A stretch of DNA of 64,000 nucleotides from Verrucomicrobia bacterium LW23 (GTDB taxonomy: Bacteria > Verrucomicrobiota > Verrucomicrobiia > Methylacidiphilales > UBA1321): positions 1 through 64,000 of the forward strand of contig QAZA01000050.1 of the NCBI GenBank assembly GCA_003054695.1. The letters run 5' to 3'. A model generated the notes under the pieces. The model was not told the DNA's origin. It made no database searches and was given only the letters and a program-made list of their open reading frames with translations. Both the position numbers and the translations under genes were made by a program. Of the stretch, positions 1 through 64,000 are shown piece by piece. Within the stretch, counting starts at the first letter, position 1; each line of letters opens with the position of its first letter.

Positions 1-3
1 TCC

Positions 4-45
4 GTTTGTTATAGAGGACTAACAAACTCTATTTTAATTTATTTT
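4..45 (+). terminator. possible intrinsic terminator of a gene left of the window
   Basis: Bases 4-11 (GTTTGTTA) and 20-27 (TAACAAAC) form an 8 bp perfect inverted repeat with an 8-base loop. A T-rich stretch to about position 48 follows. On the plus strand this has the shape of a weak, AT-rich Rho-independent terminator. The gene it would serve is not in the window. The stem is AT-rich, so confidence is limited. Confidence 0.3.
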
Positions 46-160
46 TTAGGTGTGCATGGGGAGGGGTGCGATTAGAAGTGGTGCGCGCAGATGGATTGGT
101 CTATGAGATACGGATGAATAACAAGAAGAATGAGAACCAGGAAAGAGAGGTACGGCTGCC

Positions 161-2974
161 TCAGTCAAGGCCAAGAAGAGCGGCGATGGCGCGGGCGGTG
201 GCGGGGTGCCGGGACAGGAGGGCGCCGGCGGCGGCGACCTGGGGCGAGGTGACGACGGGGGCGGCTTCGGCGCCCTCTGGGGAGTGAGGTGTAGTGGCGA
301 GGGCTTCGCCGGCAGGGATGCTGGCGCCGGCGGCGGGCGGGGCCTTGGCCTCCCAGGCCGGCGTCCACGCTTGCAGATCGGCCAGGGTGCGGGGGAACAC
401 CGCGGCCGCCTCCTTGACGAGGATGGGCAGAGAGCCGGCGCCGTGGGTGCGCAGCACGCGGAACAGTTGCGGCAGCCACGGCATCAGCCGGGGCTCGGGC
501 AGCTCCGCAAAGGTGCGGCTGAGGAGCTCGACGGTGAAGCCGGTCAGGCCGGGTGCAAATGTCAGGCCCAGGAGGAAGCCGCTGAGGTACTCCGGCAGAC
601 GCGGGAGAAGAAGCTCGTTGGAGAGCACGTTGTCAAAGTAGGCTCGCAGCTCCGCAATGCGCCGCAATTGCAGGACGTTTTCGGCGCACCAGAGCAGGCC
701 GAGCTTTACCGGGTCCTCCGTTGCGGCAGCCTGGCGCACGGCGATGAGCAGCTCGCTGCGTTGGCAGCCGAAGGAAAGCGCAAGGCTCTCCAGCGTAAAG
801 ATAAACCGCAGCATGGAGGCCAGGTCCTCCGGCTTTACACCGCGATCCGTAAAGGCGTGCGGAAGCTGCGCGCAATAGTGGCGGTAGCCTGTCTGCACAA
901 AGTTGCCCAGCCACGGCGGGACGCCCTCCGGCGTGCCGCGGTAGTAGTGCACCAGCTTCTGGGTGCGCGCGTAGACGTCGGGTGCGTCGCTGACGTTCTC
1001 GGCCGTGACGAGCAGGTGCGTGGCTCGCTCGCCAAAGTCCTCGGCCAGGCGCTCGCTGCGCATCAGCAGCAGGCATTTCTCGACGACATCGAGGGCCACG
1101 GCCGTCGTGGCGTCCGGGGCGTAGGCGTCGGTTGTCAGGCGCCGCTCCAGCACGCTCTCGACGGTTATGCCCTCGTAGGCAAGCTGCACAAGCTCGCCCT
1201 GAAACTTGCCCAGGGCCAGGTCCCAGCTCTCCTGCTCGCTGGTTTGCCCCAGCACAAGCTGGCCCATGATGGGCCTGACGGCCGGGGGAACCAGGTAGCG
1301 CAGCTTCCACAGCAGCTCCGAGCAGGGGCGGTACTGCGGGTTGGCGCGCAGATCCAGCAGTGCGCGCTGGATGGTGCGGGCCTCCAGGTTAACGGGCAGG
1401 ACTCGGAGCCTGTCGTAGATGTTCTGCGCCAGGGGCGGCAGCGAGTTATAGCCGATCTTGCCAATCCGGTCGCCACCCAGCAGGATCTCGCAGATCTTGC
1501 GGATATCGCGCTTCTTTGGCACGCGCTCCTTTTCCAGGCACGTGATGGCGGCGTCGCGGAAATCGTAAGGCGTGGGGTGGTGGCGATTGCGCAAATGCGC
1601 GAGAAGCACGGACGTCTGGTAGATCGCGATGCTGTCCGCCGTGCTGGCCATATACCCGTCCTTGCGCGCCAGGCTGGTTACCTGCGTGGACCACTGCAAC
1701 AGCTCGTCGTGATTCTCCGGCAAAGGCGCCGGCGGCGTGGCCAGATAGGCCTGCAGGCGATTCTCCGGCCCGGCCGCCGCCCCGGCAGAGGCGGGGATTG
1801 GCGGCGGCGTGGCAGCGGACTTCTTCGGCTTCGCTTTGCTCGGCGTCGCAGATTTCGCATCGATCTTATAGGACTGGACCTGCTGCAGGGATAGCTGCCG
1901 CTTCCACATCGCCTCGGCCAGGCTTACTGCGCCGGGCGGCATGCCAAACTGGCGCTCGATGGAGGCATAGCTGCTGGGCAGCACTCCATACAGCCACTCC
2001 GTGGCGCTCACCGGCGGCACATCCCACAGGGTGGGCGAGGCGGCGCCGAACTCCTGCACGTGCGAGGCCGTGTGGGCGGCGCCACAGATGTAGATGGCGT
2101 CGCGCGGGGAGATGCCGGTGGCGCGGAGGTGCGTCTTTATTCGCGTCCACATGTAGCGCTCGCGCAGTTCGTCCTCGATCTTGTCCTCGGCATTCTGCCC
2201 CAGGCGGCGCACCAGACTGCCTATCATAAAGAGGACCTGGCGGTAGGTCTCAAAATCGGCCTCAAACAAGGGTTGCTCCACGTACTGCTCCCACCACTCG
2301 CTGTAGTGTTGCACGCGCGCCTTTTGCAGCAGCACCTGCACAAAGCGGGGAAAGGTGGGGCGCAGCTCGCCCAGTTGCACGCCTACGGCGCCGCCGTGCA
2401 TTTTGGCTTCGTCGGCGGCCGGCTCCTCGGAGGCGTCGGTTTCCTCCGGGGCGATGTACTCCGGCTCGCGCGTCCACTGAAACACGTGGTCGGCCGTGCG
2501 ATCGATCATGCGCAGCGGCGTACCCGTGGCATGCGCGTACGCAATGGCCTGGAACTCCGCCGAGAACTCCGTGAGCGGCAGGACGAGGCTGAGCGGCCCG
2601 GACGGCACGCGGCGGCCCTCCACGGGCGGCACATTACTGTAATCCACCTTGGCCGCAAAGGCTTGTATCGCCACGGGCAGCCGGCAGTCGCCAAGCTTGA
2701 CGAACTCCCGCTGCATGTCCTCGCAGCCCTCCATAAAGATGACCTGGGGCGGGCGCTCGCGCAGGCGCTTAAGCAAATGCAGCGCTGCCGCCGGGGAGTG
2801 ATGCTTGACCGGGAACATCTCCAGCGGCTCGGCGCAGGCGCGCTCAACATCCGCGACAATGCCTCCCAGCAAGTCGGCCAGCGGCCGGGCGTCGGTCGAG
2901 AACTCCTGCGCCAGTTGCAGGAACTGGGCCCGCAAAGGCTCAAAGGGCGATGGCAGTGGAGGCGGCGTGGGCAT
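161..2974 (-). CDS. DUF5682 family protein (YehM-like), last gene of MoxR/vWA operon
   Basis: A 937-residue soluble protein without signal peptide or membrane segment. The N-terminal part carries an HHSP motif near residue 57, a hydrophobic strand ending in MEGCED near 80-86, and CGAAHTASH at 297-305. This spacing of acidic and histidine motifs resembles the DUF5682 family, which I associate with the EreA/ChaN-like fold; that fold link is from memory. Residues about 375-420 form an Ala/Pro/Lys-rich linker, followed by a long helical C-terminal half with no motif I recognise. It starts 20 bp after the MoxR stop codon and is the last gene of a five-gene minus-strand operon. E. coli YehM is the likely counterpart. 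The biochemical activity is unknown. Confidence 0.75.
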   Translation of the reverse strand: MPTPPPLPSPFEPLRAQFLQLAQEFSTDARPLADLLGGIVADVERACAEPLEMFPVKHHSPAAALHLLKRLRERPPQVIFMEGCEDMQREFVKLGDCRLPVAIQAFAAKVDYSNVPPVEGRRVPSGPLSLVLPLTEFSAEFQAIAYAHATGTPLRMIDRTADHVFQWTREPEYIAPEETDASEEPAADEAKMHGGAVGVQLGELRPTFPRFVQVLLQKARVQHYSEWWEQYVEQPLFEADFETYRQVLFMIGSLVRRLGQNAEDKIEDELRERYMWTRIKTHLRATGISPRDAIYICGAAHTASHVQEFGAASPTLWDVPPVSATEWLYGVLPSSYASIERQFGMPPGAVSLAEAMWKRQLSLQQVQSYKIDAKSATPSKAKPKKSAATPPPIPASAGAAAGPENRLQAYLATPPAPLPENHDELLQWSTQVTSLARKDGYMASTADSIAIYQTSVLLAHLRNRHHPTPYDFRDAAITCLEKERVPKKRDIRKICEILLGGDRIGKIGYNSLPPLAQNIYDRLRVLPVNLEARTIQRALLDLRANPQYRPCSELLWKLRYLVPPAVRPIMGQLVLGQTSEQESWDLALGKFQGELVQLAYEGITVESVLERRLTTDAYAPDATTAVALDVVEKCLLLMRSERLAEDFGERATHLLVTAENVSDAPDVYARTQKLVHYYRGTPEGVPPWLGNFVQTGYRHYCAQLPHAFTDRGVKPEDLASMLRFIFTLESLALSFGCQRSELLIAVRQAAATEDPVKLGLLWCAENVLQLRRIAELRAYFDNVLSNELLLPRLPEYLSGFLLGLTFAPGLTGFTVELLSRTFAELPEPRLMPWLPQLFRVLRTHGAGSLPILVKEAAAVFPRTLADLQAWTPAWEAKAPPAAGASIPAGEALATTPHSPEGAEAAPVVTSPQVAAAGALLSRHPATARAIAALLGLD

Positions 2975-2994
2975 GGTGCACCGGTTACCTGGTC

Positions 2995-4176
2995 TTACTT
3001 GGCCTTCTTCCCCGAAGCAGCAGCTTCCTTTTCGCTGATGCCGAGCGCCTGAATGCCGCCCGACTCGAACTCCTTCCAGCCGCCGCCGTGCTCTTTGGCG
3101 CGTTTGGCCACCACGGCATGCCAGAACTTGCTGAGAATCGACACGTCCTCCGGCATGCGTCGCACCAGGGAGCCCACCAGGCTGCGGGCCAGCACCTCGG
3201 GGCGCAGCTGTGTATCGCCAAAAAACTGGCCGTGAAGGATCGCGTCCTCCAGCACGCAGATCTGCTCTGCCGTCGAGAGGGCGCTTTCCAGGCGGCCTTC
3301 CTCGCTGGTCTCCGCGGTGGAGGCCTCGCGCAGGTCGGCAAAGGTCTGGAGCAGAATGTCCAGCAGCGCAGGCGGCGTATCGATCGAGAAGGAGTTGCGC
3401 GCCAGCAGCTCCTGAGTGCGGAACGTCACGATCTCCCGCTCGGTCTTCTGGTTCTTCACGATGGGAATCTGCACAAAATTGAAGCGGCGCTTGAGCGCGC
3501 TGGAGAGATCGTTAACGCCGCGGTCCCTCGCATTGGCCGTGGCGATGATGTTGAAGCCGGGCTCCGCAAACACGATGTTGTCCTCGTCCAGCTCGGGAAT
3601 CGCCACGTACTTTTCCGAGAGCATCGAAATCAGCGCGTCCTGCACGTCGCTGCTGCAGCGCGTCAGCTCCTCAAAGCGGCCCAGCGTGCCGGCTTTCATC
3701 GAGGCCATCAGCGGGCTGGGGATCAGGCTCTCGTGCGACTGCCCCTTGGCGATAACCATCGCGACGTTCCACGAGTATTTGATGTGATCCTCCACCGTGC
3801 CGGCGGTGCCCTGCACCACCTTGGTGCTGTCTCCGCAAATGGCGGCGGCCAGCAGCTCCGCCAGCCAGCTTTTGCCGGTGCCGGGGTCGCCGATAAGCAG
3901 CAGGCCGCGGTCGCTGGCCAGGGTAACGATGGCGCGCTCCACCGTGCCGCTGTCGCCAAAAAACTTCTGCACAATCGGCCGGTCCAGCTTGTCGCCGGGC
4001 TGGCTGCCCAGGATGAACAGGCGCACGACGCGGGGCGAGAGCTTCCAGGTAAAGGGCTTGGGGTGCTTGTCGATCGAAAGCAGGTAGGCCAGTTCCTCGG
4101 CATACTTGGCTTCCGCGGGCGGGCGCAGCATGGCGCGGTCAGCTTCGGGCTTGGTGGCAGGGGGGGTGGTGGGCAT
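2995..4176 (-). CDS. MoxR-family AAA+ ATPase (YehL-like)
   Basis: A 393-residue AAA+ ATPase. The Walker A motif GDPGTGKS is at residues 96-103, a Walker B-like RFEEL at 168-172, a sensor-1 asparagine in ATANARD near 215 and an arginine-finger-like LKRRF at 229-232. MoxR ATPases usually act as chaperone-type remodelers working with a vWA protein that presents the target through a metal site, and the vWA partner is the gene immediately upstream (9 bp gap). The first 80 residues before the ATPase core are longer than in minimal MoxR proteins, as in the YehL branch. The start ATG is fixed by the tight packing against the vWA stop. The substrate is not known. Confidence 0.85.
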   Translation of the reverse strand: MPTTPPATKPEADRAMLRPPAEAKYAEELAYLLSIDKHPKPFTWKLSPRVVRLFILGSQPGDKLDRPIVQKFFGDSGTVERAIVTLASDRGLLLIGDPGTGKSWLAELLAAAICGDSTKVVQGTAGTVEDHIKYSWNVAMVIAKGQSHESLIPSPLMASMKAGTLGRFEELTRCSSDVQDALISMLSEKYVAIPELDEDNIVFAEPGFNIIATANARDRGVNDLSSALKRRFNFVQIPIVKNQKTEREIVTFRTQELLARNSFSIDTPPALLDILLQTFADLREASTAETSEEGRLESALSTAEQICVLEDAILHGQFFGDTQLRPEVLARSLVGSLVRRMPEDVSILSKFWHAVVAKRAKEHGGGWKEFESGGIQALGISEKEAAASGKKAK

Positions 4177-4185
4177 GGCTGTCGG

Positions 4186-5685
4186 TCAGGTGAGCTGTGT
4201 TTTAAGTTCGGCGATAAGTTTTTTGATGTTACCGGTAAAGACGGGCCGGCCGATTTGCTTGAGCTCCTTGCGAAACCAGTCATCGACGCTGAAATAGCCG
4301 GTGCCGCTGACGGAGCCGACCGGAATAAAATGGACGCCTTGCGCGACGACCTCGCGGATCATCGGCATCAGTTCGCGGCGCTCGTAGAAGTCGGAGATCC
4401 ACACCATGGTGGTCCGCGTCGGGTCCTGAATCTTCTCCCGCGCGGCCACCATGGCCAGCGGGCCGTCGTTGCCGCCGCCAAGGTTGGTGCGCATCAGGGC
4501 CTCGAAGGGATCGTGCGCCCACTCGGTCAGGTCCACCACCACGGTGTCGAAGGCGATGAGGCTGACGTCGATGTTGGGCAGGCTGGCGAAGATGGAGGCG
4601 AGGATGGCGCACTGCGTCATCGCGTCAAGCATGGACCCGGACTGGTCCACCACCACGATGAAATACTTCATCAGCTCCTTGCGCGAGCGCTGCTTGTAAA
4701 ACAGCCGGTCGACGTAGAGCAGCTCGCTCGCCGGATCATAGTTCGGCAGGTTCTTCCAGATGGTGCGCTTGAGATCCAGGTTGCGGAAGACGCGCTTGGG
4801 CGGCACGGAGCGGTCCGGCGGGCCCTTTTGGGACTGCAGCACCTGCTTGCGCAGCACCTCGGCCAGCTTGTCGACGTAGCTGCGCATAATCTTTTTGGCG
4901 TTGGCTAGGGCGACGCCGGAGAGATTCGACTTGTCGTGCATCAGCTGCTCGATAACGGGGAGCGTCGCGGGGATGCGCGCGGCCAGTTCGTCGTCGTTAA
5001 GGGCCTCGCGCAGGTCCATCCGCTTGATCAGATCGCTCTCCATGGCGCGCAGTTCCTCGCGCAGCTGCGTGTCGTCGATGAGCGGGCGATTGCCGCCCGC
5101 CCCGCCGCCCGGCCCCGGCGCGCAAAGCAGAGAACTCGTGTTGCCACCCATTTCGGCCGGATCCATGCCAAACATCTGCGCAAAAACGCCCAGGTCCTCC
5201 TGCCACTGCCGATACTGCTGGGCTGTTACCGACTTTTCATCCGGGTTGCTGCCGAAGACGTTGAGCAGGATCTTGCCATAGAGCAGCGTGTGGTCGAGGG
5301 TCAGCGGCGCCGTCGCTGCCGCGGGCACCGGGCTGCTCTCCGCCGGCTCTTCCGTGGCGTCATCGTCGTCGGCGCCCTCCACCTCCACAGCAGCTTCCTC
5401 CCCCGCCGCTTCCGCAGCCGGGTCCACGGAGAAGCGCGCCTGCAGCTCGGTCAGTTTATCCTTAAGCTGCGGGTGCCGGCGCACCAGTGTTTCCAGGCTG
5501 GTCTTGCCCTCCAGCAGGGGTGGGGGCAGGTCCAGGCGATCGATCACCTCGCTCGCCATCCCCTCGAAACCGGGCGCCAGCTCCTGCAGGTTAAACACGG
5601 CGGAGAGAAGGCGCCAGTACAGCACCTGCCGGCAGCGGGCCTGCGCGGTTTCCGAAAGAGGAGGAAGTGGGGGTTTGGCACTCAT
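4186..5685 (-). CDS. vWA domain protein, CoxE type (YehP-like)
   Basis: A 499-residue protein with a C-terminal von Willebrand A domain. The MIDAS motif DQSGS is at residues 347-351, followed by a conserved threonine/aspartate region and VWISDFYERRE. The N-terminal 120 residues are helical, then an Asp/Glu/Ala-rich acidic linker (about 125-160). I chose the ATG at 5685: an in-frame extension upstream would only read the neighbouring gene out of frame, and the upstream stop codon lies two bases before this ATG (TGA-AA-ATG), implying translational coupling. It is the likely adaptor of the MoxR ATPase encoded just downstream. No secretion signal is seen, so the complex should be cytoplasmic. Confidence 0.82.
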   Translation of the reverse strand: MSAKPPLPPLSETAQARCRQVLYWRLLSAVFNLQELAPGFEGMASEVIDRLDLPPPLLEGKTSLETLVRRHPQLKDKLTELQARFSVDPAAEAAGEEAAVEVEGADDDDATEEPAESSPVPAAATAPLTLDHTLLYGKILLNVFGSNPDEKSVTAQQYRQWQEDLGVFAQMFGMDPAEMGGNTSSLLCAPGPGGGAGGNRPLIDDTQLREELRAMESDLIKRMDLREALNDDELAARIPATLPVIEQLMHDKSNLSGVALANAKKIMRSYVDKLAEVLRKQVLQSQKGPPDRSVPPKRVFRNLDLKRTIWKNLPNYDPASELLYVDRLFYKQRSRKELMKYFIVVVDQSGSMLDAMTQCAILASIFASLPNIDVSLIAFDTVVVDLTEWAHDPFEALMRTNLGGGNDGPLAMVAAREKIQDPTRTTMVWISDFYERRELMPMIREVVAQGVHFIPVGSVSGTGYFSVDDWFRKELKQIGRPVFTGNIKKLIAELKTQLT

Positions 5686-5687
5686 TT

Positions 5688-7142
5688 TCAGGCTCGCAGC
5701 ATTTTGCTCGCGCGCTCGCGCAGGGTTTCCATGGTGGTGGATTTGCTGGCGCGAAGTTGCTCCCAGGCTCGGCAGGCGGTGCTGATCCAGCGAGGAGGCA
5801 GGGCGCCCTCCGCCTTGCGATCCGCCGCGCTTTTGGGGGGCTGGGCGGCCAGCGGCCTGGCAAAGGCCAGGAGCGGCTGGATGCACCATCCGTTGCGCTC
5901 AAACCGCCAGAAGCCGATGAGCGAGGTTGCCGTGGCGACGGCCCGCGGATTAAGCTCCGACCACCGTGGATGAAACAGGAACGTGAGCGGAAACCGATGG
6001 CCGCCGATCTCCACGTGCAAGTCGTCGCCCTCCCCGGCACCGTCCCGGTTGAGCTCAAGGTCGGCGACGACCGGCCCCTCCACCAGGGCCGGGTAGCGCA
6101 GGTGCAGCGGATGCCGGTCGAACGGCTCCGCCCGAGGCAGGGGCTCCGCCAGGGCCAGCCACGCCTTCAGCGCGGCCGCGGGGTCCGCCGGGTTAGCCAT
6201 CACTGCTGCTGCCGGGCGCAGGCGACCGTCGGCGTCCAGCTTCCCCGTCACCCCGAGGGCGCGTCCCTCGGCCAGCGCGGTGAGAAAAGGATCAATCGTG
6301 GGGTGAAAGAGGCGGCAGATCTCGCTGCCGTCGATAAGATCCACCTTGTACGCCTGCCACTCCACCCGCACCAGGCGCGGCTTTTCCTCGCGCTCGCATG
6401 CCAGCACGGCGGTCAGCGAAAAGCGCGCGAACCCGGCGTGACTGCGCACCTCGGCGCCCAGCGGGGTCAGCGTGCCACGCACATCCTGGCCCACGGCGGC
6501 CGTTGCGCCGGGCGGCAGCAGGCGGGTGAGCAGCAGACTGCGCGTCCACAAATCCGCCCAGCGCGTTTGGGGCACAGCGTGTTGGGAGAGCGGCACCTGG
6601 GCGCACAGCTCCCGCCAAAAGCCGTCCAGAATCAGATGCGCTCGCTGCAGGCCGGGGCTCTCCAGAAGGCGCGTGAGCGTGAGAGCAAACGGGGCAACCT
6701 CCGCCTCGCCCAGGTTGCGCCAGCCGTGCATCGCCAGCTCCAGCAGCCACTGTTGCGCGGCCTGCAGCGCCGCCGCCTCCGCGGCCGCGGGCGCGCGGAA
6801 AAGCGGGGCGATATCGGGGTCCGGCGCGACGGGAACCTGCAGCGCTTCGGCAAGGTGCGCGGCCAACGCATCGTGCAGCGCGCCCAGCAACGCCGCCCGC
6901 CCCGCCGCCAGCGCCAGGGCGCCGGCCGGCTTCACCTCGTGACCCTCAATCTGCTCGCGCGCCTCCCGCAGCGGCTGTGCGAAGGGCGATGCCTCCAGCG
7001 CCAGCAAAAACTGCTCCAGCGCGTGCGAGTCGTCGTGGTTCAACCGCCCCAGGCCGCTGGCCAGGCAGGCGTCAAAGCCATGAATCAGCTCCAGCGTCTC
7101 GGCAACCCCGGCGGGAGGTGAAAGCAATGCGGAAGTGTGCAT
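5688..7142 (-). CDS. unrecognised protein of the SWIM/vWA/MoxR operon
   Basis: A 484-residue Ala/Leu-rich soluble protein that I do not recognise. It is mostly helical in the first 250 residues (a HEAT- or TPR-like look without a clear repeat). The C-terminal half has more beta character (for example GGHRFPLTFLFHP) and ends in a basic helix. The start at 7142 (MHTSALLSPP) is chosen because earlier in-frame codons overlap the SWIM gene out of frame; the gap to the SWIM stop is 28 bp. In other genomes the SWIM protein of this cluster is longer, so this gene may be a split-off C-terminal part of a YehQ-like protein or a DUF5691-like partner. That is inference from position only. Confidence 0.65.
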   Translation of the reverse strand: MHTSALLSPPAGVAETLELIHGFDACLASGLGRLNHDDSHALEQFLLALEASPFAQPLREAREQIEGHEVKPAGALALAAGRAALLGALHDALAAHLAEALQVPVAPDPDIAPLFRAPAAAEAAALQAAQQWLLELAMHGWRNLGEAEVAPFALTLTRLLESPGLQRAHLILDGFWRELCAQVPLSQHAVPQTRWADLWTRSLLLTRLLPPGATAAVGQDVRGTLTPLGAEVRSHAGFARFSLTAVLACEREEKPRLVRVEWQAYKVDLIDGSEICRLFHPTIDPFLTALAEGRALGVTGKLDADGRLRPAAAVMANPADPAAALKAWLALAEPLPRAEPFDRHPLHLRYPALVEGPVVADLELNRDGAGEGDDLHVEIGGHRFPLTFLFHPRWSELNPRAVATATSLIGFWRFERNGWCIQPLLAFARPLAAQPPKSAADRKAEGALPPRWISTACRAWEQLRASKSTTMETLRERASKMLRA

Positions 7143-7170
7143 GCGTTGTTGGTGAATCGACAAGGTGACG

Positions 7171-7698
7171 TTACACAAACCATGCGTCCTCAGCCGCAAC
7201 CTCCGCGGGCGCCGCAAGCTCGCAAAGGCGCAGGTACGCCAGAAAGCGGCTGAAGACGGCACCCGCCGGCTCCTTCTTCTCGTTGCCGGAGATGCCCGAA
7301 CCCAGGGTTTTGGCCGTATAGCTTTCGGGATCGCCCCGCAGCTTGAGATAGGTGGCGACCTGCCGCAGATCGTATTGAAGCACCGCCTCCTGCAGCAGCG
7401 AATCGAGATGCTTGCAGGGGGAGCCGCGAAGGCCGCCGCAAGGGCGGTTATTGTTGGTGCTGCAATAGTAGTTGTGCGTCCCCGCCTCAATCCAGGACAC
7501 ATAGACACGATCCATGTCCGACCCGCTCGAAACCACTCCCTGCAGCCGGCCGCCCAAAAGCTCGACAAAAGGCACCTTCGTCACATTGCGTGCAAGCGCC
7601 TGCACCTGACGCCGCGACAGCGGCCGGAATGTCCCCTCGCACTTTGGTTGAATCGCCTCATTCACCATTGTGCTACATTTGCGCACCGCGGTTGCCAT
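7171..7698 (-). CDS. small SWIM zinc-finger protein, first gene of the operon
   Basis: About 175 residues from the ATG at 7698. Another ATG at 7668 (MVNEAIQPK) and a TTG at 7746 are alternatives, and none has a convincing Shine-Dalgarno. The core shows Cys-x7-Cys-x6-Cys-x-His (YYCSTNNNRPCGG then SPCKHLD), a SWIM-type zinc finger with wider spacing in its first half. SWIM domains bind zinc and often mediate nucleic-acid or protein contacts. The protein is much shorter than E. coli YehQ. It is followed closely by the four other operon members, supporting a role as a substrate or nucleic-acid-recognition subunit of the MoxR/vWA machine. Confidence 0.7.
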   Translation of the reverse strand: MATAVRKCSTMVNEAIQPKCEGTFRPLSRRQVQALARNVTKVPFVELLGGRLQGVVSSGSDMDRVYVSWIEAGTHNYYCSTNNNRPCGGLRGSPCKHLDSLLQEAVLQYDLRQVATYLKLRGDPESYTAKTLGSGISGNEKKEPAGAVFSRFLAYLRLCELAAPAEVAAEDAWFV

Positions 7699-7913
7699 TG
7701 CAATCACTTTCGCGAGCAAATATGGCGTTCGCCACGCTGCAAACAAAGAAGCCGCGCTGACAGATGTTGTCAGGCGGCCCTTCGTGTGGCTGTCTCCTGC
7801 TTGCTTTCCGTACGCTCCAGGATTCCCCCCGCATCGCCCCCGGTGGCTTCCGGCCTGGGCTGCCTTTGGTTGAGGCGGCCTGCGAGCACGGCTTGTGCGC
7901 GCGGAGTCGGATA

Positions 7914-7928
7914 CGGCGGTTGCCGCCG
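7914..7928 (-). terminator. weak GC hairpin after the giant adhesin gene
   Basis: CGGCGG-TTG-CCGCCG is a perfect 6 bp stem with a 3-base loop, about 60 bases past the adhesin stop codon on the minus strand. There is no T-tract, so it could be a pause or mRNA-end structure rather than a true terminator. It lies between the adhesin and the MoxR operon, which share an orientation. Confidence 0.2.
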
Positions 7929-7985
7929 GGGGCGAGGTTTATCCTGGGGAGCTTTCTCTATGTCACTCTTTCGCTATCTGCTGCG

Positions 7986-10900
7986 TTATCTCTCGTCCCG
8001 CTTCTCGATGATCTGGTTCCAGGAGCCGAACACCTGGAAGCTGGAGGTATGCATCATCGGCACGCCGCCGGGCCGCTGGGGCTTGTTGGCGTAAGAGATG
8101 CGGAACTTGCCGGTGCCTTTGCGCAGGCGGCGGCGGTATTCGTCTTCATCCAGGTTGTTGCGGCCCCTGGTGGAGTCGAACTCGCTGAGCCGGTTGAAGG
8201 CATTGCTGAGGGCGGATTCGGAGAGCATGTCGAAGAATCCGCCACTGCCGAGGCTGATGTCGTAGTTCGGGTTGTTGGCATCGTTGAGCGAACCCAGCGT
8301 TACGAAGATCCGGCCGCTGCCGTTATCGCCGCTCCAGAGCGGAGTGCCCACGAGCGTCTCGCCGGGGGCCGCGCCTTCGCCGCCAATCTCAAACGGAACG
8401 CGGCCGAAGGGGCTGCCTCCGTTGGGGCCGGGACGGGCGAAGACCACGACGTCACGCGGGTCGATCATGAACGTGGCGCCGCCGTTGAAGCCGATGCTGT
8501 AGTTCGGGTTGTTGCTGGTGGTAAGGGTGCCCTGGGTGATCGGGTAGGTGCCGACGCCCGGGCCGCCCTCGTAGCTGAGCGCACCGTTGAGTATGTCGTT
8601 AAACGCCAGGCCCATGCCGCCTACGGTGTAGGTCAGTGTGGGATCGGAGTTGCCGTATGTCTTCTGCTGGCCCGAGTCCGGCGTCACCGTAATGGGCCGG
8701 GGGGCGATGTTGAAGAGTACGGCAGCGCCGAGGTCGATGGCGTAGTTCGGGTTATTCGGGTTGGCCATGGTGCCCAGGGTGATGACGTGGGCACCGGCAT
8801 TCTGGCCGCCCGTGTAGCCGAGCTGACCGCTCAACGTGTCGTCGCCGACAAGGCCCATGCCGCCAACCGTGTAGGTGAGCGCCAGATCGGGCTCGCCATA
8901 GATCTTGGTCTGGCCCGCATCCGGAAGGATGCTGATGGGCCGGGGATCGATGACGAACCTCGGGCCGGTGGGATCCACCACAACCACGTAGTTGGAGCCG
9001 GCGGAGACGTTGCCGGGGTCGAATCCGTAGCTGCCGGCGTTTTCGCCGGGATTACGGCCGATGTTGCCGCTGGTGGTATCCCCGCCGACCAGCCCCATGC
9101 CACCCACCTTGTAGACCAGGGTCGGATCCACTTCGCCGTAGATCTTGCCCTGACCAGCACCCGGCAGGAGGACCAGGACGCGCGGCACGATGGAGAAGTC
9201 CACCGGCGAGGCACTGAAGGTCAGCGTGTAGTTACCATTCGCTGCGAGGCTGCCCTGTCCGATGTCGTAGGTGCCGACATTCTCACCGGGGGCGCGGTCA
9301 AGCGAGCCGGTGAGCGTATCGCCATTGACGAGACCGCGGCCGCCCACCGTATAGGTCAGCGTAGGATCGGCGTTGCCGTAAAACTTCGACTGGCCCTCGT
9401 TCGGCGTCACGGTAATCGGCCGGGGGGTGATGTTGAAGAACACGGGCAGCGCGCCCATGGTGACGTTATAGTTGGGGTTGTCCACGCTGAGCGTGCCCTG
9501 GTTGAACAGGTGCGCGCCGACGTTCTGGCCGCCATCGTAGCCCAGGGAGCCGTTGAGGGTGTCGTTGAAGGCCAGGCCGTCGCCGCCGACCATGTAGGTC
9601 AGCGTCGGATCGGCATCGCCATACACCTTGCTTTGGCCCCCGTCGGGGTTGATGACTATCGAGCGCGGCGTGATGTTGAACAGCGGCGAGGCGCCGTCGA
9701 TCGTCACCACGTAGTTACCACCGGCGGTAAGGCTGCCCGTGTTGAAGCCGTAGTTGCCTGCGTTCTCACCAGGGGCGCGGCCCAGAGAGCCGCCGAGGGT
9801 ATCGCCGCCCACCAGTCCCTCGCCGCCGACAGTGTACGTCAGGGTGGGATCGACGTTGCCGTAGATCTTGCCCTGGCCGGAGTCGGGGGAGATGACCAGC
9901 GAGCGCGGGTTGATCGCAAACGGGACGACCGTGGGGTCGAACGTAAGCGTGTAGTTGGCGTTGGCCGCAATGGAGCCCTGGGTGATGGCGTAGTTGCCTA
10001 CGTTCTCGCCGGGGGCCCGGCCCAGCATGCCGCTGAGCGTATCCGCAAACGCCAGGCCCTGGCCGCCAACCGTGTAGGTCAGCGTGGGGTCGGCATTGCC
10101 GTACGTCTTGTTCTGGCCGGCGTTTGGCGTTACGGTGATCGCACGCGGGCTAATCGCGAACGGTGTACCGGCCGGCACGAAGCTCAGCGAGTAGTTGGCA
10201 TTGGCGGCCAGCGAGCCCTGGCTGATCGCGTAGTTGCCCACGTTCTCGCCGGGCGCCCGTACCAGGCTGCCGGAGAGGCTGTCGCCGGCCACCAGGCCCT
10301 GGCCACCCACGGCGTAAGTCAGAGTGGGATCGACGTTGCCGTAGATCTTGCCCTGGTTATCGTGCGGGGTAACGGTGATGGACCGCGGCGTGATGCCGAA
10401 GTTCACCGTCGCCGGGTCAAACGTTACCGCATAGTTGCCGTTGGCGGCCAGCGTGCCCTGGTTAATGGCGTAGTTGCCTACGTTCTCGCCGGGGGCGCGG
10501 CCGAGGTTGCCGCTGAGCGTATCCGCAAACGCCAGGCCCTGTCCGCCCACCGAGTAGCTCAGAGTCGGGTCGACATTGCCGTAGATCTTGCTCTGGCCGC
10601 TGTTGGGCGTGATGGTGATGGCGCGCTGCGTGATCCCGAAGTTGACCACTGCGGGGTCGAACGTCAGCGTGTAGTTACCGCCGGCGCTCAGGCTGCCCTG
10701 GTTGATCGCGTAGTTGCCTACGTTCTCGCCGGGGGCGCGACCGAGCATGCCACTGAGCATATCTGCAAACGCCAGGCCCTGGCCGCCCACCGTGTAGGCC
10801 AGCATGGGATCCGCGTTGCCGTAGATCTTCGTCTGACCGCTGTTGGGCGTTACCGTAATGGCGCGGGGCGTGATGCCGAAGTTCACCGGCGTGGCGGAGA

Positions 10901-13900
10901 ACGTGACCGTGTAGTTGCTGTTGGCCGCCAGGCTGCCCTGGTTGATGGCGTAGTTGCCGACATTCTCACCGGCCGCGCGGGAGAGCGCACCGCTGAGCGT
11001 ATCGCCGCCCGCCAGGCCCTGGCCACCCACGGTGTAGGTCAGCGTGGGATCGACGTTGCCGTAGATCTTGCCCTGGCCGGAGTCGGGGGTGATGGTGATG
11101 CCGCGCGGCGTGATGCCGAACGTCACCAGGGTGGGGCTGAACTGCAGGTTGTAGTTGCTCCCGGCGCTCAGGTTGCCCTGGTTGATGGCGTAGTTCCCTA
11201 CGTTCTCACCCGGCGCGCGGCTGAGCATGCCGCTGAGCGTATCGCTAAACGCCAGGCCCTGGCCGCCCACCGTGTAGGTCAGCGTCGGGTCCACGTTGCC
11301 GTAGACCTTCCCCTGCCCCGCGTTGGGAGTGATGAGGACCGTGCGGGGCGTGATTCCGAACGTGACCGGGGTGCCGCTGAACGTGATAGCGTAGTTGGCG
11401 CCGCCGCTCAGGTTGCCCTGGTTGATCAGGTAGTTGCCCACGTTCTCGCCCGCCGCACGGGCAAGCTGGCCGGTGAGCGTATCCATCCCCGCCAGGCTGC
11501 CGGACGTAATCGTATAGCCAAGCGTCGGGTCGACGTTGCCATAGATCTTGGTCTGGCCGCTGTTGGGGGTGATGGTGATGGCCCGCTGCGCGATCTGGAA
11601 GTTCACCCCGGGGGTGAAGGTCAGCGCGTAGTTGCCGCTCGCCGCCAGGTTGCCCTGGGTGATGCCGTAGAAGCCGACGTTCTCGCCCGGGGCGCGGGTA
11701 AGCGCACCGGAGAGCGTATCGGCACCCACCAGGCCCACACCGTTGGGGCCGGTAACCGCGTAGGTCAGCGGGTTGGGATCCGCGTTGCCGTAGATCTTGA
11801 ACTGGCCGCTGTCGGGCGTGACGGTAATCGGCCGCTGCGTGATGCCGAAGTTCACCCCGGGGGTGAAGGTTACCGCGTAGTTGCTGCCGGCCGTCAGGTT
11901 GCCCTGGTTGATGGCGTACGGTCCGACATTCTCGCCCGGAGCGCGGGAGAGCATGCCGCTGAGCGTGTCGCTGAACGCCAGGCCCTGGCCGCCCACCGTG
12001 TAGGTCAGTGTGGGATCGACGTCGCCGTAGATCTTCGTCTGGCCACTGTTGGGCGTGATGGTGATGGCGCGCTGGGCGATGTTGAAGTTAACCGGGGTGC
12101 TGGAGAACGTCAGCGTGTAGTTGCTGTTCGCCGCCAGTGAGCCCTGGTTAATAAGGTACGGCCCCACGTTCTCGCCCGCCGCACGGGCAAGGGAGCCCGA
12201 GAGCGTGTCGCTGAACGCCATCCCCTGCCCGCCCACCGTGTAGGTCAGCGTGGGATCCACGTTGCCGTAGATCTTGCCCTGGCCCACGTTGGGAGTGACG
12301 GTAATGGCCCGCGGGGTGATGCCAAACAGAACTCCCGGCGTGAAGCTTACCGAGTAATTGCTGTTGGCCGCCAGGCTGCCCTGGTTGATCGCGTAGTTGC
12401 CCACGTTCTCACCCATGGCGCGCGCCAGCATACCGCTGAGCGAATCGCCCGTGGCCAGCCCCATGCCGCCCACGCTGTAGGTCAGGGTGGGATCGACGTT
12501 GCCGTAGATCTTGCCCTGGCCGGAGTCGGGCGTGATGGTAATGCTGCGCGGGTTGATGTTGAAGTTCACCGGCGTGCCGGAGAACGTTACTGTGTAGTTG
12601 CTGTTGTTGCCGGTTGTCAGCGTGCCCTGGTTGATCAGGTACGGGCCCACGTTCTCGCCGGGGGCGCGACCTAGAGCGCCGCTGAGCGTATCGGTAAACG
12701 CCAGCCCGTCGCCACCCACGGAATAAGTCAGGGTCGGGTCCACGTTGCCGTAGAACTTGGCCTGGCCGGAATCCGGCGTGATGGTGACCGCGCGAGGCGT
12801 GATGCCGAAGGTGACCAGAGTGGGGCTGAACGTCAGCGTGTAGTTGCTGCTGGCCGCCAGGCTGCCCTGGTTGATGGCGTAGTTGCCCACGTTCTCACCC
12901 GCCGCGCGGGCCAGCGCACCGCTGAGCGTATCGCTGAACGCCAGGCCCTGCCCGCCCACCGTGTAAAGCAGCGTCGGGTCCACGTTACCGTAAACCTTCG
13001 TCTGCCCGCTGTTGGGCGTTACCGTAATGGCCCGCGGGTTGATGAGGAAGTTGACGCCGGATGTAAACGACACCGCGTAGTTGCCGCTGTTGGAGACGGC
13101 AAGCGTACCCTGGTTGATCGCATACGGGCCAACGTTCTCACCCGCCGCGCGAGAGAGCGCACCGCTGAACGTATCGCTGAAGGCCAGTCCGCTGCCACCC
13201 ACCGTGTAGAGCAGGGTCGGATCGACGTTGCCGTAGATCTTGTTCTGCCCGCTGTTGGGCGTGATGGTAATGGGCCGCTGGGCAATGCTAAACGGCACGT
13301 TCGGCGTAAACGTCACCGCGTAGTTGCTGGTGGCGCTCAGGCTGCCTTGCAGGATGTTGTAGTTGCCCACGTTCTCACCCGCCACACGGCTCAGCGCACC
13401 GGTCAGTACATCGCCAAACACCAGGCCGCTGCCACCCACCGTGTAGAGCAGCGCCGGGTCGACGTTGCCGTAGACCTTGCCCTGGCCGCTGTTGGGCGTG
13501 ATGGTGAGGGGCCGCTGCCGGATCTCGAACGTCCGCGGCGTTGCCGAGAGCGTGATCGTGTAGTTGGGGTTGTTCGCGCTCGTCAGCGTCCCCAGCGTAA
13601 TGGCGTAGTTGCCAACGTTGGGTCCGCCGAGGTAGGCCAGCAGGCCGTTGAGCGTATCGCCCGCCATCAGCGCACCACTCTCCAGAGTCCAGGCCAGCGG
13701 AAAGTCCGCGTCTCCGTAGATTTTGAACTGGCCGAGGTTGGGCAGGATGACCAGCGGGATGGCCGTGTTCGTCAGACCAAACACCGTCGTCGGCGATGCG
13801 GCGACAACCGCGTTGTAGCTACCCACAACGTTGTTCGCAAACACCGTAAACGAGGCCACACCCGACGCGTTGATCGTTTGCGTCAGCGTTCCCGTCGCAC

Positions 13901-16900
13901 TCGCGCCGGAGCTTGGCACCGTCAGCGTTACCTGGCCGCCGGCCACCGGTGCGCCCGGATCGAGCGCCGTTACGGTAACCACCAGCGGGTTGGTAAACTG
14001 CGTGAGCAGCTGCGTGGACTGATTGGAGCCGCTGGTTGCCGTGTAGACAAACCCGCGCGTCTCATACGCGCCAATATCCGGCGCACCCACATTGCGGGTC
14101 ACCCCGCGCTGGTCGGTCGCCGGCGTGGCAGGCAGGTTGGATGTCGTACCGCCATCGATAGCGCGGCTGCCGGGCAGCAGTGCCATCGTCAGCGTCGGGC
14201 CACCGTAGTTGCCCAGCGCGGCCAGCAGCGGATTGACCGGCGCCGCCGCCGTGCCCACGATGCTCGTCGCACCGAAGCCCGTAGCGCCGTTGCCTATGCC
14301 AATCAGGTTGTTGCCTCGGTCGATGTATTCGCCGTACAGATCCCAGCCGAACACGCTCGTAAAGTCGCGGCTGCCGGCCACGATCGTGTTCTTCATGATA
14401 AACGTATCGCCGAAGGTGGAAACGCTGCCGCCCGTAAAGAGCGCCGTGTTGTTGGCCATCGTCACGTTTGTCGAGGTCACATCGCCGAAGTAGTTCTTAA
14501 TCGCACCGCCCACGTCGGCAAAGTTGCCGGTCAGCGTGACGTTGGTGAGATTCAGAACCGCATCCACATTGTCAATAGCACCACCAAAACCCGTGCCGAG
14601 GCCCAGCAGAATGCCGCGCGCCCGGTTGTTGTAGAAGGTGGAGTTGAGGACATTGAGCGTGCTCGATCCATAGTTGGCAATAGCACCGCCGCTGCCGTCC
14701 GCAATGTTGTTGAAGAACATCGAGTCGACTATGGTGTTTGTGCCGGTGAGGAACCGCGCGCCGCCGCCGTTATCCAGGCCGGTAGCCTGGTTGTTGTACA
14801 CCCAGCTGCGATCGAGCGTGACGTTGCCGGTAACCTGATTAATGCCGCCGCCCAGCAGGTTAAAGCCGTCGATAACCCCCACGCCGCGCAGGGCGACAGG
14901 AGTGCCGAAGCCGGCGTGTACCGTAAAGACGGAGCCGAGCAGATCCGCGTCAAACACGATCTTCGGAGCCCCGTTGGTCACCCAGCCGGGCTGCGTCGTC
15001 GCGTCGATGTTCATTTGGCGATCCAGATACCAGCCCGTCGTCAGCAGCGCCGCGTGGATGTGCCAGGTTTGCGTGCCGGAGTTGTAGCCGGGGTCAGTTG
15101 TGGGGATGTTAAACACCACGTTGCCGTGCTCCGCAAGCTCCGTAGCCAGGCGGAAGCTGTTGGCAATACGCGTAAGCGGCAGCAGCGGATTGTAGTCGAA
15201 CGTGTTGAGCACCACATAATCCGGAGCCAGCCCCAGAGGCTGCACCTCCACCGCGCCCTTATCGCGGATGCCGTTTTGCGGACGGGTAAGGCCGCGCTGA
15301 TCGGTCGTCAGCAGCGAGGAGCCACCCGTGTCGATCGCGAGCGAGCCGCGAAGGGGCGCCATCGTCTGCGTCGGGCCGCCATACCAGCCCAGCGGCGCCA
15401 GGCGGGGATCCAGAGGAGCCAGCGCCGAGCCGAACGCCGTGTTCACATCCGCCTGCAGCAACGCCACAAGCACGTCCGTCACGCCGTCCACCACGCCCAG
15501 CATGTTATTGCCGCCGTTGGTAAACCCGGCCAGCGCGTAGAGATCCACGCCAACCAGCGACAGCGGCCCGCCGTTGCCGGCGATAATGCTGTTGCGCAGC
15601 GTAAGCAAGCCACCCGTGCGCGCCAGGCCGCCACCCAGCAAAATCGACTGATTGCCGGAGATGGTGGAGCTGTCGATAACCGTTGAGCCGCCGTTGACCG
15701 TGATGCCGCCGCCGGTACCCAGCAACGCATTCACAAAGTTGTACGCCAGCGTCGAATTGCGCACGTTGGTCGTACCCCCCTGGCTGTAAATGCCGCCGCC
15801 AAAGCCCGCGCTGTTGTTGTTGAGCGTGGAGGCGTCCACCGTTAGCGTTCCCGAGCTGGAGTAAACACCGCCTCCCAGCGCCACACCCAACAAATTCGGC
15901 GTCGCCGTGTTGTTACGCACGGTGGACTGGAAGATCGTCAGCGTACCCGTATTGGCAATACCGCCGCCATGTGAGTCGCCCGCAAGCCCCGTCGCATCCG
16001 CCAGGTTGTTGCGAATGGTGGACTGATTGATCGTCAGCGTACCCGCGTTGGAGATACCGCCGCCGAACGAGTCGCTGGTGCTGGTGGCCGTGTTGCCATA
16101 AATCAGCATGCGATTCATCGTGACGTTGGCATTGGCATTGGCAATGCGTACGCCGCCGCCGTTCGCCGCCCGGCCGCCGGTAATGCCAAAGTCGTTCAGC
16201 ACCACACTCTGCGCGCTGGAAGGATTCACCGTCACCGTGGTACCACCGTTTGTGCCGTTAAGCGTCGTCAGATTCTGGCCCGCGCCCGTGATGGTGAGCG
16301 ACTTGGCAATCGCAATGCGCTCGTTGTACGTGCCCGCCAGCAGGTTAATCGTCGCCCCCACATTGGGCGCCATATTGATGGCGTTCTGGATCAGCCCCGG
16401 CACACCCAGGCCCACGTTAATCGTCGTCGCCGTCGTCAGCGCCGTGCCATTGGCCATGGTTACCAGCGCATTCAGGTTGAGCGTCGGCGCCTGGAACGTC
16501 AGCGTCCGCGTGGGGAGGCCCGTGTAGTTGATCGCATCGGTAATCGTGATAGACGAACTGGCCTGCAGCACCACGTTGTTGGAGGCCAGCGCCGTCAGGA
16601 TCGTCGTGGGGCTGACCGTCGTGCTGGTGGGATCGTTTACCAGAGGGCCGCCGCCGCCGATGGTGCCCGTACCGCCCGCCACCACATTCAGCGTCACCGG
16701 ATCAAGCAGCCAGAGGCCGCCGCCGGAGTTGACCATCGCGTCAATCCCCACGGAGAGGTTCTTGCCCGAGGTCTCCACCAGGCCGCCCGCGCCACCGTTG
16801 ACGCCGAACGCCTCAATACTGCCATCAAACACCGTGTCGCCCGTGGACCACAGCACCACCGTGCCGCCCGGCGACATCACACTCCCGCCCAGCATCGACG

Positions 16901-17990
16901 TGGCGTTGGCGCGGATGATCGCCCCCTTCTCCATCGTCACCTGCACGGCTTGCTCCATCAGTCCGGAGCCCTGCCAGTCGCCGCCCACCAGCACCTTGCC
17001 GCCAGCGCCGTTCATCCCCTTGCGCCCGCTCGCGTCCAGCTCCGAACCCGCCTTCAGCCGGATCTTGCCGCCGGCCACGCGGATTTCTCCGCCCGAACCG
17101 TTGCGGTTGGAGGCGCGGATTTTGCCGCTGTTGACGATCGAGCCGCCCGACGAGGTGAGGTAAACGCGCCCGCCTTCCTTCTTCCACCCCGTGGCGCGGA
17201 TGACGCCCGAGTTGTTGATGGCCAGCGCGTACTCGTTGCCGCCCGCAGCCTTCAGCTCCACAACCGCAGCGTTAATCTTGCCGCGATTGATGATGCCCGT
17301 CTCGCCCTTGGCCCCCTCGCTGCCTGGCTTGATAAACACGCGCTCGGTCCCCTCGGACTTCACCAGCACCTCCGTGCCGGCCGCCAGGTGAACGCGCCCG
17401 CGCCTGGCCGATATGCTGCCGTTATTCTCCACCTGCCGCGCTATCAGCGTAACATCTCCGTCCATCGCGCGGATCTTGCCATTATTAATGACTTTGGCAG
17501 TGGATTTACCGCTGAAATTAAGGTCCTTGCCCTTCATGAACTCCGCATTGGAGACATCCAGGGTGCTGGCCGTAAAGCCGCCGGTGTTAATCCGACCGCT
17601 CCTGCCAATCGTCACCCCGTTGGGGTTCACAAGGTAAACCTGCCCGTTTGCATTAAGGTTGCCGTCCAGCCTCGATACCGACCCGCCGGTGACTCGATTC
17701 AATACCGCAGCTTTGGACGACGGCTGCACAAACGTTGTCGTCTCCTTCTGCCGGATCGAGAAGTCCCCCCAATGAATGACGGCGCGCTGACTTCCCTGAT
17801 GGATCGTCGTCTGATTGGGCCCGTTGGATATCGTTGCCGAACCGCCAACCACATTCCCGCCGGTGGGATTGGCCCGCAATGTAGAGACTGGAGTGGGGAA
17901 AAGCCCCCACGCCAGGCAGCACACCGCAAGGGTCCGCACGGCGGCGCGGGTAATCCCGCACACACCTGCAGAGTCACTGGTGTAAAACAT
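7986..17990 (-). CDS. giant secreted adhesin: TPS domain, beta-helix blocks, MBG repeats
   Basis: A 3334-residue protein, the largest gene here. An N-terminal signal region (about residues 1-42, ending near STLRANP) is followed by a filamentous-haemagglutinin-type two-partner-secretion domain with the hallmark VYLVNPNGVTIG. Two right-handed beta-helix regions rich in GGG and N-N-T patterns follow. Each ends in a choice-of-anchor-Q signature (DQRGLTRP...GAVEV and DQRGVTRN...DIGAYET). A Big-like Ig domain comes next, then 22 clear and one degenerate MBG repeats of about 80 residues with the core KIYGNVDPTL and RAPGENVGNYAI. No autotransporter barrel, LPXTG or PEP-CTERM is visible, and the end is basic and hydrophilic. 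It is likely exported by a TpsB pore encoded elsewhere and displayed on the cell surface or released. Confidence 0.85.
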   Translation of the reverse strand: MFYTSDSAGVCGITRAAVRTLAVCCLAWGLFPTPVSTLRANPTGGNVVGGSATISNGPNQTTIHQGSQRAVIHWGDFSIRQKETTTFVQPSSKAAVLNRVTGGSVSRLDGNLNANGQVYLVNPNGVTIGRSGRINTGGFTASTLDVSNAEFMKGKDLNFSGKSTAKVINNGKIRAMDGDVTLIARQVENNGSISARRGRVHLAAGTEVLVKSEGTERVFIKPGSEGAKGETGIINRGKINAAVVELKAAGGNEYALAINNSGVIRATGWKKEGGRVYLTSSGGSIVNSGKIRASNRNGSGGEIRVAGGKIRLKAGSELDASGRKGMNGAGGKVLVGGDWQGSGLMEQAVQVTMEKGAIIRANATSMLGGSVMSPGGTVVLWSTGDTVFDGSIEAFGVNGGAGGLVETSGKNLSVGIDAMVNSGGGLWLLDPVTLNVVAGGTGTIGGGGPLVNDPTSTTVSPTTILTALASNNVVLQASSSITITDAINYTGLPTRTLTFQAPTLNLNALVTMANGTALTTATTINVGLGVPGLIQNAINMAPNVGATINLLAGTYNERIAIAKSLTITGAGQNLTTLNGTNGGTTVTVNPSSAQSVVLNDFGITGGRAANGGGVRIANANANVTMNRMLIYGNTATSTSDSFGGGISNAGTLTINQSTIRNNLADATGLAGDSHGGGIANTGTLTIFQSTVRNNTATPNLLGVALGGGVYSSSGTLTVDASTLNNNSAGFGGGIYSQGGTTNVRNSTLAYNFVNALLGTGGGITVNGGSTVIDSSTISGNQSILLGGGLARTGGLLTLRNSIIAGNGGPLSLVGVDLYALAGFTNGGNNMLGVVDGVTDVLVALLQADVNTAFGSALAPLDPRLAPLGWYGGPTQTMAPLRGSLAIDTGGSSLLTTDQRGLTRPQNGIRDKGAVEVQPLGLAPDYVVLNTFDYNPLLPLTRIANSFRLATELAEHGNVVFNIPTTDPGYNSGTQTWHIHAALLTTGWYLDRQMNIDATTQPGWVTNGAPKIVFDADLLGSVFTVHAGFGTPVALRGVGVIDGFNLLGGGINQVTGNVTLDRSWVYNNQATGLDNGGGARFLTGTNTIVDSMFFNNIADGSGGAIANYGSSTLNVLNSTFYNNRARGILLGLGTGFGGAIDNVDAVLNLTNVTLTGNFADVGGAIKNYFGDVTSTNVTMANNTALFTGGSVSTFGDTFIMKNTIVAGSRDFTSVFGWDLYGEYIDRGNNLIGIGNGATGFGATSIVGTAAAPVNPLLAALGNYGGPTLTMALLPGSRAIDGGTTSNLPATPATDQRGVTRNVGAPDIGAYETRGFVYTATSGSNQSTQLLTQFTNPLVVTVTALDPGAPVAGGQVTLTVPSSGASATGTLTQTINASGVASFTVFANNVVGSYNAVVAASPTTVFGLTNTAIPLVILPNLGQFKIYGDADFPLAWTLESGALMAGDTLNGLLAYLGGPNVGNYAITLGTLTSANNPNYTITLSATPRTFEIRQRPLTITPNSGQGKVYGNVDPALLYTVGGSGLVFGDVLTGALSRVAGENVGNYNILQGSLSATSNYAVTFTPNVPFSIAQRPITITPNSGQNKIYGNVDPTLLYTVGGSGLAFSDTFSGALSRAAGENVGPYAINQGTLAVSNSGNYAVSFTSGVNFLINPRAITVTPNSGQTKVYGNVDPTLLYTVGGQGLAFSDTLSGALARAAGENVGNYAINQGSLAASSNYTLTFSPTLVTFGITPRAVTITPDSGQAKFYGNVDPTLTYSVGGDGLAFTDTLSGALGRAPGENVGPYLINQGTLTTGNNSNYTVTFSGTPVNFNINPRSITITPDSGQGKIYGNVDPTLTYSVGGMGLATGDSLSGMLARAMGENVGNYAINQGSLAANSNYSVSFTPGVLFGITPRAITVTPNVGQGKIYGNVDPTLTYTVGGQGMAFSDTLSGSLARAAGENVGPYLINQGSLAANSNYTLTFSSTPVNFNIAQRAITITPNSGQTKIYGDVDPTLTYTVGGQGLAFSDTLSGMLSRAPGENVGPYAINQGNLTAGSNYAVTFTPGVNFGITQRPITVTPDSGQFKIYGNADPNPLTYAVTGPNGVGLVGADTLSGALTRAPGENVGFYGITQGNLAASGNYALTFTPGVNFQIAQRAITITPNSGQTKIYGNVDPTLGYTITSGSLAGMDTLTGQLARAAGENVGNYLINQGNLSGGANYAITFSGTPVTFGITPRTVLITPNAGQGKVYGNVDPTLTYTVGGQGLAFSDTLSGMLSRAPGENVGNYAINQGNLSAGSNYNLQFSPTLVTFGITPRGITITPDSGQGKIYGNVDPTLTYTVGGQGLAGGDTLSGALSRAAGENVGNYAINQGSLAANSNYTVTFSATPVNFGITPRAITVTPNSGQTKIYGNADPMLAYTVGGQGLAFADMLSGMLGRAPGENVGNYAINQGSLSAGGNYTLTFDPAVVNFGITQRAITITPNSGQSKIYGNVDPTLSYSVGGQGLAFADTLSGNLGRAPGENVGNYAINQGTLAANGNYAVTFDPATVNFGITPRSITVTPHDNQGKIYGNVDPTLTYAVGGQGLVAGDSLSGSLVRAPGENVGNYAISQGSLAANANYSLSFVPAGTPFAISPRAITVTPNAGQNKTYGNADPTLTYTVGGQGLAFADTLSGMLGRAPGENVGNYAITQGSIAANANYTLTFDPTVVPFAINPRSLVISPDSGQGKIYGNVDPTLTYTVGGEGLVGGDTLGGSLGRAPGENAGNYGFNTGSLTAGGNYVVTIDGASPLFNITPRSIVINPDGGQSKVYGDADPTLTYMVGGDGLAFNDTLNGSLGYDGGQNVGAHLFNQGTLSVDNPNYNVTMGALPVFFNITPRPITVTPNEGQSKFYGNADPTLTYTVGGRGLVNGDTLTGSLDRAPGENVGTYDIGQGSLAANGNYTLTFSASPVDFSIVPRVLVLLPGAGQGKIYGEVDPTLVYKVGGMGLVGGDTTSGNIGRNPGENAGSYGFDPGNVSAGSNYVVVVDPTGPRFVIDPRPISILPDAGQTKIYGEPDLALTYTVGGMGLVGDDTLSGQLGYTGGQNAGAHVITLGTMANPNNPNYAIDLGAAVLFNIAPRPITVTPDSGQQKTYGNSDPTLTYTVGGMGLAFNDILNGALSYEGGPGVGTYPITQGTLTTSNNPNYSIGFNGGATFMIDPRDVVVFARPGPNGGSPFGRVPFEIGGEGAAPGETLVGTPLWSGDNGSGRIFVTLGSLNDANNPNYDISLGSGGFFDMLSESALSNAFNRLSEFDSTRGRNNLDEDEYRRRLRKGTGKFRISYANKPQRPGGVPMMHTSSFQVFGSWNQIIEKRDER
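8225..13755 (-). repeat. array of about 23 MBG-encoding repeats (about 240 bp each)
   Basis: Inside the adhesin gene roughly 23 consecutive units of 237-249 bp encode MBG domains. Central units (about 10 to 13 kb) are the most alike, sharing DNA words such as 'tcgacgttgccgtagatctt' almost unchanged. Units at both ends are more divergent, and the last (about 8225-8460) is degenerate, lacking the YGN core. That gradient is what unequal crossing-over or slippage in the middle of an array produces. Assembly collapse is a real risk in this stretch. Confidence 0.85.
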
Positions 17991-18853
17991 AGTTCGCCTG
18001 GGTTAAGGATAAACGGCGACAGCCCGACACCACGAATCCCGGCCATCGCAACCACGACGCCCGGAACCAATAATCCATGGACATTAAACTATCGCCTACG
18101 TACCGGATCGACGACGCCGGGCGGCAACTTTAACCCCAAATATCCGATGTTTTCCAAAGCACTGATATTTTACTTGAAAGCGAGTAAAATATAATCCATG
18201 CATCTTATTGTCCTTCATGCTTTTATGCATCCATGCCTTTTCTCAATGAAAATCGCGCATGATTTTTTCTAATGTCACCGCAAGTTTCTCTAATGTAACA
18301 GGCATGTAAAGCTTCAGGAATCGGCTTGCGTTCAGACAACTTTAGCAAGATTTATGGAACCCGTTTCCGTATTTCCTCACACAATACTAACACAGTTTAT
18401 ACTTTCCATCCCAACATTCTCGGGCTGCTCCCTACCGCCAACCAGCCGAGTTTCATCACATCTCCCCTACTTTTTCCCTCAACTTTCCGTCGCCCCTGCC
18501 GACCGCTCTCCGACATTGCCAACCAAAATCATCCTGAAAATCAGTTGGCAGTTCCTAATACTTCCGCCACTTAACCTTGAGTTCTCGTGCTTATTGTGAC
18601 CCATTCAAGGCCGACAACTGGCAACGGCAAGCCATCCCGTTTAAGCGCATAGTACAGTTGACCCATAAAATTGCCTTCCCTTCGGGCTCCCCTTCGGCAA
18701 ACTCCCCATCATCAGCAGCATTTGAGCGGAAAGAATTTCCCCGGCCAGTGCGTTTTGCGAGGAACGAATCCCCGATAATCCGCTAAAGCGGCAAAAATAT
18801 CCTGTACTGCCAGGTACCTTTTAAACCCGATTTGCGCCCGCCAGCACCCTACC
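17991..18853. other. 863 bp AT-richer intergenic region
   Basis: No convincing gene is seen; short reading frames here have no family resemblance. The stretch is clearly more AT-rich than its neighbours and presumably carries promoters for the adhesin (minus) and the NmrA remnant (plus). A weak minus-strand candidate is AGGACA (complement of 18209-18214), 17 bp, TATTTT (complement of 18186-18191), which would give an untranslated leader of about 190 bases. A small CCGC-TAAA-GCGG hairpin lies at about 18779-18790. Confidence 0.5.
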
Positions 18854-19237
18854 ATGATCGCCCTTACTACCCCCACCGGAAACATCGGCAGCAAGGTCCT
18901 CAGCGCCCTGCTCTCCCACCCTGATGTTCAGCGCGCCACCACCCCTGCCGTCCGCCTGCTCGTCCGTAACCCGGCCCGCCTGCCCGCCGCCGTTCACAAC
19001 GCCGCGGTCGCCGGCATCGCGGAGATCATCACCGGCAATATTCACAATGGCGACGACCTGGCCCGCACCTTTGCCGGTGCGCAAACCGCCCTGTGGTGCC
19101 AGCCCGACTGCCCCGAGGCGCCCGACTACCTGGCCGCCTACGAGGCCCTGGCCACCACCGGCCGCGACGCCCTGCGCGCCGCCGCCGTCCCGCACGTCGT
19201 CATCAACGCAAGGGCACGCAGACGCGCCGGCGGCTAG
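18854..19237 (+). pseudogene. truncated NmrA-like NAD(P)-binding protein
   Basis: The 127-residue frame starts with a Rossmann-type TTPTGNIGSKV (the GxxGxxG class) and continues with the VRLLVRNPARL and TFAGAQTALW segments typical of NmrA-like, NAD(P)H-binding proteins. These are normally about 280-300 residues. After AAAVPHVVIN, where the family continues into the VSALG-type strand, the frame runs into unrelated basic sequence and stops at 19237, overlapping the stop of the convergent mannosidase gene. About 60 percent of the protein is missing. I call it a 3'-truncated remnant. A short functional Rossmann protein is possible but unlikely because the substrate-binding half is absent. Confidence 0.6.
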
Positions 19238-21798
19238 CGATAGGTGTGGATGAGCGAATACACCAGCAGCTTCGCAAGATCCTCCTGCCCAACCTCTTGC
19301 GGAAAACGCACATCCACCGACTTCTCCTCCCCCGGCAGCAAATCAAAGAAGTTGTCCGAGTACCATGCGCCCGTTCCCTCAAGCTCCACGCACACCCGAT
19401 AGTGCAATGAATCCGACCGCAGTCGCAGTCGCGCCGTGCGCCCCGCCCCATCCGCTACCGGCTCCCACGCAGTCTCGATAGGATCCGCCCTTAACGCAAG
19501 GTACAGAGGCGCAACAAAATACGTCGTGTTGCCTGCCAGCGCCGGGCTCTCCGGGCCCGCCCCGGCCGCCCGCAACTCGGCCTTCAGCACCACGTTCTCG
19601 CGTCCAACCGTATCGAGCGTGTCGGTAAGATCGAGCGTCTTCCACAGAAGCCCGCGCCCCTGGCGCAATGCAGCGTTGCCGCTGCCGGCCGCAATTTCTT
19701 TCCCGTTCAGCGTCAACAACTTCCAGGAGATGACGACGTCCAGATCCCCTGGCCCGTCATACAGGCCGTAAATCTCCACGGCGCCCCGGGAGTTCTTGAT
19801 GTAATTCCCGATGCCCCGCTTCTCCGCACCCAGGTGGCGAAAACTCACCAGCGCCGGCGCAAAAAACCGCCGCGCCTCGTGGTGCAGCGCCTTCCACTTG
19901 CCCCCAAACTCCAGCCCCGACCACGAGGCGACCGGCCAGCAATCGTTAACCTGCCAGTACACCGCACCCAGGCACTGCGGCGACTGCCTCCGAAAATGCT
20001 CAACCGCCGTCTTCATGCAATAGGCCTGATTCAGCTGCGACTGGTACGCAACGGCCCGGTAATCCCGCGGAAACTGGAACAGCCGCGATGCGTAGCTGAA
20101 GATCGTCTGGTTGCCGCCCGAGTTCTTCTGGTGCACCTCAAAAGTGGGCGAAAAGACGTTAAGCTGATCCGGCGGGCAAAACGTCTCCGCAATCTCCGGA
20201 GAGGGGTAACTTTGCATCCCAAACTCGCTGCAAAAGCGGTGCCGCGTTGTCTCATAGTGACTAACCGGCGCGAGCGAATGCCACACCTTCCAGTCGTGCT
20301 CGTCAATGCTGCGGATCGGCTCGCCGCCCTCCAGCCCCGGCACCGGATAGTGCGGCGAGCCATGGATGTACGAGACATCCGGGCACTTCTCCTTCACCAC
20401 CGCCGGCAAAAGCTCCAGAAACGTAGCGACATACGCCGCCCGTGCCTCCGCGTTGTCGCGATAGAGCGACTGATTGAGCGCAATGACCTCATTGTTGCCG
20501 CACCACAACGCCAGCGAGGCATGGTGCCGCACACGCGTCGTCTGCTCCAGCGCCTCGCGCCTGACCGAAGCCAGGAACTCGGCATCGCCGGGCGAGTGCG
20601 TGCATGCAAACATAAAGTCGTGCCACACCATCAGCCCCATCTCATCGCACAGATCGTAGAACACGTCGTGCTCGTAAATCCCTCCGCCCCAAAGACGTAT
20701 GAGATTCATGTTGGCATCCGTCATAAAGCGCAGCAACGGCTCGTAATCCCCGCGGCCCAGCCCCGCCACAAACGAATGCGCGGGAATCCAGTTGGCGCCC
20801 TTTGCAAACACCAGGCGCCCGTTGACGCGCAAGCCAAAGCGGTTCACCTTTTGATCCGTCGGCCCGGCCGTCACCTCAAACTCGTCCGGCTCCATGTCTA
20901 ACACTATGGTGCGCAAGCCTATACGTCGTTTCCAGCTCGACACAACGCCGCCGCCTGCCCCATCCAGCAGTTCCACCACAACATCATACAGCGGCTGCGC
21001 CCCCTGCCCGGCCGGCCACCACAACTGCGGATCAGCCACCGCCAGCACCAGCTCGTCCGCGGAGCCCTCTTTCGACGCAATCTCTTCTCCCGCAAGGCTT
21101 AACGTAGCGCGAAAGCGTGCGCCCGCGTTGGCACGCGCAAGTTCCGGCACCGCCGTCACCACCACCGCCCCCTCACCCGGAGTTTCGTGCCGCTGGGCGA
21201 TGCGGACCGATTCGATGCGATTCACGCTCCAGCCCTCCAGCCTTGCCGGAAGCCACACGCCGCATGTCACCAGCCGCGGACCCCAGTCCCAACCAAAATT
21301 GCACTGCATCTTGCGGATCTTTGTGCTGCCACCCACGGGATCGTTAAACTCCTTAGCCACAAAGCCTTGCCGCTTGGTGCGGATGTATTCCATCGCGCTG
21401 CCAAAGGTAATCACCAGCGCATTCTTCTCCCCGCGGCGCAAACGCCCCCTAAGGGGGATGCGATGCGAGTGGAACATGTTGTCGCTGTAAAGGATATGCT
21501 CGCCGTTCAGCCACACGTCCGCCACCGTATCCAGCCCGCCAAAAACCAGGTCAACCTCTTCCAGCTCAAAGAGTTCCGGCGCGGCGACGAACTCGGCGCG
21601 ATATTTCCAGTTCTTTTCCTCGATCCACTGCAGTGCCAGCTCGTTGCGCCCAAAGAAGGGATCCGGAATCAAGTTGTTGGCTATCAGATCCTTATGCACG
21701 CAACCCGGTACGGTGGCTTTGTGCCACACCTCACCGGAGAGGTTATCTTCAGTAAACGTCCAGTCAGCGCTGGAGAGGGATTGGGTAAAAAGAGTCAT
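19234..21798 (-). CDS. beta-mannosidase, glycoside hydrolase family 2
   Basis: 854 residues with the GH2 architecture: a jelly-roll sugar-binding domain first (VPGCVHKDL, DVWLNG), an Ig-like sandwich, a TIM barrel from about residue 300, and C-terminal beta domains. The acid/base glutamate is E437 in WCGNNEV and the nucleophile E525 in SEFGMQS. FGWDWGP and WYWQVND-type segments match the mannosidase branch. The enzyme removes terminal beta-mannose from short oligosaccharides. No signal peptide is present, so it should act in the cytoplasm on imported mannosides. It stands alone: no transporter or endo-mannanase is adjacent. The ATG at 21798 gives a full-length N-terminus. Confidence 0.93.
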   Translation of the reverse strand: MTLFTQSLSSADWTFTEDNLSGEVWHKATVPGCVHKDLIANNLIPDPFFGRNELALQWIEEKNWKYRAEFVAAPELFELEEVDLVFGGLDTVADVWLNGEHILYSDNMFHSHRIPLRGRLRRGEKNALVITFGSAMEYIRTKRQGFVAKEFNDPVGGSTKIRKMQCNFGWDWGPRLVTCGVWLPARLEGWSVNRIESVRIAQRHETPGEGAVVVTAVPELARANAGARFRATLSLAGEEIASKEGSADELVLAVADPQLWWPAGQGAQPLYDVVVELLDGAGGGVVSSWKRRIGLRTIVLDMEPDEFEVTAGPTDQKVNRFGLRVNGRLVFAKGANWIPAHSFVAGLGRGDYEPLLRFMTDANMNLIRLWGGGIYEHDVFYDLCDEMGLMVWHDFMFACTHSPGDAEFLASVRREALEQTTRVRHHASLALWCGNNEVIALNQSLYRDNAEARAAYVATFLELLPAVVKEKCPDVSYIHGSPHYPVPGLEGGEPIRSIDEHDWKVWHSLAPVSHYETTRHRFCSEFGMQSYPSPEIAETFCPPDQLNVFSPTFEVHQKNSGGNQTIFSYASRLFQFPRDYRAVAYQSQLNQAYCMKTAVEHFRRQSPQCLGAVYWQVNDCWPVASWSGLEFGGKWKALHHEARRFFAPALVSFRHLGAEKRGIGNYIKNSRGAVEIYGLYDGPGDLDVVISWKLLTLNGKEIAAGSGNAALRQGRGLLWKTLDLTDTLDTVGRENVVLKAELRAAGAGPESPALAGNTTYFVAPLYLALRADPIETAWEPVADGAGRTARLRLRSDSLHYRVCVELEGTGAWYSDNFFDLLPGEEKSVDVRFPQEVGQEDLAKLLVYSLIHTYR

Positions 21799-21941
21799 CT
21801 GGAGGGATCAGGAGAAATTCCGCTTTGGCAAGCCCATGCGGGCCACACCATAAAACCTGGATTCCTGCCAATGTCACCCCAAATTTATCATAAGATAAAT
21901 TTTACTCTCGCAGGACGTGCTGCACGCCGCATCTGCGACTG

Positions 21942-22682
21942 CTATCGGTTACGCCGCGCGGGCCTCGGCTTTTTATCAGCTGGCGGCTTTATCTCCTCCA
22001 GCCGAAACTTCCCTTCCTCACGCACCAGTTCGCTGCGAATTTCCGGAGGTCCTTCAATCTCCAGCGTCTTTACAAACGCATTGTAGTCGGTCACCACCTT
22101 GCGCTCCCAGGTTGCGTTACTTTTCACCAATGGAAAGGCCACGCGCAGATACGCAACCAGCTTGCCCTTTACGCCAAAGCGATCGACAATGATGTAAGTG
22201 GTTCCATCCACAATATCTTTGGAGAGCACTGTACGCCAGTTCGGCCCTTCATCGACGGCTCCAAGCCTTTCACCAGTAAAACGCTTCAGCTTCCACTCGC
22301 TAAAATCGGCGGCACTTACCAGCAGTTCCTGCTCCTCCGCCACCACCGCGGCGTTGGCCGAGTGTTTAGTGCTTTCGAGCTCCCTGCAGGGGATGCCCAG
22401 CTGCAAACCCTCCGCAATCCCTTGCTTCAGAGGCCTTTGCACAAGCCAGTCCTTCGGCAGCTTAAATGTTACCCGGCCGTTCATCAGCGATTCCGGGCGT
22501 GGCGCCGCCTGCTCGGGAGGTTTTGCGGAGGTCGCTGTCTCGGGTTTAGCCGGCTTTCGCGACTGGCCAAAGCAGGTGGCTGCAAACGTCAATATGACGA
22601 AAAAGAAAACACCGCTAAACTTATAAAAACGTCGATAACTCCTGTAACCGCAGTTGCAAGGAGAGAGTAGGCAAAGAAGCAT
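21942..22682 (-). CDS. small secreted protein of unknown function
   Basis: 246 residues. The N-terminus has a basic stretch (YRSYRRFYKF) and a hydrophobic segment GVFFFVILTFAATCFG, a plausible signal peptide with cleavage after TCFG or lipidation at that cysteine. The mature part starts with a Pro/Lys/Glu-rich linker, followed by VTFKLPKDWLVQ and mixed alpha/beta sequence, and ends in a Lys/Arg/Pro-rich tail. I recognise no family. It has its own sigma-70-like promoter 30-60 bases upstream. Confidence 0.6.
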   Translation of the reverse strand: MLLCLLSPCNCGYRSYRRFYKFSGVFFFVILTFAATCFGQSRKPAKPETATSAKPPEQAAPRPESLMNGRVTFKLPKDWLVQRPLKQGIAEGLQLGIPCRELESTKHSANAAVVAEEQELLVSAADFSEWKLKRFTGERLGAVDEGPNWRTVLSKDIVDGTTYIIVDRFGVKGKLVAYLRVAFPLVKSNATWERKVVTDYNAFVKTLEIEGPPEIRSELVREEGKFRLEEIKPPADKKPRPARRNR

Positions 22683-22715
22683 TCCGGGGTTTCCGATGCG
22701 TGGTAAACTTGCCGG

Positions 22716-22743
22716 ATTCTACTGAAAAATACGTACGTATCAA
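22716..22743 (-). promoter_or_regulatory. sigma-70-like promoter with palindrome
   Basis: On the minus strand TTGATA (complement of 22738-22743) is separated by 16 bases from TAGAAT (complement of 22716-22721). Transcription would start near 22709 and give a leader of about 27 bases for the secreted protein gene. The 12 bp perfect palindrome ATACGTACGTAT (22729-22740) overlaps the spacer and part of the -35 box, a position expected for a repressor operator. Confidence 0.5.
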
Positions 22744-22791
22744 GCCGAAGATATGAACTTTCTTAACAATTATCGCAACCGCGCAATCCAC

Positions 22792-23892
22792 TCACGTTTC
22801 CGCCCCCAGCACTTTCTCCGCCGCCGCAAGGGCGTGACCATCCTGCCCATATGGGCTAAGTATTGTAAGAGCTTCTGAAGCAGGCCTTTGCGAAGACGCA
22901 TTCCGCTGGGCTGCCGCCAGATTCTGCCGCGAAAAGCTAGCCAGAGTGCCGGAAGGTCCGAGGTCCACATAAAGCGCGGGCCCATCCCTCTCCGCAGCCG
23001 CCAGGGCGCCGGGAAAATCCACGAGATCGCGCGTCACCCGCCACACAAAGTCGTTCTCGAAAGTGTCCGACCGAGAACCGCTTCGGCATGCGTAGAACGG
23101 AATACTGGGGCGACGTAAACGAATGCCCTGCAATAAGTTGCGCACTTTGTCCGCTACCGGCTCAAGGAAGGATGAGTGAAACGGGTACTCGATGGGCAGC
23201 GGAATCGCCTGGATGCTTCGCGCTTTCAAGGCCATGCGAATGCGCTCGATATCCTCGGCAGGGCCGCTAATGACAAAATGTCGCGCCGTGTTGGAGGCAG
23301 CCAGTTCGCAAGGCGCGAACAGGTCGGGTTCGCGGGTAAAAAGCTCCGTGGACGCGATCACCGCAGCCATGCTTCCGCGCGAAGCCGAGGCAGCCATCAC
23401 GCGAGGGATAAGCTGCACAATATGAAGGGCTTGCAGAGGCGTAAGCACACCCGCCACCGCTGCTGCCACAAACTCGCCCAGGCTGTACCCCAGCACCGCG
23501 TCCGGCCGCCAGCCCCGGGCCAGCATCATCTCGGCCATCGCGTACTGTGTGACAAAAAGGGCCGGATTGGAGTGATGCGTGTTGGAGAGTGCCGCCGGAG
23601 CCTCCGGCCTACCGGGGGCGGGGCTTACCCGAGGCGGCGGTGAAAAGAGGATTTCCTCCAGGGACCGGGCCGGTGTCCCCGCGTGGTCGTCGGAACTTGT
23701 TGTGTCGACCTGACTTGCGAGTTCCAGGAAGGCCTTGCGGAACGCGGGTTCTGTCTCGAACAGCTCCTTCGCCATGCCGTAGGATTGCGAGCCCTGGCCG
23801 GAAAACATCCAGACGCGGCGCCTGCGGGCGGGCGCGTTTGCCCCGAGAGCGTGGGCATTGTCCGGCAACTCCATGCCGTTGGTATCCAGCAT
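22792..23892 (-). CDS. discrete acyltransferase-fold protein, possibly acyl hydrolase
   Basis: 366 residues from the ATG at 23892, chosen because the PPTase stop lies one base upstream (TAA-C-ATG). FSGQGSQ at 30-36, the nucleophile serine S137 in GYSLGEF, and the catalytic histidine in EYPFHSSFLEP place it in the FabD/PKS acyltransferase fold. Aligned by eye with the FabD in this window, the arginine that holds the malonyl carboxylate (in VKRRGALM) is replaced by an isoleucine (QLIPRVM). It is therefore unlikely to be a malonyl transferase. Stand-alone AT-fold proteins without that arginine occur as proofreading acyl hydrolases in trans-AT polyketide systems. An insert at about 63-108 is Pro/Ser/Ala-rich. 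Confidence 0.7.
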   Translation of the reverse strand: MLDTNGMELPDNAHALGANAPARRRRVWMFSGQGSQSYGMAKELFETEPAFRKAFLELASQVDTTSSDDHAGTPARSLEEILFSPPPRVSPAPGRPEAPAALSNTHHSNPALFVTQYAMAEMMLARGWRPDAVLGYSLGEFVAAAVAGVLTPLQALHIVQLIPRVMAASASRGSMAAVIASTELFTREPDLFAPCELAASNTARHFVISGPAEDIERIRMALKARSIQAIPLPIEYPFHSSFLEPVADKVRNLLQGIRLRRPSIPFYACRSGSRSDTFENDFVWRVTRDLVDFPGALAAAERDGPALYVDLGPSGTLASFSRQNLAAAQRNASSQRPASEALTILSPYGQDGHALAAAEKVLGAET

Positions 23893-23893
23893 G

Positions 23894-24847
23894 TTATGTA
23901 AGCGCGGCGGTGTCGGTATCCGGCGCGGGCGCCGCACTGCGCGCAATCGTTGTGCTAAGCGTTGCGGGATCGACCGGAACGGAGCTTTCGAGGCGTTCAC
24001 TGAGCCATTCCACCGGCCAGGCTGCGGAGGTGCGGCGCGGCAGAACGATGGAGACGGCGAAGCGTCCTGCGGAGAACGACTCGAAGCGATATTGCGTAAA
24101 GTTTTTGAATTCGCCCCCCATCATCGGCACGGTAGAGCTCGGCAGAAGATGCGTGTTTTTAAGCGCAAGTACCTCGAAGGGAACGGTTAACCCACAGCGC
24201 AGCACCTTGGAAAGCGACTCCTTGGCGCACCAGCCCTGCGTATAGGCATCCAGCTCGGTAGGAACATGGTGGCCGTTCTTGGGGATAAAGACGTCGGTAA
24301 GTTCGCCTTCGCTTATCTGCGTTTTCAGAACTTTCAGCCTGCGCTCCGTAACTATCTCAAGGTCAACGCCTAACGGATGACCGTCGGGGAAGGCTATGGC
24401 TACCGCCACGCCGTCGGAATGAGTGTAGCACACAGCAGGCGAGATATCGCCGGCTTGCGGGGCACGGGCCAGCGGCTGGGTAAAGGCACCCATAGCGATC
24501 TCGATGCTGCGCAGTTTGCTGAGGACCGGCAGCTCGTCGTCGGTTGCGGCCAGTGCCGACTCGGGCTCTTGCAAAAGTGTATAAATAGCCAGTTTGGCCG
24601 CAAGGCGCCCCAGCAAATAATCCATCCTGCGCTTTTCGATACCGCAGTTGTTGTAGCCGGCGAGCTCGTAAGGGGAGAGCCAGGAGGCGCGCCAGCGTTC
24701 CAACTCGGCAAAAATGGACCGGTCAGCCCAGGCAATAACTGCCGGGTATTGTACGGAATCGCGCTTGAGCTGAAACCTTTGCGCGTCGCAGCCCTCGGTA
24801 GTGAGAACTGGCGTTGGACCAGCCGGGATGGTGGCGGTATGTGGCAT
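23894..24847 (-). CDS. Sfp-type 4'-phosphopantetheinyl transferase
   Basis: About 318 residues from the ATG at 24847; a GTG at 24889 is an alternative. The signature GVDLE (160-164) and WCAKESLSKVL (from 206) supply the Mg-binding acids and the lysine of the Sfp family. The length exceeds the roughly 230 residues of plain Sfp because of an N-terminal extension and a C-terminal Ser/Ala/Pro tail. The enzyme transfers phosphopantetheine from CoA to a carrier-protein serine. It is translationally coupled to the downstream acyltransferase-like gene, implying that both serve one carrier-protein pathway, but no carrier-protein or synthase gene is in the window. Confidence 0.82.
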   Translation of the reverse strand: MPHTATIPAGPTPVLTTEGCDAQRFQLKRDSVQYPAVIAWADRSIFAELERWRASWLSPYELAGYNNCGIEKRRMDYLLGRLAAKLAIYTLLQEPESALAATDDELPVLSKLRSIEIAMGAFTQPLARAPQAGDISPAVCYTHSDGVAVAIAFPDGHPLGVDLEIVTERRLKVLKTQISEGELTDVFIPKNGHHVPTELDAYTQGWCAKESLSKVLRCGLTVPFEVLALKNTHLLPSSTVPMMGGEFKNFTQYRFESFSAGRFAVSIVLPRRTSAAWPVEWLSERLESSVPVDPATLSTTIARSAAPAPDTDTAALT

Positions 24848-25050
24848 AGGATGTAAAGTATTGCGCAAGAAGGACCTGGCTTTGCGCACAGTGGGTGCGC
24901 GCCCCCCGTGGGGTGCATGGCCTGGCCATCATGGGACGAAGCTCTTGCCCCGCCCGCGGAAGCCCGCCGGCAGCGCTCGGGAACGCTTCGATCGTGCCGA
25001 AACGGTCGCGAGAGCCAAGTCCAGGCAGGCTTTTACACATTGTAGCGAGA

Positions 25051-25059
25051 AGTATACCA
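25051..25059 (-). promoter_or_regulatory. possible extended -10 promoter for the PPTase/acyltransferase pair
   Basis: On the minus strand TGGTATACT matches an extended -10 element (TGnTATAAT) just after the fabD coding end. The -35 region is poor. It would leave a leader of about 200 bases before the PPTase ATG, in the 170-215 bp gap that separates this pair from fabD. Confidence 0.28.
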
Positions 25060-25061
25060 CT

Positions 25062-25961
25062 TCATCGCTTCTTTGCCCGTGTAATTTGGCGATGCAGGCC
25101 GGCCAGCACGTTGCCGGGGCCGACTTCTTCGAACGTCGGTTCGGGCTTTGTCAGGAGGGAGTCGATGGTTTCGACCCAGCGCACGGACGAGTAGATCTGG
25201 CGCTTGAGATTATCGATCGTGTCCTCCGCCGTACCGGCGTAAGCTGTTGCCGTAACGTTGGATATAACGGGAATCTTTGGTGCGGCAAAGGTAAATTCGC
25301 GCAAATAAAGCTCAAACTGATCGGCCGCAGACTTCATGTAGCGTGAGTGAAACGCGCCGCTGACGTTGAGAATGACGACCTTGGCGGCGCCGGCCTTCTC
25401 CAGGGGCTCCTTGGCCGCGGCAATGGCGTCGGCGGGGCCGGAGATGACGGTTTGGGTGGGCGCGTTAAGGTTGGCGATATCGATCGCGTCCAAACCGTTG
25501 GCGGACAGGGCATTAGCAATGGCTTCGGGCGAGAGGCCGAGCACCGCCGCCATACCGCCGCCGGTCGCTTCGCTCATCAAGGCGCCACGGCGCTTGACGA
25601 GTTTGAGGCCGGTGAGGAAGTCGAAAACGCCGGCGGCGAAAAGCGCATTGTACTCGCCCAGGCTATGGCCGATAACAAAATCCGGCGCGGCCTCGCTGTC
25701 CTGCAGCTTTGCCAGGTGGGTGAGCGCAGAGACGACGTAGAGGGCGGGCTGGGTGTAGGCCGTGTTGTTAAGCTTGCCCTCGGGATCTGTAAGGCAAAGC
25801 TCCTGGATGGAGTAGCCGAGCTCAGCATCGGCCTGTGCGGTCAGATCGGCAAAGCGGGCAAAAAGGCCGGGGGTGGCCGAGCCGCCGGCGGTGTCAGAGC
25901 CGCCGCCGCCCATGCCGACTTTTTGGGAGCCCTGACCGGGAAACATGTAGATACGTGTCAT
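25062..25961 (-). CDS. fabD: malonyl-CoA:ACP transacylase
   Basis: 299 residues. FPGQGSQKVGM at the N-terminus supplies the oxyanion-hole glutamine, GHSLGEY carries the nucleophile S100, R125 lies in VKRRGALM (malonyl carboxylate) and H205 in SGAFHSRYM. All key residues are present, so it should load malonyl groups from CoA to ACP. The sequence GVFDFLTGLKLVKRRGALM resembles the stand-alone ATs of trans-AT polyketide clusters, but housekeeping FabD is equally possible. A Gly/Ser-rich insert follows GM (about 18-31). No other fab genes are adjacent. It lies downstream of the pyk terminator and so is probably transcribed separately. Confidence 0.88.
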   Translation of the reverse strand: MTRIYMFPGQGSQKVGMGGGGSDTAGGSATPGLFARFADLTAQADAELGYSIQELCLTDPEGKLNNTAYTQPALYVVSALTHLAKLQDSEAAPDFVIGHSLGEYNALFAAGVFDFLTGLKLVKRRGALMSEATGGGMAAVLGLSPEAIANALSANGLDAIDIANLNAPTQTVISGPADAIAAAKEPLEKAGAAKVVILNVSGAFHSRYMKSAADQFELYLREFTFAAPKIPVISNVTATAYAGTAEDTIDNLKRQIYSSVRWVETIDSLLTKPEPTFEEVGPGNVLAGLHRQITRAKKR

Positions 25962-26035
25962 GATGGAAGATCAGATTAACGCGGAAAAATGGCGTGAAAC
26001 AGGTAGAGGACCACGAATTGCGCACACTGGCAACG

Positions 26036-26088
26036 CAAAAGAAAGTGCCGTGCCCGCGCCCCTTTTGCGATGGCACGGCACGGCACTT
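26036..26088 (-). terminator. intrinsic terminator of pyk
   Basis: A 12 bp perfect inverted repeat (26043-26054 and 26077-26088, arms AAGTGCCGTGCC / GGCACGGCACTT) is followed on the minus strand by TTTCTTTTG. This is a GC-rich stem plus U-rich tail, 20 bases after the pyruvate kinase stop. It separates pyk from fabD. Confidence 0.7.
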
Positions 26089-26107
26089 CGGCCCTATCCC
26101 GGCGGCG

Positions 26108-27535
26108 TCAGGCAATAATGCGCAGGTGCACAGACTGGATAAACTGGTCGGCCACAATGAGATCCGACACGACGACGATTTTGTCGCCGGGCTTGGCGTA
26201 GCCGCGTTCCTTCAGCTTTTGCTCTGCGGCCAGGATGTTCATGTCGGGCTGCGCCTGGAAATCGACCTGATGCGCGATGACGCCGTGGTTAAGCGCCAGG
26301 CGGTGGCAGAGGGACTTGGTGGGAGCGAACGCAAAGATGGAGGAGAAGATGGGGCGAAGGCCGGCGGTGATGGCCGCCACGTTGCCGCGGCGGGTAAACA
26401 CGCAGATGCCTTCAGCGCGGAGCTCGTTGGCCATGTGCACGGCGGAGGCGGCAACGCGTTCGGCGTCGGTGCCCAGCACGATGCCGGAGGGCCAGGCGGC
26501 GGTGCCGCTGCGCTCGATGCGGCTGGCGACGCGATCCATAATGCGCACGCACTCAAGGGGATACTGGCCGGTGGTCGTCTCGCCGGAGAGCATGATCGCG
26601 TCGGCCTGCTCGTACACGGCGTTGGCGATATCGGTAATTTCCGCGCGGGTGGGGCACGGGTTGGAGATCATGCTCTCCAGCATGTGCGTGGCCACGATGA
26701 CCGGCTTGACGGCCTTGAGGCACGACTTGACGATGCGGCGCTGGATGATCGGCAGCTCCTCGTAGGGCACCTCGATGCCGAGGTCGCCGCGGGCCACCAT
26801 GATGGCATCGGCCTGCGCGATGATCTCGTTGATGTTGCGCACGGCGGTCTGATCTTCAATCTTGGCGACGATGCGGATATCGTTGCCGCCGTGGCCGGCA
26901 AGGACGCTGCGGAGGAGCTTGATGTCCTCGGGCTCGCGGACGAACGAAAGCGCCACGTAATCGACGCCAACTTCCACGCCCACAGCCACATCGGCAAGGT
27001 CCTTTTCGGTAAGTGCGGGCAGGTTGACCTTAATGCCGGGCAAGTTGATGTGGCGGCGGTTGCCCATTACGCCGGGGGTCAGCACTTCGCACACGAGCTT
27101 GCGGCCGGTCTCTTTGGAGAGCACCTTCATGTGGATGACGCCGTTGTCGACGAGAACGGTGTCGCCGACATTGAGGTCGCCGATCAGATCGTCGTAATTC
27201 GTGTCGACAGAATACTCTTCCTCACTTTTTACGCCGCGCACCGTAAAGGTGAAAATATCGCCCACTTTGAGGTTGAGCTTGGTGGGGAGATCGCCAGTGC
27301 GGATGGCGGGCCCCTGGGTGTCCATCAGGATGCCGATGTTTTTGCCGGCTTCTTCGGCGGCGGCGCGGATGCGGGGAACGACGTCGCGCACCCACTCGTG
27401 CTTGCCGTGGGACATGTTGAGGCGGAAGATGTTAACGCCGGTATCAATCATTTTGCGAAGCATCTCGGACGACTCCGTGGCCGGGCCGAGGGTGGCGATG
27501 ATCTTCGTTTTGCGCACATGCGGGCGGGTGCTCAT
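26108..27535 (-). CDS. pyk: pyruvate kinase
   Basis: 475 residues from the ATG at 27535 (MSTRPHVRKTK), typical for bacterial pyruvate kinase. Motifs: KTKIIATLGP at the start, FRLNMSHG, MDTQGPAIRTG in the active-site barrel, the lid (B) domain about 75-170, and MVARGDLGIEVP followed by ATHMLESM for Mg/K and substrate binding. SGETTTGQYP is the domain joint, and the C-terminal domain may bind an allosteric effector. It makes ATP and pyruvate from PEP and ADP. In-frame codons upstream are not family-like. PEP is also consumed by the PTS proteins encoded at 47.7 kb. Confidence 0.95.
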   Translation of the reverse strand: MSTRPHVRKTKIIATLGPATESSEMLRKMIDTGVNIFRLNMSHGKHEWVRDVVPRIRAAAEEAGKNIGILMDTQGPAIRTGDLPTKLNLKVGDIFTFTVRGVKSEEEYSVDTNYDDLIGDLNVGDTVLVDNGVIHMKVLSKETGRKLVCEVLTPGVMGNRRHINLPGIKVNLPALTEKDLADVAVGVEVGVDYVALSFVREPEDIKLLRSVLAGHGGNDIRIVAKIEDQTAVRNINEIIAQADAIMVARGDLGIEVPYEELPIIQRRIVKSCLKAVKPVIVATHMLESMISNPCPTRAEITDIANAVYEQADAIMLSGETTTGQYPLECVRIMDRVASRIERSGTAAWPSGIVLGTDAERVAASAVHMANELRAEGICVFTRRGNVAAITAGLRPIFSSIFAFAPTKSLCHRLALNHGVIAHQVDFQAQPDMNILAAEQKLKERGYAKPGDKIVVVSDLIVADQFIQSVHLRIIA

Positions 27536-27630
27536 AGTGTGTGGGGCGGGGCTGTTGTGAGGTGTGTGGTTAATGAAAACAGGAAAGAAACGGCTGCGGG
27601 GCGCGGTGAGGCGCCGAGCGGCCGTAAATC

Positions 27631-27670
27631 GGTGCGAGTCGGTGCAAATGGGTGCGTAGCGGTGGCGGCG
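27631..27670. repeat. four 10 bp imperfect tandem repeats upstream of pyk
   Basis: The units ggtgcgagtc, ggtgcaaatg, ggtgcgtagc and ggtggcggcg follow each other without spacer between hisS and pyk. The 10 bp period is close to one helical turn. Whether this is a binding array or chance slippage cannot be told from one copy. Confidence 0.45.
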
Positions 27671-27701
27671 AAAGCGGCGTGCGTTGTTGAAGCCGAGGCT
27701 C

Positions 27702-28913
27702 TTACGCAACAACGCCAAGCAAGGACGCAACGGGGACCGTGCGCTGCTCGCGTGTCTGCAGATCCTTTAGCTCCGCTTCGCCGCTTTTCAACTTCGCGTC
27801 TGCTACAATTGCGTGACGAGCGCCGCGGGCGGAGGCAGTTTCGAGCTGTTTGCCCAGTTTGGTGCCAATCGCGATGGCGAAGTCGGTGCGCTTTCCGGCG
27901 TCACGCAGCTTCTGTACCAGTTCCATCGCATTTTCGCGAACTGTTTCGTCCGCTATCGCCACAAAATAATCGAGGGTCTGGGCGGTTGCCGGCGCCTTGC
28001 CGCGCGCCTTCAGCAGCTCGCCAAGAACGACGTCGCCCATGCCGAAACCGAGCGCTGGCATATCCACGCCGCCCAGATTCTTCAGCAGATCGTCATACCG
28101 GCCGCCGCCGCAAATGGCGCGGAACTGGCCGGTGCGGTCAAAAGCCTCCCACACGATGCCGGTGTAGTAGGCCAGGCCGCGCACGATGGTGAAATCGCGC
28201 TTGTAGCAGGCGCCAAAGCCGCGGACGGTGAGGCTGCGCTCCACGGCGTCCAGGCGGGCGCTTTCGGCGCCGTTGGCGAGGATGCCGAGGACTTCGTCCG
28301 CCAGGGGGCCGAGCTTTTCGCGCGTCTTTTCCTCCGGCTCGCGTTCGCTCTTGTCGATGGCCTGGAAGAAATCGTACCATTTCTCCTGCGGCACGTTCCG
28401 GGCGATGAGGAGATCGACCCAAAACTGCCTGTCGCTGAGGCGGATAACGAAATCGTCGGAGGTGAGGCCGAACGCGCGCAGGACGTCGATGGCCAGCGCG
28501 ATGTTTTCGGCATCGGCCTCGAGGGAGGGCTCGCCGAGGATGTCGCAGTTAAGCTGGTAATGCTCGCGAAGACGGCCCTTCTGGGGGCGCTCGTAGCGGA
28601 AGACCTGGGGGATGGCGAACCACTTCAGCGGCTTCTTGAAGTCGCGGTGGCGCTCCGCAACCATGCGGGCCAGGGTGGGCGTAAGTTCGGGGCGAAGGGC
28701 CACGTGACGCTCGCCTTTATCGGTAAAGTTGTAAAGCTGCGAGGCGATCTCCGCGCCGGACTTTTTCTGATAGAGCTCGAGGGATTCGAGCGGGGGACCG
28801 TCGTACTCGACGAAGCCGTAACGTGTTGCTACGGAGCGCCATACGGAGAATATGGCATTACGCCCGGCACACTCCTCGGGATAGAAATCACGGAAACCAG
28901 TCAGAGGGGGCAT
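27702..28913 (-). CDS. hisS: histidyl-tRNA synthetase
   Basis: 403 residues from the ATG at 28913 (MPPLTGFRDFYPEE). A class II aminoacyl-tRNA synthetase: motif 2 region ALRPELTPTLARMVAE and FRYERPQKGRLREHYQ, and the histidine-specific signature GLAYYTGIVWEAFD. ICGGGRYDDLL and ALGFGMGDVVL form motif 3, with a C-terminal anticodon-binding domain ending in a conserved hydrophobic tail. It charges tRNA-His in the cytoplasm. An in-frame extension to 28988 has no family support. No his genes are adjacent. Confidence 0.95.
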   Translation of the reverse strand: MPPLTGFRDFYPEECAGRNAIFSVWRSVATRYGFVEYDGPPLESLELYQKKSGAEIASQLYNFTDKGERHVALRPELTPTLARMVAERHRDFKKPLKWFAIPQVFRYERPQKGRLREHYQLNCDILGEPSLEADAENIALAIDVLRAFGLTSDDFVIRLSDRQFWVDLLIARNVPQEKWYDFFQAIDKSEREPEEKTREKLGPLADEVLGILANGAESARLDAVERSLTVRGFGACYKRDFTIVRGLAYYTGIVWEAFDRTGQFRAICGGGRYDDLLKNLGGVDMPALGFGMGDVVLGELLKARGKAPATAQTLDYFVAIADETVRENAMELVQKLRDAGKRTDFAIAIGTKLGKQLETASARGARHAIVADAKLKSGEAELKDLQTREQRTVPVASLLGVVA

Positions 28914-29472
28914 GCGGGGATACGTTAAAGGGCCTGACGTCTTACGTGGATTAAATACAAAAAGCGGCAGGAGATGTCCGGTGCGCATGCGTCGGCTTCA
29001 TGCGCGGGCGGGAACCTTGCCGGAGTGCACCTGGGGATATCCGGCTGGCAGGCATTGTAGCACGGGAAATCGCGGTGGCGCCCGGAAAGAATCGGGGCGG
29101 AGGCGCGAGAGCCGGTATTACGTCGGGCTGAAGGGGCGGGTACCAGTTTGGTAACGCCGTGGAGGGCCTGGCAGAGAGCGGAAGTGATGAGCGAGGGGCC
29201 TGAAGCGATGCCGCCGGGCTCGAGAGGCAGGCAATCGGAACGGAGCGTGCCGCAAATGGGCAAAATACAGGCCGAGGCCAAGGCGGCACATGGTGCGCCG
29301 CATCGAATCGTCAGCGCTTTGTGATCCAGAGACGCCCCCCGTAAGGGGATCTTGTCTCTGGACCATGCCATTGCCGCAAGCCGTACCTCACGCGGCGTGC
29401 GCGCTGGCTCCGTCATAGGAGGGCGCGACCGGCTGCGGAAGCCTGTGTGCGACGATCCGCCGGGGTGCCGGC
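28914..29472. other. 559 bp GC-rich non-coding stretch with a strong hairpin
   Basis: Between hisS and the IHF/HU gene I find no credible protein gene; the short frames are not family-like. The stretch is as GC-rich as coding DNA, which is unusual for an intergenic region here. A weak minus-strand -10 candidate TACAAT lies at about 29055-29060, for hisS. The clearest element is the hairpin at 29325-29362. A degenerate gene or a structured RNA could occupy this space. Confidence 0.5.
29325..29362. repeat. perfect 9 bp stem with inner C/G stem
   Basis: TCCAGAGAC (29325-29333) pairs with GTCTCTGGA (29354-29362), and the interior contains CCCC/GGGG that can extend the structure around a GTAA loop. 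No T-tract follows on either strand, so a simple Rho-independent terminator is unlikely. Confidence 0.6.
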
Positions 29473-29814
29473 TTACTCGTCGTCGTCTTCTTCGAGAAGG
29501 CCGGGATTGTCGGCGAGCTTCTGCGAGAGCTTCATGACGCGGGACTTCATCTCCTTGCCGGCCTTGAACTTAACCACGGCGCGGGGCGGAATGGGCACGT
29601 CATTCTCGGGTTTATTGGGGTTACGGCCCACGCGCGCCTTGCGGAGCTTCACTTCGAAGACACCGAAGTTGCGCAGCTCTACGGACTGACCTTCCGAGAG
29701 GCTCTCGGTCAGGTAGTCGAGCGTTTTTTGGACCACATTGAGGACGTCCTGTTGGACCATCCCAGTTTCATTGCTGATCCTGATAACAAGATCGCGTTTC
29801 GTGAGGTTCGGCAT
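29473..29814 (-). CDS. IHF/HU family DNA-bending protein
   Basis: 113 residues. The N-terminus NLTKRDLVIRISNETGM and LRNFGVFEVKLRKARVGRNP carry the HU/IHF dimerisation helices and the beta-arm, with the intercalating proline in RNPNKP. The sequence RNFGVFEV with KARVGRNP is closer to IHF than to classical HU. The tail LADNPGLLEEDDDE is acidic and about 15 residues longer than usual. Such proteins bend DNA in the nucleoid and assist sigma-54 activation loops, relevant to the urt promoter region at 38.3-38.5 kb. It is monocistronic, with a palindrome upstream. Confidence 0.88.
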   Translation of the reverse strand: MPNLTKRDLVIRISNETGMVQQDVLNVVQKTLDYLTESLSEGQSVELRNFGVFEVKLRKARVGRNPNKPENDVPIPPRAVVKFKAGKEMKSRVMKLSQKLADNPGLLEEDDDE

Positions 29815-30412
29815 GAACCTGTCTTATAGTCCTAAACCCGTGCAAATCAAGAGGAAAGTGATTGCGAACGCAATCGATACGATGCATGGCGACAAGCATC
29901 ACCAATATGAATAGTAATCATGCGAGTCAAATCTCATGAATCTCTCTAACATGTTATCCCGAAGCCCTTTAGCACTAAAAACGCGCAAGTTTTGGTTTTT
30001 AAGCAAAAGCACGGAAAAGGAACTTTGCCTTCATTCTGTAACGTCCTGAGCCGCACGGGAATGCGTAAAAATAATTTTTTGGAGGCCGCAACTGCAAACA
30101 TTCGTGGCCGCCGCGCGATTTCGCCGCAATCCCCATGCATCGACACAAAGCCTTCCCTTACAACAGTTTCTGTTGTTTACAACGTCCCGTTCTGCGCCTG
30201 CTGGGATGCCGCCTCACGCACGCGCGGTACACAATTCCCGATTCTGAGGTTTTTATGAGGTACAGCGCCAAGATATCGTATTTTTTTGCGCTGTCTTTGA
30301 CTTTTTTGCATCGGGAACGGCACGATCGGCCCTGCGGCGGCACGAAATCGTTGCGCAGAAGCAGCTTAGAGCTCCGGCCTTTTCCCTGATATTTTTCGCA
30401 TTTTACACGCCT
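29815..30412. other. 598 bp intergenic region upstream of the IHF/HU gene
   Basis: AT-richer than the surroundings with no plausible gene. It contains the operator-like palindrome at 29860-29875 and presumably the promoter of the IHF/HU gene. I could not identify convincing -10/-35 boxes or a terminator for the membrane protein gene that ends at 30413. Confidence 0.5.
29860..29875. promoter_or_regulatory. palindrome upstream of the IHF/HU gene
   Basis: GATTGCG-AA-CGCAATC is a perfect 7+7 bp inverted repeat centred 53 bp before the ATG of the IHF/HU gene, a position suited to an operator or a promoter-proximal regulator site. Confidence 0.4.
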
Positions 30413-31213
30413 TCAATACAAAAAGGGCGTCGCAGGGCGCGGGCAGCGGTTGAGCGTCTCCAGCTGAACCTCGGCGCGGTTGCCCTCGGCCGCGGGCACC
30501 ACCTTTACGGTGCCGGTAAGCTCCACCCAGTCCATGGGTTGCAGCTCCTGTACCAGCGGGCTGGCACCACGTATGGAGACGGGCAGAGCGGTAGAATCCG
30601 AGGCGCAGCACCACATAAAGAAGCGCACGACACGGAAGGTGCCCTCCTCCTCCCCCGGGTAGTACTGGGCGACGGTGCGCACGCGCTTGCCCTCCCACTG
30701 GGCGGTCAGCTCCGGGTTGTCGCCGATGTCGAGCACGTGGTTGACCTCCAGGTAGACCGGGCGGCCGGAGGGATCCGGCACGGGCATGGAGCGAGTGTCG
30801 CGGCCGGCTGAGAAGCGGGAAGAGCCGAGCGAACCGGGCGATTCGAGCATCTGCCGCTGCTGGGCGGCCACAAAGCTGAACGTATCCGGCGCGTAGTGGG
30901 CGGAGGCCAGCATGGGCACCAGGAGCAGGAATGTGAGCGCCAGGCCGCGCGCCGCGGCCATCCAGCCGCCCCTGTCCGCGGTCGCTGCCGCCGATGAGCG
31001 ATCCGCCTGGGGGGGCAGTGGCGTAAAAAAGAGGACATGCCACACGGCCAGAAGCACAAGCACAATGCCGCATATCTCCGCCGAGGTATGAAACCAGGGG
31101 ACGAGCAGGTTATTGAGCCTTTTGGCGGCAACCGCGTGGATAAAAACCGTGCCCCACGCGCCAAGCGTCAGGGCGGGCAGCAGAAAGCGGACGTGGCGCG
31201 TGAGGGTTTGCAT
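30413..31213 (-). CDS. TIGR03943/DUF1980-like membrane protein
   Basis: 266 residues. Two N-terminal membrane helices (about 8-30 and 45-65), a third at about 86-105, then a soluble domain. The C-terminal signature FFMWCCASDSTALPVSIRG resembles the conserved RF-CCA-D segment of TIGR03943 (YcgQ-like) proteins, which usually sit beside a YcgR-type permease. No permease gene is next to it. The CC pair suggests metal or thiol chemistry, but the function is not established. The ATG at 31213 precedes a typical membrane-protein N-terminus. Confidence 0.65.
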   Translation of the reverse strand: MQTLTRHVRFLLPALTLGAWGTVFIHAVAAKRLNNLLVPWFHTSAEICGIVLVLLAVWHVLFFTPLPPQADRSSAAATADRGGWMAAARGLALTFLLLVPMLASAHYAPDTFSFVAAQQRQMLESPGSLGSSRFSAGRDTRSMPVPDPSGRPVYLEVNHVLDIGDNPELTAQWEGKRVRTVAQYYPGEEEGTFRVVRFFMWCCASDSTALPVSIRGASPLVQELQPMDWVELTGTVKVVPAAEGNRAEVQLETLNRCPRPATPFLY

Positions 31214-31286
31214 CGGCGGATAGTAATACGTTGCGCAAAAGCGGTTTACGTGGGTTGTGCGCTTTTGCGGTTGGTTTAGTATACTC

Positions 31287-32375
31287 TTATACCTTTACCT
31301 TGAATTTCTCCCCCGATTTCACACTCTCCGCAAAGGCCGCCAGCCATTCGGCCAGCTTCTCCAGGTCGCCCAGGTGAATGCTTTCCACGGGCGTGTGCAT
31401 GTAGCGGTTGGGCACGCCGATGGAGACGCTGGGGATGCCGCCGCGCTGCACAAAAATGGCTTCGGCGTCGGTACCGCTGCGGCGGGCATCGATGGCGCGC
31501 TGGAAAGGAAAGTCCTTCTCCCTGGCCACGGCCTCAAGTCGTTCCACCAGAACGGGATGGTTAACGCTGCCTTTGCTGAGGATCGCGCCCTTGCCCATCT
31601 TGACATGGCCAAATTTCTTCTTGTTGGCGCCGGGGATGTCCGTGGCGTGGCCGACGTCGATAACCAGCGCGGCGTCAGGGTTGACGGAGTAACCTACCAT
31701 TTGCGCGCCGTACAGGCCATTTTCCTCCTGAATGGTGGAGACGGCGGCCAGGCAGCAGGGCAGCTCCGCCTTGTGCGCGGAGCACAGGCGCAGCACCTCG
31801 GCGGCGACGAACGAGCCGATGCGGTTATCGGCGGCGCGGGCCACATAAACGTCGCCACGCAGCTGCACGGGGCCCGCCACGTAGGTGATAAGGTCCCCGA
31901 TCTCAACAAGTTCCGCGGCTTCCTTGCCGCTGGTAACGCCGATATCCAGGTAGAGATCGCTGATTTCGGGCGCCTCGCCCTTTTTGGTGCGATCCTGCAT
32001 GTGCACGGCGATGGAGCCGAACACGCCCAGCACCGAGCCGTTTTTGGTGTGGATGTACGCGCGCTGCCCGCGGGCCAGGGCAACGTCGGGGCCGCCTACG
32101 GCGTCCACGTAGATAAAGCCATCATCATCAATGTATTGCACCTGAAATCCGATCTCGTCGCCGTGGCCGGCAACCATAATGCGGGGGCGCGCCTCGCGGT
32201 TGAGATACGCGAAGGCGTTGCCGTAGGCGTCGGTTTCCACATCGTCGGTAAACTGCGAGACATAGTCGACCCAGACGCGCTGGCCGCGGGCTTCGCCGCT
32301 GGAGGGGCTGGGTGTTTCAAGGAGCTTAAGCAGGAAATCCAGGGATTCTTGGCGCATAGATTGTCCCGCAAGCAT
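31287..32375 (-). CDS. M42 family metallo-aminopeptidase (FrvX-like)
   Basis: 362 residues from the ATG at 32375, which has one of the few clear Shine-Dalgarno sequences here (GGGGAGA). Co-catalytic metal ligands are visible in VAGHGDEIGF, ARAADNRIGS, QEENGLYGA (catalytic and metal-binding glutamates), VIDVGHATD and PNRYMHTPVE. M42 enzymes are large cytoplasmic oligomeric aminopeptidases that degrade peptides. The gene lies 51 bp downstream of the sigma-54 response regulator in the same direction and may be the last gene of that operon. A functional link to urea or amide sensing is not obvious. Confidence 0.88.
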   Translation of the reverse strand: MLAGQSMRQESLDFLLKLLETPSPSSGEARGQRVWVDYVSQFTDDVETDAYGNAFAYLNREARPRIMVAGHGDEIGFQVQYIDDDGFIYVDAVGGPDVALARGQRAYIHTKNGSVLGVFGSIAVHMQDRTKKGEAPEISDLYLDIGVTSGKEAAELVEIGDLITYVAGPVQLRGDVYVARAADNRIGSFVAAEVLRLCSAHKAELPCCLAAVSTIQEENGLYGAQMVGYSVNPDAALVIDVGHATDIPGANKKKFGHVKMGKGAILSKGSVNHPVLVERLEAVAREKDFPFQRAIDARRSGTDAEAIFVQRGGIPSVSIGVPNRYMHTPVESIHLGDLEKLAEWLAAFAESVKSGEKFKVKV

Positions 32376-32426
32376 ACTCTCTCCCCGGCCGTGTGGAAAG
32401 AGGCGGATTCCTGAATCCGGCATTCG

Positions 32427-33944
32427 CTACGCCTGCAGCCGCCGGTAAAGGCGACTGCGGTGCATGCCCAGGCGCTTGGCGGCCTCGCTGACGTTGCCGC
32501 CGGTGGCCTCCATGGCGCGGCGAATGAGCTCTTCCTCGGCTTCTTTAACGTTAAAGGACTCGCCCGAAGCCAGCGGACCGCTGGATTTGGCCGCCGCGGG
32601 CAGGCTAACTGCCGGGGCCGCGGCGGATGCCATCGGCGCGATCGGCGCCGTATCGGCAACGGGCATGAGATAGAGGTGCTCGGTCGAAATGGGCCGACCG
32701 CCGCTCTCAATCAACGCACGCTCGATAATATTCTTGAGCTCGCGCACATTGCCGGGGAAGGAGTACGCGTTCAGCATCGCCTGCGCATCCGGGGTGATTT
32801 TCCGAGGGGCCATGCCCATCTCGCCGGCCAGCGTCAGCAGAAAATGCTCGGTCATCAGCGGCACGTCCTCCGGGCGCTGACGCAGCGGCACGGATTTGAT
32901 GATGTAACGCGCCAGGCGGTAGTAGAGATCCTGACGGAATCTGCCGGCCGCGATCTTGGCCTGGAGGTCGGCGTTTGTCGCCGCAACCACGCGTACATCA
33001 ACGCGTTGCGTCTGGTTGGCGCCGACGGGCAGCACCTCGCCATCCTCCAGCACGCGCAACAGTTTGGCCTGCAGCTGCAGGTCCATATCGCCTATTTCGT
33101 CGAGGAAAAGGGTGCCGCCGTCGGCAGTCTCAAAACAGCCTTTGCGGTCCGCCGTAGCGCCGGTAAACGCGCCTTTTTTGTGGCCGAAGAAGACGGACTC
33201 CGTAAGCTCGGCCGGGATGGCCGCGCAGTTGATGGGGATGAACGCGCCTTCCCTCCGATTGCCGCCGTAGTGCAAAGCCCTGGCTATCAGCTCCTTACCC
33301 GTGCCGCTTTCGCCGGTTATCAGCACGCTTACGTTGGAGAAGCTCTGCAGCTTTTCGATATCGCTGCGGATTTGCCGCGCTTCGGGGCTTTCGCCAATCA
33401 GCCCCTTTATACCCCAGCGCGTGGATGTCTGGGAGGAGAGCGTGAGCAGCTTTTCCTCGGCCGCGCGTTTGCCGCTCTCCGCAATGCGCCGTTTGGCTAT
33501 CTCGGCCTCCAGCTGCAAGTTGCGCTCCTTCAGCTCGCGCACCATGCGGCTGTTATCGCTGTGGGTGCGGATTCGCGCCAGCACCTCGGGCATGCGGAAA
33601 GGCTTGGCGATGTAATCCGCCGCGCCAATCTCAAAGCCGCGCAGCACGCTCTCGATCTCCTGGCGCGAGGTGACAAAGACGATGGGGATGTCCCGCGTGC
33701 GTTCATCGCCCTTCAGCGTCTCGCACACGGAGAAGCCGTCTTTGCCGGGCATAACCACATCCAGCAGAATAACATCCGGATGGATATTCTGCGCCACCTT
33801 AATCCCCTGCTCACCCCGGCTGGCGATAAACACTTCGTACCCGTGCGGCTCCAGCGTCTCCGTGAGAATATGGATATTCTCCGGGCTGTCGTCGATGACA
33901 AGGACTTTGGGCGCCGGCGCGGCTGGTGCGGTGGAGAGAGGCAT
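32427..33944 (-). CDS. sigma-54-dependent response regulator (NtrC type)
   Basis: 505 residues in three domains. The receiver has acidic residues D18/D19, phospho-acceptor D62 in LLDVVMPGKDG and K114. After a coiled linker (about 130-170) comes the AAA+ sigma-54 interaction domain with Walker A GESGTGKE (211-218) and the sigma-54-contacting GAFTGA loop (258-263). A Fis-type helix-turn-helix (GNVSEAAKRLGMHRSRLYRRL) ends the protein. It needs sigma-54 to activate transcription from enhancer sites. It is encoded 109 bp after the hybrid kinase and is the likely activator of the two -24/-12 promoters at 38.3-38.5 kb. Confidence 0.93.
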   Translation of the reverse strand: MPLSTAPAAPAPKVLVIDDSPENIHILTETLEPHGYEVFIASRGEQGIKVAQNIHPDVILLDVVMPGKDGFSVCETLKGDERTRDIPIVFVTSRQEIESVLRGFEIGAADYIAKPFRMPEVLARIRTHSDNSRMVRELKERNLQLEAEIAKRRIAESGKRAAEEKLLTLSSQTSTRWGIKGLIGESPEARQIRSDIEKLQSFSNVSVLITGESGTGKELIARALHYGGNRREGAFIPINCAAIPAELTESVFFGHKKGAFTGATADRKGCFETADGGTLFLDEIGDMDLQLQAKLLRVLEDGEVLPVGANQTQRVDVRVVAATNADLQAKIAAGRFRQDLYYRLARYIIKSVPLRQRPEDVPLMTEHFLLTLAGEMGMAPRKITPDAQAMLNAYSFPGNVRELKNIIERALIESGGRPISTEHLYLMPVADTAPIAPMASAAAPAVSLPAAAKSSGPLASGESFNVKEAEEELIRRAMEATGGNVSEAAKRLGMHRSRLYRRLQA

Positions 33945-34053
33945 GGGTTAACTGATGATTTGTGATGGGCGAGCGGCTGCCGATGTTCGGGTTTGTCCCT
34001 GCTCAGTCCTGGCGATCTTCTGTCCCTGGCGGAATGCGGAAATGTCGACAGCC

Positions 34054-36948
34054 TTAAGGATAAGATATTGTGTCTTCAACGCGCGCCTTTTGCGCGCCGG
34101 CCTCGATCGTTTCGTCGTCGGCCCCCTTTACGGGAATTTGCGCAATCATGGCCTGGATTGCAACCATATCGCAGCTGGAGAGGAAATCGCGCAGGTGCGC
34201 GGCCAGGCGCGCTTCGTCGGGGCCCAGCGCCTCCACCTCCTTAATGCATTTGCGCAGCACCGTCATGCTGTGCAGCTCGGCTGCCACTACCATGCGATCG
34301 ACCAGGCCCTCCGGCAGCGGCACGCCGGTAAGGTCCACCGTGCGCGCATCGCCGTCGCCCGCCTCGGCGGCGCGTTGCACAAACTGAACGCCCAGCAGGT
34401 CCGCCAGCGCGGCAAAGACCCGTTCCGCACGCACCGGCTTGGCGATAAAGTCATCGCAACCCGCCTTCAGGTACATGGCGCGCTCGTGCTCAAACGCGGA
34501 GGCCGACACGGCCACGATAACCGGAGAGCCCGGGCCGAGGCGCTGCTGGATATCGCGCACCGCCTCCAGCCCGCTGCCGGCGCCTAAGCGTATGTCCATA
34601 AACACGATGTCAAAGCGCGAGGCCTGCCGGGGGCGCATGGGCCGCACGGGCGCTACGGGTCGCGGAGCGCCCTCCGGCACCAGCACGGGCCGAGGCTCCG
34701 GCGGCGGAGCGGCGTAGTCGGTGCTATTGGCACCGAGGGATGCATCGCCCTGGGCCGGGGCGCACGCCCTGGCAATGGCTTCCGGCCCGTCCTCGGCCGT
34801 TTCCACTTCGCATCCGATCTTGCCCAGCATATGCGACAAAATGTCGCGATTCTCCCGCACATCATCCACAACCAGCGCCCGCACGCGGAAACCCGCAGCG
34901 AGGCGCTCGATCTCCTTCGCGTTCTCCTTAAGCGCCCGGCGCGCCGGCGGCAACGGCAGCGTAAAGCTGAAACGCGCGCCCCCCTCCGGCGGCGAGTCGA
35001 GCTGCAGGCGCCCGCCCATCACCTCCACCTGGCGGCGCGCAATGGCCAGCCCCAGGCCCGTGCCGCCGGCCGGCGTGCGCTGGGGCCCCTGCTGAAAGGG
35101 CTCGAAGACCATCTGCCGCATCTGCTCCGGGATGCCCGGCCCCGTGTCCAGCACTTCAAAAAAGACGAGCGGCGCAGCCTCCAAGGCGGACGCTGCCGCG
35201 GAGACCGGTGCCGCGCCCGCCCCCACGGCCGTCGTTGTGGCAGTGCCCGTGGGCGTGGGCGTGGCCGTCCCCTGCCCGCGCGCTTCCTGCCCTGCCTGCG
35301 CCTCGCGCCGAATCGTGACGCGCACGGAGCCCCTTTCCGTAAACTTGACCGCATTGCCAATAAGATTGATAAGCACCTGCCGGATCTTCCCCTCATCCCC
35401 ATGCACGGGAAAGGAGCGCTCGCGGTCGTCCATCAGGATCCGAAAGCCCAGCTTCTTCTCATCGCATTGCGGCTCAAACAGTTCCTCCATTTCCTCCAGC
35501 ATTTTGCGCAGGCGAAAGTCGGTCGGGTACAGCTCCATGCGTCCCGCGTCAATCTTGCTGAGATCCAGGATCTCGTTAATCAGCCGCAACATGTGGTCGG
35601 AGCTCTTGATAATCGTCCCAATTGCATCGCGCTGAAAGGGATGCAGCGCGGCATCGCGCGAAAGAATCTGCGCGTAGCCGAGGATGGCGTTGAGCGGTGT
35701 GCGGATCTCATGGCTCATATTGGCCAGAAACTCGCTCTTGGCCCGGTTGGCGCGCTCCGCCTCCTGCGTTTTGACGGCCAGGCTTTGCGTGCGGTCGTCC
35801 ACCTTCTGCTCCAGGCTCTCATTCGTCTCCCGCAGCTTGTTGGTGCCGTCCTGAATCTGCCCGATCATGGCGTTGAACGTATGGGCCAGCAGGGAGAACT
35901 CGTCCTTGCGCTGCTCCAGATCCACCCGCGCGCCCAGGTCCCCCTGCTCAATGCGGCGCGCCGCCTCCGTAAGCCGACTAAGCGGCTGATTGATGGACTG
36001 CGCCGCCACCTGCGCGCCCACAATAAAGAGCAACACCAGAATGGCCCCGCCGATCCACATACCCTGGCGCAGCTTGGCCGCCGGCGCAAAAATCTCGGAG
36101 ACATCCATCTTTACAATCAGCCCCCACCCCAGCGATGGCAGGTAGCGCGACACCGACAACACCTCCTGCCCCCGATAATCCCGCGTAACCGATTGCGTGC
36201 GCACGCCTTCCACCGCCGCCACCATGGCCGTGGGCGCCTGGGCCCTGGCAAAGCGCAGTCGAAACGCTGCGTCCGGCTTGTTGCGCAGTGGGGTGACGAC
36301 CACGATGCCCTCTGGCGTGGCCTGAATCATCACCGTCTCGCCCGTCTGGCCCAGGTTAGAGTAATCGCCGGCAACGCGGTAGATTTCCTCGTTGGAGAGA
36401 CGCGCCGCCACAATCCCGCAAACGGAGCCCTTTGAGTCGAAAACCGGCGCCGAGACGTAGACGGAGGGAATCTTCGTCGCTTCATCATAGGTGTAATCCG
36501 AAATCTCCGCGCTAAGCAACGTACGCGTGCGATCCACCGTCCGCGCCAGCTCCGGCGCCGGAACCTCCCCCGCCGTCTGCGCAAAGAGCAGCTTACCCTC
36601 TGGCGAGAACAGATATAAGTTGCTGTAACCACTGAGGTTATGCAAAAAATGAAAGAGCGCCTGCTTCTCCGGCGAATCCGGCGTCGCCGCCAGCAACATC
36701 GGCATATACGGCTGCGATGCAATCAGCTCCACCGCATATAACTTACTGCGCGCGTAAGCCTCAACCTTGCCCGCTTTATCATTAGCTATTGCTGCAAGAT
36801 TAGCCCAGGCCTGCTTACGCAACAATTGCTCACTATAACTGCTGGCAATAACGCCACCCACAATAAGCAAAGGAAGCGATATACAAAAAAATCGCCAAAA
36901 GAGATTCGCCGAAAGCGAATAGCGTGGATGCAGAGAGAACGTAAACAT
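34054..36948 (-). CDS. hybrid sensor histidine kinase with Cache-like sensor
   Basis: 964 residues. Membrane helices at about 13-35 and 300-322 enclose a periplasmic Cache-like sensor (VYVSAPVFDSKGSVCGIVAARLS). HAMP (about 325-378), a coiled coil and a HisKA domain with phospho-acceptor H413 in MSHEIRTPLN follow, then HATPase (DTGPGIP, GGTGLGLAI). A receiver has D695/D696 and D785 in VFMDIRLG. The distance between these acids is about 89 residues instead of about 45, because an Ala/Pro-rich segment (about 720-770) is inserted. The stop of the upstream binding-protein gene lies 22 bp before the start, suggesting the kinase reads the state of that periplasmic protein. Confidence 0.9.
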   Translation of the reverse strand: MFTFSLHPRYSLSANLFWRFFCISLPLLIVGGVIASSYSEQLLRKQAWANLAAIANDKAGKVEAYARSKLYAVELIASQPYMPMLLAATPDSPEKQALFHFLHNLSGYSNLYLFSPEGKLLFAQTAGEVPAPELARTVDRTRTLLSAEISDYTYDEATKIPSVYVSAPVFDSKGSVCGIVAARLSNEEIYRVAGDYSNLGQTGETVMIQATPEGIVVVTPLRNKPDAAFRLRFARAQAPTAMVAAVEGVRTQSVTRDYRGQEVLSVSRYLPSLGWGLIVKMDVSEIFAPAAKLRQGMWIGGAILVLLFIVGAQVAAQSINQPLSRLTEAARRIEQGDLGARVDLEQRKDEFSLLAHTFNAMIGQIQDGTNKLRETNESLEQKVDDRTQSLAVKTQEAERANRAKSEFLANMSHEIRTPLNAILGYAQILSRDAALHPFQRDAIGTIIKSSDHMLRLINEILDLSKIDAGRMELYPTDFRLRKMLEEMEELFEPQCDEKKLGFRILMDDRERSFPVHGDEGKIRQVLINLIGNAVKFTERGSVRVTIRREAQAGQEARGQGTATPTPTGTATTTAVGAGAAPVSAAASALEAAPLVFFEVLDTGPGIPEQMRQMVFEPFQQGPQRTPAGGTGLGLAIARRQVEVMGGRLQLDSPPEGGARFSFTLPLPPARRALKENAKEIERLAAGFRVRALVVDDVRENRDILSHMLGKIGCEVETAEDGPEAIARACAPAQGDASLGANSTDYAAPPPEPRPVLVPEGAPRPVAPVRPMRPRQASRFDIVFMDIRLGAGSGLEAVRDIQQRLGPGSPVIVAVSASAFEHERAMYLKAGCDDFIAKPVRAERVFAALADLLGVQFVQRAAEAGDGDARTVDLTGVPLPEGLVDRMVVAAELHSMTVLRKCIKEVEALGPDEARLAAHLRDFLSSCDMVAIQAMIAQIPVKGADDETIEAGAQKARVEDTISYP

Positions 36949-36970
36949 AACAGCACAGGCTGCCTTGCAG

Positions 36971-38260
36971 CTAGTTCATCCCCCCCTGCGTAGCGGGCCC
37001 GGGCGCGGACCAGTTTCTGTCCCATCGCGTATACAGCTGAAGTAAAAACGCCTCCCACTCGCTGCGCGATCGCGACAATGGAAACGGCTGCGGCCGGATC
37101 GGCCTGCGCGAATCCCACACAATCGAAAACTGTCCATCCAGCTCAATTCGACCCACTCGCACCGATCGCCACGAGTGCCGCGTCTCCTGATCAATCAGAA
37201 TAACCCCCTCCGGCGCCGCCATGCTTTGCCCCAAAATAGTACGCTGCACCGCCGCCGTCTCCTCCGTGCCCGCCTCCTCCACCGCCTGCGCCCACAACTT
37301 TACGGCACAATACGCCACCTCCATCGGGTCCGAGACAACACGCTCCCGGCCATAGCGCTGCTGAAAGGCGCGCACAAAAGTCCTGTTATTACCACCGGCC
37401 TGCGACTGAAAGTAATTCCACACCGCATAATCCCCCGCACAAGTGGCCGCATCCAGCGCCGGCAGCTCCGTCTCGCCAATGCTGAAGGACACAGTCGGGA
37501 CGTCCTTCGGGTGAATGCCGGCAGCGCGCAGCTCGCGAAAAAACGCCACGTTGGTATCGCCATTAATCGTGTTAAGAATCACATCGGGCGCCGCCGCCTT
37601 GATGCGCGCCACCACCTCCGCCAACCGGGCGCCACCGCCGCCCAGCGCCACATAGTCCTCCCCCACCACCTGCCCGCCCAGCGCCTTCAACTGGTCCTTA
37701 ATCACCGCGTTGGCAGCGTGCGGAAACACATAGTCCGAGCCAACCAGATACACCCGCGTGCCCAGGTTATCGAAGGTCCATTTGACGGCGGGGATAATTT
37801 GCTGATTAGGTGCCGCCCCCAGGTAAATGATGTTAGGCGATTGCTCAAGCCCCTCATACTGAACCGGATAGAACAACAGCCCGCCCCGTTGCTCAAAAAT
37901 CGGCGCCACCGTCTTGCGGCTCGCGGACGTCCAGCAGCCAAACACCGCACACACTTTCTCCCGCTCCAGCAAGTGCCGCGCAGCATCCGCAAAAACAGGC
38001 CCGCTGGAGCCGCCGTCCGCCCGCACCGCCTCCACCCGACGCCCGCCAAGCAGCCCGCCAGCCGCGTTAATCTCCTCAATCGCAAGCAGTTCCGCTTCCG
38101 CTACCGGCAACTCGGAAATAGCCATGGTGCCGGAAAAAGAGTGCAACACCCCCACGCGAATAGGGGGCGGCCCGTGGAGCGACGGAAAGGCAAGGCCCGA
38201 CGCCAGCGCCCCGCACAAAAGTACGAACATGGCGATGGCAAGGATGGATCTGGACTTCAT
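36971..38260 (-). CDS. UrtA-like periplasmic binding protein in sensor operon
   Basis: 429 residues from the ATG at 38260, with signal peptide SILAIAMFVLLCGALASG. It is a clear paralogue of the transporter UrtA at 38.6 kb: [49 protein letters not shown] and NTINGDTNV are shared. The ligand class is therefore urea or a short amide. Its operon holds a hybrid kinase and a sigma-54 regulator rather than permease genes, so I infer a sensory role. The C-terminal 50 residues (after RRPIRPQPF) are an extra basic/aromatic tail not seen in UrtA. Expression should depend on the minus-strand sigma-54 promoter at 38306-38320. Confidence 0.88.
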   Translation of the reverse strand: MKSRSILAIAMFVLLCGALASGLAFPSLHGPPPIRVGVLHSFSGTMAISELPVAEAELLAIEEINAAGGLLGGRRVEAVRADGGSSGPVFADAARHLLEREKVCAVFGCWTSASRKTVAPIFEQRGGLLFYPVQYEGLEQSPNIIYLGAAPNQQIIPAVKWTFDNLGTRVYLVGSDYVFPHAANAVIKDQLKALGGQVVGEDYVALGGGGARLAEVVARIKAAAPDVILNTINGDTNVAFFRELRAAGIHPKDVPTVSFSIGETELPALDAATCAGDYAVWNYFQSQAGGNNRTFVRAFQQRYGRERVVSDPMEVAYCAVKLWAQAVEEAGTEETAAVQRTILGQSMAAPEGVILIDQETRHSWRSVRVGRIELDGQFSIVWDSRRPIRPQPFPLSRSRSEWEAFLLQLYTRWDRNWSAPGPATQGGMN

Positions 38261-38305
38261 GTGCAGTGCCGCAGTCTCGGAGGAGGGGGGAAACAACGAC
38301 TTAGA

Positions 38306-38320
38306 GCAAGAATCGCGCCA
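38306..38320 (-). promoter_or_regulatory. sigma-54 (-24/-12) promoter of the sensor operon
   Basis: On the minus strand the sequence is TGGCGCG-ATTC-TTGC followed by T, against the consensus TGGCACG-N4-TTGCW: one mismatch, with GG and GC exactly 12 bp apart. The start site would be near 38294, about 35 bases before the binding-protein ATG. Confidence 0.72.
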
Positions 38321-38356
38321 CCATGTGGTAATTCGCCACACCTCCACCTGTCGCAC

Positions 38357-38382
38357 TGTCCTATTCAACCCGAAATAGGACA
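38357..38382. promoter_or_regulatory. 9+9 bp palindrome, likely enhancer of the sigma-54 activator
   Basis: TGTCCTATT (38357-38365) and AATAGGACA (38374-38382) are perfect inverted repeats with an 8-base spacer. The centre lies about 75 bp upstream of the predicted start on the minus side and about 150 bp upstream on the plus side, both in the usual enhancer range for NtrC-type activators. Confidence 0.6.
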
Positions 38383-38453
38383 CTTTACCCAACATGCCTT
38401 CGATCCTCACTTATAAACATAGTAATACTTAAATAAAAACCTAAAACCCTTTT

Positions 38454-38466
38454 CATCAACTACTTA
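38454..38466 (+). promoter_or_regulatory. IHF-like site between enhancer and urt promoter
   Basis: cATCAActacTTA matches WATCARN4TTR at all but the first position and is preceded by an A/T-rich tract (38411-38452). It lies between the palindrome and the plus-strand -24/-12 element, the usual place for the bend that loops an activator onto sigma-54 polymerase. Confidence 0.42.
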
Positions 38467-38495
38467 CCATCTATCCATATCTGCCGCGTGCGATA

Positions 38496-38510
38496 TGGCA
38501 TGCCCGCTGC
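38496..38510 (+). promoter_or_regulatory. sigma-54 (-24/-12) promoter of urtABCDE
   Basis: TGGCATG-CCCG-CTGC followed by TT matches the -24/-12 consensus with two differences, and the GG to GC distance is exactly 12 bp. The start would be about 38522, giving a leader of about 75 bases before urtA. Confidence 0.62.
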
Positions 38511-38596
38511 TTAAGGAAGGCCGTTCCCATGCTTAGTTCTTTCCTTAGGGGGCAAGAAACAAGCTGGATTTCTTCAGAACCACAAGCGCGTAACAC

Positions 38597-39874
38597 ATGA
38601 AAAAGATTATTAACTTCCTGAAGGCCGGGTTGATGATCCTTGGACTTGCCGCAACTATCCACGTTGCCCATGCCCAAGAAGACAAAGACACAGTTAAAGT
38701 AGGTATCCTCCACTCCCTGAGCGGCACAATGGCCATCAGCGAAACATCGCTACGCGATGTGGATCTCTTCGCCATTGATGAAATCAACAAGGCGGGTGGC
38801 GTACTGGGTAAAAAGATTGTGCCTGTTGTTGTTGATGGCGCTTCCGACTGGCCCCTCTTTGCCGAAAAAGCAAAGCAACTGCTGGAGCAGGATAAAGTAG
38901 CTGCGGTCTTTGGATGCTGGACATCCGTAAGCCGTAAATCGGTCCTGCCCGTATTCGAAAAGAACAACGGCCTCCTCTTCTATTCCGTACAATATGAAGG
39001 CGAAGAACTCTCCAAAAACATCTTCTATACTGCCGAAGCGGTCAATCAACAGGCCACACCTGCTGTCGATTACATGCTGGAGCAAGGAAAGAAGAAATTC
39101 TACCTGCTCGGCAGCGATTATGTGTACCCGCAAACCACCAACCTCGTCCTGCTGGAATATCTTCTGAGCAAAGGCGTACCGATCGAAAACATCGGTGGCG
39201 GCCTTCGTAAAGATGAAAGCGGCAAGGTAATCAGCGCTGGTCGCTACACACCCTTTGGTCACACCGATTATCAACAGATCGTTGCAGACATTAAGAAGTT
39301 TGCCGCCAGCGGCGATGCCTGTGTTATTAACACGCTTAACGGTGATACCAACGTCTCCTTCTTCAAGGAGTACGCCGCCGCCGGCCTGACCGCGGAAGAC
39401 TGCCCGGTTGTCTCCTTCTCCCTCTCGGAGGACGAGTTCCGCGCTCTCCCCGCCAAAGACCTCGTCGGCCAGCTCGGATGCTGGACCTACTTCATGTCTA
39501 TTGATACACCCGCCAACAAGAAGTTTATAGCCGACTTTAATACATGGCTCGCTGCCAGCAACGTTGCCGGCATCGTAAAAGAAAAGCGTGTTACCTGCAG
39601 CCCCATGGTACTTTCTTACAACGCCATCTACCTGTGGAAGGCGGCGGTCGAAAAAGCGGGAAGCTTTGATGTAGACAAAGTCCGTGAAGCTCTTGAATCC
39701 GGCACCATCTCTTTCGATGGCCCCGGCGGCAAAGTAACGTTCACCAAAAACCACCACATGACGAAGAACGTCTATATTGGTGAAACAATGGCTAACGGTC
39801 AGTTCAAGATCCTGAAGACCTTTGAGCAGGTTCCTGGTGAACCCTTCCTCAAAGGTACCTTTAAGGCCAAGTAA
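38597..39874 (+). CDS. urtA: urea ABC transporter, substrate-binding protein
   Basis: 425 residues with signal peptide [22 protein letters not shown]. It matches Urt[78 protein letters not shown] and the C-terminal [22 protein letters not shown]. It captures urea in the periplasm for UrtBC. Base composition is visibly lower in GC than the flanking genes, as is common for very highly expressed or selected transporter genes. It is the first gene of urtABCDE, with strong hairpins directly after its stop. Confidence 0.95.
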
Positions 39875-39877
39875 TAC

Positions 39878-39938
39878 TTCTGTTACGCTGTAACACAGAA
39901 TGAATCGTGGGGCGGGCAATTCTATAGGCCCGCTCCAC
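39878..39938 (+). terminator. two hairpins in the urtA-urtB gap (partial terminator or mRNA stabiliser)
   Basis: 39878-39900 pairs TTCTGTTAC with GTAACACAGAA (imperfect). 39907-39917 pairs with 39928-39938 (GTGGGGCGGGC / GCCCGCTCCAC, one wobble) around a 10-base loop. No T-tract follows. In binding-protein-dependent transport operons such structures raise binding-protein mRNA over permease mRNA. Confidence 0.55.
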
Positions 39939-39953
39939 CAACCCTCGTTCATC

Positions 39954-41579
39954 ATGAAACTGCTTTACCATAACATTACCAGACTACTTTTGCTGTTCCT
40001 GCTTGCTGGTACGTTAGGCCTCCATGCGCAAACACCATCCGGCGGCAATACCCGTCAACTCATTACGGAAGCAATACTCAGCAGTGGTGATGAACAGAAG
40101 AAAAAGATTAGTGAATTGATTAACGCCGACGATGTAGCCCTCACCAGCACCATTCTTACCAAGTGGCGAAAGAGCGAAGTCTATATAGCTACAGATGCCG
40201 GTGACAAGAAAGTACCTTATACTCTGGAAGAAGATAAACCCATACGTATAGATAATGGCCAGCCGCTCACCCTTCCACAAGGCAGCGCGGTAGAAACGGA
40301 CGGCGCTCTGCGCAAAGCAATCGCTTCCACACTCAATCTGCTCGGCATAGCCGACCCCGACCCGAAAGTCCGCCAGGGAGCAGTGGCCAAGCTGGGTGGG
40401 CAACAAAAGGCCGAATATGTCCCCCTGTTTAAGGCCCGCCTGGAGAAAGAAACGAATGCTCAGGTCAAGTACACTTTAAAAGAAGCTATAGCCATAACGG
40501 AGCTTGCCGACGCCTCTCCAGAAATCCAGACAGAAGCCCTCAAAACGCTCGGCTCTCTCTATTCAAAGCGGAGCGGCGACCTCCTTAAAAAGTTCGCAGG
40601 CGACCCCTCTGTACCAGAACGCCAGGCAGCTGCCAAATCCTCTTTGGTAAAGCTCGAAAACTACCTCTCTTTCTGCGAAACAATTGAGACGATGTTTCGT
40701 GGCGTTAACTACGGCTCCGTACTCCTGATTTCCGCACTTGGTCTTGCCATTACGTTCGGTCTTATGGGCGTTATTAATATGGCCCATGGCGAACTCATTG
40801 TTGTAGGCGCTTACTCTGTATATGTAATGGAAGGCTGGTTCACCAGAGCTTTCGGCGATGCGGGACTTCAATGGTACTTTATCGCAGCCATTCCCTTTGC
40901 CTTTGTTAATGCTGCCTTAGTAGGTCTTTTGCTGGAGCGTTCTGTCATTCGCTTCCTCTATAACCGGCCGCTGGAATCCCTGCTTGCTACCTGGGGTGTA
41001 TCGCTGGTGCTTCAACAATCCTTCCGCTATATCTTCGGTCCCAATAATGTGCCTATCAACTCGCCTTCGTGGCTCATTGGCAACTTTACTATTCTGGATA
41101 TCTCCTTTGCATACAATCGTATCTTTGTTGTCTGCTTTGCAGCCCTCATTATATTGCTTACCTGGCTACTTCTTACGAAAACACCGCTTGGCCTCTTAAT
41201 CCGCGCGGTGATGCAGAACCGTGAGATGGCGAGTTGTGTTGGCGTTCGCACCGCTCAGGTCAACATGCTTACCTTTGCGTTCGGAAGCGGCCTGGCCGGT
41301 CTCGCAGGGGCCTTTCTTGCACAACTTGGGAACGTGGGCCCCAATCTCGGGCAGGCCTACATTATCGACTGCTTTATGACAGTAGTTGTTGGTGGTGTTG
41401 GTAATATCATAGGCACGGTATGCTCGGCAATCTCCATAGGTGTTGCCACACAAACATTGGAGCAAGTGTTGCAGAACTCTGTTCTTGGCAAAATTACTGT
41501 GCTTATCACCATCATTCTCTTTCTGCAAATCCGGCCCGGTGGTCTCTTTCCCACTAAAGGTCGCGGCCTTGAGGATTAA
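39954..41579 (+). CDS. urtB: urea ABC transporter, permease UrtB
   Basis: 541 residues from the ATG at 39954. A signal peptide ([15 protein letters not shown]) precedes an extracytoplasmic helical, HEAT-like region of about 220 residues (for example [14 protein letters not shown] and [13 protein letters not shown]). A LivH-type permease of about eight helices follows, with [19 protein letters not shown] and [16 protein letters not shown]. The long N-terminal extension is typical of UrtB and absent from LivH. With UrtC it forms the urea channel in the inner membrane. Confidence 0.94.
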
Positions 41580-41581
41580 TC

Positions 41582-42739
41582 ATGACTCAATCCAAATTAC
41601 CCCTGTCTTCGGAGCATATTGCTATTATTGTAATAGCATTTCTCGGAATAGTGGTGGCTCCGTACCTCAATACATTACCACCCACAAGCTGGCTTTACAT
41701 CAGTGATTTTACTTTAAATCTCTGGGGCAAGTATCTTACGCTTGCTATTCTGGCCATCAGCGTTGATCTCCTCTGGGGTTATACCGGCCTTCTCAGCCTG
41801 GGGCAAAGCCTCTTCTTCATTTTGGGTGGCTACGCATTTGGTATGTATCTGATGCTCCAGATCGGAGTATTAGGACAGTCCAAGTCCGAGCTGCCCGACT
41901 TTATGGTGTTTCTTGGTTATACACAATTGCCCTGGTTCTGGCGGGCCTCTCACAGCTTCTGGTTTTCTGTCCTTGCTGCTTTATGGGTACCGGCACTTGT
42001 TGCGCTTGTGTTTGGATATCTGGCCTTTCGTTCGCGTATCAAAGGCGTCTATTTCTCCATACTCACGCAGGCTCTTACCTATGCCGCTTGTTTGATGTTC
42101 TTCCGCAACGATACCGCGATGGGCGGCAACAACGGGTTTACTGATTTTAAACTTATATTGGGTTATGATATACGAGCCCCTGAAACGCAACGCGCATTAT
42201 ATATCATAACAGCAACAACGTTGCTGCTTATTTACCTGGGTTGTCGCTGGCTTACATCTACCAAGTTTGGCAAGGTCCAGCAGGCTATTCGCGATAGTGA
42301 AAATCGGGTTCTGTTCAGCGGTTACTCCACTGTTAGCTACAAACTCTTTATCTTTGTACTAAGCAGCATGATTGCCGGTATTGGTGGAATGCTCTATGTT
42401 CCTCAGGTTGGCATCATCAACCCTAGCGACATGGCTCCGGATAAATCTCTGGAAGCTGTTGTGTGGGTTGCCGTTGGAGGTCGGGGTACTCTTGTAGGGC
42501 CTATTGTGGGGGCTGTTAGTGTTAACGCATTGCGCAGCTATTCTACAACGGCATTTCCGGAGTACTGGCTCTTCCTTCAGGGTCTTGTTTTTATTCTGGT
42601 TGTATTGTTTCTTCCCAAAGGCCTTGTTGGGCTGTGGACGTCTATTGTGGAGTATATCTCCAAACAGGAAGGCGGTCTTCGCGGCGTATGGGCTTCGGTT
42701 ATGGAGTCCCTTATGAAACGGAAAGGAGCCACCAAATGA
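41582..42739 (+). CDS. urtC: urea ABC transporter, permease UrtC
   Basis: 385 residues, LivM-type inner-membrane permease. Landmarks are [59 protein letters not shown] and [14 protein letters not shown]. It starts two bases after urtB and overlaps urtD by 4 bp (ATGA), so the permease and ATPase genes are translationally coupled. The C-terminal 40 residues after PKGLVGLW are a soluble helix. Confidence 0.94.
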
Positions 42740-43524
42740 AGCACCTTGTACAAGCGGGTGAGAAGCCTACGCATCATGATTTTATACTTGCGGCGGAAGG
42801 TGTGAACAAGGTTTTTGATGGTTTTAAAGCCATTACAAATCTCAACTTCTATATGGATGAAGGTGAACTTCGCACCGTAATCGGCCCCAATGGTGCGGGT
42901 AAAACCACCTTTATGGATCTGATTACTGGCAGAACGAAGCCTACCTCAGGCAAGATTACTTTTGCGGGCAACATTGAGCTTAACCCTTTATCGGCGGATC
43001 AGATTTATCGTCTGGGTATCGGGCGCAAGTTTCAGAATCCGACCGTCTATATACATCACACTGTGTATGATAATCTGCTTCTCTCGCTAAAGGGGAGTCG
43101 CTCTGTCTTCTCTACCTTGTTTGGAAAGGTTACGTCTACAGATAAGGATCGCATTTATTCGATCCTCGAGACGATCGGGCTTACCGAATGTGTCCACATG
43201 CTGGCGGGGACTCTTGCGCACGGCAAGAAGCAATGGCTGGAGATTGGCATGTTGCTTGCGCAGGATGCGCGATTGTTGCTGGTCGACGAGCCCGCGGCCG
43301 GCCTCAGCGACGAGGAGACAGCGAAGACGGGGGAGTTGCTGCTTAGCCTTGCCGGAAAGCACAGCCTGATTGTTATTGAGCACGACATGGTGTTTGTGCG
43401 GCAAATCGCGAAGAAAGTGACCGTGTTGCATCAGGGTTCGATCCTTTGCGAGGGCACTGTGGACGAGGTGCAGAATAATGAGCGCGTGCGCGAGGTGTAC
43501 CTGGGGCGTAAGGCGGCCCACTAA
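42736..43524 (+). CDS. urtD: urea ABC transporter, ATPase UrtD
   Basis: 262 residues from the ATG at 42736, preceded by AAAGGAG and overlapping the urtC stop. Walker [11 protein letters not shown]-loop RKFQNPTVY, signature-like [15 protein letters not shown], Walker [16 protein letters not shown] and H-switch IEHDMVF are intact. It hydrolyses ATP with UrtE to drive urea import. A longer in-frame start lies inside urtC and is not supported. Confidence 0.94.
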
Positions 43525-43545
43525 CCGGCCTATCTGGAGAAACTT

Positions 43546-44238
43546 ATGTTGTTGAGCATTAAGGATATCGATGTTTCCATCGCGGGCTCCCGCATCCTGC
43601 GGGGCGTAACGTTCGACATCCCCAGAAACAAGGTGCTGTGCCTGATGGGGCGCAACGGCGTGGGCAAAACGACGACGTTGAAGACACTGATGGGCCTGCG
43701 CAAGCCTTCCGGTGGCGCTATCACCCTGGAAGACAACGACATAACGTCGTGGCGATCTGAACGGCGGGTGCTGAACGGGCTTGCCTATGTGCCGCAGGGG
43801 CGTGATATTTTTCCGACGCTGACAGTGTGGGAGAATCTCAAGATCAGTCAGGTGGCCACAGGCAAATATGACTCGGCTGTACTGGATCGTGTGTTCACCT
43901 TATTTCCCGTACTTAAGGAGATGCTTGGACGCAAGGGGGGTGTGCTGAGCGGTGGTCAGCAGCAACAGCTTGCGATTGGTCGTGCGCTTTTGACGCAACC
44001 CCGCCTGTTGATTCTGGACGAGCCGACGGAAGGTATTCAACCGAACATTATCGACCAGATTGGCGACGCGATTAAAAGCCTTAAGGGCGATATGAGTATA
44101 CTGCTTGTTGAGCAATACCTGGATTTTGCAAAGGACCTGGGCGACTATTTTGTTATTCTTAATCGCGGCTCCGTAGTGGCCAACGGCGAGATTGCCGGGC
44201 TTACGCAAGATGTTGTTGCGGAGCATCTTACAGTATAG
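43546..44238 (+). CDS. urtE: urea ABC transporter, ATPase UrtE
   Basis: 230 residues, LivF-type ATPase: Walker A GRNGVGKTT, Q-loop YVPQGRDIFPTLTVWENL, signature LSGGQQQQLAIGRALL, Walker B LLILDEPTEGIQPNI and H/Q-switch VEQYLDFA. GRDIFPTLTV is the form typical of UrtE. It is the last urt gene; no urease or urea amidolyase gene is in the window, so urea must be hydrolysed by enzymes encoded elsewhere. Confidence 0.94.
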   Translation: MLLSIKDIDVSIAGSRILRGVTFDIPRNKVLCLMGRNGVGKTTTLKTLMGLRKPSGGAITLEDNDITSWRSERRVLNGLAYVPQGRDIFPTLTVWENLKISQVATGKYDSAVLDRVFTLFPVLKEMLGRKGGVLSGGQQQQLAIGRALLTQPRLLILDEPTEGIQPNIIDQIGDAIKSLKGDMSILLVEQYLDFAKDLGDYFVILNRGSVVANGEIAGLTQDVVAEHLTV

Positions 44239-44256
44239 CAATACGATGACGGCGAA

Positions 44257-44281
44257 GTTGCCGGTTGACCGAACTGGCAAC
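44257..44281. terminator. hairpin between convergent urtE and the porin operon
   Basis: GTTGCCGGTT (44257-44266) and AACTGGCAAC (44272-44281) pair at 9 of 10 positions with a 5-base loop, 19 bases after urtE and about 80 after the last minus-strand gene. No T-tract is present on either side. Its placement between converging operons supports a bidirectional end structure. Confidence 0.42.
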
Positions 44282-44361
44282 CGGCGCGCTTGGAGCATCC
44301 GGGGGCTATTGCTCCAGCTTGCCTCCCTCATCCTGCCCGCGCGGGCCAATGCCCCTGGCGC

Positions 44362-44592
44362 TTAGTGGGCTCCGGGCGCAGCGGGCGCGGGCGCAGGCGC
44401 TGCGGCGGGCACGGGCGCGCCGGTTGGGGCTGGAGCAGACCTGGCCTGCTGGTGGGTTCGCGCTATATGCCAGGCTTCGGCGGTACCGATGCACCAGAAG
44501 GCGGTGAAGCTTCCGACGATGATGATGGTGACTATACCGGCGAGGAGCGGCGTGTTATCCAGGAAGGAAGGCTCGGCGTGGGCGTGGCTCAT
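44362..44592 (-). CDS. 76-residue single-span membrane protein
   Basis: A His/Ala-rich start, one membrane helix (LLAGIVTIIIVGSFTAFWCIG, split here for description at about residues 17-37), then a long Ala/Pro-rich tail of about 30 residues. I recognise no family. It is the last of three minus-strand genes starting with the OprB porin. The low-complexity tail could span part of the periplasm or simply be disordered. It may be non-coding, but the helix followed by a Pro/Ala tail and the operon position favour a real gene. Confidence 0.5.
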   Translation of the reverse strand: MSHAHAEPSFLDNTPLLAGIVTIIIVGSFTAFWCIGTAEAWHIARTHQQARSAPAPTGAPVPAAAPAPAPAAPGAH

Positions 44593-44735
44593 GGGGGTTC
44601 TCCGGAAACGTGGGGATTGTTGGGATTACCGTCGATACAGCGCAGGCGCAGAATACGGTGCAATTGCCTCCGTTGCAATGAAAATACGCGCAGCTTGCGG
44701 CCTTCGCTGGTGAATCGCCGCACGCTATTTTTGCC

Positions 44736-45038
44736 TCACGGTACTTCTCTCGCGCCTTTGTCGGCAGAGCATTCCCGTTCGCGCTGGCGTCGCCGGCCGA
44801 GTGCGTACTGGGCAAAGTCGAGAAGTCCAGCGAAGCGATAGCCTGGGTCCGCATACTTCTCCACCACGTAGAAAGCGAAGTAGTACGCGCGACAAAAGGC
44901 CCACACGGCTACGCCATGGAGCAGAAGCGTCGTGATCTCCGGACTGTAGGCCAGGAGTAGTGCGGAGGAGAGGACACCAAGCAGCAGAAAGAGCCCGGCC
45001 TTTAGCCAGAGCAACCACGGTTGTCGGATGTCGCTCAT
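44736..45038 (-). CDS. 100-residue membrane protein
   Basis: Starts at the ATG 45038 (MSDIRQPWLLWL). Two hydrophobic helices (about 9-29 and 36-56) are followed by an aromatic stretch (AYYFAFYVVEKY) and a basic, charged tail. No family is recognised. It lies 63 bp after the oprB stop and 143 bp before the 76-residue membrane protein, in the same direction, so the three may be cotranscribed. Confidence 0.55.
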   Translation of the reverse strand: MSDIRQPWLLWLKAGLFLLLGVLSSALLLAYSPEITTLLLHGVAVWAFCRAYYFAFYVVEKYADPGYRFAGLLDFAQYALGRRRQRERECSADKGAREVP

Positions 45039-45101
45039 TGCGAAGGACCTGGACTCGTTATTTGCACGGGTGGCTGTTTCACACCTCCCGGCTAGCACGG
45101 A

Positions 45102-46451
45102 TCAGAAGTTCACGGTGACCTGGGCGCCTAAAACCAGGGCGTCATCCAGCAGGTTGGTGCCGCCGGGGTTGATGATGTACTGGAGGTCCGGCTGGATGGA
45201 GAAGAAGGGGGTGACGAAGTAGCGGTAGTTAAGCTCCAGCACCGTTTCATCCGTCTCCACAGGAACGTTGGCAGCCATTTGCGAGTGGCGGCGATCCTCA
45301 CTTATGGTGCCCCATACGACGCCAAAAGACAGAAAATCGTCGGGCCTGCACGGTATAAGTCCCTGATAGACAAGGCCGCTTGTGATATACACAGGGAACA
45401 TGCTGATCTCCTCGTTTGGCGTAACCACCACGTTAAGGAAGGCGGAAAGGCCTTCTTGCGCGCCCGGGCCCCAATGGTTGCGGAGTTTCTGGAGATTCGC
45501 ATCGCCGGGCTCGCGCCACAGCATTTGCTCCAGCATAACGTAGCCGCCGGCGTTGCCGCTGGTGCCGCTGCCATCAAATTCGGCCTGATTATCGCCGCTG
45601 TAGAACAGGCCGAGGCTGTATTTACCTTGCAGGCCGGGGTCGTCGCCCTGTTTGCCGTGGGGCGTGTAGCCGCCTTGCACCAAAACGGCCGGGCCCAGGT
45701 CCACGTCGAACTCGAAGTTGGTGCCGGCCACGCGGTTAACGCCGTTTTCACTGTCCAGCAGGTAAGCACCGGCCTGGATGTACCAGGGGCAATCTTGAGG
45801 CGCATAACGCACAAAGGCGCCCCAGGAGGAGGTGGGATAAACAGTCTGTCCAAACGCAGGCACCGAGAAAAAGATGCCCTTGGGATTGCCGCAAATACCA
45901 TTGTTGACGTAGTTTTGGTGGATAAGACTGGCAAAAAAGGTATCGAATGCGCCCTGCCGCCCCAGCTGAATCGTCACCTGGTCGTCCCAAAGCTTCTGGC
46001 GCACCATCAGCTCGTACAAGCGCAGGTTTTGGCCGCCATACAGTTGCGCCACGGTGTTAAGGTTACCCACGTGCAGGTCGGACAGGTTGTTACCGGCGCG
46101 CCAGATCATGGAGCTGACAATTTCGGTGCCGTTGAGGCCGGCCATTTTCTCCATGTCCAGTACCAGTTGCAGGCCGGAGGAACTGGCGGCTTCAAAACCG
46201 GTGGATTTACCACCCGTCACATTGCCAAGCAGGTCTGCCGTAAAGTACCCGGTCAGCGTAACGCCGTTCTCTGCGGCAACGGGGCGGCAGCCAAACCAGT
46301 CCCCCGCAATACTGTTGCCACGCAGGTACTTGCGCCATTTGTCGGACTCCCCCGTATCCACGGCGCGCTCGGCAACCGGCGGACCACCGTAGCTAACCAT
46401 CACCGCTACAAGGAGAAACGTCGACGCCAGGAAACTGGTAATCTTCGGCAT
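45102..46451 (-). CDS. OprB-type carbohydrate porin
   Basis: 449 residues. Signal peptide ITSFLASTFLLVAVMVSYG, then an OprB-like barrel: GNSIAGDWFGCRP near the N-terminus (the family has a similar tryptophan/glycine start), many alternating amphipathic strands, and the end LVLGAQVTVNF with a C-terminal phenylalanine needed for outer-membrane insertion. OprB porins pass sugars; the nearby urt operon raises the possibility of a small-solute or urea role, which is inference. A MITE-like element begins 13 bp upstream of the start codon and replaces or carries its promoter. Confidence 0.85.
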   Translation of the reverse strand: MPKITSFLASTFLLVAVMVSYGGPPVAERAVDTGESDKWRKYLRGNSIAGDWFGCRPVAAENGVTLTGYFTADLLGNVTGGKSTGFEAASSSGLQLVLDMEKMAGLNGTEIVSSMIWRAGNNLSDLHVGNLNTVAQLYGGQNLRLYELMVRQKLWDDQVTIQLGRQGAFDTFFASLIHQNYVNNGICGNPKGIFFSVPAFGQTVYPTSSWGAFVRYAPQDCPWYIQAGAYLLDSENGVNRVAGTNFEFDVDLGPAVLVQGGYTPHGKQGDDPGLQGKYSLGLFYSGDNQAEFDGSGTSGNAGGYVMLEQMLWREPGDANLQKLRNHWGPGAQEGLSAFLNVVVTPNEEISMFPVYITSGLVYQGLIPCRPDDFLSFGVVWGTISEDRRHSQMAANVPVETDETVLELNYRYFVTPFFSIQPDLQYIINPGGTNLLDDALVLGAQVTVNF

Positions 46452-46464
46452 ATGGGGAATGTTA

Positions 46465-46626
46465 GACCAATTCGCACAGTTATTTGCTCTTTATGCGGAA
46501 CTGATTTTGGGCTATGGGTGCGCTGAAACGGAGGGAGTGCATTACGATAACGCTCGACCGGAGTTTCAGTGCGGCCATAGCCCAAAAGCGGCCCGCAAAA
46601 AGAGCAAATAACTGTGCGAATTGGTC
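46465..46626. mobile_element. MITE-like element with about 65 bp inverted repeats and TTA duplication
   Basis: The first 28 bases (from GACCAATTCGCACAG) are perfectly repeated, inverted, at the right end (46599-46626). Pairing continues imperfectly for about 40 more bases (for example ttgggctatgg / ccatagcccaa), leaving a loop of about 30 bases. TTA occurs directly outside both ends (46462-46464 and 46627-46629), which reads as a 3 bp target duplication of TNA type, as made by part of the IS5 family. There is no transposase inside, so it would be moved in trans. The whole element can fold into one long hairpin just before oprB. Confidence 0.72.
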
Positions 46627-46880
46627 TTAGAGAAGGCTTGGCAACGGGATCGCTATCCAACCTTGCGAGCAGCGTCATTACAGCAGTTTCCAGCCGATCG
46701 TCAATAGCAATTGCACTCTTTCTGCGCTCCGTACCTGTTACGCGCTGTCTAAAACTGATTCCAGACGTTAATCGGCGCAAAAACGCGCGCCTCCTTTGTC
46801 CAAGCGCGCGAGCGGAGCGATGTTACCGGGAGGACGCGCAACGGAGCCGAGGCCAACCGCGCCCTCAGACGCCCAAAGGG

Positions 46881-47510
46881 CTACTGCTTGGATAAATCCT
46901 TCGGCGTCGACAGCAACGGATCGTTCACCTTGGGTATTGCCTGATTTCTCGTCCAGCGATCCGAGTACAGGTAGTACTCCTTGTACCGGTTGCGCAACGG
47001 ATTCTTCCGCTCCTTCTTGTAGCTGGGCTCCCGGTCGCCCTCGTGATCCTGATAGGCGAGGGCCTCCAGAAAATTGGGCGGCGGCGGCGGAACAAGCAGC
47101 TTCTCCGTATCGTAATCCACCGCCTTGCGGGCGAGTATCTCCGCACGATCCATCGCGTCGGTGCTTTCCCACGGCACCGTCACATGCTGGCGGCCCACCA
47201 TCACCTCAATGGCCGTCAGGCGAAAACGAATGGTGTTGTACACATCCCCCGGCATAAGTTGCTGGGAATAAGTCTCTTGCGTAATGCCGTTAACGAGCGT
47301 AACCGTAACGGGATGCGTCAGCTTGACGGAAGTGGGGCGAAACCGCGCATCGCCGACAATCTTGGCGCGATCTAACGGCAGGGGGTTGGGCGGCTCGTGG
47401 GGGATAATCGAAGCCGCCATCGTAACCTGTTGCACGACAAAGAGAAGCGCCGCCGTCACGGCCAAGACGCGGCCACAGGCAAGGAGAGGGAAGAACAGGG
47501 CTGGGCGCAT
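46881..47510 (-). CDS. secreted or periplasmic hypothetical protein
   Basis: 209 residues from the ATG at 47510 (MRPALFFPLLACG). Signal sequence up to about VVQQVTMAAS, then a short beta-rich domain (ARFRPTSVKLTHPVTVTLVNG and DVYNTIRFRLTAIEVMVG) that reads like a small SH3-like fold. A Pro-rich PPPPPNF and a highly charged Lys/Arg/Tyr-rich tail follow. No family is recognised. It is monocistronic and divergent from the PTS operon, with a 198 bp shared upstream region. Confidence 0.62.
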   Translation of the reverse strand: MRPALFFPLLACGRVLAVTAALLFVVQQVTMAASIIPHEPPNPLPLDRAKIVGDARFRPTSVKLTHPVTVTLVNGITQETYSQQLMPGDVYNTIRFRLTAIEVMVGRQHVTVPWESTDAMDRAEILARKAVDYDTEKLLVPPPPPNFLEALAYQDHEGDREPSYKKERKNPLRNRYKEYYLYSDRWTRNQAIPKVNDPLLSTPKDLSKQ

Positions 47511-47708
47511 ACCGTATAAAGCGTATCGTGCGAACTTCAGGCATCTTAACAGCTGACCCGCGCTCTGACAATGCCGATTATCAGACAAGCCACGTCAATC
47601 CCTAATCGGGCCCGATTTTGCACAAACTTGCAGTTATACGATAGCAATAGCGATAAACTTCTCGTTACTCTCCGCAAACTGTTGTAAAGTGAATCAGGAT
47701 TCGAAAAC

Positions 47709-50360
47709 ATGGCCTTACCTCAAACTCTGCGGCTGGTAGCTCCTCTCAGTGGACAAGTCTATGCGCTGGAACTTGTTCCAGATCCTGTCTTTGCCCAGAA
47801 AATGGTTGGCGACGGCCTTTCCGTCGACCCCGTAAGCACAACCCTGGTGGCCCCTTGCGCCGGCTCTGTCGCCACGCTACACCCCGCCGGCCACGCCGTT
47901 ACCGTCAAGTCGGAAGAGGGGATTGAAGTGCTTATGCACATCGGCCTGGATACGGTAGCCCTTCGCGGACAAGGGTTTACGCCCCGCGTCAAGCAAGGCG
48001 AGGCAGTCGCTGCCGGTGCGCCGCTCATCGATTTCGATATCGACTTTATCGCCACGCACGCCAAAAGCCTTCTCACCCAGGTGGTTATCTCCAATTCCGA
48101 CCGCGTTTCCGCCTGGAAGCGCGCAAGTGGCATGGTGGAGGCGGGAAAGTCAGAATTCCTTGTGCTGGAGCTGGTTGCGGAAGATGCGACACCTGCCGAC
48201 GCTACCGCGTTGCCCGCAAAGAGGGCCACGTCCGACGCGATCCTTATTCCCAACCCGACGGGCCTGCACGCCCGCCCTTCGGCCGTGCTTGCCAATCTCG
48301 CGAAAAAATATAAATCGGACATCCGCCTGCAGCTGGGGGATCGCACCGCCAACGCCAAAAGCCTCACCGCCATCATGGGCCTGGAGGTCGGCCACGGCGC
48401 CAAAGTCGTCGTCACCGCCGCCGGGCCGGATGCCGGCGAGGCGATTGCCCAGCTAAGTAAGGTGCTGGCAGAAGGTTGCGGCGACGAAGGGTGTGTGCCG
48501 GCTCCGGCCCCCGCCACCACCACTGTCAAGGCAGAAGCCGCGCCTCCCCCCGACCGCCGTAAGTCCAACGACCCCAACGAGATCCTGGGTGTTTCGGCGT
48601 CGCCGGGCGTCGCCGTCGGGCAGGTCTTCCAGATCCGCCATGAGGAGATCAGGGTATCCGAAGCCGGCGAGGGCCCCGACAGGGAGCGCCGCCACCTGGA
48701 CGCCGCCGTGGCACAGGCAGGCGCGCAGCTCGAAGCTCTTCGTGCCCAACTACATGCGAAGAGCGATCCGGCCAAGGCCGCCATCTTTGCGGCGCATCAG
48801 GAGCTGCTGGAAGATCCCGACCTCCTCGATATCGTCGAGTCCGCCATCGCCAAAGGCAAAAGCGCTGCCTATGCCTGGAAGAGCGCGATTCACGCCCACG
48901 CCGAGCGCCTTGCCAGCCTGCGCAACGAGCTTTTAGCTCAGCGCGCCAACGACTTACGCGACGTCGGCAAGCGCGTGCTGCAGCTCCTGACCGGCGTTAC
49001 GGACGCCGCGCCGCAATACCCCGCCAACGCAGTGCTTATCGCCGAGGACCTGGCGCCCAGTGACACCGCGTCGATGGACCGATCACGCGTCATGGGCTTC
49101 TGCACCATCCGCGGCGGCGCCACGTCGCACGTCGCCATTCTGGCCCGCTCGCTGGCCATCCCCGCCCTTGCCGGCACGGAGCCCAGCGCGTTGGAAGTGC
49201 CTGATGGCACGCTGGTTATACTGGATGGCAGCAAAGGCATCCTCCGCCTGCACCCGAGCGAGGCCGAAGTCGCAAGAATCCGCCGCACGCAGGAGCTGAG
49301 CGAAAAACGCCGCCTCGAAAACCTGGAGCAGGCCAACACGCCGGCGGTCACTCGCGATGGCACTCGCCTGGAGGTCGTCGCCAACATCGGCGGACTCAAG
49401 GAGGCCATGCAAATCGCCGGCCTGGGCGGCGAGGGCGTGGGGCTGCTGCGCAGCGAGTTCCTGTTTATGGAGCGCAGCACCGCCCCCGGCGAGGACGAAC
49501 AGTTCGAAGCGTATCGTGCTATCGCCCAGGCAGTTGGGCCGGAGCACCCGCTCATCATCCGCACGCTGGACGTAGGCGGCGACAAGCCGCTGGCCTACCT
49601 GCCGATCCCCCGCGAGGATAACCCCTTCCTCGGCGAGCGAGGCGTTCGCATCGGCCTCGACCGCCCTGAGATCCTCCGCACACAATTGCGCGCGATCCTC
49701 CGCGCCTCGGCCTACGGCAAACTTCGCGTCATGTTTCCGATGATCTCGCTGCTGACCGAGGTGCGTGACGTAAAGGCGATGCTGCGCGAGGAAAGCGCCA
49801 GGCTGAGCGTGGAGCCCATCCCCACCGGTATTATGGTGGAAGTGCCTAGCGTTGCGCTACTTGCAGCGCAGTTTGCCCGCGAGGTCGACTTCTTTTCGAT
49901 CGGCACCAACGACCTGACCCAGTACACGCTTGCGATGGACCGCGGCCACCCCAAGCTGGCGCCGCGCGTGGATGGGCTAAGCCCGGCCGTTTTACATTTT
50001 ATCAACCTCACTATCCAGGGCGCGCACGCCAGCCGCAAGTGGGTGGGGGTGTGCGGCGGCATTGCCAGCGATCCGCGCGCCGTGCCCATCCTTGTCGGCC
50101 TGGGCGTCGACGAGCTGAGCGTTAGCCTGCCTTCCATCCCCGCCATCAAGGCGCAAATCCGCACGTTAGACATCGCCGCCTGCCGCGAGCTGGCCCAGCG
50201 TGCCCTCGCCGCCGAGTCCGCCGAGGAGGTGCGATCGCTGGTGCCCGATCCGGATGCCGATATCCTTGCAGAAGCCGCGAAAGCAGGAGCAGGGACTGAA
50301 AATGGGAAGCCGGTTGTTATTGCGTCCGTATCTCCCTCCAACAGCACGGCCTCGGTATAA
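47709..50360 (+). CDS. fused PTS phosphotransferase EIIA(Glc)-HPr-EI
   Basis: 883 residues combining all soluble PTS steps. EIIA-Glc (about 1-145) has active H77 in VLMHIGLDT. HPr (about 173-255) has H187 in NPTGLHARPSA and a serine at the position of HPr Ser46. EI (about 292-860) has H474 in RGGATSHVA, the PEP-binding LLRSEFLFM and the catalytic cysteine in WVGVCGG. It moves phosphate from PEP through EI and HPr to EIIA and then to the membrane EIIB. It lies 22 bp upstream of the only EIICB here, so the pair is a self-contained sugar transport system. The domain order differs from FruB-type fusions. Confidence 0.93.
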   Translation: MALPQTLRLVAPLSGQVYALELVPDPVFAQKMVGDGLSVDPVSTTLVAPCAGSVATLHPAGHAVTVKSEEGIEVLMHIGLDTVALRGQGFTPRVKQGEAVAAGAPLIDFDIDFIATHAKSLLTQVVISNSDRVSAWKRASGMVEAGKSEFLVLELVAEDATPADATALPAKRATSDAILIPNPTGLHARPSAVLANLAKKYKSDIRLQLGDRTANAKSLTAIMGLEVGHGAKVVVTAAGPDAGEAIAQLSKVLAEGCGDEGCVPAPAPATTTVKAEAAPPPDRRKSNDPNEILGVSASPGVAVGQVFQIRHEEIRVSEAGEGPDRERRHLDAAVAQAGAQLEALRAQLHAKSDPAKAAIFAAHQELLEDPDLLDIVESAIAKGKSAAYAWKSAIHAHAERLASLRNELLAQRANDLRDVGKRVLQLLTGVTDAAPQYPANAVLIAEDLAPSDTASMDRSRVMGFCTIRGGATSHVAILARSLAIPALAGTEPSALEVPDGTLVILDGSKGILRLHPSEAEVARIRRTQELSEKRRLENLEQANTPAVTRDGTRLEVVANIGGLKEAMQIAGLGGEGVGLLRSEFLFMERSTAPGEDEQFEAYRAIAQAVGPEHPLIIRTLDVGGDKPLAYLPIPREDNPFLGERGVRIGLDRPEILRTQLRAILRASAYGKLRVMFPMISLLTEVRDVKAMLREESARLSVEPIPTGIMVEVPSVALLAAQFAREVDFFSIGTNDLTQYTLAMDRGHPKLAPRVDGLSPAVLHFINLTIQGAHASRKWVGVCGGIASDPRAVPILVGLGVDELSVSLPSIPAIKAQIRTLDIAACRELAQRALAAESAEEVRSLVPDPDADILAEAAKAGAGTENGKPVVIASVSPSNSTASV

Positions 50361-50382
50361 GATTGATATCTAAGGAATCTGT

Positions 50383-52179
50383 ATGAATATATTTGGGAAC
50401 GCCTTCTCGTTGTTACAAAAGATAGGCAAGTGCATGATGCTTCCGGTGGCGGTTCTGCCCGTCGCCGGCATTCTTCTCGGTGTGGGCAGCGCCAAATTTT
50501 CGTGGCTGCCGGAGATTGTATCGCTGATTATGGCCGCCTCGGGCGACGCGGTTTTCGCGAATCTTCCTCTCTTGTTTGCTATCGGAGTAGCCATCGGCCT
50601 TACGGATAACGATGGTGTCTCCGCCCTGGCCGGCACCACCGGTTATGTAGTGTTTCTGGCAACGCTGGGCGTATGTGCAAAGCTTCAGGGTTTGCCGACA
50701 AAAGCGATCATGGGCATCGAAAGTATAGACACGGGTGTGTTTGGAGGTATACTTGTCGGACTTGTTGCTGCTGGTGTATTCAATCGTTTTTACAAGATAC
50801 AATTGCCATCCTATCTTGGCTTCTTTGCAGGTAAGCGTTCCGTTCCTATCATTACCTCTTTTGCAGTGATTTTCCTCGGCGCCGTCCTCAGCACGGTCTG
50901 GCCGCCGATCGGCAACGGCATCAAGGATTTCTCCGAATGGGCTTCGCGCGGGCAACCGGCCCTGGCGTTTACGATCTACGGCATCGTGGAGCGTGCGCTG
51001 ATCCCCTTCGGCCTGCATCACGTGTGGAATGTACCGTTCTTCTTCCAGGCCGGCTCGTATACGGATCCCGCTACAGGCAAGGTAGTTACGGGCGAAATCG
51101 CGCGCTACATCGCGGGCGATCCCACCGCAGGTAACATGGCGGGCGGCTACCTCTTCAAGATGTGGGGTCTGCCGGCCGCAGCCATTGCCATGTGGCAGGC
51201 GGCGCGCCCGGAGAACCGCGCGAAAACGGGCGGCATTATGATCTCCGCAGCCCTCACCGCGTTCCTCACCGGCATAACGGAGCCCATTGAGTTTGCATTT
51301 CTTTTCGTTGCGCCTGTCCTGTATGCGGTGCACGCCCTTCTCGCCGGCCTGGCGTACTTTGTTTGTATTGAAGTGGGGATGAAGCTCGGCTTTACATTTT
51401 CGCACGGGCTTATAGATTACATTGTGCTCTATTCCAAAAGCACGCACCCGCTTTACATTCTTGTTCTCGGGCCACTGTGGGCCGCCATGTACTATTGCCT
51501 CTTCTACTTCTCCATCAGGTACTTCGACCTGAAAACACCGGGTCGCGAGGTGGAAGACGAGGCGACAAAGGCGTTGCGGTCTGCCGGGGGCGACAATTTT
51601 TCGCTTCAGCTGGTGCGCGCCTTTGGCGGACGAAGCAATATTGTGGACCTGGACGCCTGCATTACGCGCCTGCGCGTTAAGGTAAAGGATGCTGACCGGG
51701 TCAACGTCGAGAAGCTGAAAGCCCTTGGCGCTGCGGGAGTTGTGCGCGTGGGTGACGGCGTTCAGGCCATCTTTGGCACGCAAAGCGAGAACCTCAAAAC
51801 CGACATGGGAGAGTACCTCAAAACCGCCGGCGCCGAGGCCGACGAGGTCGAGGCGCCCTCTCCCGTCAAGGAGAAGTCCGCCGCCCCGGCCGGGATGGCC
51901 GTAGCCCTGCGCGATCCCGATGCGGCCCGCAAGTCCAGCGCCTGGGTAGCCGCGCTTGGTGGTCGCGCCAACATTACGCGCGTCGACAACTGCGCCGCCA
52001 CGCGGCTACGTGTAGTGCTTCGCGATGTTGCTGTGGTGCAAGAAGATGCGCTGAAGCGCAATGGCATCCCCGCCATCGTCAGGCTGCCCGACAACACCGT
52101 GCACCTGCTTACCGGCCTCAACGCCGACCAGTACGCTGCGGAGATGCGCGGCCAGCTGGCAGCGGCCGAGCGCAACTGA
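50383..52179 (+). CDS. glucose-type PTS permease EIIC-EIIB-EIIB
   Basis: 598 residues. The EIIC part (about 1-385) is very similar to E. coli Pts[53 protein letters not shown] and [15 protein letters not shown]. Two EIIB domains follow: the first with C426 in [11 protein letters not shown], the second with C537 in [11 protein letters not shown], joined by an acidic/Pro/Ala linker. Duplicate EIIB domains are known but uncommon, and the second is more divergent. EIIA of the upstream fusion should phosphorylate one or both cysteines. The likely substrate is glucose or a close relative such as GlcNAc. Confidence 0.92.
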
Positions 52180-52193
52180 CGCCGCAGTTGCGC
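52170..52193. terminator. hairpin at the end of the PTS operon
   Basis: GCGCAACTG (52170-52178) and CAGTTGCGC (52185-52193) form a perfect 9 bp stem with a 6-base loop that overlaps the EIICBB stop codon. It lies between convergent genes. No T-tract follows, so termination may need Rho. Confidence 0.5.
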
Positions 52194-52232
52194 GGCTGCG
52201 GCCCAAGCCGGAGCGATTCAGCCGGCCGCACC

Positions 52233-53267
52233 TTACTTGTGGGCGACCGCGGCACTGAATGCGCCGCCCAGGGGCAGCACCTCAACGCTTGCGAAGCCGG
52301 CTTCCAGGCACCATTTGCGGAAGTCGGCGCCGGTGTAGTCAAAGGCGTCGCCCACTTCAATCAGCATGTTCAGGGACATGAGCAGGCCCAGCACATTCTC
52401 GCGGCGGGCGTCGTCGATAAGCGCCTCAATGACGACGAATGCTCCGCCTTGCGGAAGCGCGTCGAAGGCTTTGCGGATGAGCAACTTCTTTTGCTCCAGG
52501 TTCCAGTCGTGCAGAATAAGGCCCATCGTAATCACGTCCGCGGTGGGCAGCGGGTCCGAAAAGAAGCTGCCGGGCGCTGTTTTTACGCGATCCGAGAGCC
52601 CGGCCGCTGCAATATGTTTGGCGGCAACGGGTTCCACGGGCGGCAGGTCGAAGGTAACGCACTGCAGGTGCGCGTGGCGTTTGGCGGCCTCGATACAGAG
52701 AAGGCCGGTGGCGCCGCCTACGTCGCAGAGCGTTTTGTACTTCGCAAAGTCAAACTTCTCCGCAAACGCCTCGTAGTTAAGGCGGGAGAGGCCGGCCATG
52801 GCGTTCAGGAACTGCTCCAGCATCACGGGGTCGCTGTACAGCTCCTCAAAAATGCCGCCCTGGCCGTATTTGCTCTCGTTTTGCGGCTTGCCGGTGCGCA
52901 GGGCTTCGGGCAGGTCGTGCCAGTACTTAAAGAGGCGCGCGTTGAGCATCTTCATGATGCCGCCCAGATAGCGGGGGCTTGCTTCGTCCAGGTACAGCGC
53001 GGTTTCCGGCGTGTTAAAGTAGAGCGCTTCGGGGCCGTCGCCTTCGCGGTCCAGAAATTGCATCGCCACCAGCACGTCAAAAAAGTCGGCGATGGCGCGC
53101 GGGTGTAGGGCGAGGGCCACGCCCAGCTGGGCGCCCGACATGCGTTTGCCGCCTCCAAGCACCGTAAACACGCCAAAATCGACAGCCGTGAGCAGCACCT
53201 TGGAGTTCCAGAAGGCAAAGGCGGTGCGAAGAATGGGGGACGGATCGAGGGCAACGGGGGGGTTCAT
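52233..53267 (-). CDS. SAM-dependent O-methyltransferase (acetylserotonin/plant OMT type)
   Basis: 344 residues from the ATG at 53267. The N-terminal winged-helix dimerisation region is followed by the SAM-binding DVGGATGLLCIEAA, then FDLPPVEPVA, MGLILHDWNLEQKKLLIRKA with the catalytic-region HDW, and FVVIEALIDDARRE. This is the arrangement of family 2 O-methyltransferases, which methylate small hydroxyl substrates such as phenolics, polyketides or carotenoid precursors. No biosynthetic genes are adjacent. Convergent to the PTS operon and divergent from icd. Confidence 0.85.
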   Translation of the reverse strand: MNPPVALDPSPILRTAFAFWNSKVLLTAVDFGVFTVLGGGKRMSGAQLGVALALHPRAIADFFDVLVAMQFLDREGDGPEALYFNTPETALYLDEASPRYLGGIMKMLNARLFKYWHDLPEALRTGKPQNESKYGQGGIFEELYSDPVMLEQFLNAMAGLSRLNYEAFAEKFDFAKYKTLCDVGGATGLLCIEAAKRHAHLQCVTFDLPPVEPVAAKHIAAAGLSDRVKTAPGSFFSDPLPTADVITMGLILHDWNLEQKKLLIRKAFDALPQGGAFVVIEALIDDARRENVLGLLMSLNMLIEVGDAFDYTGADFRKWCLEAGFASVEVLPLGGAFSAAVAHK

Positions 53268-53582
53268 GAGTAGGGGATGAGAAGCACAGGGTGGCACAAT
53301 TTGCAAAAAAGGCACGCTTTACATCCGGGCCGGCGGTGCGAATTTGTCTATTCTCGCACCTTTCCGCATTTCTCCCCCTTCCGCACTTGCCCTTGCGCGG
53401 CGGCTCGCTATTATGGCAGCTTATTCAGGGCACGGGGTTGCCGCCTGCGGCGTCCCGTCCACGGGTATATGCGTCGCTTTACACTGCGTAGCTTACCTGC
53501 GTTCTCTCGCTGAAACACCTTGCAGTCAGGCAGTTACGCTGTATCCAGTCAGCCCGACAGACGATTACGACCCCCCTATTCC
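53268..53582. other. 315 bp divergent region between methyltransferase and icd
   Basis: No gene is seen. It should contain both promoters, but I found no convincing pair of -35/-10 boxes on either strand. The stretch is moderately GC-rich with scattered CGG-rich words. Confidence 0.4.
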
Positions 53583-54908
53583 ATGAGCAAAATCACCATC
53601 ACCAATGGCAAGCTGAACGTTCCGAACGATCCTACGATTCCCTTCATTCGCGGCGACGGCACCGGCCCGGACATTTGGGCCGCTTCGGTTCGCGTCTTCG
53701 ACGCAGCGGTGGAAAAAGCCTACGGCGGCACCAAAAAGATCGAGTGGAAGGAAGTGTATGCCGGTGAGGATGCCTTCAAAAAGCTCAACACGTGGCTGCC
53801 GGACGAAACGGTGACGACTTTCCAGGAATATCTCGTGGGCATCAAGGGCCCGCTGACGACGCCCGTCGGCGGCGGCATCAGCTCCCTCAACGTCGCGCTG
53901 CGCCAGTTGCTCGATCTGTACGTGTGTCTGCGCCCCGTCCAGTACTTCACCGGCACGCCCTCGCCCGTCAAGCGCCCGGAGAAGGTGGACATGGTGATCT
54001 TCCGCGAGAACACCGAGGACATTTACGCCGGCATTGAGTACAAGGGCGGCACCCCCGAGGCGCAAAGCTACCTCGACTTTATTGCCGAGAAGTACCCCAA
54101 GCACTTTGCCAAGATCCGTTTCGGCACCGCCGAAAAGGCCAACGCGTACCTCAAGACCGCCGGCGTGGAAGCCAACGAGACCACCGCCGAAGTAGGCGTG
54201 GGCATCAAGGCGATCAGCCGCGTGGGCACGGAGCGCATTATGGAAGCGGCCATTGAGTACGCCGTGGCGCAGAAGCGCAAAAGCATCACGATTGTCCACA
54301 AGGGCAATATCATGAAGTTTACCGAAGGCGCCATGCGCGACTGGGCCTACGCCCTGGCCGACAGCAAGTTCGGCGACATCACCTACAGCTGGGCCAAGTG
54401 GGAGAAAACCAAGGCCGCCAGCGGTGAAGCCGCCGCCAACGCCGAGCAAAAGGCCGCCCTGGCCGCAGGCAAGATCCTCGTCAAAGACGCCATTGCCGAC
54501 ATTACCCTGCAGCAGGTGCTAACCCGCCCTGAGGACTTCGACATCATCGTGACAAGCAACCTCAACGGCGACTACCTCTCCGACGCCCTCGCCGCACAGG
54601 TTGGCGGCATCGGCATCGCCCCCGGCGGCAACATCAACTACAAAACGGGCCACGCGATATTTGAAGCCACGCACGGCACCGCCCCCAAGTACGCCAACCT
54701 GGACAAAGTCAACCCCGGCTCCGTCATCCTCTCCGGCGAGATGATGTTCCGCTACCTGGGCTGGAACGAAGCGGCCGACCTGATCCTCAAGGGCCTCAGC
54801 GGCGCCATCGACTCTAAGAAGGTAACGTACGACTTTGCCCGCCTTATGGACGGCGCGACCGAGATCAAGTGCTCGGAGTTCGGCGACAATATCATCGCGC
54901 ACTTCTAA
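53583..54908 (+). CDS. icd: NADP-dependent isocitrate dehydrogenase
   Basis: 441 residues from the ATG at 53583. [26 protein letters not shown] with S101 at the position of E. coli Ser113 (the AceK-phosphorylated serine), [28 protein letters not shown] and [17 protein letters not shown]. Lys-Tyr in APKYA and Tyr/Arg in VTYDFARLM are the residues that select NADP. It oxidises isocitrate to 2-oxoglutarate and CO2 in the citric acid cycle. Slightly longer than E. coli Icd through small inserts (about 285-300 is Lys/Ala-rich). It is monocistronic with its own terminator. Confidence 0.95.
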
Positions 54909-54957
54909 AGCGTTGCGGTTACAGCTGTTAAGGCTGATCAGACAGCACTGAAGATTC

Positions 54958-54998
54958 AGGGCGGGGCGAAGCTTTAGGCTTTGCCCTGCCCTTCTTGT
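54958..54998 (+). terminator. intrinsic terminator of icd
   Basis: A 15 bp stem with two G-U wobbles (54958-54972 with 54977-54992, arms starting AGGGCGGGGC and ending GCCCTGCCCT) and a TTTA loop is followed by TTCTTGTT. It lies 50 bases after the stop and has the classic shape of a Rho-independent terminator. Confidence 0.75.
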
Positions 54999-55134
54999 TG
55001 CGTGCGAGAGGATGCGGGCCTTGATTTCTTTCCTTACCGCTTGGGCCAGTTCGTTTGGGCCAGTTCACAAGCCCACTTCCCGTTACTTCCGACGCAAAAT
55101 GTTCGCGCGCAGAGGCTTGCGTCTGTGGCTATGC

Positions 55135-56346
55135 TTACGGCGCCGCCGCGGGGCGGAAGCGCTCGGCCACACGTTCCACGCCGCCGCGCTGGGCGGCCAC
55201 CGGCTTGTAAGTGGAGGTCGCCTCATCCCACGCCGCTTTGGCGGGGTACGGGTAGACGGGGATCTCCAGCTCCACCTTACCGGGTTTGCCGGGGCTGCCG
55301 CCGGGTGCCATGCGTTTGCCGGCGATGGCCTCCGGCGCCTTGCCCTTCTCCCGCCACGTGCGCACCGCCTCTAGCATGTTGCCGGAGAGATTGAGGCCGG
55401 GGCCGTTGGGGCCGTGGGCCATGCCGGGCACCACGTACATGCGGCAAAAGCTTTGCGCCTGCTCCAGCCCGCCGCTCGCCTCAATGACCCGCTCGTAGTA
55501 ATCCACCGAGGCGTGGGAGGGCACAATCTGGTCGGCCGTGCCGGTGGTGATGATGAGTTTGCCGCCCCGCTTGCGGAAGGCGCTCAGGTCCGCGTTGTCC
55601 GCGTTAAGCCAGGGCCCAAGCTCGCTCAGGTATTTGTCGATGTCCTCCGCGAAGTTGATGTCGCCCAACGGTTTAGCGGTGCCAAACACCCAGCGGAACA
55701 GGTAGAGGTGCCCGCGCGCGGAATCAAAATTGCACCCCAACGGAATGCCGTTGAAGATGCGCTCCCCGGTCCTGGCATGGCGCGGCCCGTCCAGGATTTT
55801 CCGCAGCGCCTCCGCGTGCGCGGGTGTCAGCGTGGGGTCCTTCTTCAGCGCCAGGGCAATCACCGCTTCAATATCCGCCGCCGTGCAGCGAGGGTCCGAG
55901 ACGAATTTCCCCGCCACGGCGGGCACCTCTCGCGATGCCATGTACTCGTTACCCGCTGCCACCACGGCCGCCTGTTGCTCCTTGCTGAACGGGGTTTTGG
56001 TCAGGATCTGGTCGTTCCACAGAAAATAGGCGTGCAGCGGGGCGCGACAGTGAGCCGGCACGGCGGCGATGATGCCGTCGTAGTCCTCCGGGTAGCGCTG
56101 CGCCTCCTGCAGCGCCTGCTGGCCGCCGGTGGAGCCGCCGACGAAGTACGAGAATTCTGGCGCCTGCCCGTACCAAGCGGTAATGATTTGCCTGGCGGAT
56201 GTCGTCATCAGGTGCGTGGCGCGGAAGCCAAAGTCTTTCCACACCTCCCTGTTGTCCACGTGGTCCGCGCCGGGTGGGGTGGAGACTGTCGTATGCATGG
56301 GGTCGGATTCCTCTCGGTTGGGTACGCCCTTCACTTGATCCTGCAT
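55135..56346 (-). CDS. tannase/feruloyl-esterase family protein, N-terminally shortened
   Basis: 403 residues, against about 500-550 for the family. The alpha/beta-hydrolase core is clear: DFGFRATHLMTTSAR, the nucleophile serine in YFVGGSTGGQQALQEAQRYPEDYDG, LIITTGTADQIVPSHAS with the acid aspartate, and the histidine in VVPGMAHGPNG. The usual family pattern is Cys-Ser...Asp...His-Cys with a disulfide joining the two cysteines; here both are replaced by glycine (GS and HG). No signal peptide is present. About 100-150 N-terminal residues are missing and there is no room for them because the divergent aldolase starts 124 bp away. It is either a decayed gene or a compact, disulfide-free cytoplasmic esterase. 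Confidence 0.72.
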   Translation of the reverse strand: MQDQVKGVPNREESDPMHTTVSTPPGADHVDNREVWKDFGFRATHLMTTSARQIITAWYGQAPEFSYFVGGSTGGQQALQEAQRYPEDYDGIIAAVPAHCRAPLHAYFLWNDQILTKTPFSKEQQAAVVAAGNEYMASREVPAVAGKFVSDPRCTAADIEAVIALALKKDPTLTPAHAEALRKILDGPRHARTGERIFNGIPLGCNFDSARGHLYLFRWVFGTAKPLGDINFAEDIDKYLSELGPWLNADNADLSAFRKRGGKLIITTGTADQIVPSHASVDYYERVIEASGGLEQAQSFCRMYVVPGMAHGPNGPGLNLSGNMLEAVRTWREKGKAPEAIAGKRMAPGGSPGKPGKVELEIPVYPYPAKAAWDEATSTYKPVAAQRGGVERVAERFRPAAAP

Positions 56347-56470
56347 CCCTTGTACTCCTCTTTTGCGGCAATGTCCATGCGCACCTTGCCTGCGGTGCGG
56401 TTACCAGCATCAGCGACATTTTCGCAAAATCATATGGCTGCGCGGCGCGCGATGCGCTACGCAAGGTGGG

Positions 56471-57193
56471 ATGTCCACAAGTCGATTCCAGAAGCTTAAA
56501 GAAGAATGCTGCAACGCCAACCGCGAGCTCCGCACGCTTGGGCTGGTTGATCTGACCTTTGGTAACGTCAGCGTGGCGGATCGCCAGGCGGGCGTGTTTG
56601 CCATCAAACCCAGCGGTGTGGACTACGAAGTGCTTGAGCCGCAACATATTGTGGTGGTGGAGATCGAATCCGGCGCCACGGTGGAGGGCGCCCTGCGCTA
56701 TTCGTCGGACACCCCCACGCATCGCCGCCTGCTGATGGCCTTTGCCGAGGCCGGCGCGGTGGTCCACACGCACTCGCGCGATGCCGTGGCCTGGGCGCAG
56801 GCCGGCCGGGGCATCCCGTGCTTCGGCACCACGCATGCGGACCACTTTTACGGCGAAGTCCCCGTCACCCGCCCGATGACGCCGGCGGAGATCGGCGGGC
56901 AGTACGAGTGGGAAACCGGCAACGTCATCGTGGAGCGCTTCGAGGCCGCGCAGATCGACCCCGCCCAGGTGCCCGCCGTGCTGGTGCACGGGCACGGCCC
57001 GTTTGTATGGGGGCCCAGCGCCGCCAAGGCGGTGGAGTACGCGTTTGCCCTGGAGATTGTGGCCGAGATGGCAATCGCGACATTGCGTCTCAATCCCGCC
57101 GCGCAGCCCATCTCCAAGGCATTGCTGGATAAGCATTTTTTGCGCAAGCACGGCGCCACGGCGTACTACGGGCAGCCCGGCGCAGGCGTATAG
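56471..57193 (+). CDS. araD: class II aldolase/ribulose-5-phosphate 4-epimerase family protein
   Basis: 240 residues from the ATG at 56471. LVDLTFGNVSVADRQAGVFAIKPSGVDYEVL is the phosphate- and substrate-binding start of the L-ribulose-5-phosphate 4-epimerase branch. Zinc ligands sit in VVHTHSRDAV and VLVHGHGPFVWG, with a tyrosine-containing C-terminus HGATAYYGQ. It probably interconverts L-ribulose-5-phosphate and D-xylulose-5-phosphate, joining pentose catabolism to the pentose phosphate pathway. UlaF/SgbE-type epimerases look alike, so araD is the likely but not certain symbol. No araA or araB neighbour is seen. Confidence 0.82.
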   Translation: MSTSRFQKLKEECCNANRELRTLGLVDLTFGNVSVADRQAGVFAIKPSGVDYEVLEPQHIVVVEIESGATVEGALRYSSDTPTHRRLLMAFAEAGAVVHTHSRDAVAWAQAGRGIPCFGTTHADHFYGEVPVTRPMTPAEIGGQYEWETGNVIVERFEAAQIDPAQVPAVLVHGHGPFVWGPSAAKAVEYAFALEIVAEMAIATLRLNPAAQPISKALLDKHFLRKHGATAYYGQPGAGV

Positions 57194-57335
57194 TCCTGTT
57201 CCGGATTCCTTTGTATCCCACTGGAAGACAGGGAGGTGCGACTTTCCCAACGGTTCTCGCGTGTCGTTGAGGATACATCCGGTTTGATATATTACCGGCG
57301 CAACAAAACGGGTCTGCCGAAGTTCCATTATCTGA

Positions 57336-57341
57336 TATAAT
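57336..57341 (+). promoter_or_regulatory. consensus -10 box upstream of the glycosyltransferase pair
   Basis: TATAAT is exact, but the -35 region 17 bases upstream is poor (about TCTGCC). It lies in the 276 bp gap after the aldolase gene. Transcription would start near 57348, leaving a leader of about 120 bases. A short inverted repeat CCGGT...ACCGG lies upstream at about 57279-57298. Confidence 0.33.
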
Positions 57342-57469
57342 ACGCTTGGCGACAAGACAGCGAATCGTTACCCTGTCCGCCTTCATACCCCGGTATAGGC
57401 TTAACCTCACCGCCTGCCGGGGCTGCAGGTCGTCGGCGACCCGCACCTTCCCACCTCCATCTTCTGCCC

Positions 57470-60400
57470 ATGTCGGCCTCGCGCGAAATCAAAGTTGTAC
57501 ACCTGATGTCAGATGATGCACGAGGCGGGGCTGTGCGCGCGGGTTTTCGGCTCCACTCCGCGCTTCTTCAGACGCCAGGAATCGTCTCGCACGTGCTCGT
57601 CAAGCGCAAGACGCTGGGCGATGCCTCCGTGGTGGAGCACAGCACATCGCACAAGCTGTTTGAAACGCTGGAGAGCGAGTGCGCGGCCAGCCCCGTCCCC
57701 CTGGGCGTGGACGGCCTGCAAACGTATATCGAGCCCACCCGCTCCGCCCGCCTGGTGCAGGAGCTGTATCTGGACAAGCGCCGCTCCCGGCTCACCAATA
57801 CCATCTTTACGTTTACCGGCGAGGGCCTTTCCTGCGCGGACGAAGCGATTGTTCGCGAGGCGGATGTGCTTAATCTGCACTGGGTTACCGGCTTTCTCGG
57901 GCCGCGCTCCATCGCGGAGCTTCTGCAACTGGGCAAGCCGGTCATCTGGACCTTTCATGACCTGTGGGCGATGACGGGCGGTTGCCATTACGCCTCCGGC
58001 TGCCGCAAGTTTGAGACGGCATGCACCAGCGATTGCCCCCAGCTTACCAGCGACCCGTGCGGCCTTGTCCCCGCGGCGTTCAGCGATCGCCTGGCCGCCT
58101 ACGGCGAAGGCCGCATCACCGTCGTCACCCCAAGCCGCTGGATGGGCCGGGAGGCGCAGGCCAGCCGCATCTTCAAGGGCTCCCGCGTGGAGGTGATTCC
58201 CTACGGGCTGGACCTGGACGCTTTCTCGCCCATGCCCAGGGCCGCCGCCCGCGAGCAGTTCGGTATCCCGGAGGACGCCACCGTCTTTCTGTTTGCGTGC
58301 AGCTCCGCCGCGGAGGAGCGCAAAGGCACCGGCCTGCTGCGCGAATGCATTCGCTCCGCGTGCACGGACCCAGGGTTTGAGGAGCAGCGCGCCAAGGGCA
58401 AGATATGGCTCGTGTTTATCGGCTGGGGCACCCAGGAGAGCATGGCTACCAACCTGCTGCAGGAGGTGCATCTCGGCTTCGTCCGCACGGACGAGAAGCT
58501 GCGCGAAGTTTTCTCCGCCGCCGACGCGCTGATCAACCTCTCCACCGAGGACAACCTGCCCAACATGGTGCTGGAAGCCATGGCCTGCGGCACCTCCGTT
58601 ATCGGCTTTGACGTGGGCGGCATGCCCGACATGATTGTGCCCGGCGAAACAGGCCACCTTGTGCCTGTCGGCGACGTCTATCAGGTGGCCGACAAGCTGG
58701 TGGCGTGCGCCAATAATCGGGAAGCCACGTTGGCCATGGGCGTCCGCTCCCGCCAGGCGATGGAGCGCAACTTTCCCGCGCAATTGCAGGCGGACCGCTA
58801 TGCCAAGCTGTACGAGGAGCTGCTGGCCGCCCCGCGCCCCTCCGCGCCCACTTTTACGCCGCGCTCCGGCCAGGTGCTTCAACTGGCCGTGCAAGTCGGC
58901 GAGTCCCTCTGGCGCAGCACCAACCTTGCCAACGGCGGCACGAACTGGGAGCTGAACACCGAGGAGGAAGTTACCGATATCGTGAGGCGCCCCGCCGCTA
59001 TTGCCGATACCAGCGTGGAGTCCGAATCCCTGGGCCTGCTGCGAAGGCAGCTGAACATGCGCGATGCGGAGACGGCGTGGCTTAAGGAAATTGCCCGGCG
59101 CCAGGCGGATCACATTGAAGAGCTCACGCGCCACTCCCGCCGCATTCAGCGCAATGTGGGCTACAAGGTGGTGCGCGGCTTCTACAATCTCGTCCGCAAA
59201 CTGCGCGGCAAAAAGAAGGACTCCGACAAACCGGCCTCCTTCATCCGGCCCGTTATGGACAAGTTTGACCGGGTGACCAGGGGCCTCAGCACCGGGGCGC
59301 CGCCCAGCCAGGAGCTGCTGGACTACCTGGAAACGATGAAGCGCGACTTCCGCGCCGCGTTCTTTGTCAGTCCCACGATGTCCAACCTGGACTTGCACCA
59401 TCGCCTGGCCGTGCCCGGGCAGCTGCACACCTGCCTGCAGGAAATACAGATCTGGCCTCAGTCCCCGCGCCTTCGCAGCCTTAACCTGACGCTGGAGCTT
59501 GTGCTGGACAAGCACCCCAACGTGCTCGCCGAGGCCGACTTTGTCGTCATCCACCTGCCCTACGACAAGCACCGCCTGGCGGCCCTGGGCGGCCACCTGC
59601 TCCCCCATCAGCGCCTGCTTATCCATGGCGCGCCGGAGGATGTTGCCGCTGTCGCAAAAGCCGCGCCGCCCCACAAGCAGGGTGCGGACTTTGCCTTCTA
59701 CTTTGCCCCGCCCCCCGCGTGGCTCGATCCCTACTGGAACGACCTGCCCGAGAAGACCTTCGGCAACCCCGTATGGCGCTCCCTGGCCCAAAAGCCCCCG
59801 GCGCTGATGCCCAACGGCAAGGAGTGGCCGAAGATTACCGTCGTCACCCCATCGTTCAAGATGGGCCACTACATCGAGGACACCATCCTCTCCGTCCTCG
59901 ATCAGGGCTACCCCAACCTGGAGTACCTGGTGCTGGACGGCGGCTCCCCGGCACCCGACGCCACGCCGGCCATCCTGGACAAATACCGCGACCGCCTCAC
60001 CTACGCCGTCAGCGAGAAAGACAAGGGGCAGTCCGACGCGCTGAACAAAGGTTTTGCGCGCAGCACCGGCGAGATCATGACGTGGATCAACAGCGACGAC
60101 CGCCTCGCCCCCGGCTCCCTGTTCCGCATGGCCATGGCCTTCGAGCTTTACCCCGAGGCCGATGTCATCAGCGGCGTTGTGGCCCACGTGCGCGGCGACG
60201 GCAAAGACATCGTCAGCACCCACCGCGCCCTGCTGCCCATGGGCCGCGTCATCACCCTGCCGCTGGACCGCCTGCTGGCGCTGGAAGATTGCTGGCAGGC
60301 CGGCCACTTCTTCTACCAGCCGGAGGTCTTCTGGCGCCGCCGCATCTGGGAGGCCGCCGGAAGCCGCGTAGCCAGCGAGATGTACTACAGCTTTGACTAC

Positions 60401-60703
60401 GCGCTGTGGGTCCGCTTTGCCATGGCTGGCGCCAAATACGTGCGCATTCCCGATACCATCGCCATCTTCCGCTTCCACGACGCCCAGAAAACGCATGGCA
60501 AAACCATGCCCTTTTTGCCCGAACTCATTCGCGTGAACAAAGCGCTGATTGACGAAGCCAAAGAAAAGGGTATCTACAAGCAGCACGTCCCTCCTGTCAT
60601 CCCCAAAGCCCATAAAGGCGATGTCATCGACTGGCTGGCGGTGGAGGAGGAAACTGCAACCGCGCCGCAAGCCGCACCGCCAGGCCCATCACTCCTCGCA
60701 TGA
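57470..60703 (+). CDS. large two-headed glycosyltransferase (GT4 + GT2)
   Basis: 1077 residues. Residues about 7-450 are a GT4 (GT-B) transferase: DARGGAVRAG loop, NLHWVTGFL, WTFHDLWAMTGGCHY, VVTPSRWMG, VIPYGLDLDAF, LINLSTEDNLPNMVLEAMACGTSVIGFD. A coiled-coil/basic linker at about 530-600 leads to a middle region I do not recognise. Residues about 788-1040 form a GT2 (GT-A) domain: ITVVTPSFKMGHYIEDTI, LDGGSPAPDAT and the metal-binding WINSDDRL. No membrane segment is present. It probably adds two sugars to a surface polysaccharide or glycoprotein. The ATGA overlap couples it to the next glycosyltransferase. Confidence 0.87.
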   Translation: MSASREIKVVHLMSDDARGGAVRAGFRLHSALLQTPGIVSHVLVKRKTLGDASVVEHSTSHKLFETLESECAASPVPLGVDGLQTYIEPTRSARLVQELYLDKRRSRLTNTIFTFTGEGLSCADEAIVREADVLNLHWVTGFLGPRSIAELLQLGKPVIWTFHDLWAMTGGCHYASGCRKFETACTSDCPQLTSDPCGLVPAAFSDRLAAYGEGRITVVTPSRWMGREAQASRIFKGSRVEVIPYGLDLDAFSPMPRAAAREQFGIPEDATVFLFACSSAAEERKGTGLLRECIRSACTDPGFEEQRAKGKIWLVFIGWGTQESMATNLLQEVHLGFVRTDEKLREVFSAADALINLSTEDNLPNMVLEAMACGTSVIGFDVGGMPDMIVPGETGHLVPVGDVYQVADKLVACANNREATLAMGVRSRQAMERNFPAQLQADRYAKLYEELLAAPRPSAPTFTPRSGQVLQLAVQVGESLWRSTNLANGGTNWELNTEEEVTDIVRRPAAIADTSVESESLGLLRRQLNMRDAETAWLKEIARRQADHIEELTRHSRRIQRNVGYKVVRGFYNLVRKLRGKKKDSDKPASFIRPVMDKFDRVTRGLSTGAPPSQELLDYLETMKRDFRAAFFVSPTMSNLDLHHRLAVPGQLHTCLQEIQIWPQSPRLRSLNLTLELVLDKHPNVLAEADFVVIHLPYDKHRLAALGGHLLPHQRLLIHGAPEDVAAVAKAAPPHKQGADFAFYFAPPPAWLDPYWNDLPEKTFGNPVWRSLAQKPPALMPNGKEWPKITVVTPSFKMGHYIEDTILSVLDQGYPNLEYLVLDGGSPAPDATPAILDKYRDRLTYAVSEKDKGQSDALNKGFARSTGEIMTWINSDDRLAPGSLFRMAMAFELYPEADVISGVVAHVRGDGKDIVSTHRALLPMGRVITLPLDRLLALEDCWQAGHFFYQPEVFWRRRIWEAAGSRVASEMYYSFDYALWVRFAMAGAKYVRIPDTIAIFRFHDAQKTHGKTMPFLPELIRVNKALIDEAKEKGIYKQHVPPVIPKAHKGDVIDWLAVEEETATAPQAAPPGPSLLA

Positions 60704-61977
60704 ACCTCTCGGAAAAGCTCAGGAAGGGTATCCCGCTTCGCGTCCTCTTTGTCAACGACATCGGCTTTCAGTTCGGCGCAGGAATTGGCATGATGCGCCA
60801 GATCCAGGCCTTCCTGGGCCGGGGCGATACCGTTATGCTGCTGTGCTGCCAGCAGGGCGAAGTGGAGGGCAACATCCGCTTCGACGGCCCCGGCGACTGG
60901 CTCGGCACCCAGTCCATCCCCCAGTTTAACTACCGCGACAAAAGCCAGGTGCTGACGCCCGACTTTGCCGTGGAGCTGCTGCTGCTGAAAGCCGCCGCCG
61001 CCTACCCCGACGTCGTCATTTTTGGCAACCTGCACGGCAAGCCCTGGCCCGTGCGCCTGCTGCCCGCCATGCGCCGCCTCGCCCCGGCCGTCATCGCCTA
61101 CATGCATGACTGCTGGTACGTTACCGGCCGCTGCGCCTACCCCGGCGAGTGCACCAAATACGCCTCCCCCGAGGGCTGCGACGACAAGTGCCCCACCCCG
61201 CACGAGTACCCCCAGCTCAACCCCTCGCTTATCCACGCCGCCTGGCAGGAACGCCGCGCCATCTTCGGCGGCCCGCACGGCATCCCCCTGGTGGCCAACA
61301 GCGACTGGACCCTGCAGTTTGCCCGCAACAGCATCCCCGATCTCCCCATGCCCGGTGTGGTGCACCTGAGCCTGGACACCAATCTCTTCAAACCCGGCGA
61401 CAAAGCCGCGGCACGCAGGGCTCTCGGCATCCCGGAAGGTAAGCTGATCGTCACCGCCGGCGCCGTCAACCTTACCGACGAACGCAAGGGCGGCAAGTAC
61501 CTGCAAACTATCTTCAACTCCCTGCCCGAAGGCACCCAGGGCGTCGTGTTTGGACATAACTCGCACGTCATCAAGGGGGTAATCCCCATCGCCCTGCAGC
61601 GCGATCAATCGCTGATGCCCCTCGTCTTCCAGGCGTCGGATGTCTTTGTCAACACGGCAGTTACAGAGGCCTTCGGCATGACGGTAATGGAAGCCAGCGC
61701 ATGCGGCGTCCCCACCTGCGCCTTCCGCGTCGGCGGCATTACCGAGATTGCCCGCGACGGCCAGAACGCCCGTCTGGCCACGCTTGGCGACGTCAATGGA
61801 CTCCTCGCCAACATCAAGTGGTTTCGCGACAACCCCGAAGAGCTGGCCGCCTACGGCCGCCGCGGTCGCGAGATCGTGGAAACCGACTTCAGCATCCAGC
61901 GCCATGGCGAAAACTGGGGCAAATACCTGATGCAGCTGGCGGACTACCAGGAAGGCCTGGCAGAAAAGGCCGCCTGA
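60700..61977 (+). CDS. glycosyltransferase family 4
   Basis: 425 residues starting inside the stop codon of the previous gene (ATGA, 60700-60703). GT-B fold: FVNDIGFQFGAGIGMMRQ at the acceptor side, YMHDCWYVTGRCAYPGECTKY with a cysteine-rich CDDKCPTPHEYPQ, and VANSDWTLQFA. The donor side has FVNTAVTEAFGMTVMEASACGVPTCAF (the EX7E motif) and a C-terminal helix. The HD-W-TG-C motif with four cysteines matches the same region of the upstream protein (FHDLWAMTGGCHY), so the two are distant paralogues. Likely role is cell-surface glycan assembly. Confidence 0.88.
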   Translation: MNLSEKLRKGIPLRVLFVNDIGFQFGAGIGMMRQIQAFLGRGDTVMLLCCQQGEVEGNIRFDGPGDWLGTQSIPQFNYRDKSQVLTPDFAVELLLLKAAAAYPDVVIFGNLHGKPWPVRLLPAMRRLAPAVIAYMHDCWYVTGRCAYPGECTKYASPEGCDDKCPTPHEYPQLNPSLIHAAWQERRAIFGGPHGIPLVANSDWTLQFARNSIPDLPMPGVVHLSLDTNLFKPGDKAAARRALGIPEGKLIVTAGAVNLTDERKGGKYLQTIFNSLPEGTQGVVFGHNSHVIKGVIPIALQRDQSLMPLVFQASDVFVNTAVTEAFGMTVMEASACGVPTCAFRVGGITEIARDGQNARLATLGDVNGLLANIKWFRDNPEELAAYGRRGREIVETDFSIQRHGENWGKYLMQLADYQEGLAEKAA

Positions 61978-62020
61978 GCCCGAGCTAAATCAAGACGAGG
62001 ATAGTCCCAGAGAGGTGCTC

Positions 62021-62122
62021 CGAAGCGCCGGAGGCGCGACCGTATATTAGCCGGTGGTGAAGCGAGTCTGCGAGCGGGAACCACCGGTTAACATCCCCTC
62101 CGAACAAGCCCCGGCAGGGGCT
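62021..62122. repeat. REP-like cluster of three palindromes
   Basis: Three stem-loops in about 100 bp between convergent genes: GCGCC-GGA-GGCGC (62025-62037), CCGGTGGT ... ACCACCGG (62051-62087) and AGCCCC-GGCA-GGGGCT (62107-62122). The arrangement resembles interspersed palindromic repeats I associate with Planctomycetes/Verrucomicrobia intergenic regions. Only this copy is recognised here. It may end transcription from both sides. Confidence 0.6.
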
Positions 62123-62139
62123 GAGCATGGCTTCCTGCA

Positions 62140-63096
62140 CTACGCCCGCGTATAGCTAAACCTTGCGGCAGAGCGACTTAGCGGCAAAATCTCCGCCTCC
62201 GCCACCCACTGCGGCATCTTATCCGCGTGCCAGAGATAGAGCCAGCCGTCCACCGCAGGCGTCGGCACTTTGCCAGCCGCCGCCGAAAGCTCCGGGCGAT
62301 CTCCGGACCCCGGCGCATGCATGGGGGGCGGACGCTGCCGCCACAGGGCGCGGCGCACAATTTCGCTAGGCAGGGCGGGAGCCCACGTCCATCCGCAAGG
62401 CACTGCTATGCCGTTACTTACGCAATAGCGCACACCCGGCAGAGATGGCAGCACGGCCGTCCCCGCCCCGGACTGCGCCACGCAGACGGAGCCATCGCCC
62501 GCCACTGCAAATACCAGCCCGCCAAAGCGCACCTCCGACGCCTCCTCCACAAAGGCGCGCCACGGTCCTTCCGCCACAATCAGCAGACCCGGCTCGGATT
62601 CCGTGGCGCTGCGCACCAACGTAAGCTCCACCAGCGCAGAGCTTTGCGTGGTGCCGGGGTGCGCCTCTGAGCCTTCGACCGCCGTCGCGGAACGCCGGCG
62701 CGGATCCGGCAGACGCCCCGGCATCAGCGTGGAGGGAGGCGCAATTTCCAGCGCCTGCGCCAGCGGTTGCCACGTTACATGAGGCAGGCGGCCGTCGGGA
62801 AGCAGCCGCGAGAAATCGCGCAGCTTGCCTCCGGCCAGAACCTCATACCACTGCGCGCTGGGATGACCCGCCAGAGCCTCGCCTAACGCCGTGCTCCAGG
62901 CCGCCCCGCGCACCCACACAAACTCTCCCGCCACGCCCGCGTCCAGGCCCGCAAAAAGCCGCAAACTCCACAGCGCTTCCGCATCCCGCCGATGCAACCG
63001 CGCCGCCCACGCACGGCCCTCCGGCGCCGCGCCGCCGCCCGCAAAAAGCGCGCGCGGGGGCAGGATAGGCTGCGCAGATGACGATGGCTGGGGCAT
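62140..63096 (-). CDS. possible bpX-type domain protein of a MoxR-vWA-beta-propeller system
   Basis: 318 residues, Ala/Pro/Arg-rich, without signal or membrane segment. The segments LPDGRLPHVTWQPLAQALEI, VLPSLPGVRYCVSNGIAVPCG (described in parts), WTWAPALPSEIVRRAL, LYLWH and the end EILPLSRSAARFSY match the pattern I remember for bpX domains: a LPGLRY-like turn, then AVPAGW-P-L, and a final LSRAAVR. Those occur in MoxR-vWA-beta-propeller ternary systems. It follows the radical SAM gene by 24 bp. No MoxR, vWA or propeller gene is adjacent inside the window; they could lie past 64000. The assignment rests on remembered consensus and is tentative. Confidence 0.45.
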   Translation of the reverse strand: MPQPSSSAQPILPPRALFAGGGAAPEGRAWAARLHRRDAEALWSLRLFAGLDAGVAGEFVWVRGAAWSTALGEALAGHPSAQWYEVLAGGKLRDFSRLLPDGRLPHVTWQPLAQALEIAPPSTLMPGRLPDPRRRSATAVEGSEAHPGTTQSSALVELTLVRSATESEPGLLIVAEGPWRAFVEEASEVRFGGLVFAVAGDGSVCVAQSGAGTAVLPSLPGVRYCVSNGIAVPCGWTWAPALPSEIVRRALWRQRPPPMHAPGSGDRPELSAAAGKVPTPAVDGWLYLWHADKMPQWVAEAEILPLSRSAARFSYTRA

Positions 63097-63120
63097 GTCC
63101 CTTTCTATAGCACAAAGCCC

Positions 63121-63996
63121 TTACCGTGCGGAGGAAAATGCGGCGGGAATTCTCTCCAACACCCCCTCGCCAAACAGCGCCGCGGCTCCCGTCCTCGGCA
63201 TGTGCACGTACCCAATATGGCAGCCGCAAACCGCGTTGCTGCACCTTCGTGGCCGAAGCCCCTCGCGCCAGCCGGCCTCGTAAATGTTCCCAATCTTCTC
63301 GCGGATAAAATGGCAGCGATACATATCCCCTTCTCCATCAACGCTAAACGCGGATTCCCCGGCCATGCACTCCTCGCCCAGACTGGCGTGGTACCGGTTG
63401 TTCATCCCAAAATGCGGGTCCACGGCCTCGATCCGTGCCACCTCGTCCCCAGCGTAGTACCCGCGCACGCGCTTGTACGCATTCACCCACACATAGGTCC
63501 CCTCCGGCAGCCTGCGCCGCAGCTCTTCCATCGCATCCAGATTCTCCTTAAGGCCCACGATACCAACGCTATATCTAAGCCCCATGCCATCCAGCCGCGC
63601 GCACTGCGCCACAAAATCGTCCAGCGCCACCTGCGAGGGATGGTACGTGGCCCAAAAAGCCAGCCGCTGCGGATCCGCCCGGCGCGCCCAGTCCAGGCGA
63701 CAGCTCAAATTTGTCTGAACCGCCACGCGCGCAACGTGTTGCATGTGGCTGAGCACCACCAGCGCCTCCCTGTAATGCGCCCGGATCAGCGCCTCGCCCC
63801 ACGGCGTAAACAGTACGCCCAGCCGGGTCGCACCCGCGTCATCGGCCAAACCGCCCGCCCAGGCCACAAAGCGGCGCAGCTTCGCCGCATCGTCCGCAAG
63901 CTCCGCCGCCGAGTTCCGCGTTTTGGCAAACGGGCAGTAGTCGCAGGCATAGTCGCAGCTGGAGAGCGGCCCGCGATACAAGAGGTTAAGCCTCAT
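63121..63996 (-). CDS. STM4011-type radical SAM protein
   Basis: 291 residues. The N-terminus MRLNLLYRGPLSSCDYACDYC holds the radical SAM CxxxCxxC cluster site, followed by the barrel. The C-terminus has further cysteines (EECMAGE, MYRCHF, RRCSNAVCGCH) that look like a SPASM/auxiliary cluster. The opening LYRGPLSSC-YxCxYCPFAK is the hallmark of the STM4011 family, which occurs in an uncharacterised five-gene cluster (STM4011-4015) in Salmonella and other bacteria. The substrate is unknown; a peptide is plausible because of the SPASM-like end. The ATG lies four bases from the window edge, so upstream genes are missing. Confidence 0.85.
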   Translation of the reverse strand: MRLNLLYRGPLSSCDYACDYCPFAKTRNSAAELADDAAKLRRFVAWAGGLADDAGATRLGVLFTPWGEALIRAHYREALVVLSHMQHVARVAVQTNLSCRLDWARRADPQRLAFWATYHPSQVALDDFVAQCARLDGMGLRYSVGIVGLKENLDAMEELRRRLPEGTYVWVNAYKRVRGYYAGDEVARIEAVDPHFGMNNRYHASLGEECMAGESAFSVDGEGDMYRCHFIREKIGNIYEAGWREGLRPRRCSNAVCGCHIGYVHMPRTGAAALFGEGVLERIPAAFSSAR

Positions 63997-64000
63997 AAGC

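Follow-up and report, generated by a model that had tools for sequence, protein, structure and literature searches.

The DNA analysed here, a stretch of 64 kb referred to as the window, contains two divergent operons separated by 336 bp of intergenic DNA (Table 1). The leftward, minus-strand operon encodes a sensor system consisting of an UrtA-like binding protein, a hybrid histidine kinase and an NtrC-type response regulator, and the rightward, plus-strand operon is urtABCDE. The UrtA-like protein scores 477 bits against TIGR03407, just under the cut-off of 492.75; its closest solved structure is 8tg1, and it also resembles urea-binding proteins and AmiC (1pea). The regulator has the features of a sigma-54 activator, with a PF00158 match at E = 2e-67 and GAFTGA read in the translation, and its N-terminal receiver (PF00072) and C-terminal Fis-type helix-turn-helix (HTH; PF02954) both score above cut-off. 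In UrtB (39900-41579), the permease domain is preceded by a long N-terminal extension that matches HEAT repeats. No known RNA was found in the window with Rfam.

Table 1. Features of the divergent locus and of the operators in the paralogous cluster
Feature	Position	Strand	Description
HU/IHF-family gene	29536-29805	-	Sole one found in the genome
NtrC-type response regulator	32427-33944	-	Pfam: receiver, sigma-54 AAA+ with GAFTGA, Fis-type HTH
Hybrid histidine kinase	34054-36948	-	Pfam: dCache, HAMP, HisKA, HATPase, receiver
UrtA-like periplasmic binding protein, probable sensor partner	36971-38260	-	429 aa; Peripla_BP_5
Predicted -24/-12 (sigma-54) promoter, sensor operon	38305-38320	-	TGGCGCG-ATTC-TTGC-T = TGGCGCGATTCTTGCT, read from 38320 down to 38305
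Candidate second weak site	38324-38340		TGTGGTAATTCGCCACA; 17 bp, 5+5 arms; short arms, could be chance
Candidate extra half-site	38349-38354	+	TGTCGC; 8 bp ahead of the palindrome and spanning 34 bp with its far ACA
Palindrome, probable upstream activating site of the adjacent regulator	38357-38382		26 bp; TGTCCTATT-N8-AATAGGACA, TGT...ACA ends
IHF-consensus-like match	38454-38466	+	CATCAACTACTTA; 12 of 13 positions of WATCARNNNNTTR
Predicted -24/-12 (sigma-54) promoter, urtABCDE	38496-38511	+	TGGCATG-CCCG-CTGC-T = TGGCATGCCCGCTGCT
urtABCDE, urea ABC transporter operon	38597-44238	+	NCBIfam UrtA to UrtE, all five above curated cut-offs
Operator, allophanate hydrolase	L039 1070-1095 (G000:C25)		
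Operator, biuret amidohydrolase/urease genes	L039 8203-8237 (G000:C25)		35 bp; outer half-sites TGTTGC/GCAACA, inner TGTCCT/AGGACA

Predicted promoters and a palindrome in the intergenic region

An initial annotation had listed a minus-strand and a plus-strand sigma-54 promoter, a palindrome and an IHF site in this region, and all four elements are present within a few bases of where it placed them. Chance expectation was modeled with dinucleotide shuffles of the 336-bp intergenic region (n = 2000 unless noted), and promoter scores come from approximate weights that we assigned to the published -24/-12 consensus. Both boxes have the GG and GC dinucleotides at -24/-12 spacing together with the surrounding consensus. 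The minus-strand box, with a predicted +1 near 38294, reaches the full score under this approximate weighting (p = 0.0005 for an equal score in 2000 shuffles), and no other site in the 64-kb window equals it. The plus-strand box, with a predicted +1 near 38522, scores 21.7 of 23.2. In shuffles of the intergenic region, a single site of this score has p = 0.005, and a pair of sites that both equal or exceed it turned up in 0 of 2000. With rpoN present in the genome as a single copy and a GAFTGA activator encoded next to the region, the proposal of two divergent sigma-54 promoters is supported. Neither a sigma-70-like promoter nor a terminator-like site was found between 38200 and 38700.

A 23-codon ORF (38529-38600, plus strand) is preceded by AAGGAAGG, and its stop overlaps the urtA start as ATGA. 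For urtA itself we see no clear ribosome site, and translational coupling of the two frames is possible. The predicted sigma-54 start falls 3' of the AAGGAAGG stretch, which would leave AAGGAAGG outside the transcript. It is conceivable that only the minus-strand promoter is sigma-54 dependent, in which case a different promoter would drive urtABCDE and the plus-strand box would be a near match; that box does read CTGC instead of TTGC, and the start at 38522 comes just after what is otherwise a good ribosome site for the 23-aa leader. We regard this as unlikely, given how rarely the shuffled region yields a site of the plus-box score, the absence of any sigma-70-like site from the searched interval, and the similar boxes with imperfect -12 elements used by relatives.

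The palindrome consists of two perfect 9-bp arms, TGTCCTATT (38357-38365) and AATAGGACA (38374-38382), around the 8-bp spacer CAACCCGA, and its centre lies at -75.5 relative to the predicted minus-strand start and -152.5 relative to the plus-strand one. An inverted repeat with arms of at least 9 bp anywhere in the region has p = 0.008 (500 shuffles), and a TGT-anchored palindrome matching at 8/8 positions in the length classes of the regulator family appeared in 0 of 2000 shuffles. In this spacing range, the TGTCCT/AGGACA pair is found at three places in the 6.6-Mb genome: the window, a CheA-type ORF (C16), and the inner pair of a 35-bp operator in a paralogous biuret/urease cluster, the last being the sole non-coding occurrence besides that in the window. 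A looser 26-mer search returned, apart from the CheA-type ORF match, only a 2-mismatch match at C56:427898; because a reversed control pattern gave 17 matches, such loose matching is uninformative. Two further candidates adjoin the palindrome. TGTCGC half-sites like the one upstream of it are found in operators of relatives (L220, L221 and L224, and as GCGACA in L223 and L225-L227), and the 17-mer TGTGGTAATTCGCCACA overlaps about -30 to -46 of the sensor promoter; neither is an established element.

The shuffles place the promoters and the palindrome beyond chance, but not the IHF match. A match of at least 12 of 13 positions has p = 0.40 (2000 shuffles), the window holds 41 of them, and only four relatives (L223, L224, L228 and L218) have one of equal quality in the operator-promoter interval. 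Being neither above chance nor conserved, the IHF site drops out of the control region as first drawn: with most relatives having none, we reject CATCAACTACTTA as an unsupported candidate, and it is probably not a functional element. The window does encode an HU/IHF-family protein, as had been noted; by score it is nearer to IHF than to HU models, yet it falls below every curated cut-off.

Operators of the regulator clade in related genomes

Among 384 genomes of the class, 24 (the window's own included) encode a member of the regulator clade, at 51-60% identity. The neighbouring genes include a related kinase and often isochorismatase-type hydrolases, a cupin, allophanate hydrolase, urease or urtABCDE. 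When the intergenic regions of these loci were scanned for inverted repeats anchored by TGT, at every length from 16 to 44, matches clustered at 17, 25, 26, 34 and 35 bp. Fourteen of the 24 loci have a palindrome of one of these five lengths in the first 300 bp past the regulator gene (shuffle mean 0.14, maximum 2 of 24), and the other 24 lengths combined give a match in 1 of 24; as the length classes were chosen after seeing the data, the argument lies in the contrast with other lengths and with shuffles and carries no p-value. In 13 target regions, the operator is centred 115-122 bp ahead of the +1 predicted from the -24/-12 candidate with the highest score, with exceptions at L209 (-110/-133) and L039 (about -208/-210). 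The length class broadly tracks the HTH sequence: regulators reading VNRSR or close to it have operators of 17, 26 or 35 bp, mostly with TGTTGC, and those reading VHRTR have operators of 25 or 34 bp, mostly with TGTTTC. The window regulator reads MHRSR, and L220 and L221, which read IHRSR, have TGTCGC outer half-sites.

Judged by this pattern, the window palindrome is typical in some respects and atypical in others. Clade operators run from TGT to ACA over 17, 25/26 or 34/35 bp, and the window site has these ends at 26 bp (8/8). Its arms are not close to TGTTGC or TGTTTC, and its centre is not about 120 bp from either start. The idea of one palindrome serving both divergent promoters is supported by the length class and the ends; the palindrome is probably the upstream activating site of the adjacent regulator, common to both promoters. 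The earlier label of a textbook sigma-54 region suits the promoter boxes but not the operator geometry, which in the clade takes 25/26- and 34/35-bp forms with half-sites in 8-9-bp steps.

The exact divergent arrangement of sensor operon and urtABCDE occurs in no other genome searched. The nearest substitute for an orthologous intergenic region is L209 (G382), where urtA (83% identical) and allophanate hydrolase are divergent and the DNA separating them has a -24/-12 box for each and a single palindrome; by analogy, it agrees with a shared-site design. Orthologues of the UrtA-like sensor in G005, G007, G008 and G009 adjoin a dCache kinase together with a receiver protein; the similarity of that protein to the window regulator ends before most of the sigma-54 domain, and no close transport UrtA was seen in these four genomes. 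A scan of the named genomes with the sensor protein returned mostly ordinary transport UrtA. One sequence titled as a Bacteroidetes bacterium (L063, CAJCII010000132.1) is apparently the same contig as G005:C132, from a same-family relative of the window, and that title is wrong if the window is of Verrucomicrobiota type.

The clade palindrome was not seen upstream of most other urt operons, so this type of regulator does not control urt in general. In a few of them, -24/-12-like boxes occur in its absence. At L231, L232 and L244, such boxes are found some 1 kb before urtA, close to the preceding gene and without the clade palindrome; these urt operons are perhaps under sigma-54 through another activator. 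In seven related genomes (L209 and L214-L219), a -24/-12 box (score 21.7) precedes the kinase-core match by about 1.05-1.15 kb, which places it close to where the kinase gene should begin. None of these seven boxes has a clade-type palindrome in the preceding 220 bp, and these sensor operons are perhaps under sigma-54 via an activator site of another kind.

A paralogous cluster, a chimeric kinase and a proposed uptake switch

The same genome encodes a paralogue of the window regulator (58% identical; L039 on G000:C25) that adjoins allophanate hydrolase, biuret amidohydrolase and urease, each above the equivalog cut-off; these functions are assigned from sequence families only. Both operators of this cluster (Table 1) are centred about 208-210 bp from the best -24/-12 candidate, compared with about 120 bp in relatives. 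In the tree, the window regulator sits on a long branch (0.74) in a group with this paralogue and one relative of the same family (support 91/87).

The kinase has two halves of different affinity. Residues 1-380 are 54-58% identical to kinases beside UrtA-like sensor orthologues in four genomes of the same family (L059-L062). At the threshold applied, they matched none of the regulator-clade kinases, of which the two checked both have a CHASE sensor. For residues 381-964, the closest sequence is the paralogue's kinase (47.5%, 469 bits), and the sensor-linked kinases reach 193-223 bits. The protein looks like a domain swap, joining a binding-protein-linked sensor half to a catalytic half of the biuret/urea clade. 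Together with the regulator tree, the two halves fit duplication, sensor swap and faster change, an order of events that we infer.

We think it likely that the intergenic DNA is the control region of a dedicated switch for uptake of urea or small amides, in which the sensor operon and urtABCDE are both activated via the palindrome. The UrtA-like protein would sense a urea-type ligand in the periplasm and signal through the dCache domain of the hybrid kinase, which would phosphorylate the NtrC-type regulator. Bound to the 26-bp palindrome, the regulator would activate sigma-54 polymerase at both promoters by DNA looping, leftward on its own sensor operon (positive autoregulation) and rightward on urtABCDE. 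Given two back-to-back promoters and one site of the clade pattern, the sensor probably activates its own expression together with that of the transporter. The regulator itself may have arisen by duplication of a biuret/allophanate/urea regulator. In sum, the promoters and the shared site are real, and they probably work as first proposed.

The kinship with the paralogue also allows the palindrome to be read as a site bound mainly by the regulator of the biuret/urease cluster, which would then control urea uptake while the local regulator has other targets. Their 58% identity and the TGTCCT/AGGACA pair inside the 35-bp operator speak for such cross-control, but the outer half-sites TGTTGC/GCAACA of that operator are absent at the window palindrome and the regulator encoded beside it is the simpler candidate, which makes this quite improbable. 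That the palindrome is a repressor operator or another structure without a part in sigma-54 activation is very hard to credit: its arms are unlike the consensus half-sites of the clade, but its length class and TGT...ACA ends are exactly those of the clade, it lies upstream of both -24/-12 boxes, and the region has no terminator-like site.

Returning to the switch driven by the local regulator, a broader reading can be offered, to which we give slightly less credence than doubt. The use of biuret, allophanate and urea may be governed by a widespread family of sigma-54 regulators, apparently not yet described, with operators built from half-sites in 8-9-bp steps, so that interleaved 25/26-bp dyads form 34/35-bp sites. 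In this lineage, a duplicate would have been rewired by a kinase sensor swap and a half-site shift to TGTCCT, giving a largely insulated urea-uptake switch with one inner site still common with the parent cluster. No description of the regulator clade or its operator was found in the open literature, most subscription papers lying outside its coverage. The more interesting result lies in the relatives: an operator code for the biuret/urea regulator clade, plus the apparently rewired duplicate in the window. Such a code is computable for a clade that probably governs the use of urea and biuret (a fertiliser impurity) in a little-studied bacterial class, and with two paralogues in one genome, the rewiring of a duplicated two-component system, with a new sensor, a changed operator and a new target, could be traced.

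Comparison with known systems

The window regulator resembles NtrC-family activators in its receiver, AAA+ domain with GAFTGA, Fis-type HTH and the placement of palindromic sites ahead of -24/-12 promoters. Whereas the classic NtrC dyad spans 17 bp, most clade operators measure 25/26 or 34/35 bp and have half-sites spaced in steps of 8-9 bp, and the clade is linked to biuret/urea genes and not to glnA/ntrB. The AmiC/AmiR system of Pseudomonas aeruginosa likewise uses an UrtA/AmiC-type binding protein as the sensor of a regulator, and AmiC is a homologue of the window protein. AmiC works with the antiterminator AmiR in the cytoplasm; in contrast, the window has a predicted periplasmic protein with a membrane kinase and a sigma-54 activator. 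The transporter has the same five subunits as known UrtABCDE systems, but its operon is divergent from a dedicated binding-protein-linked two-component operon. The biuret/allophanate clusters with a CHASE-type hybrid kinase and an NtrC-type regulator (such as L039 and L209) share the regulator clade, the kinase catalytic core and the operator geometry, while the window has a dCache domain and an UrtA-like partner in place of CHASE, and its predicted target is the transporter.
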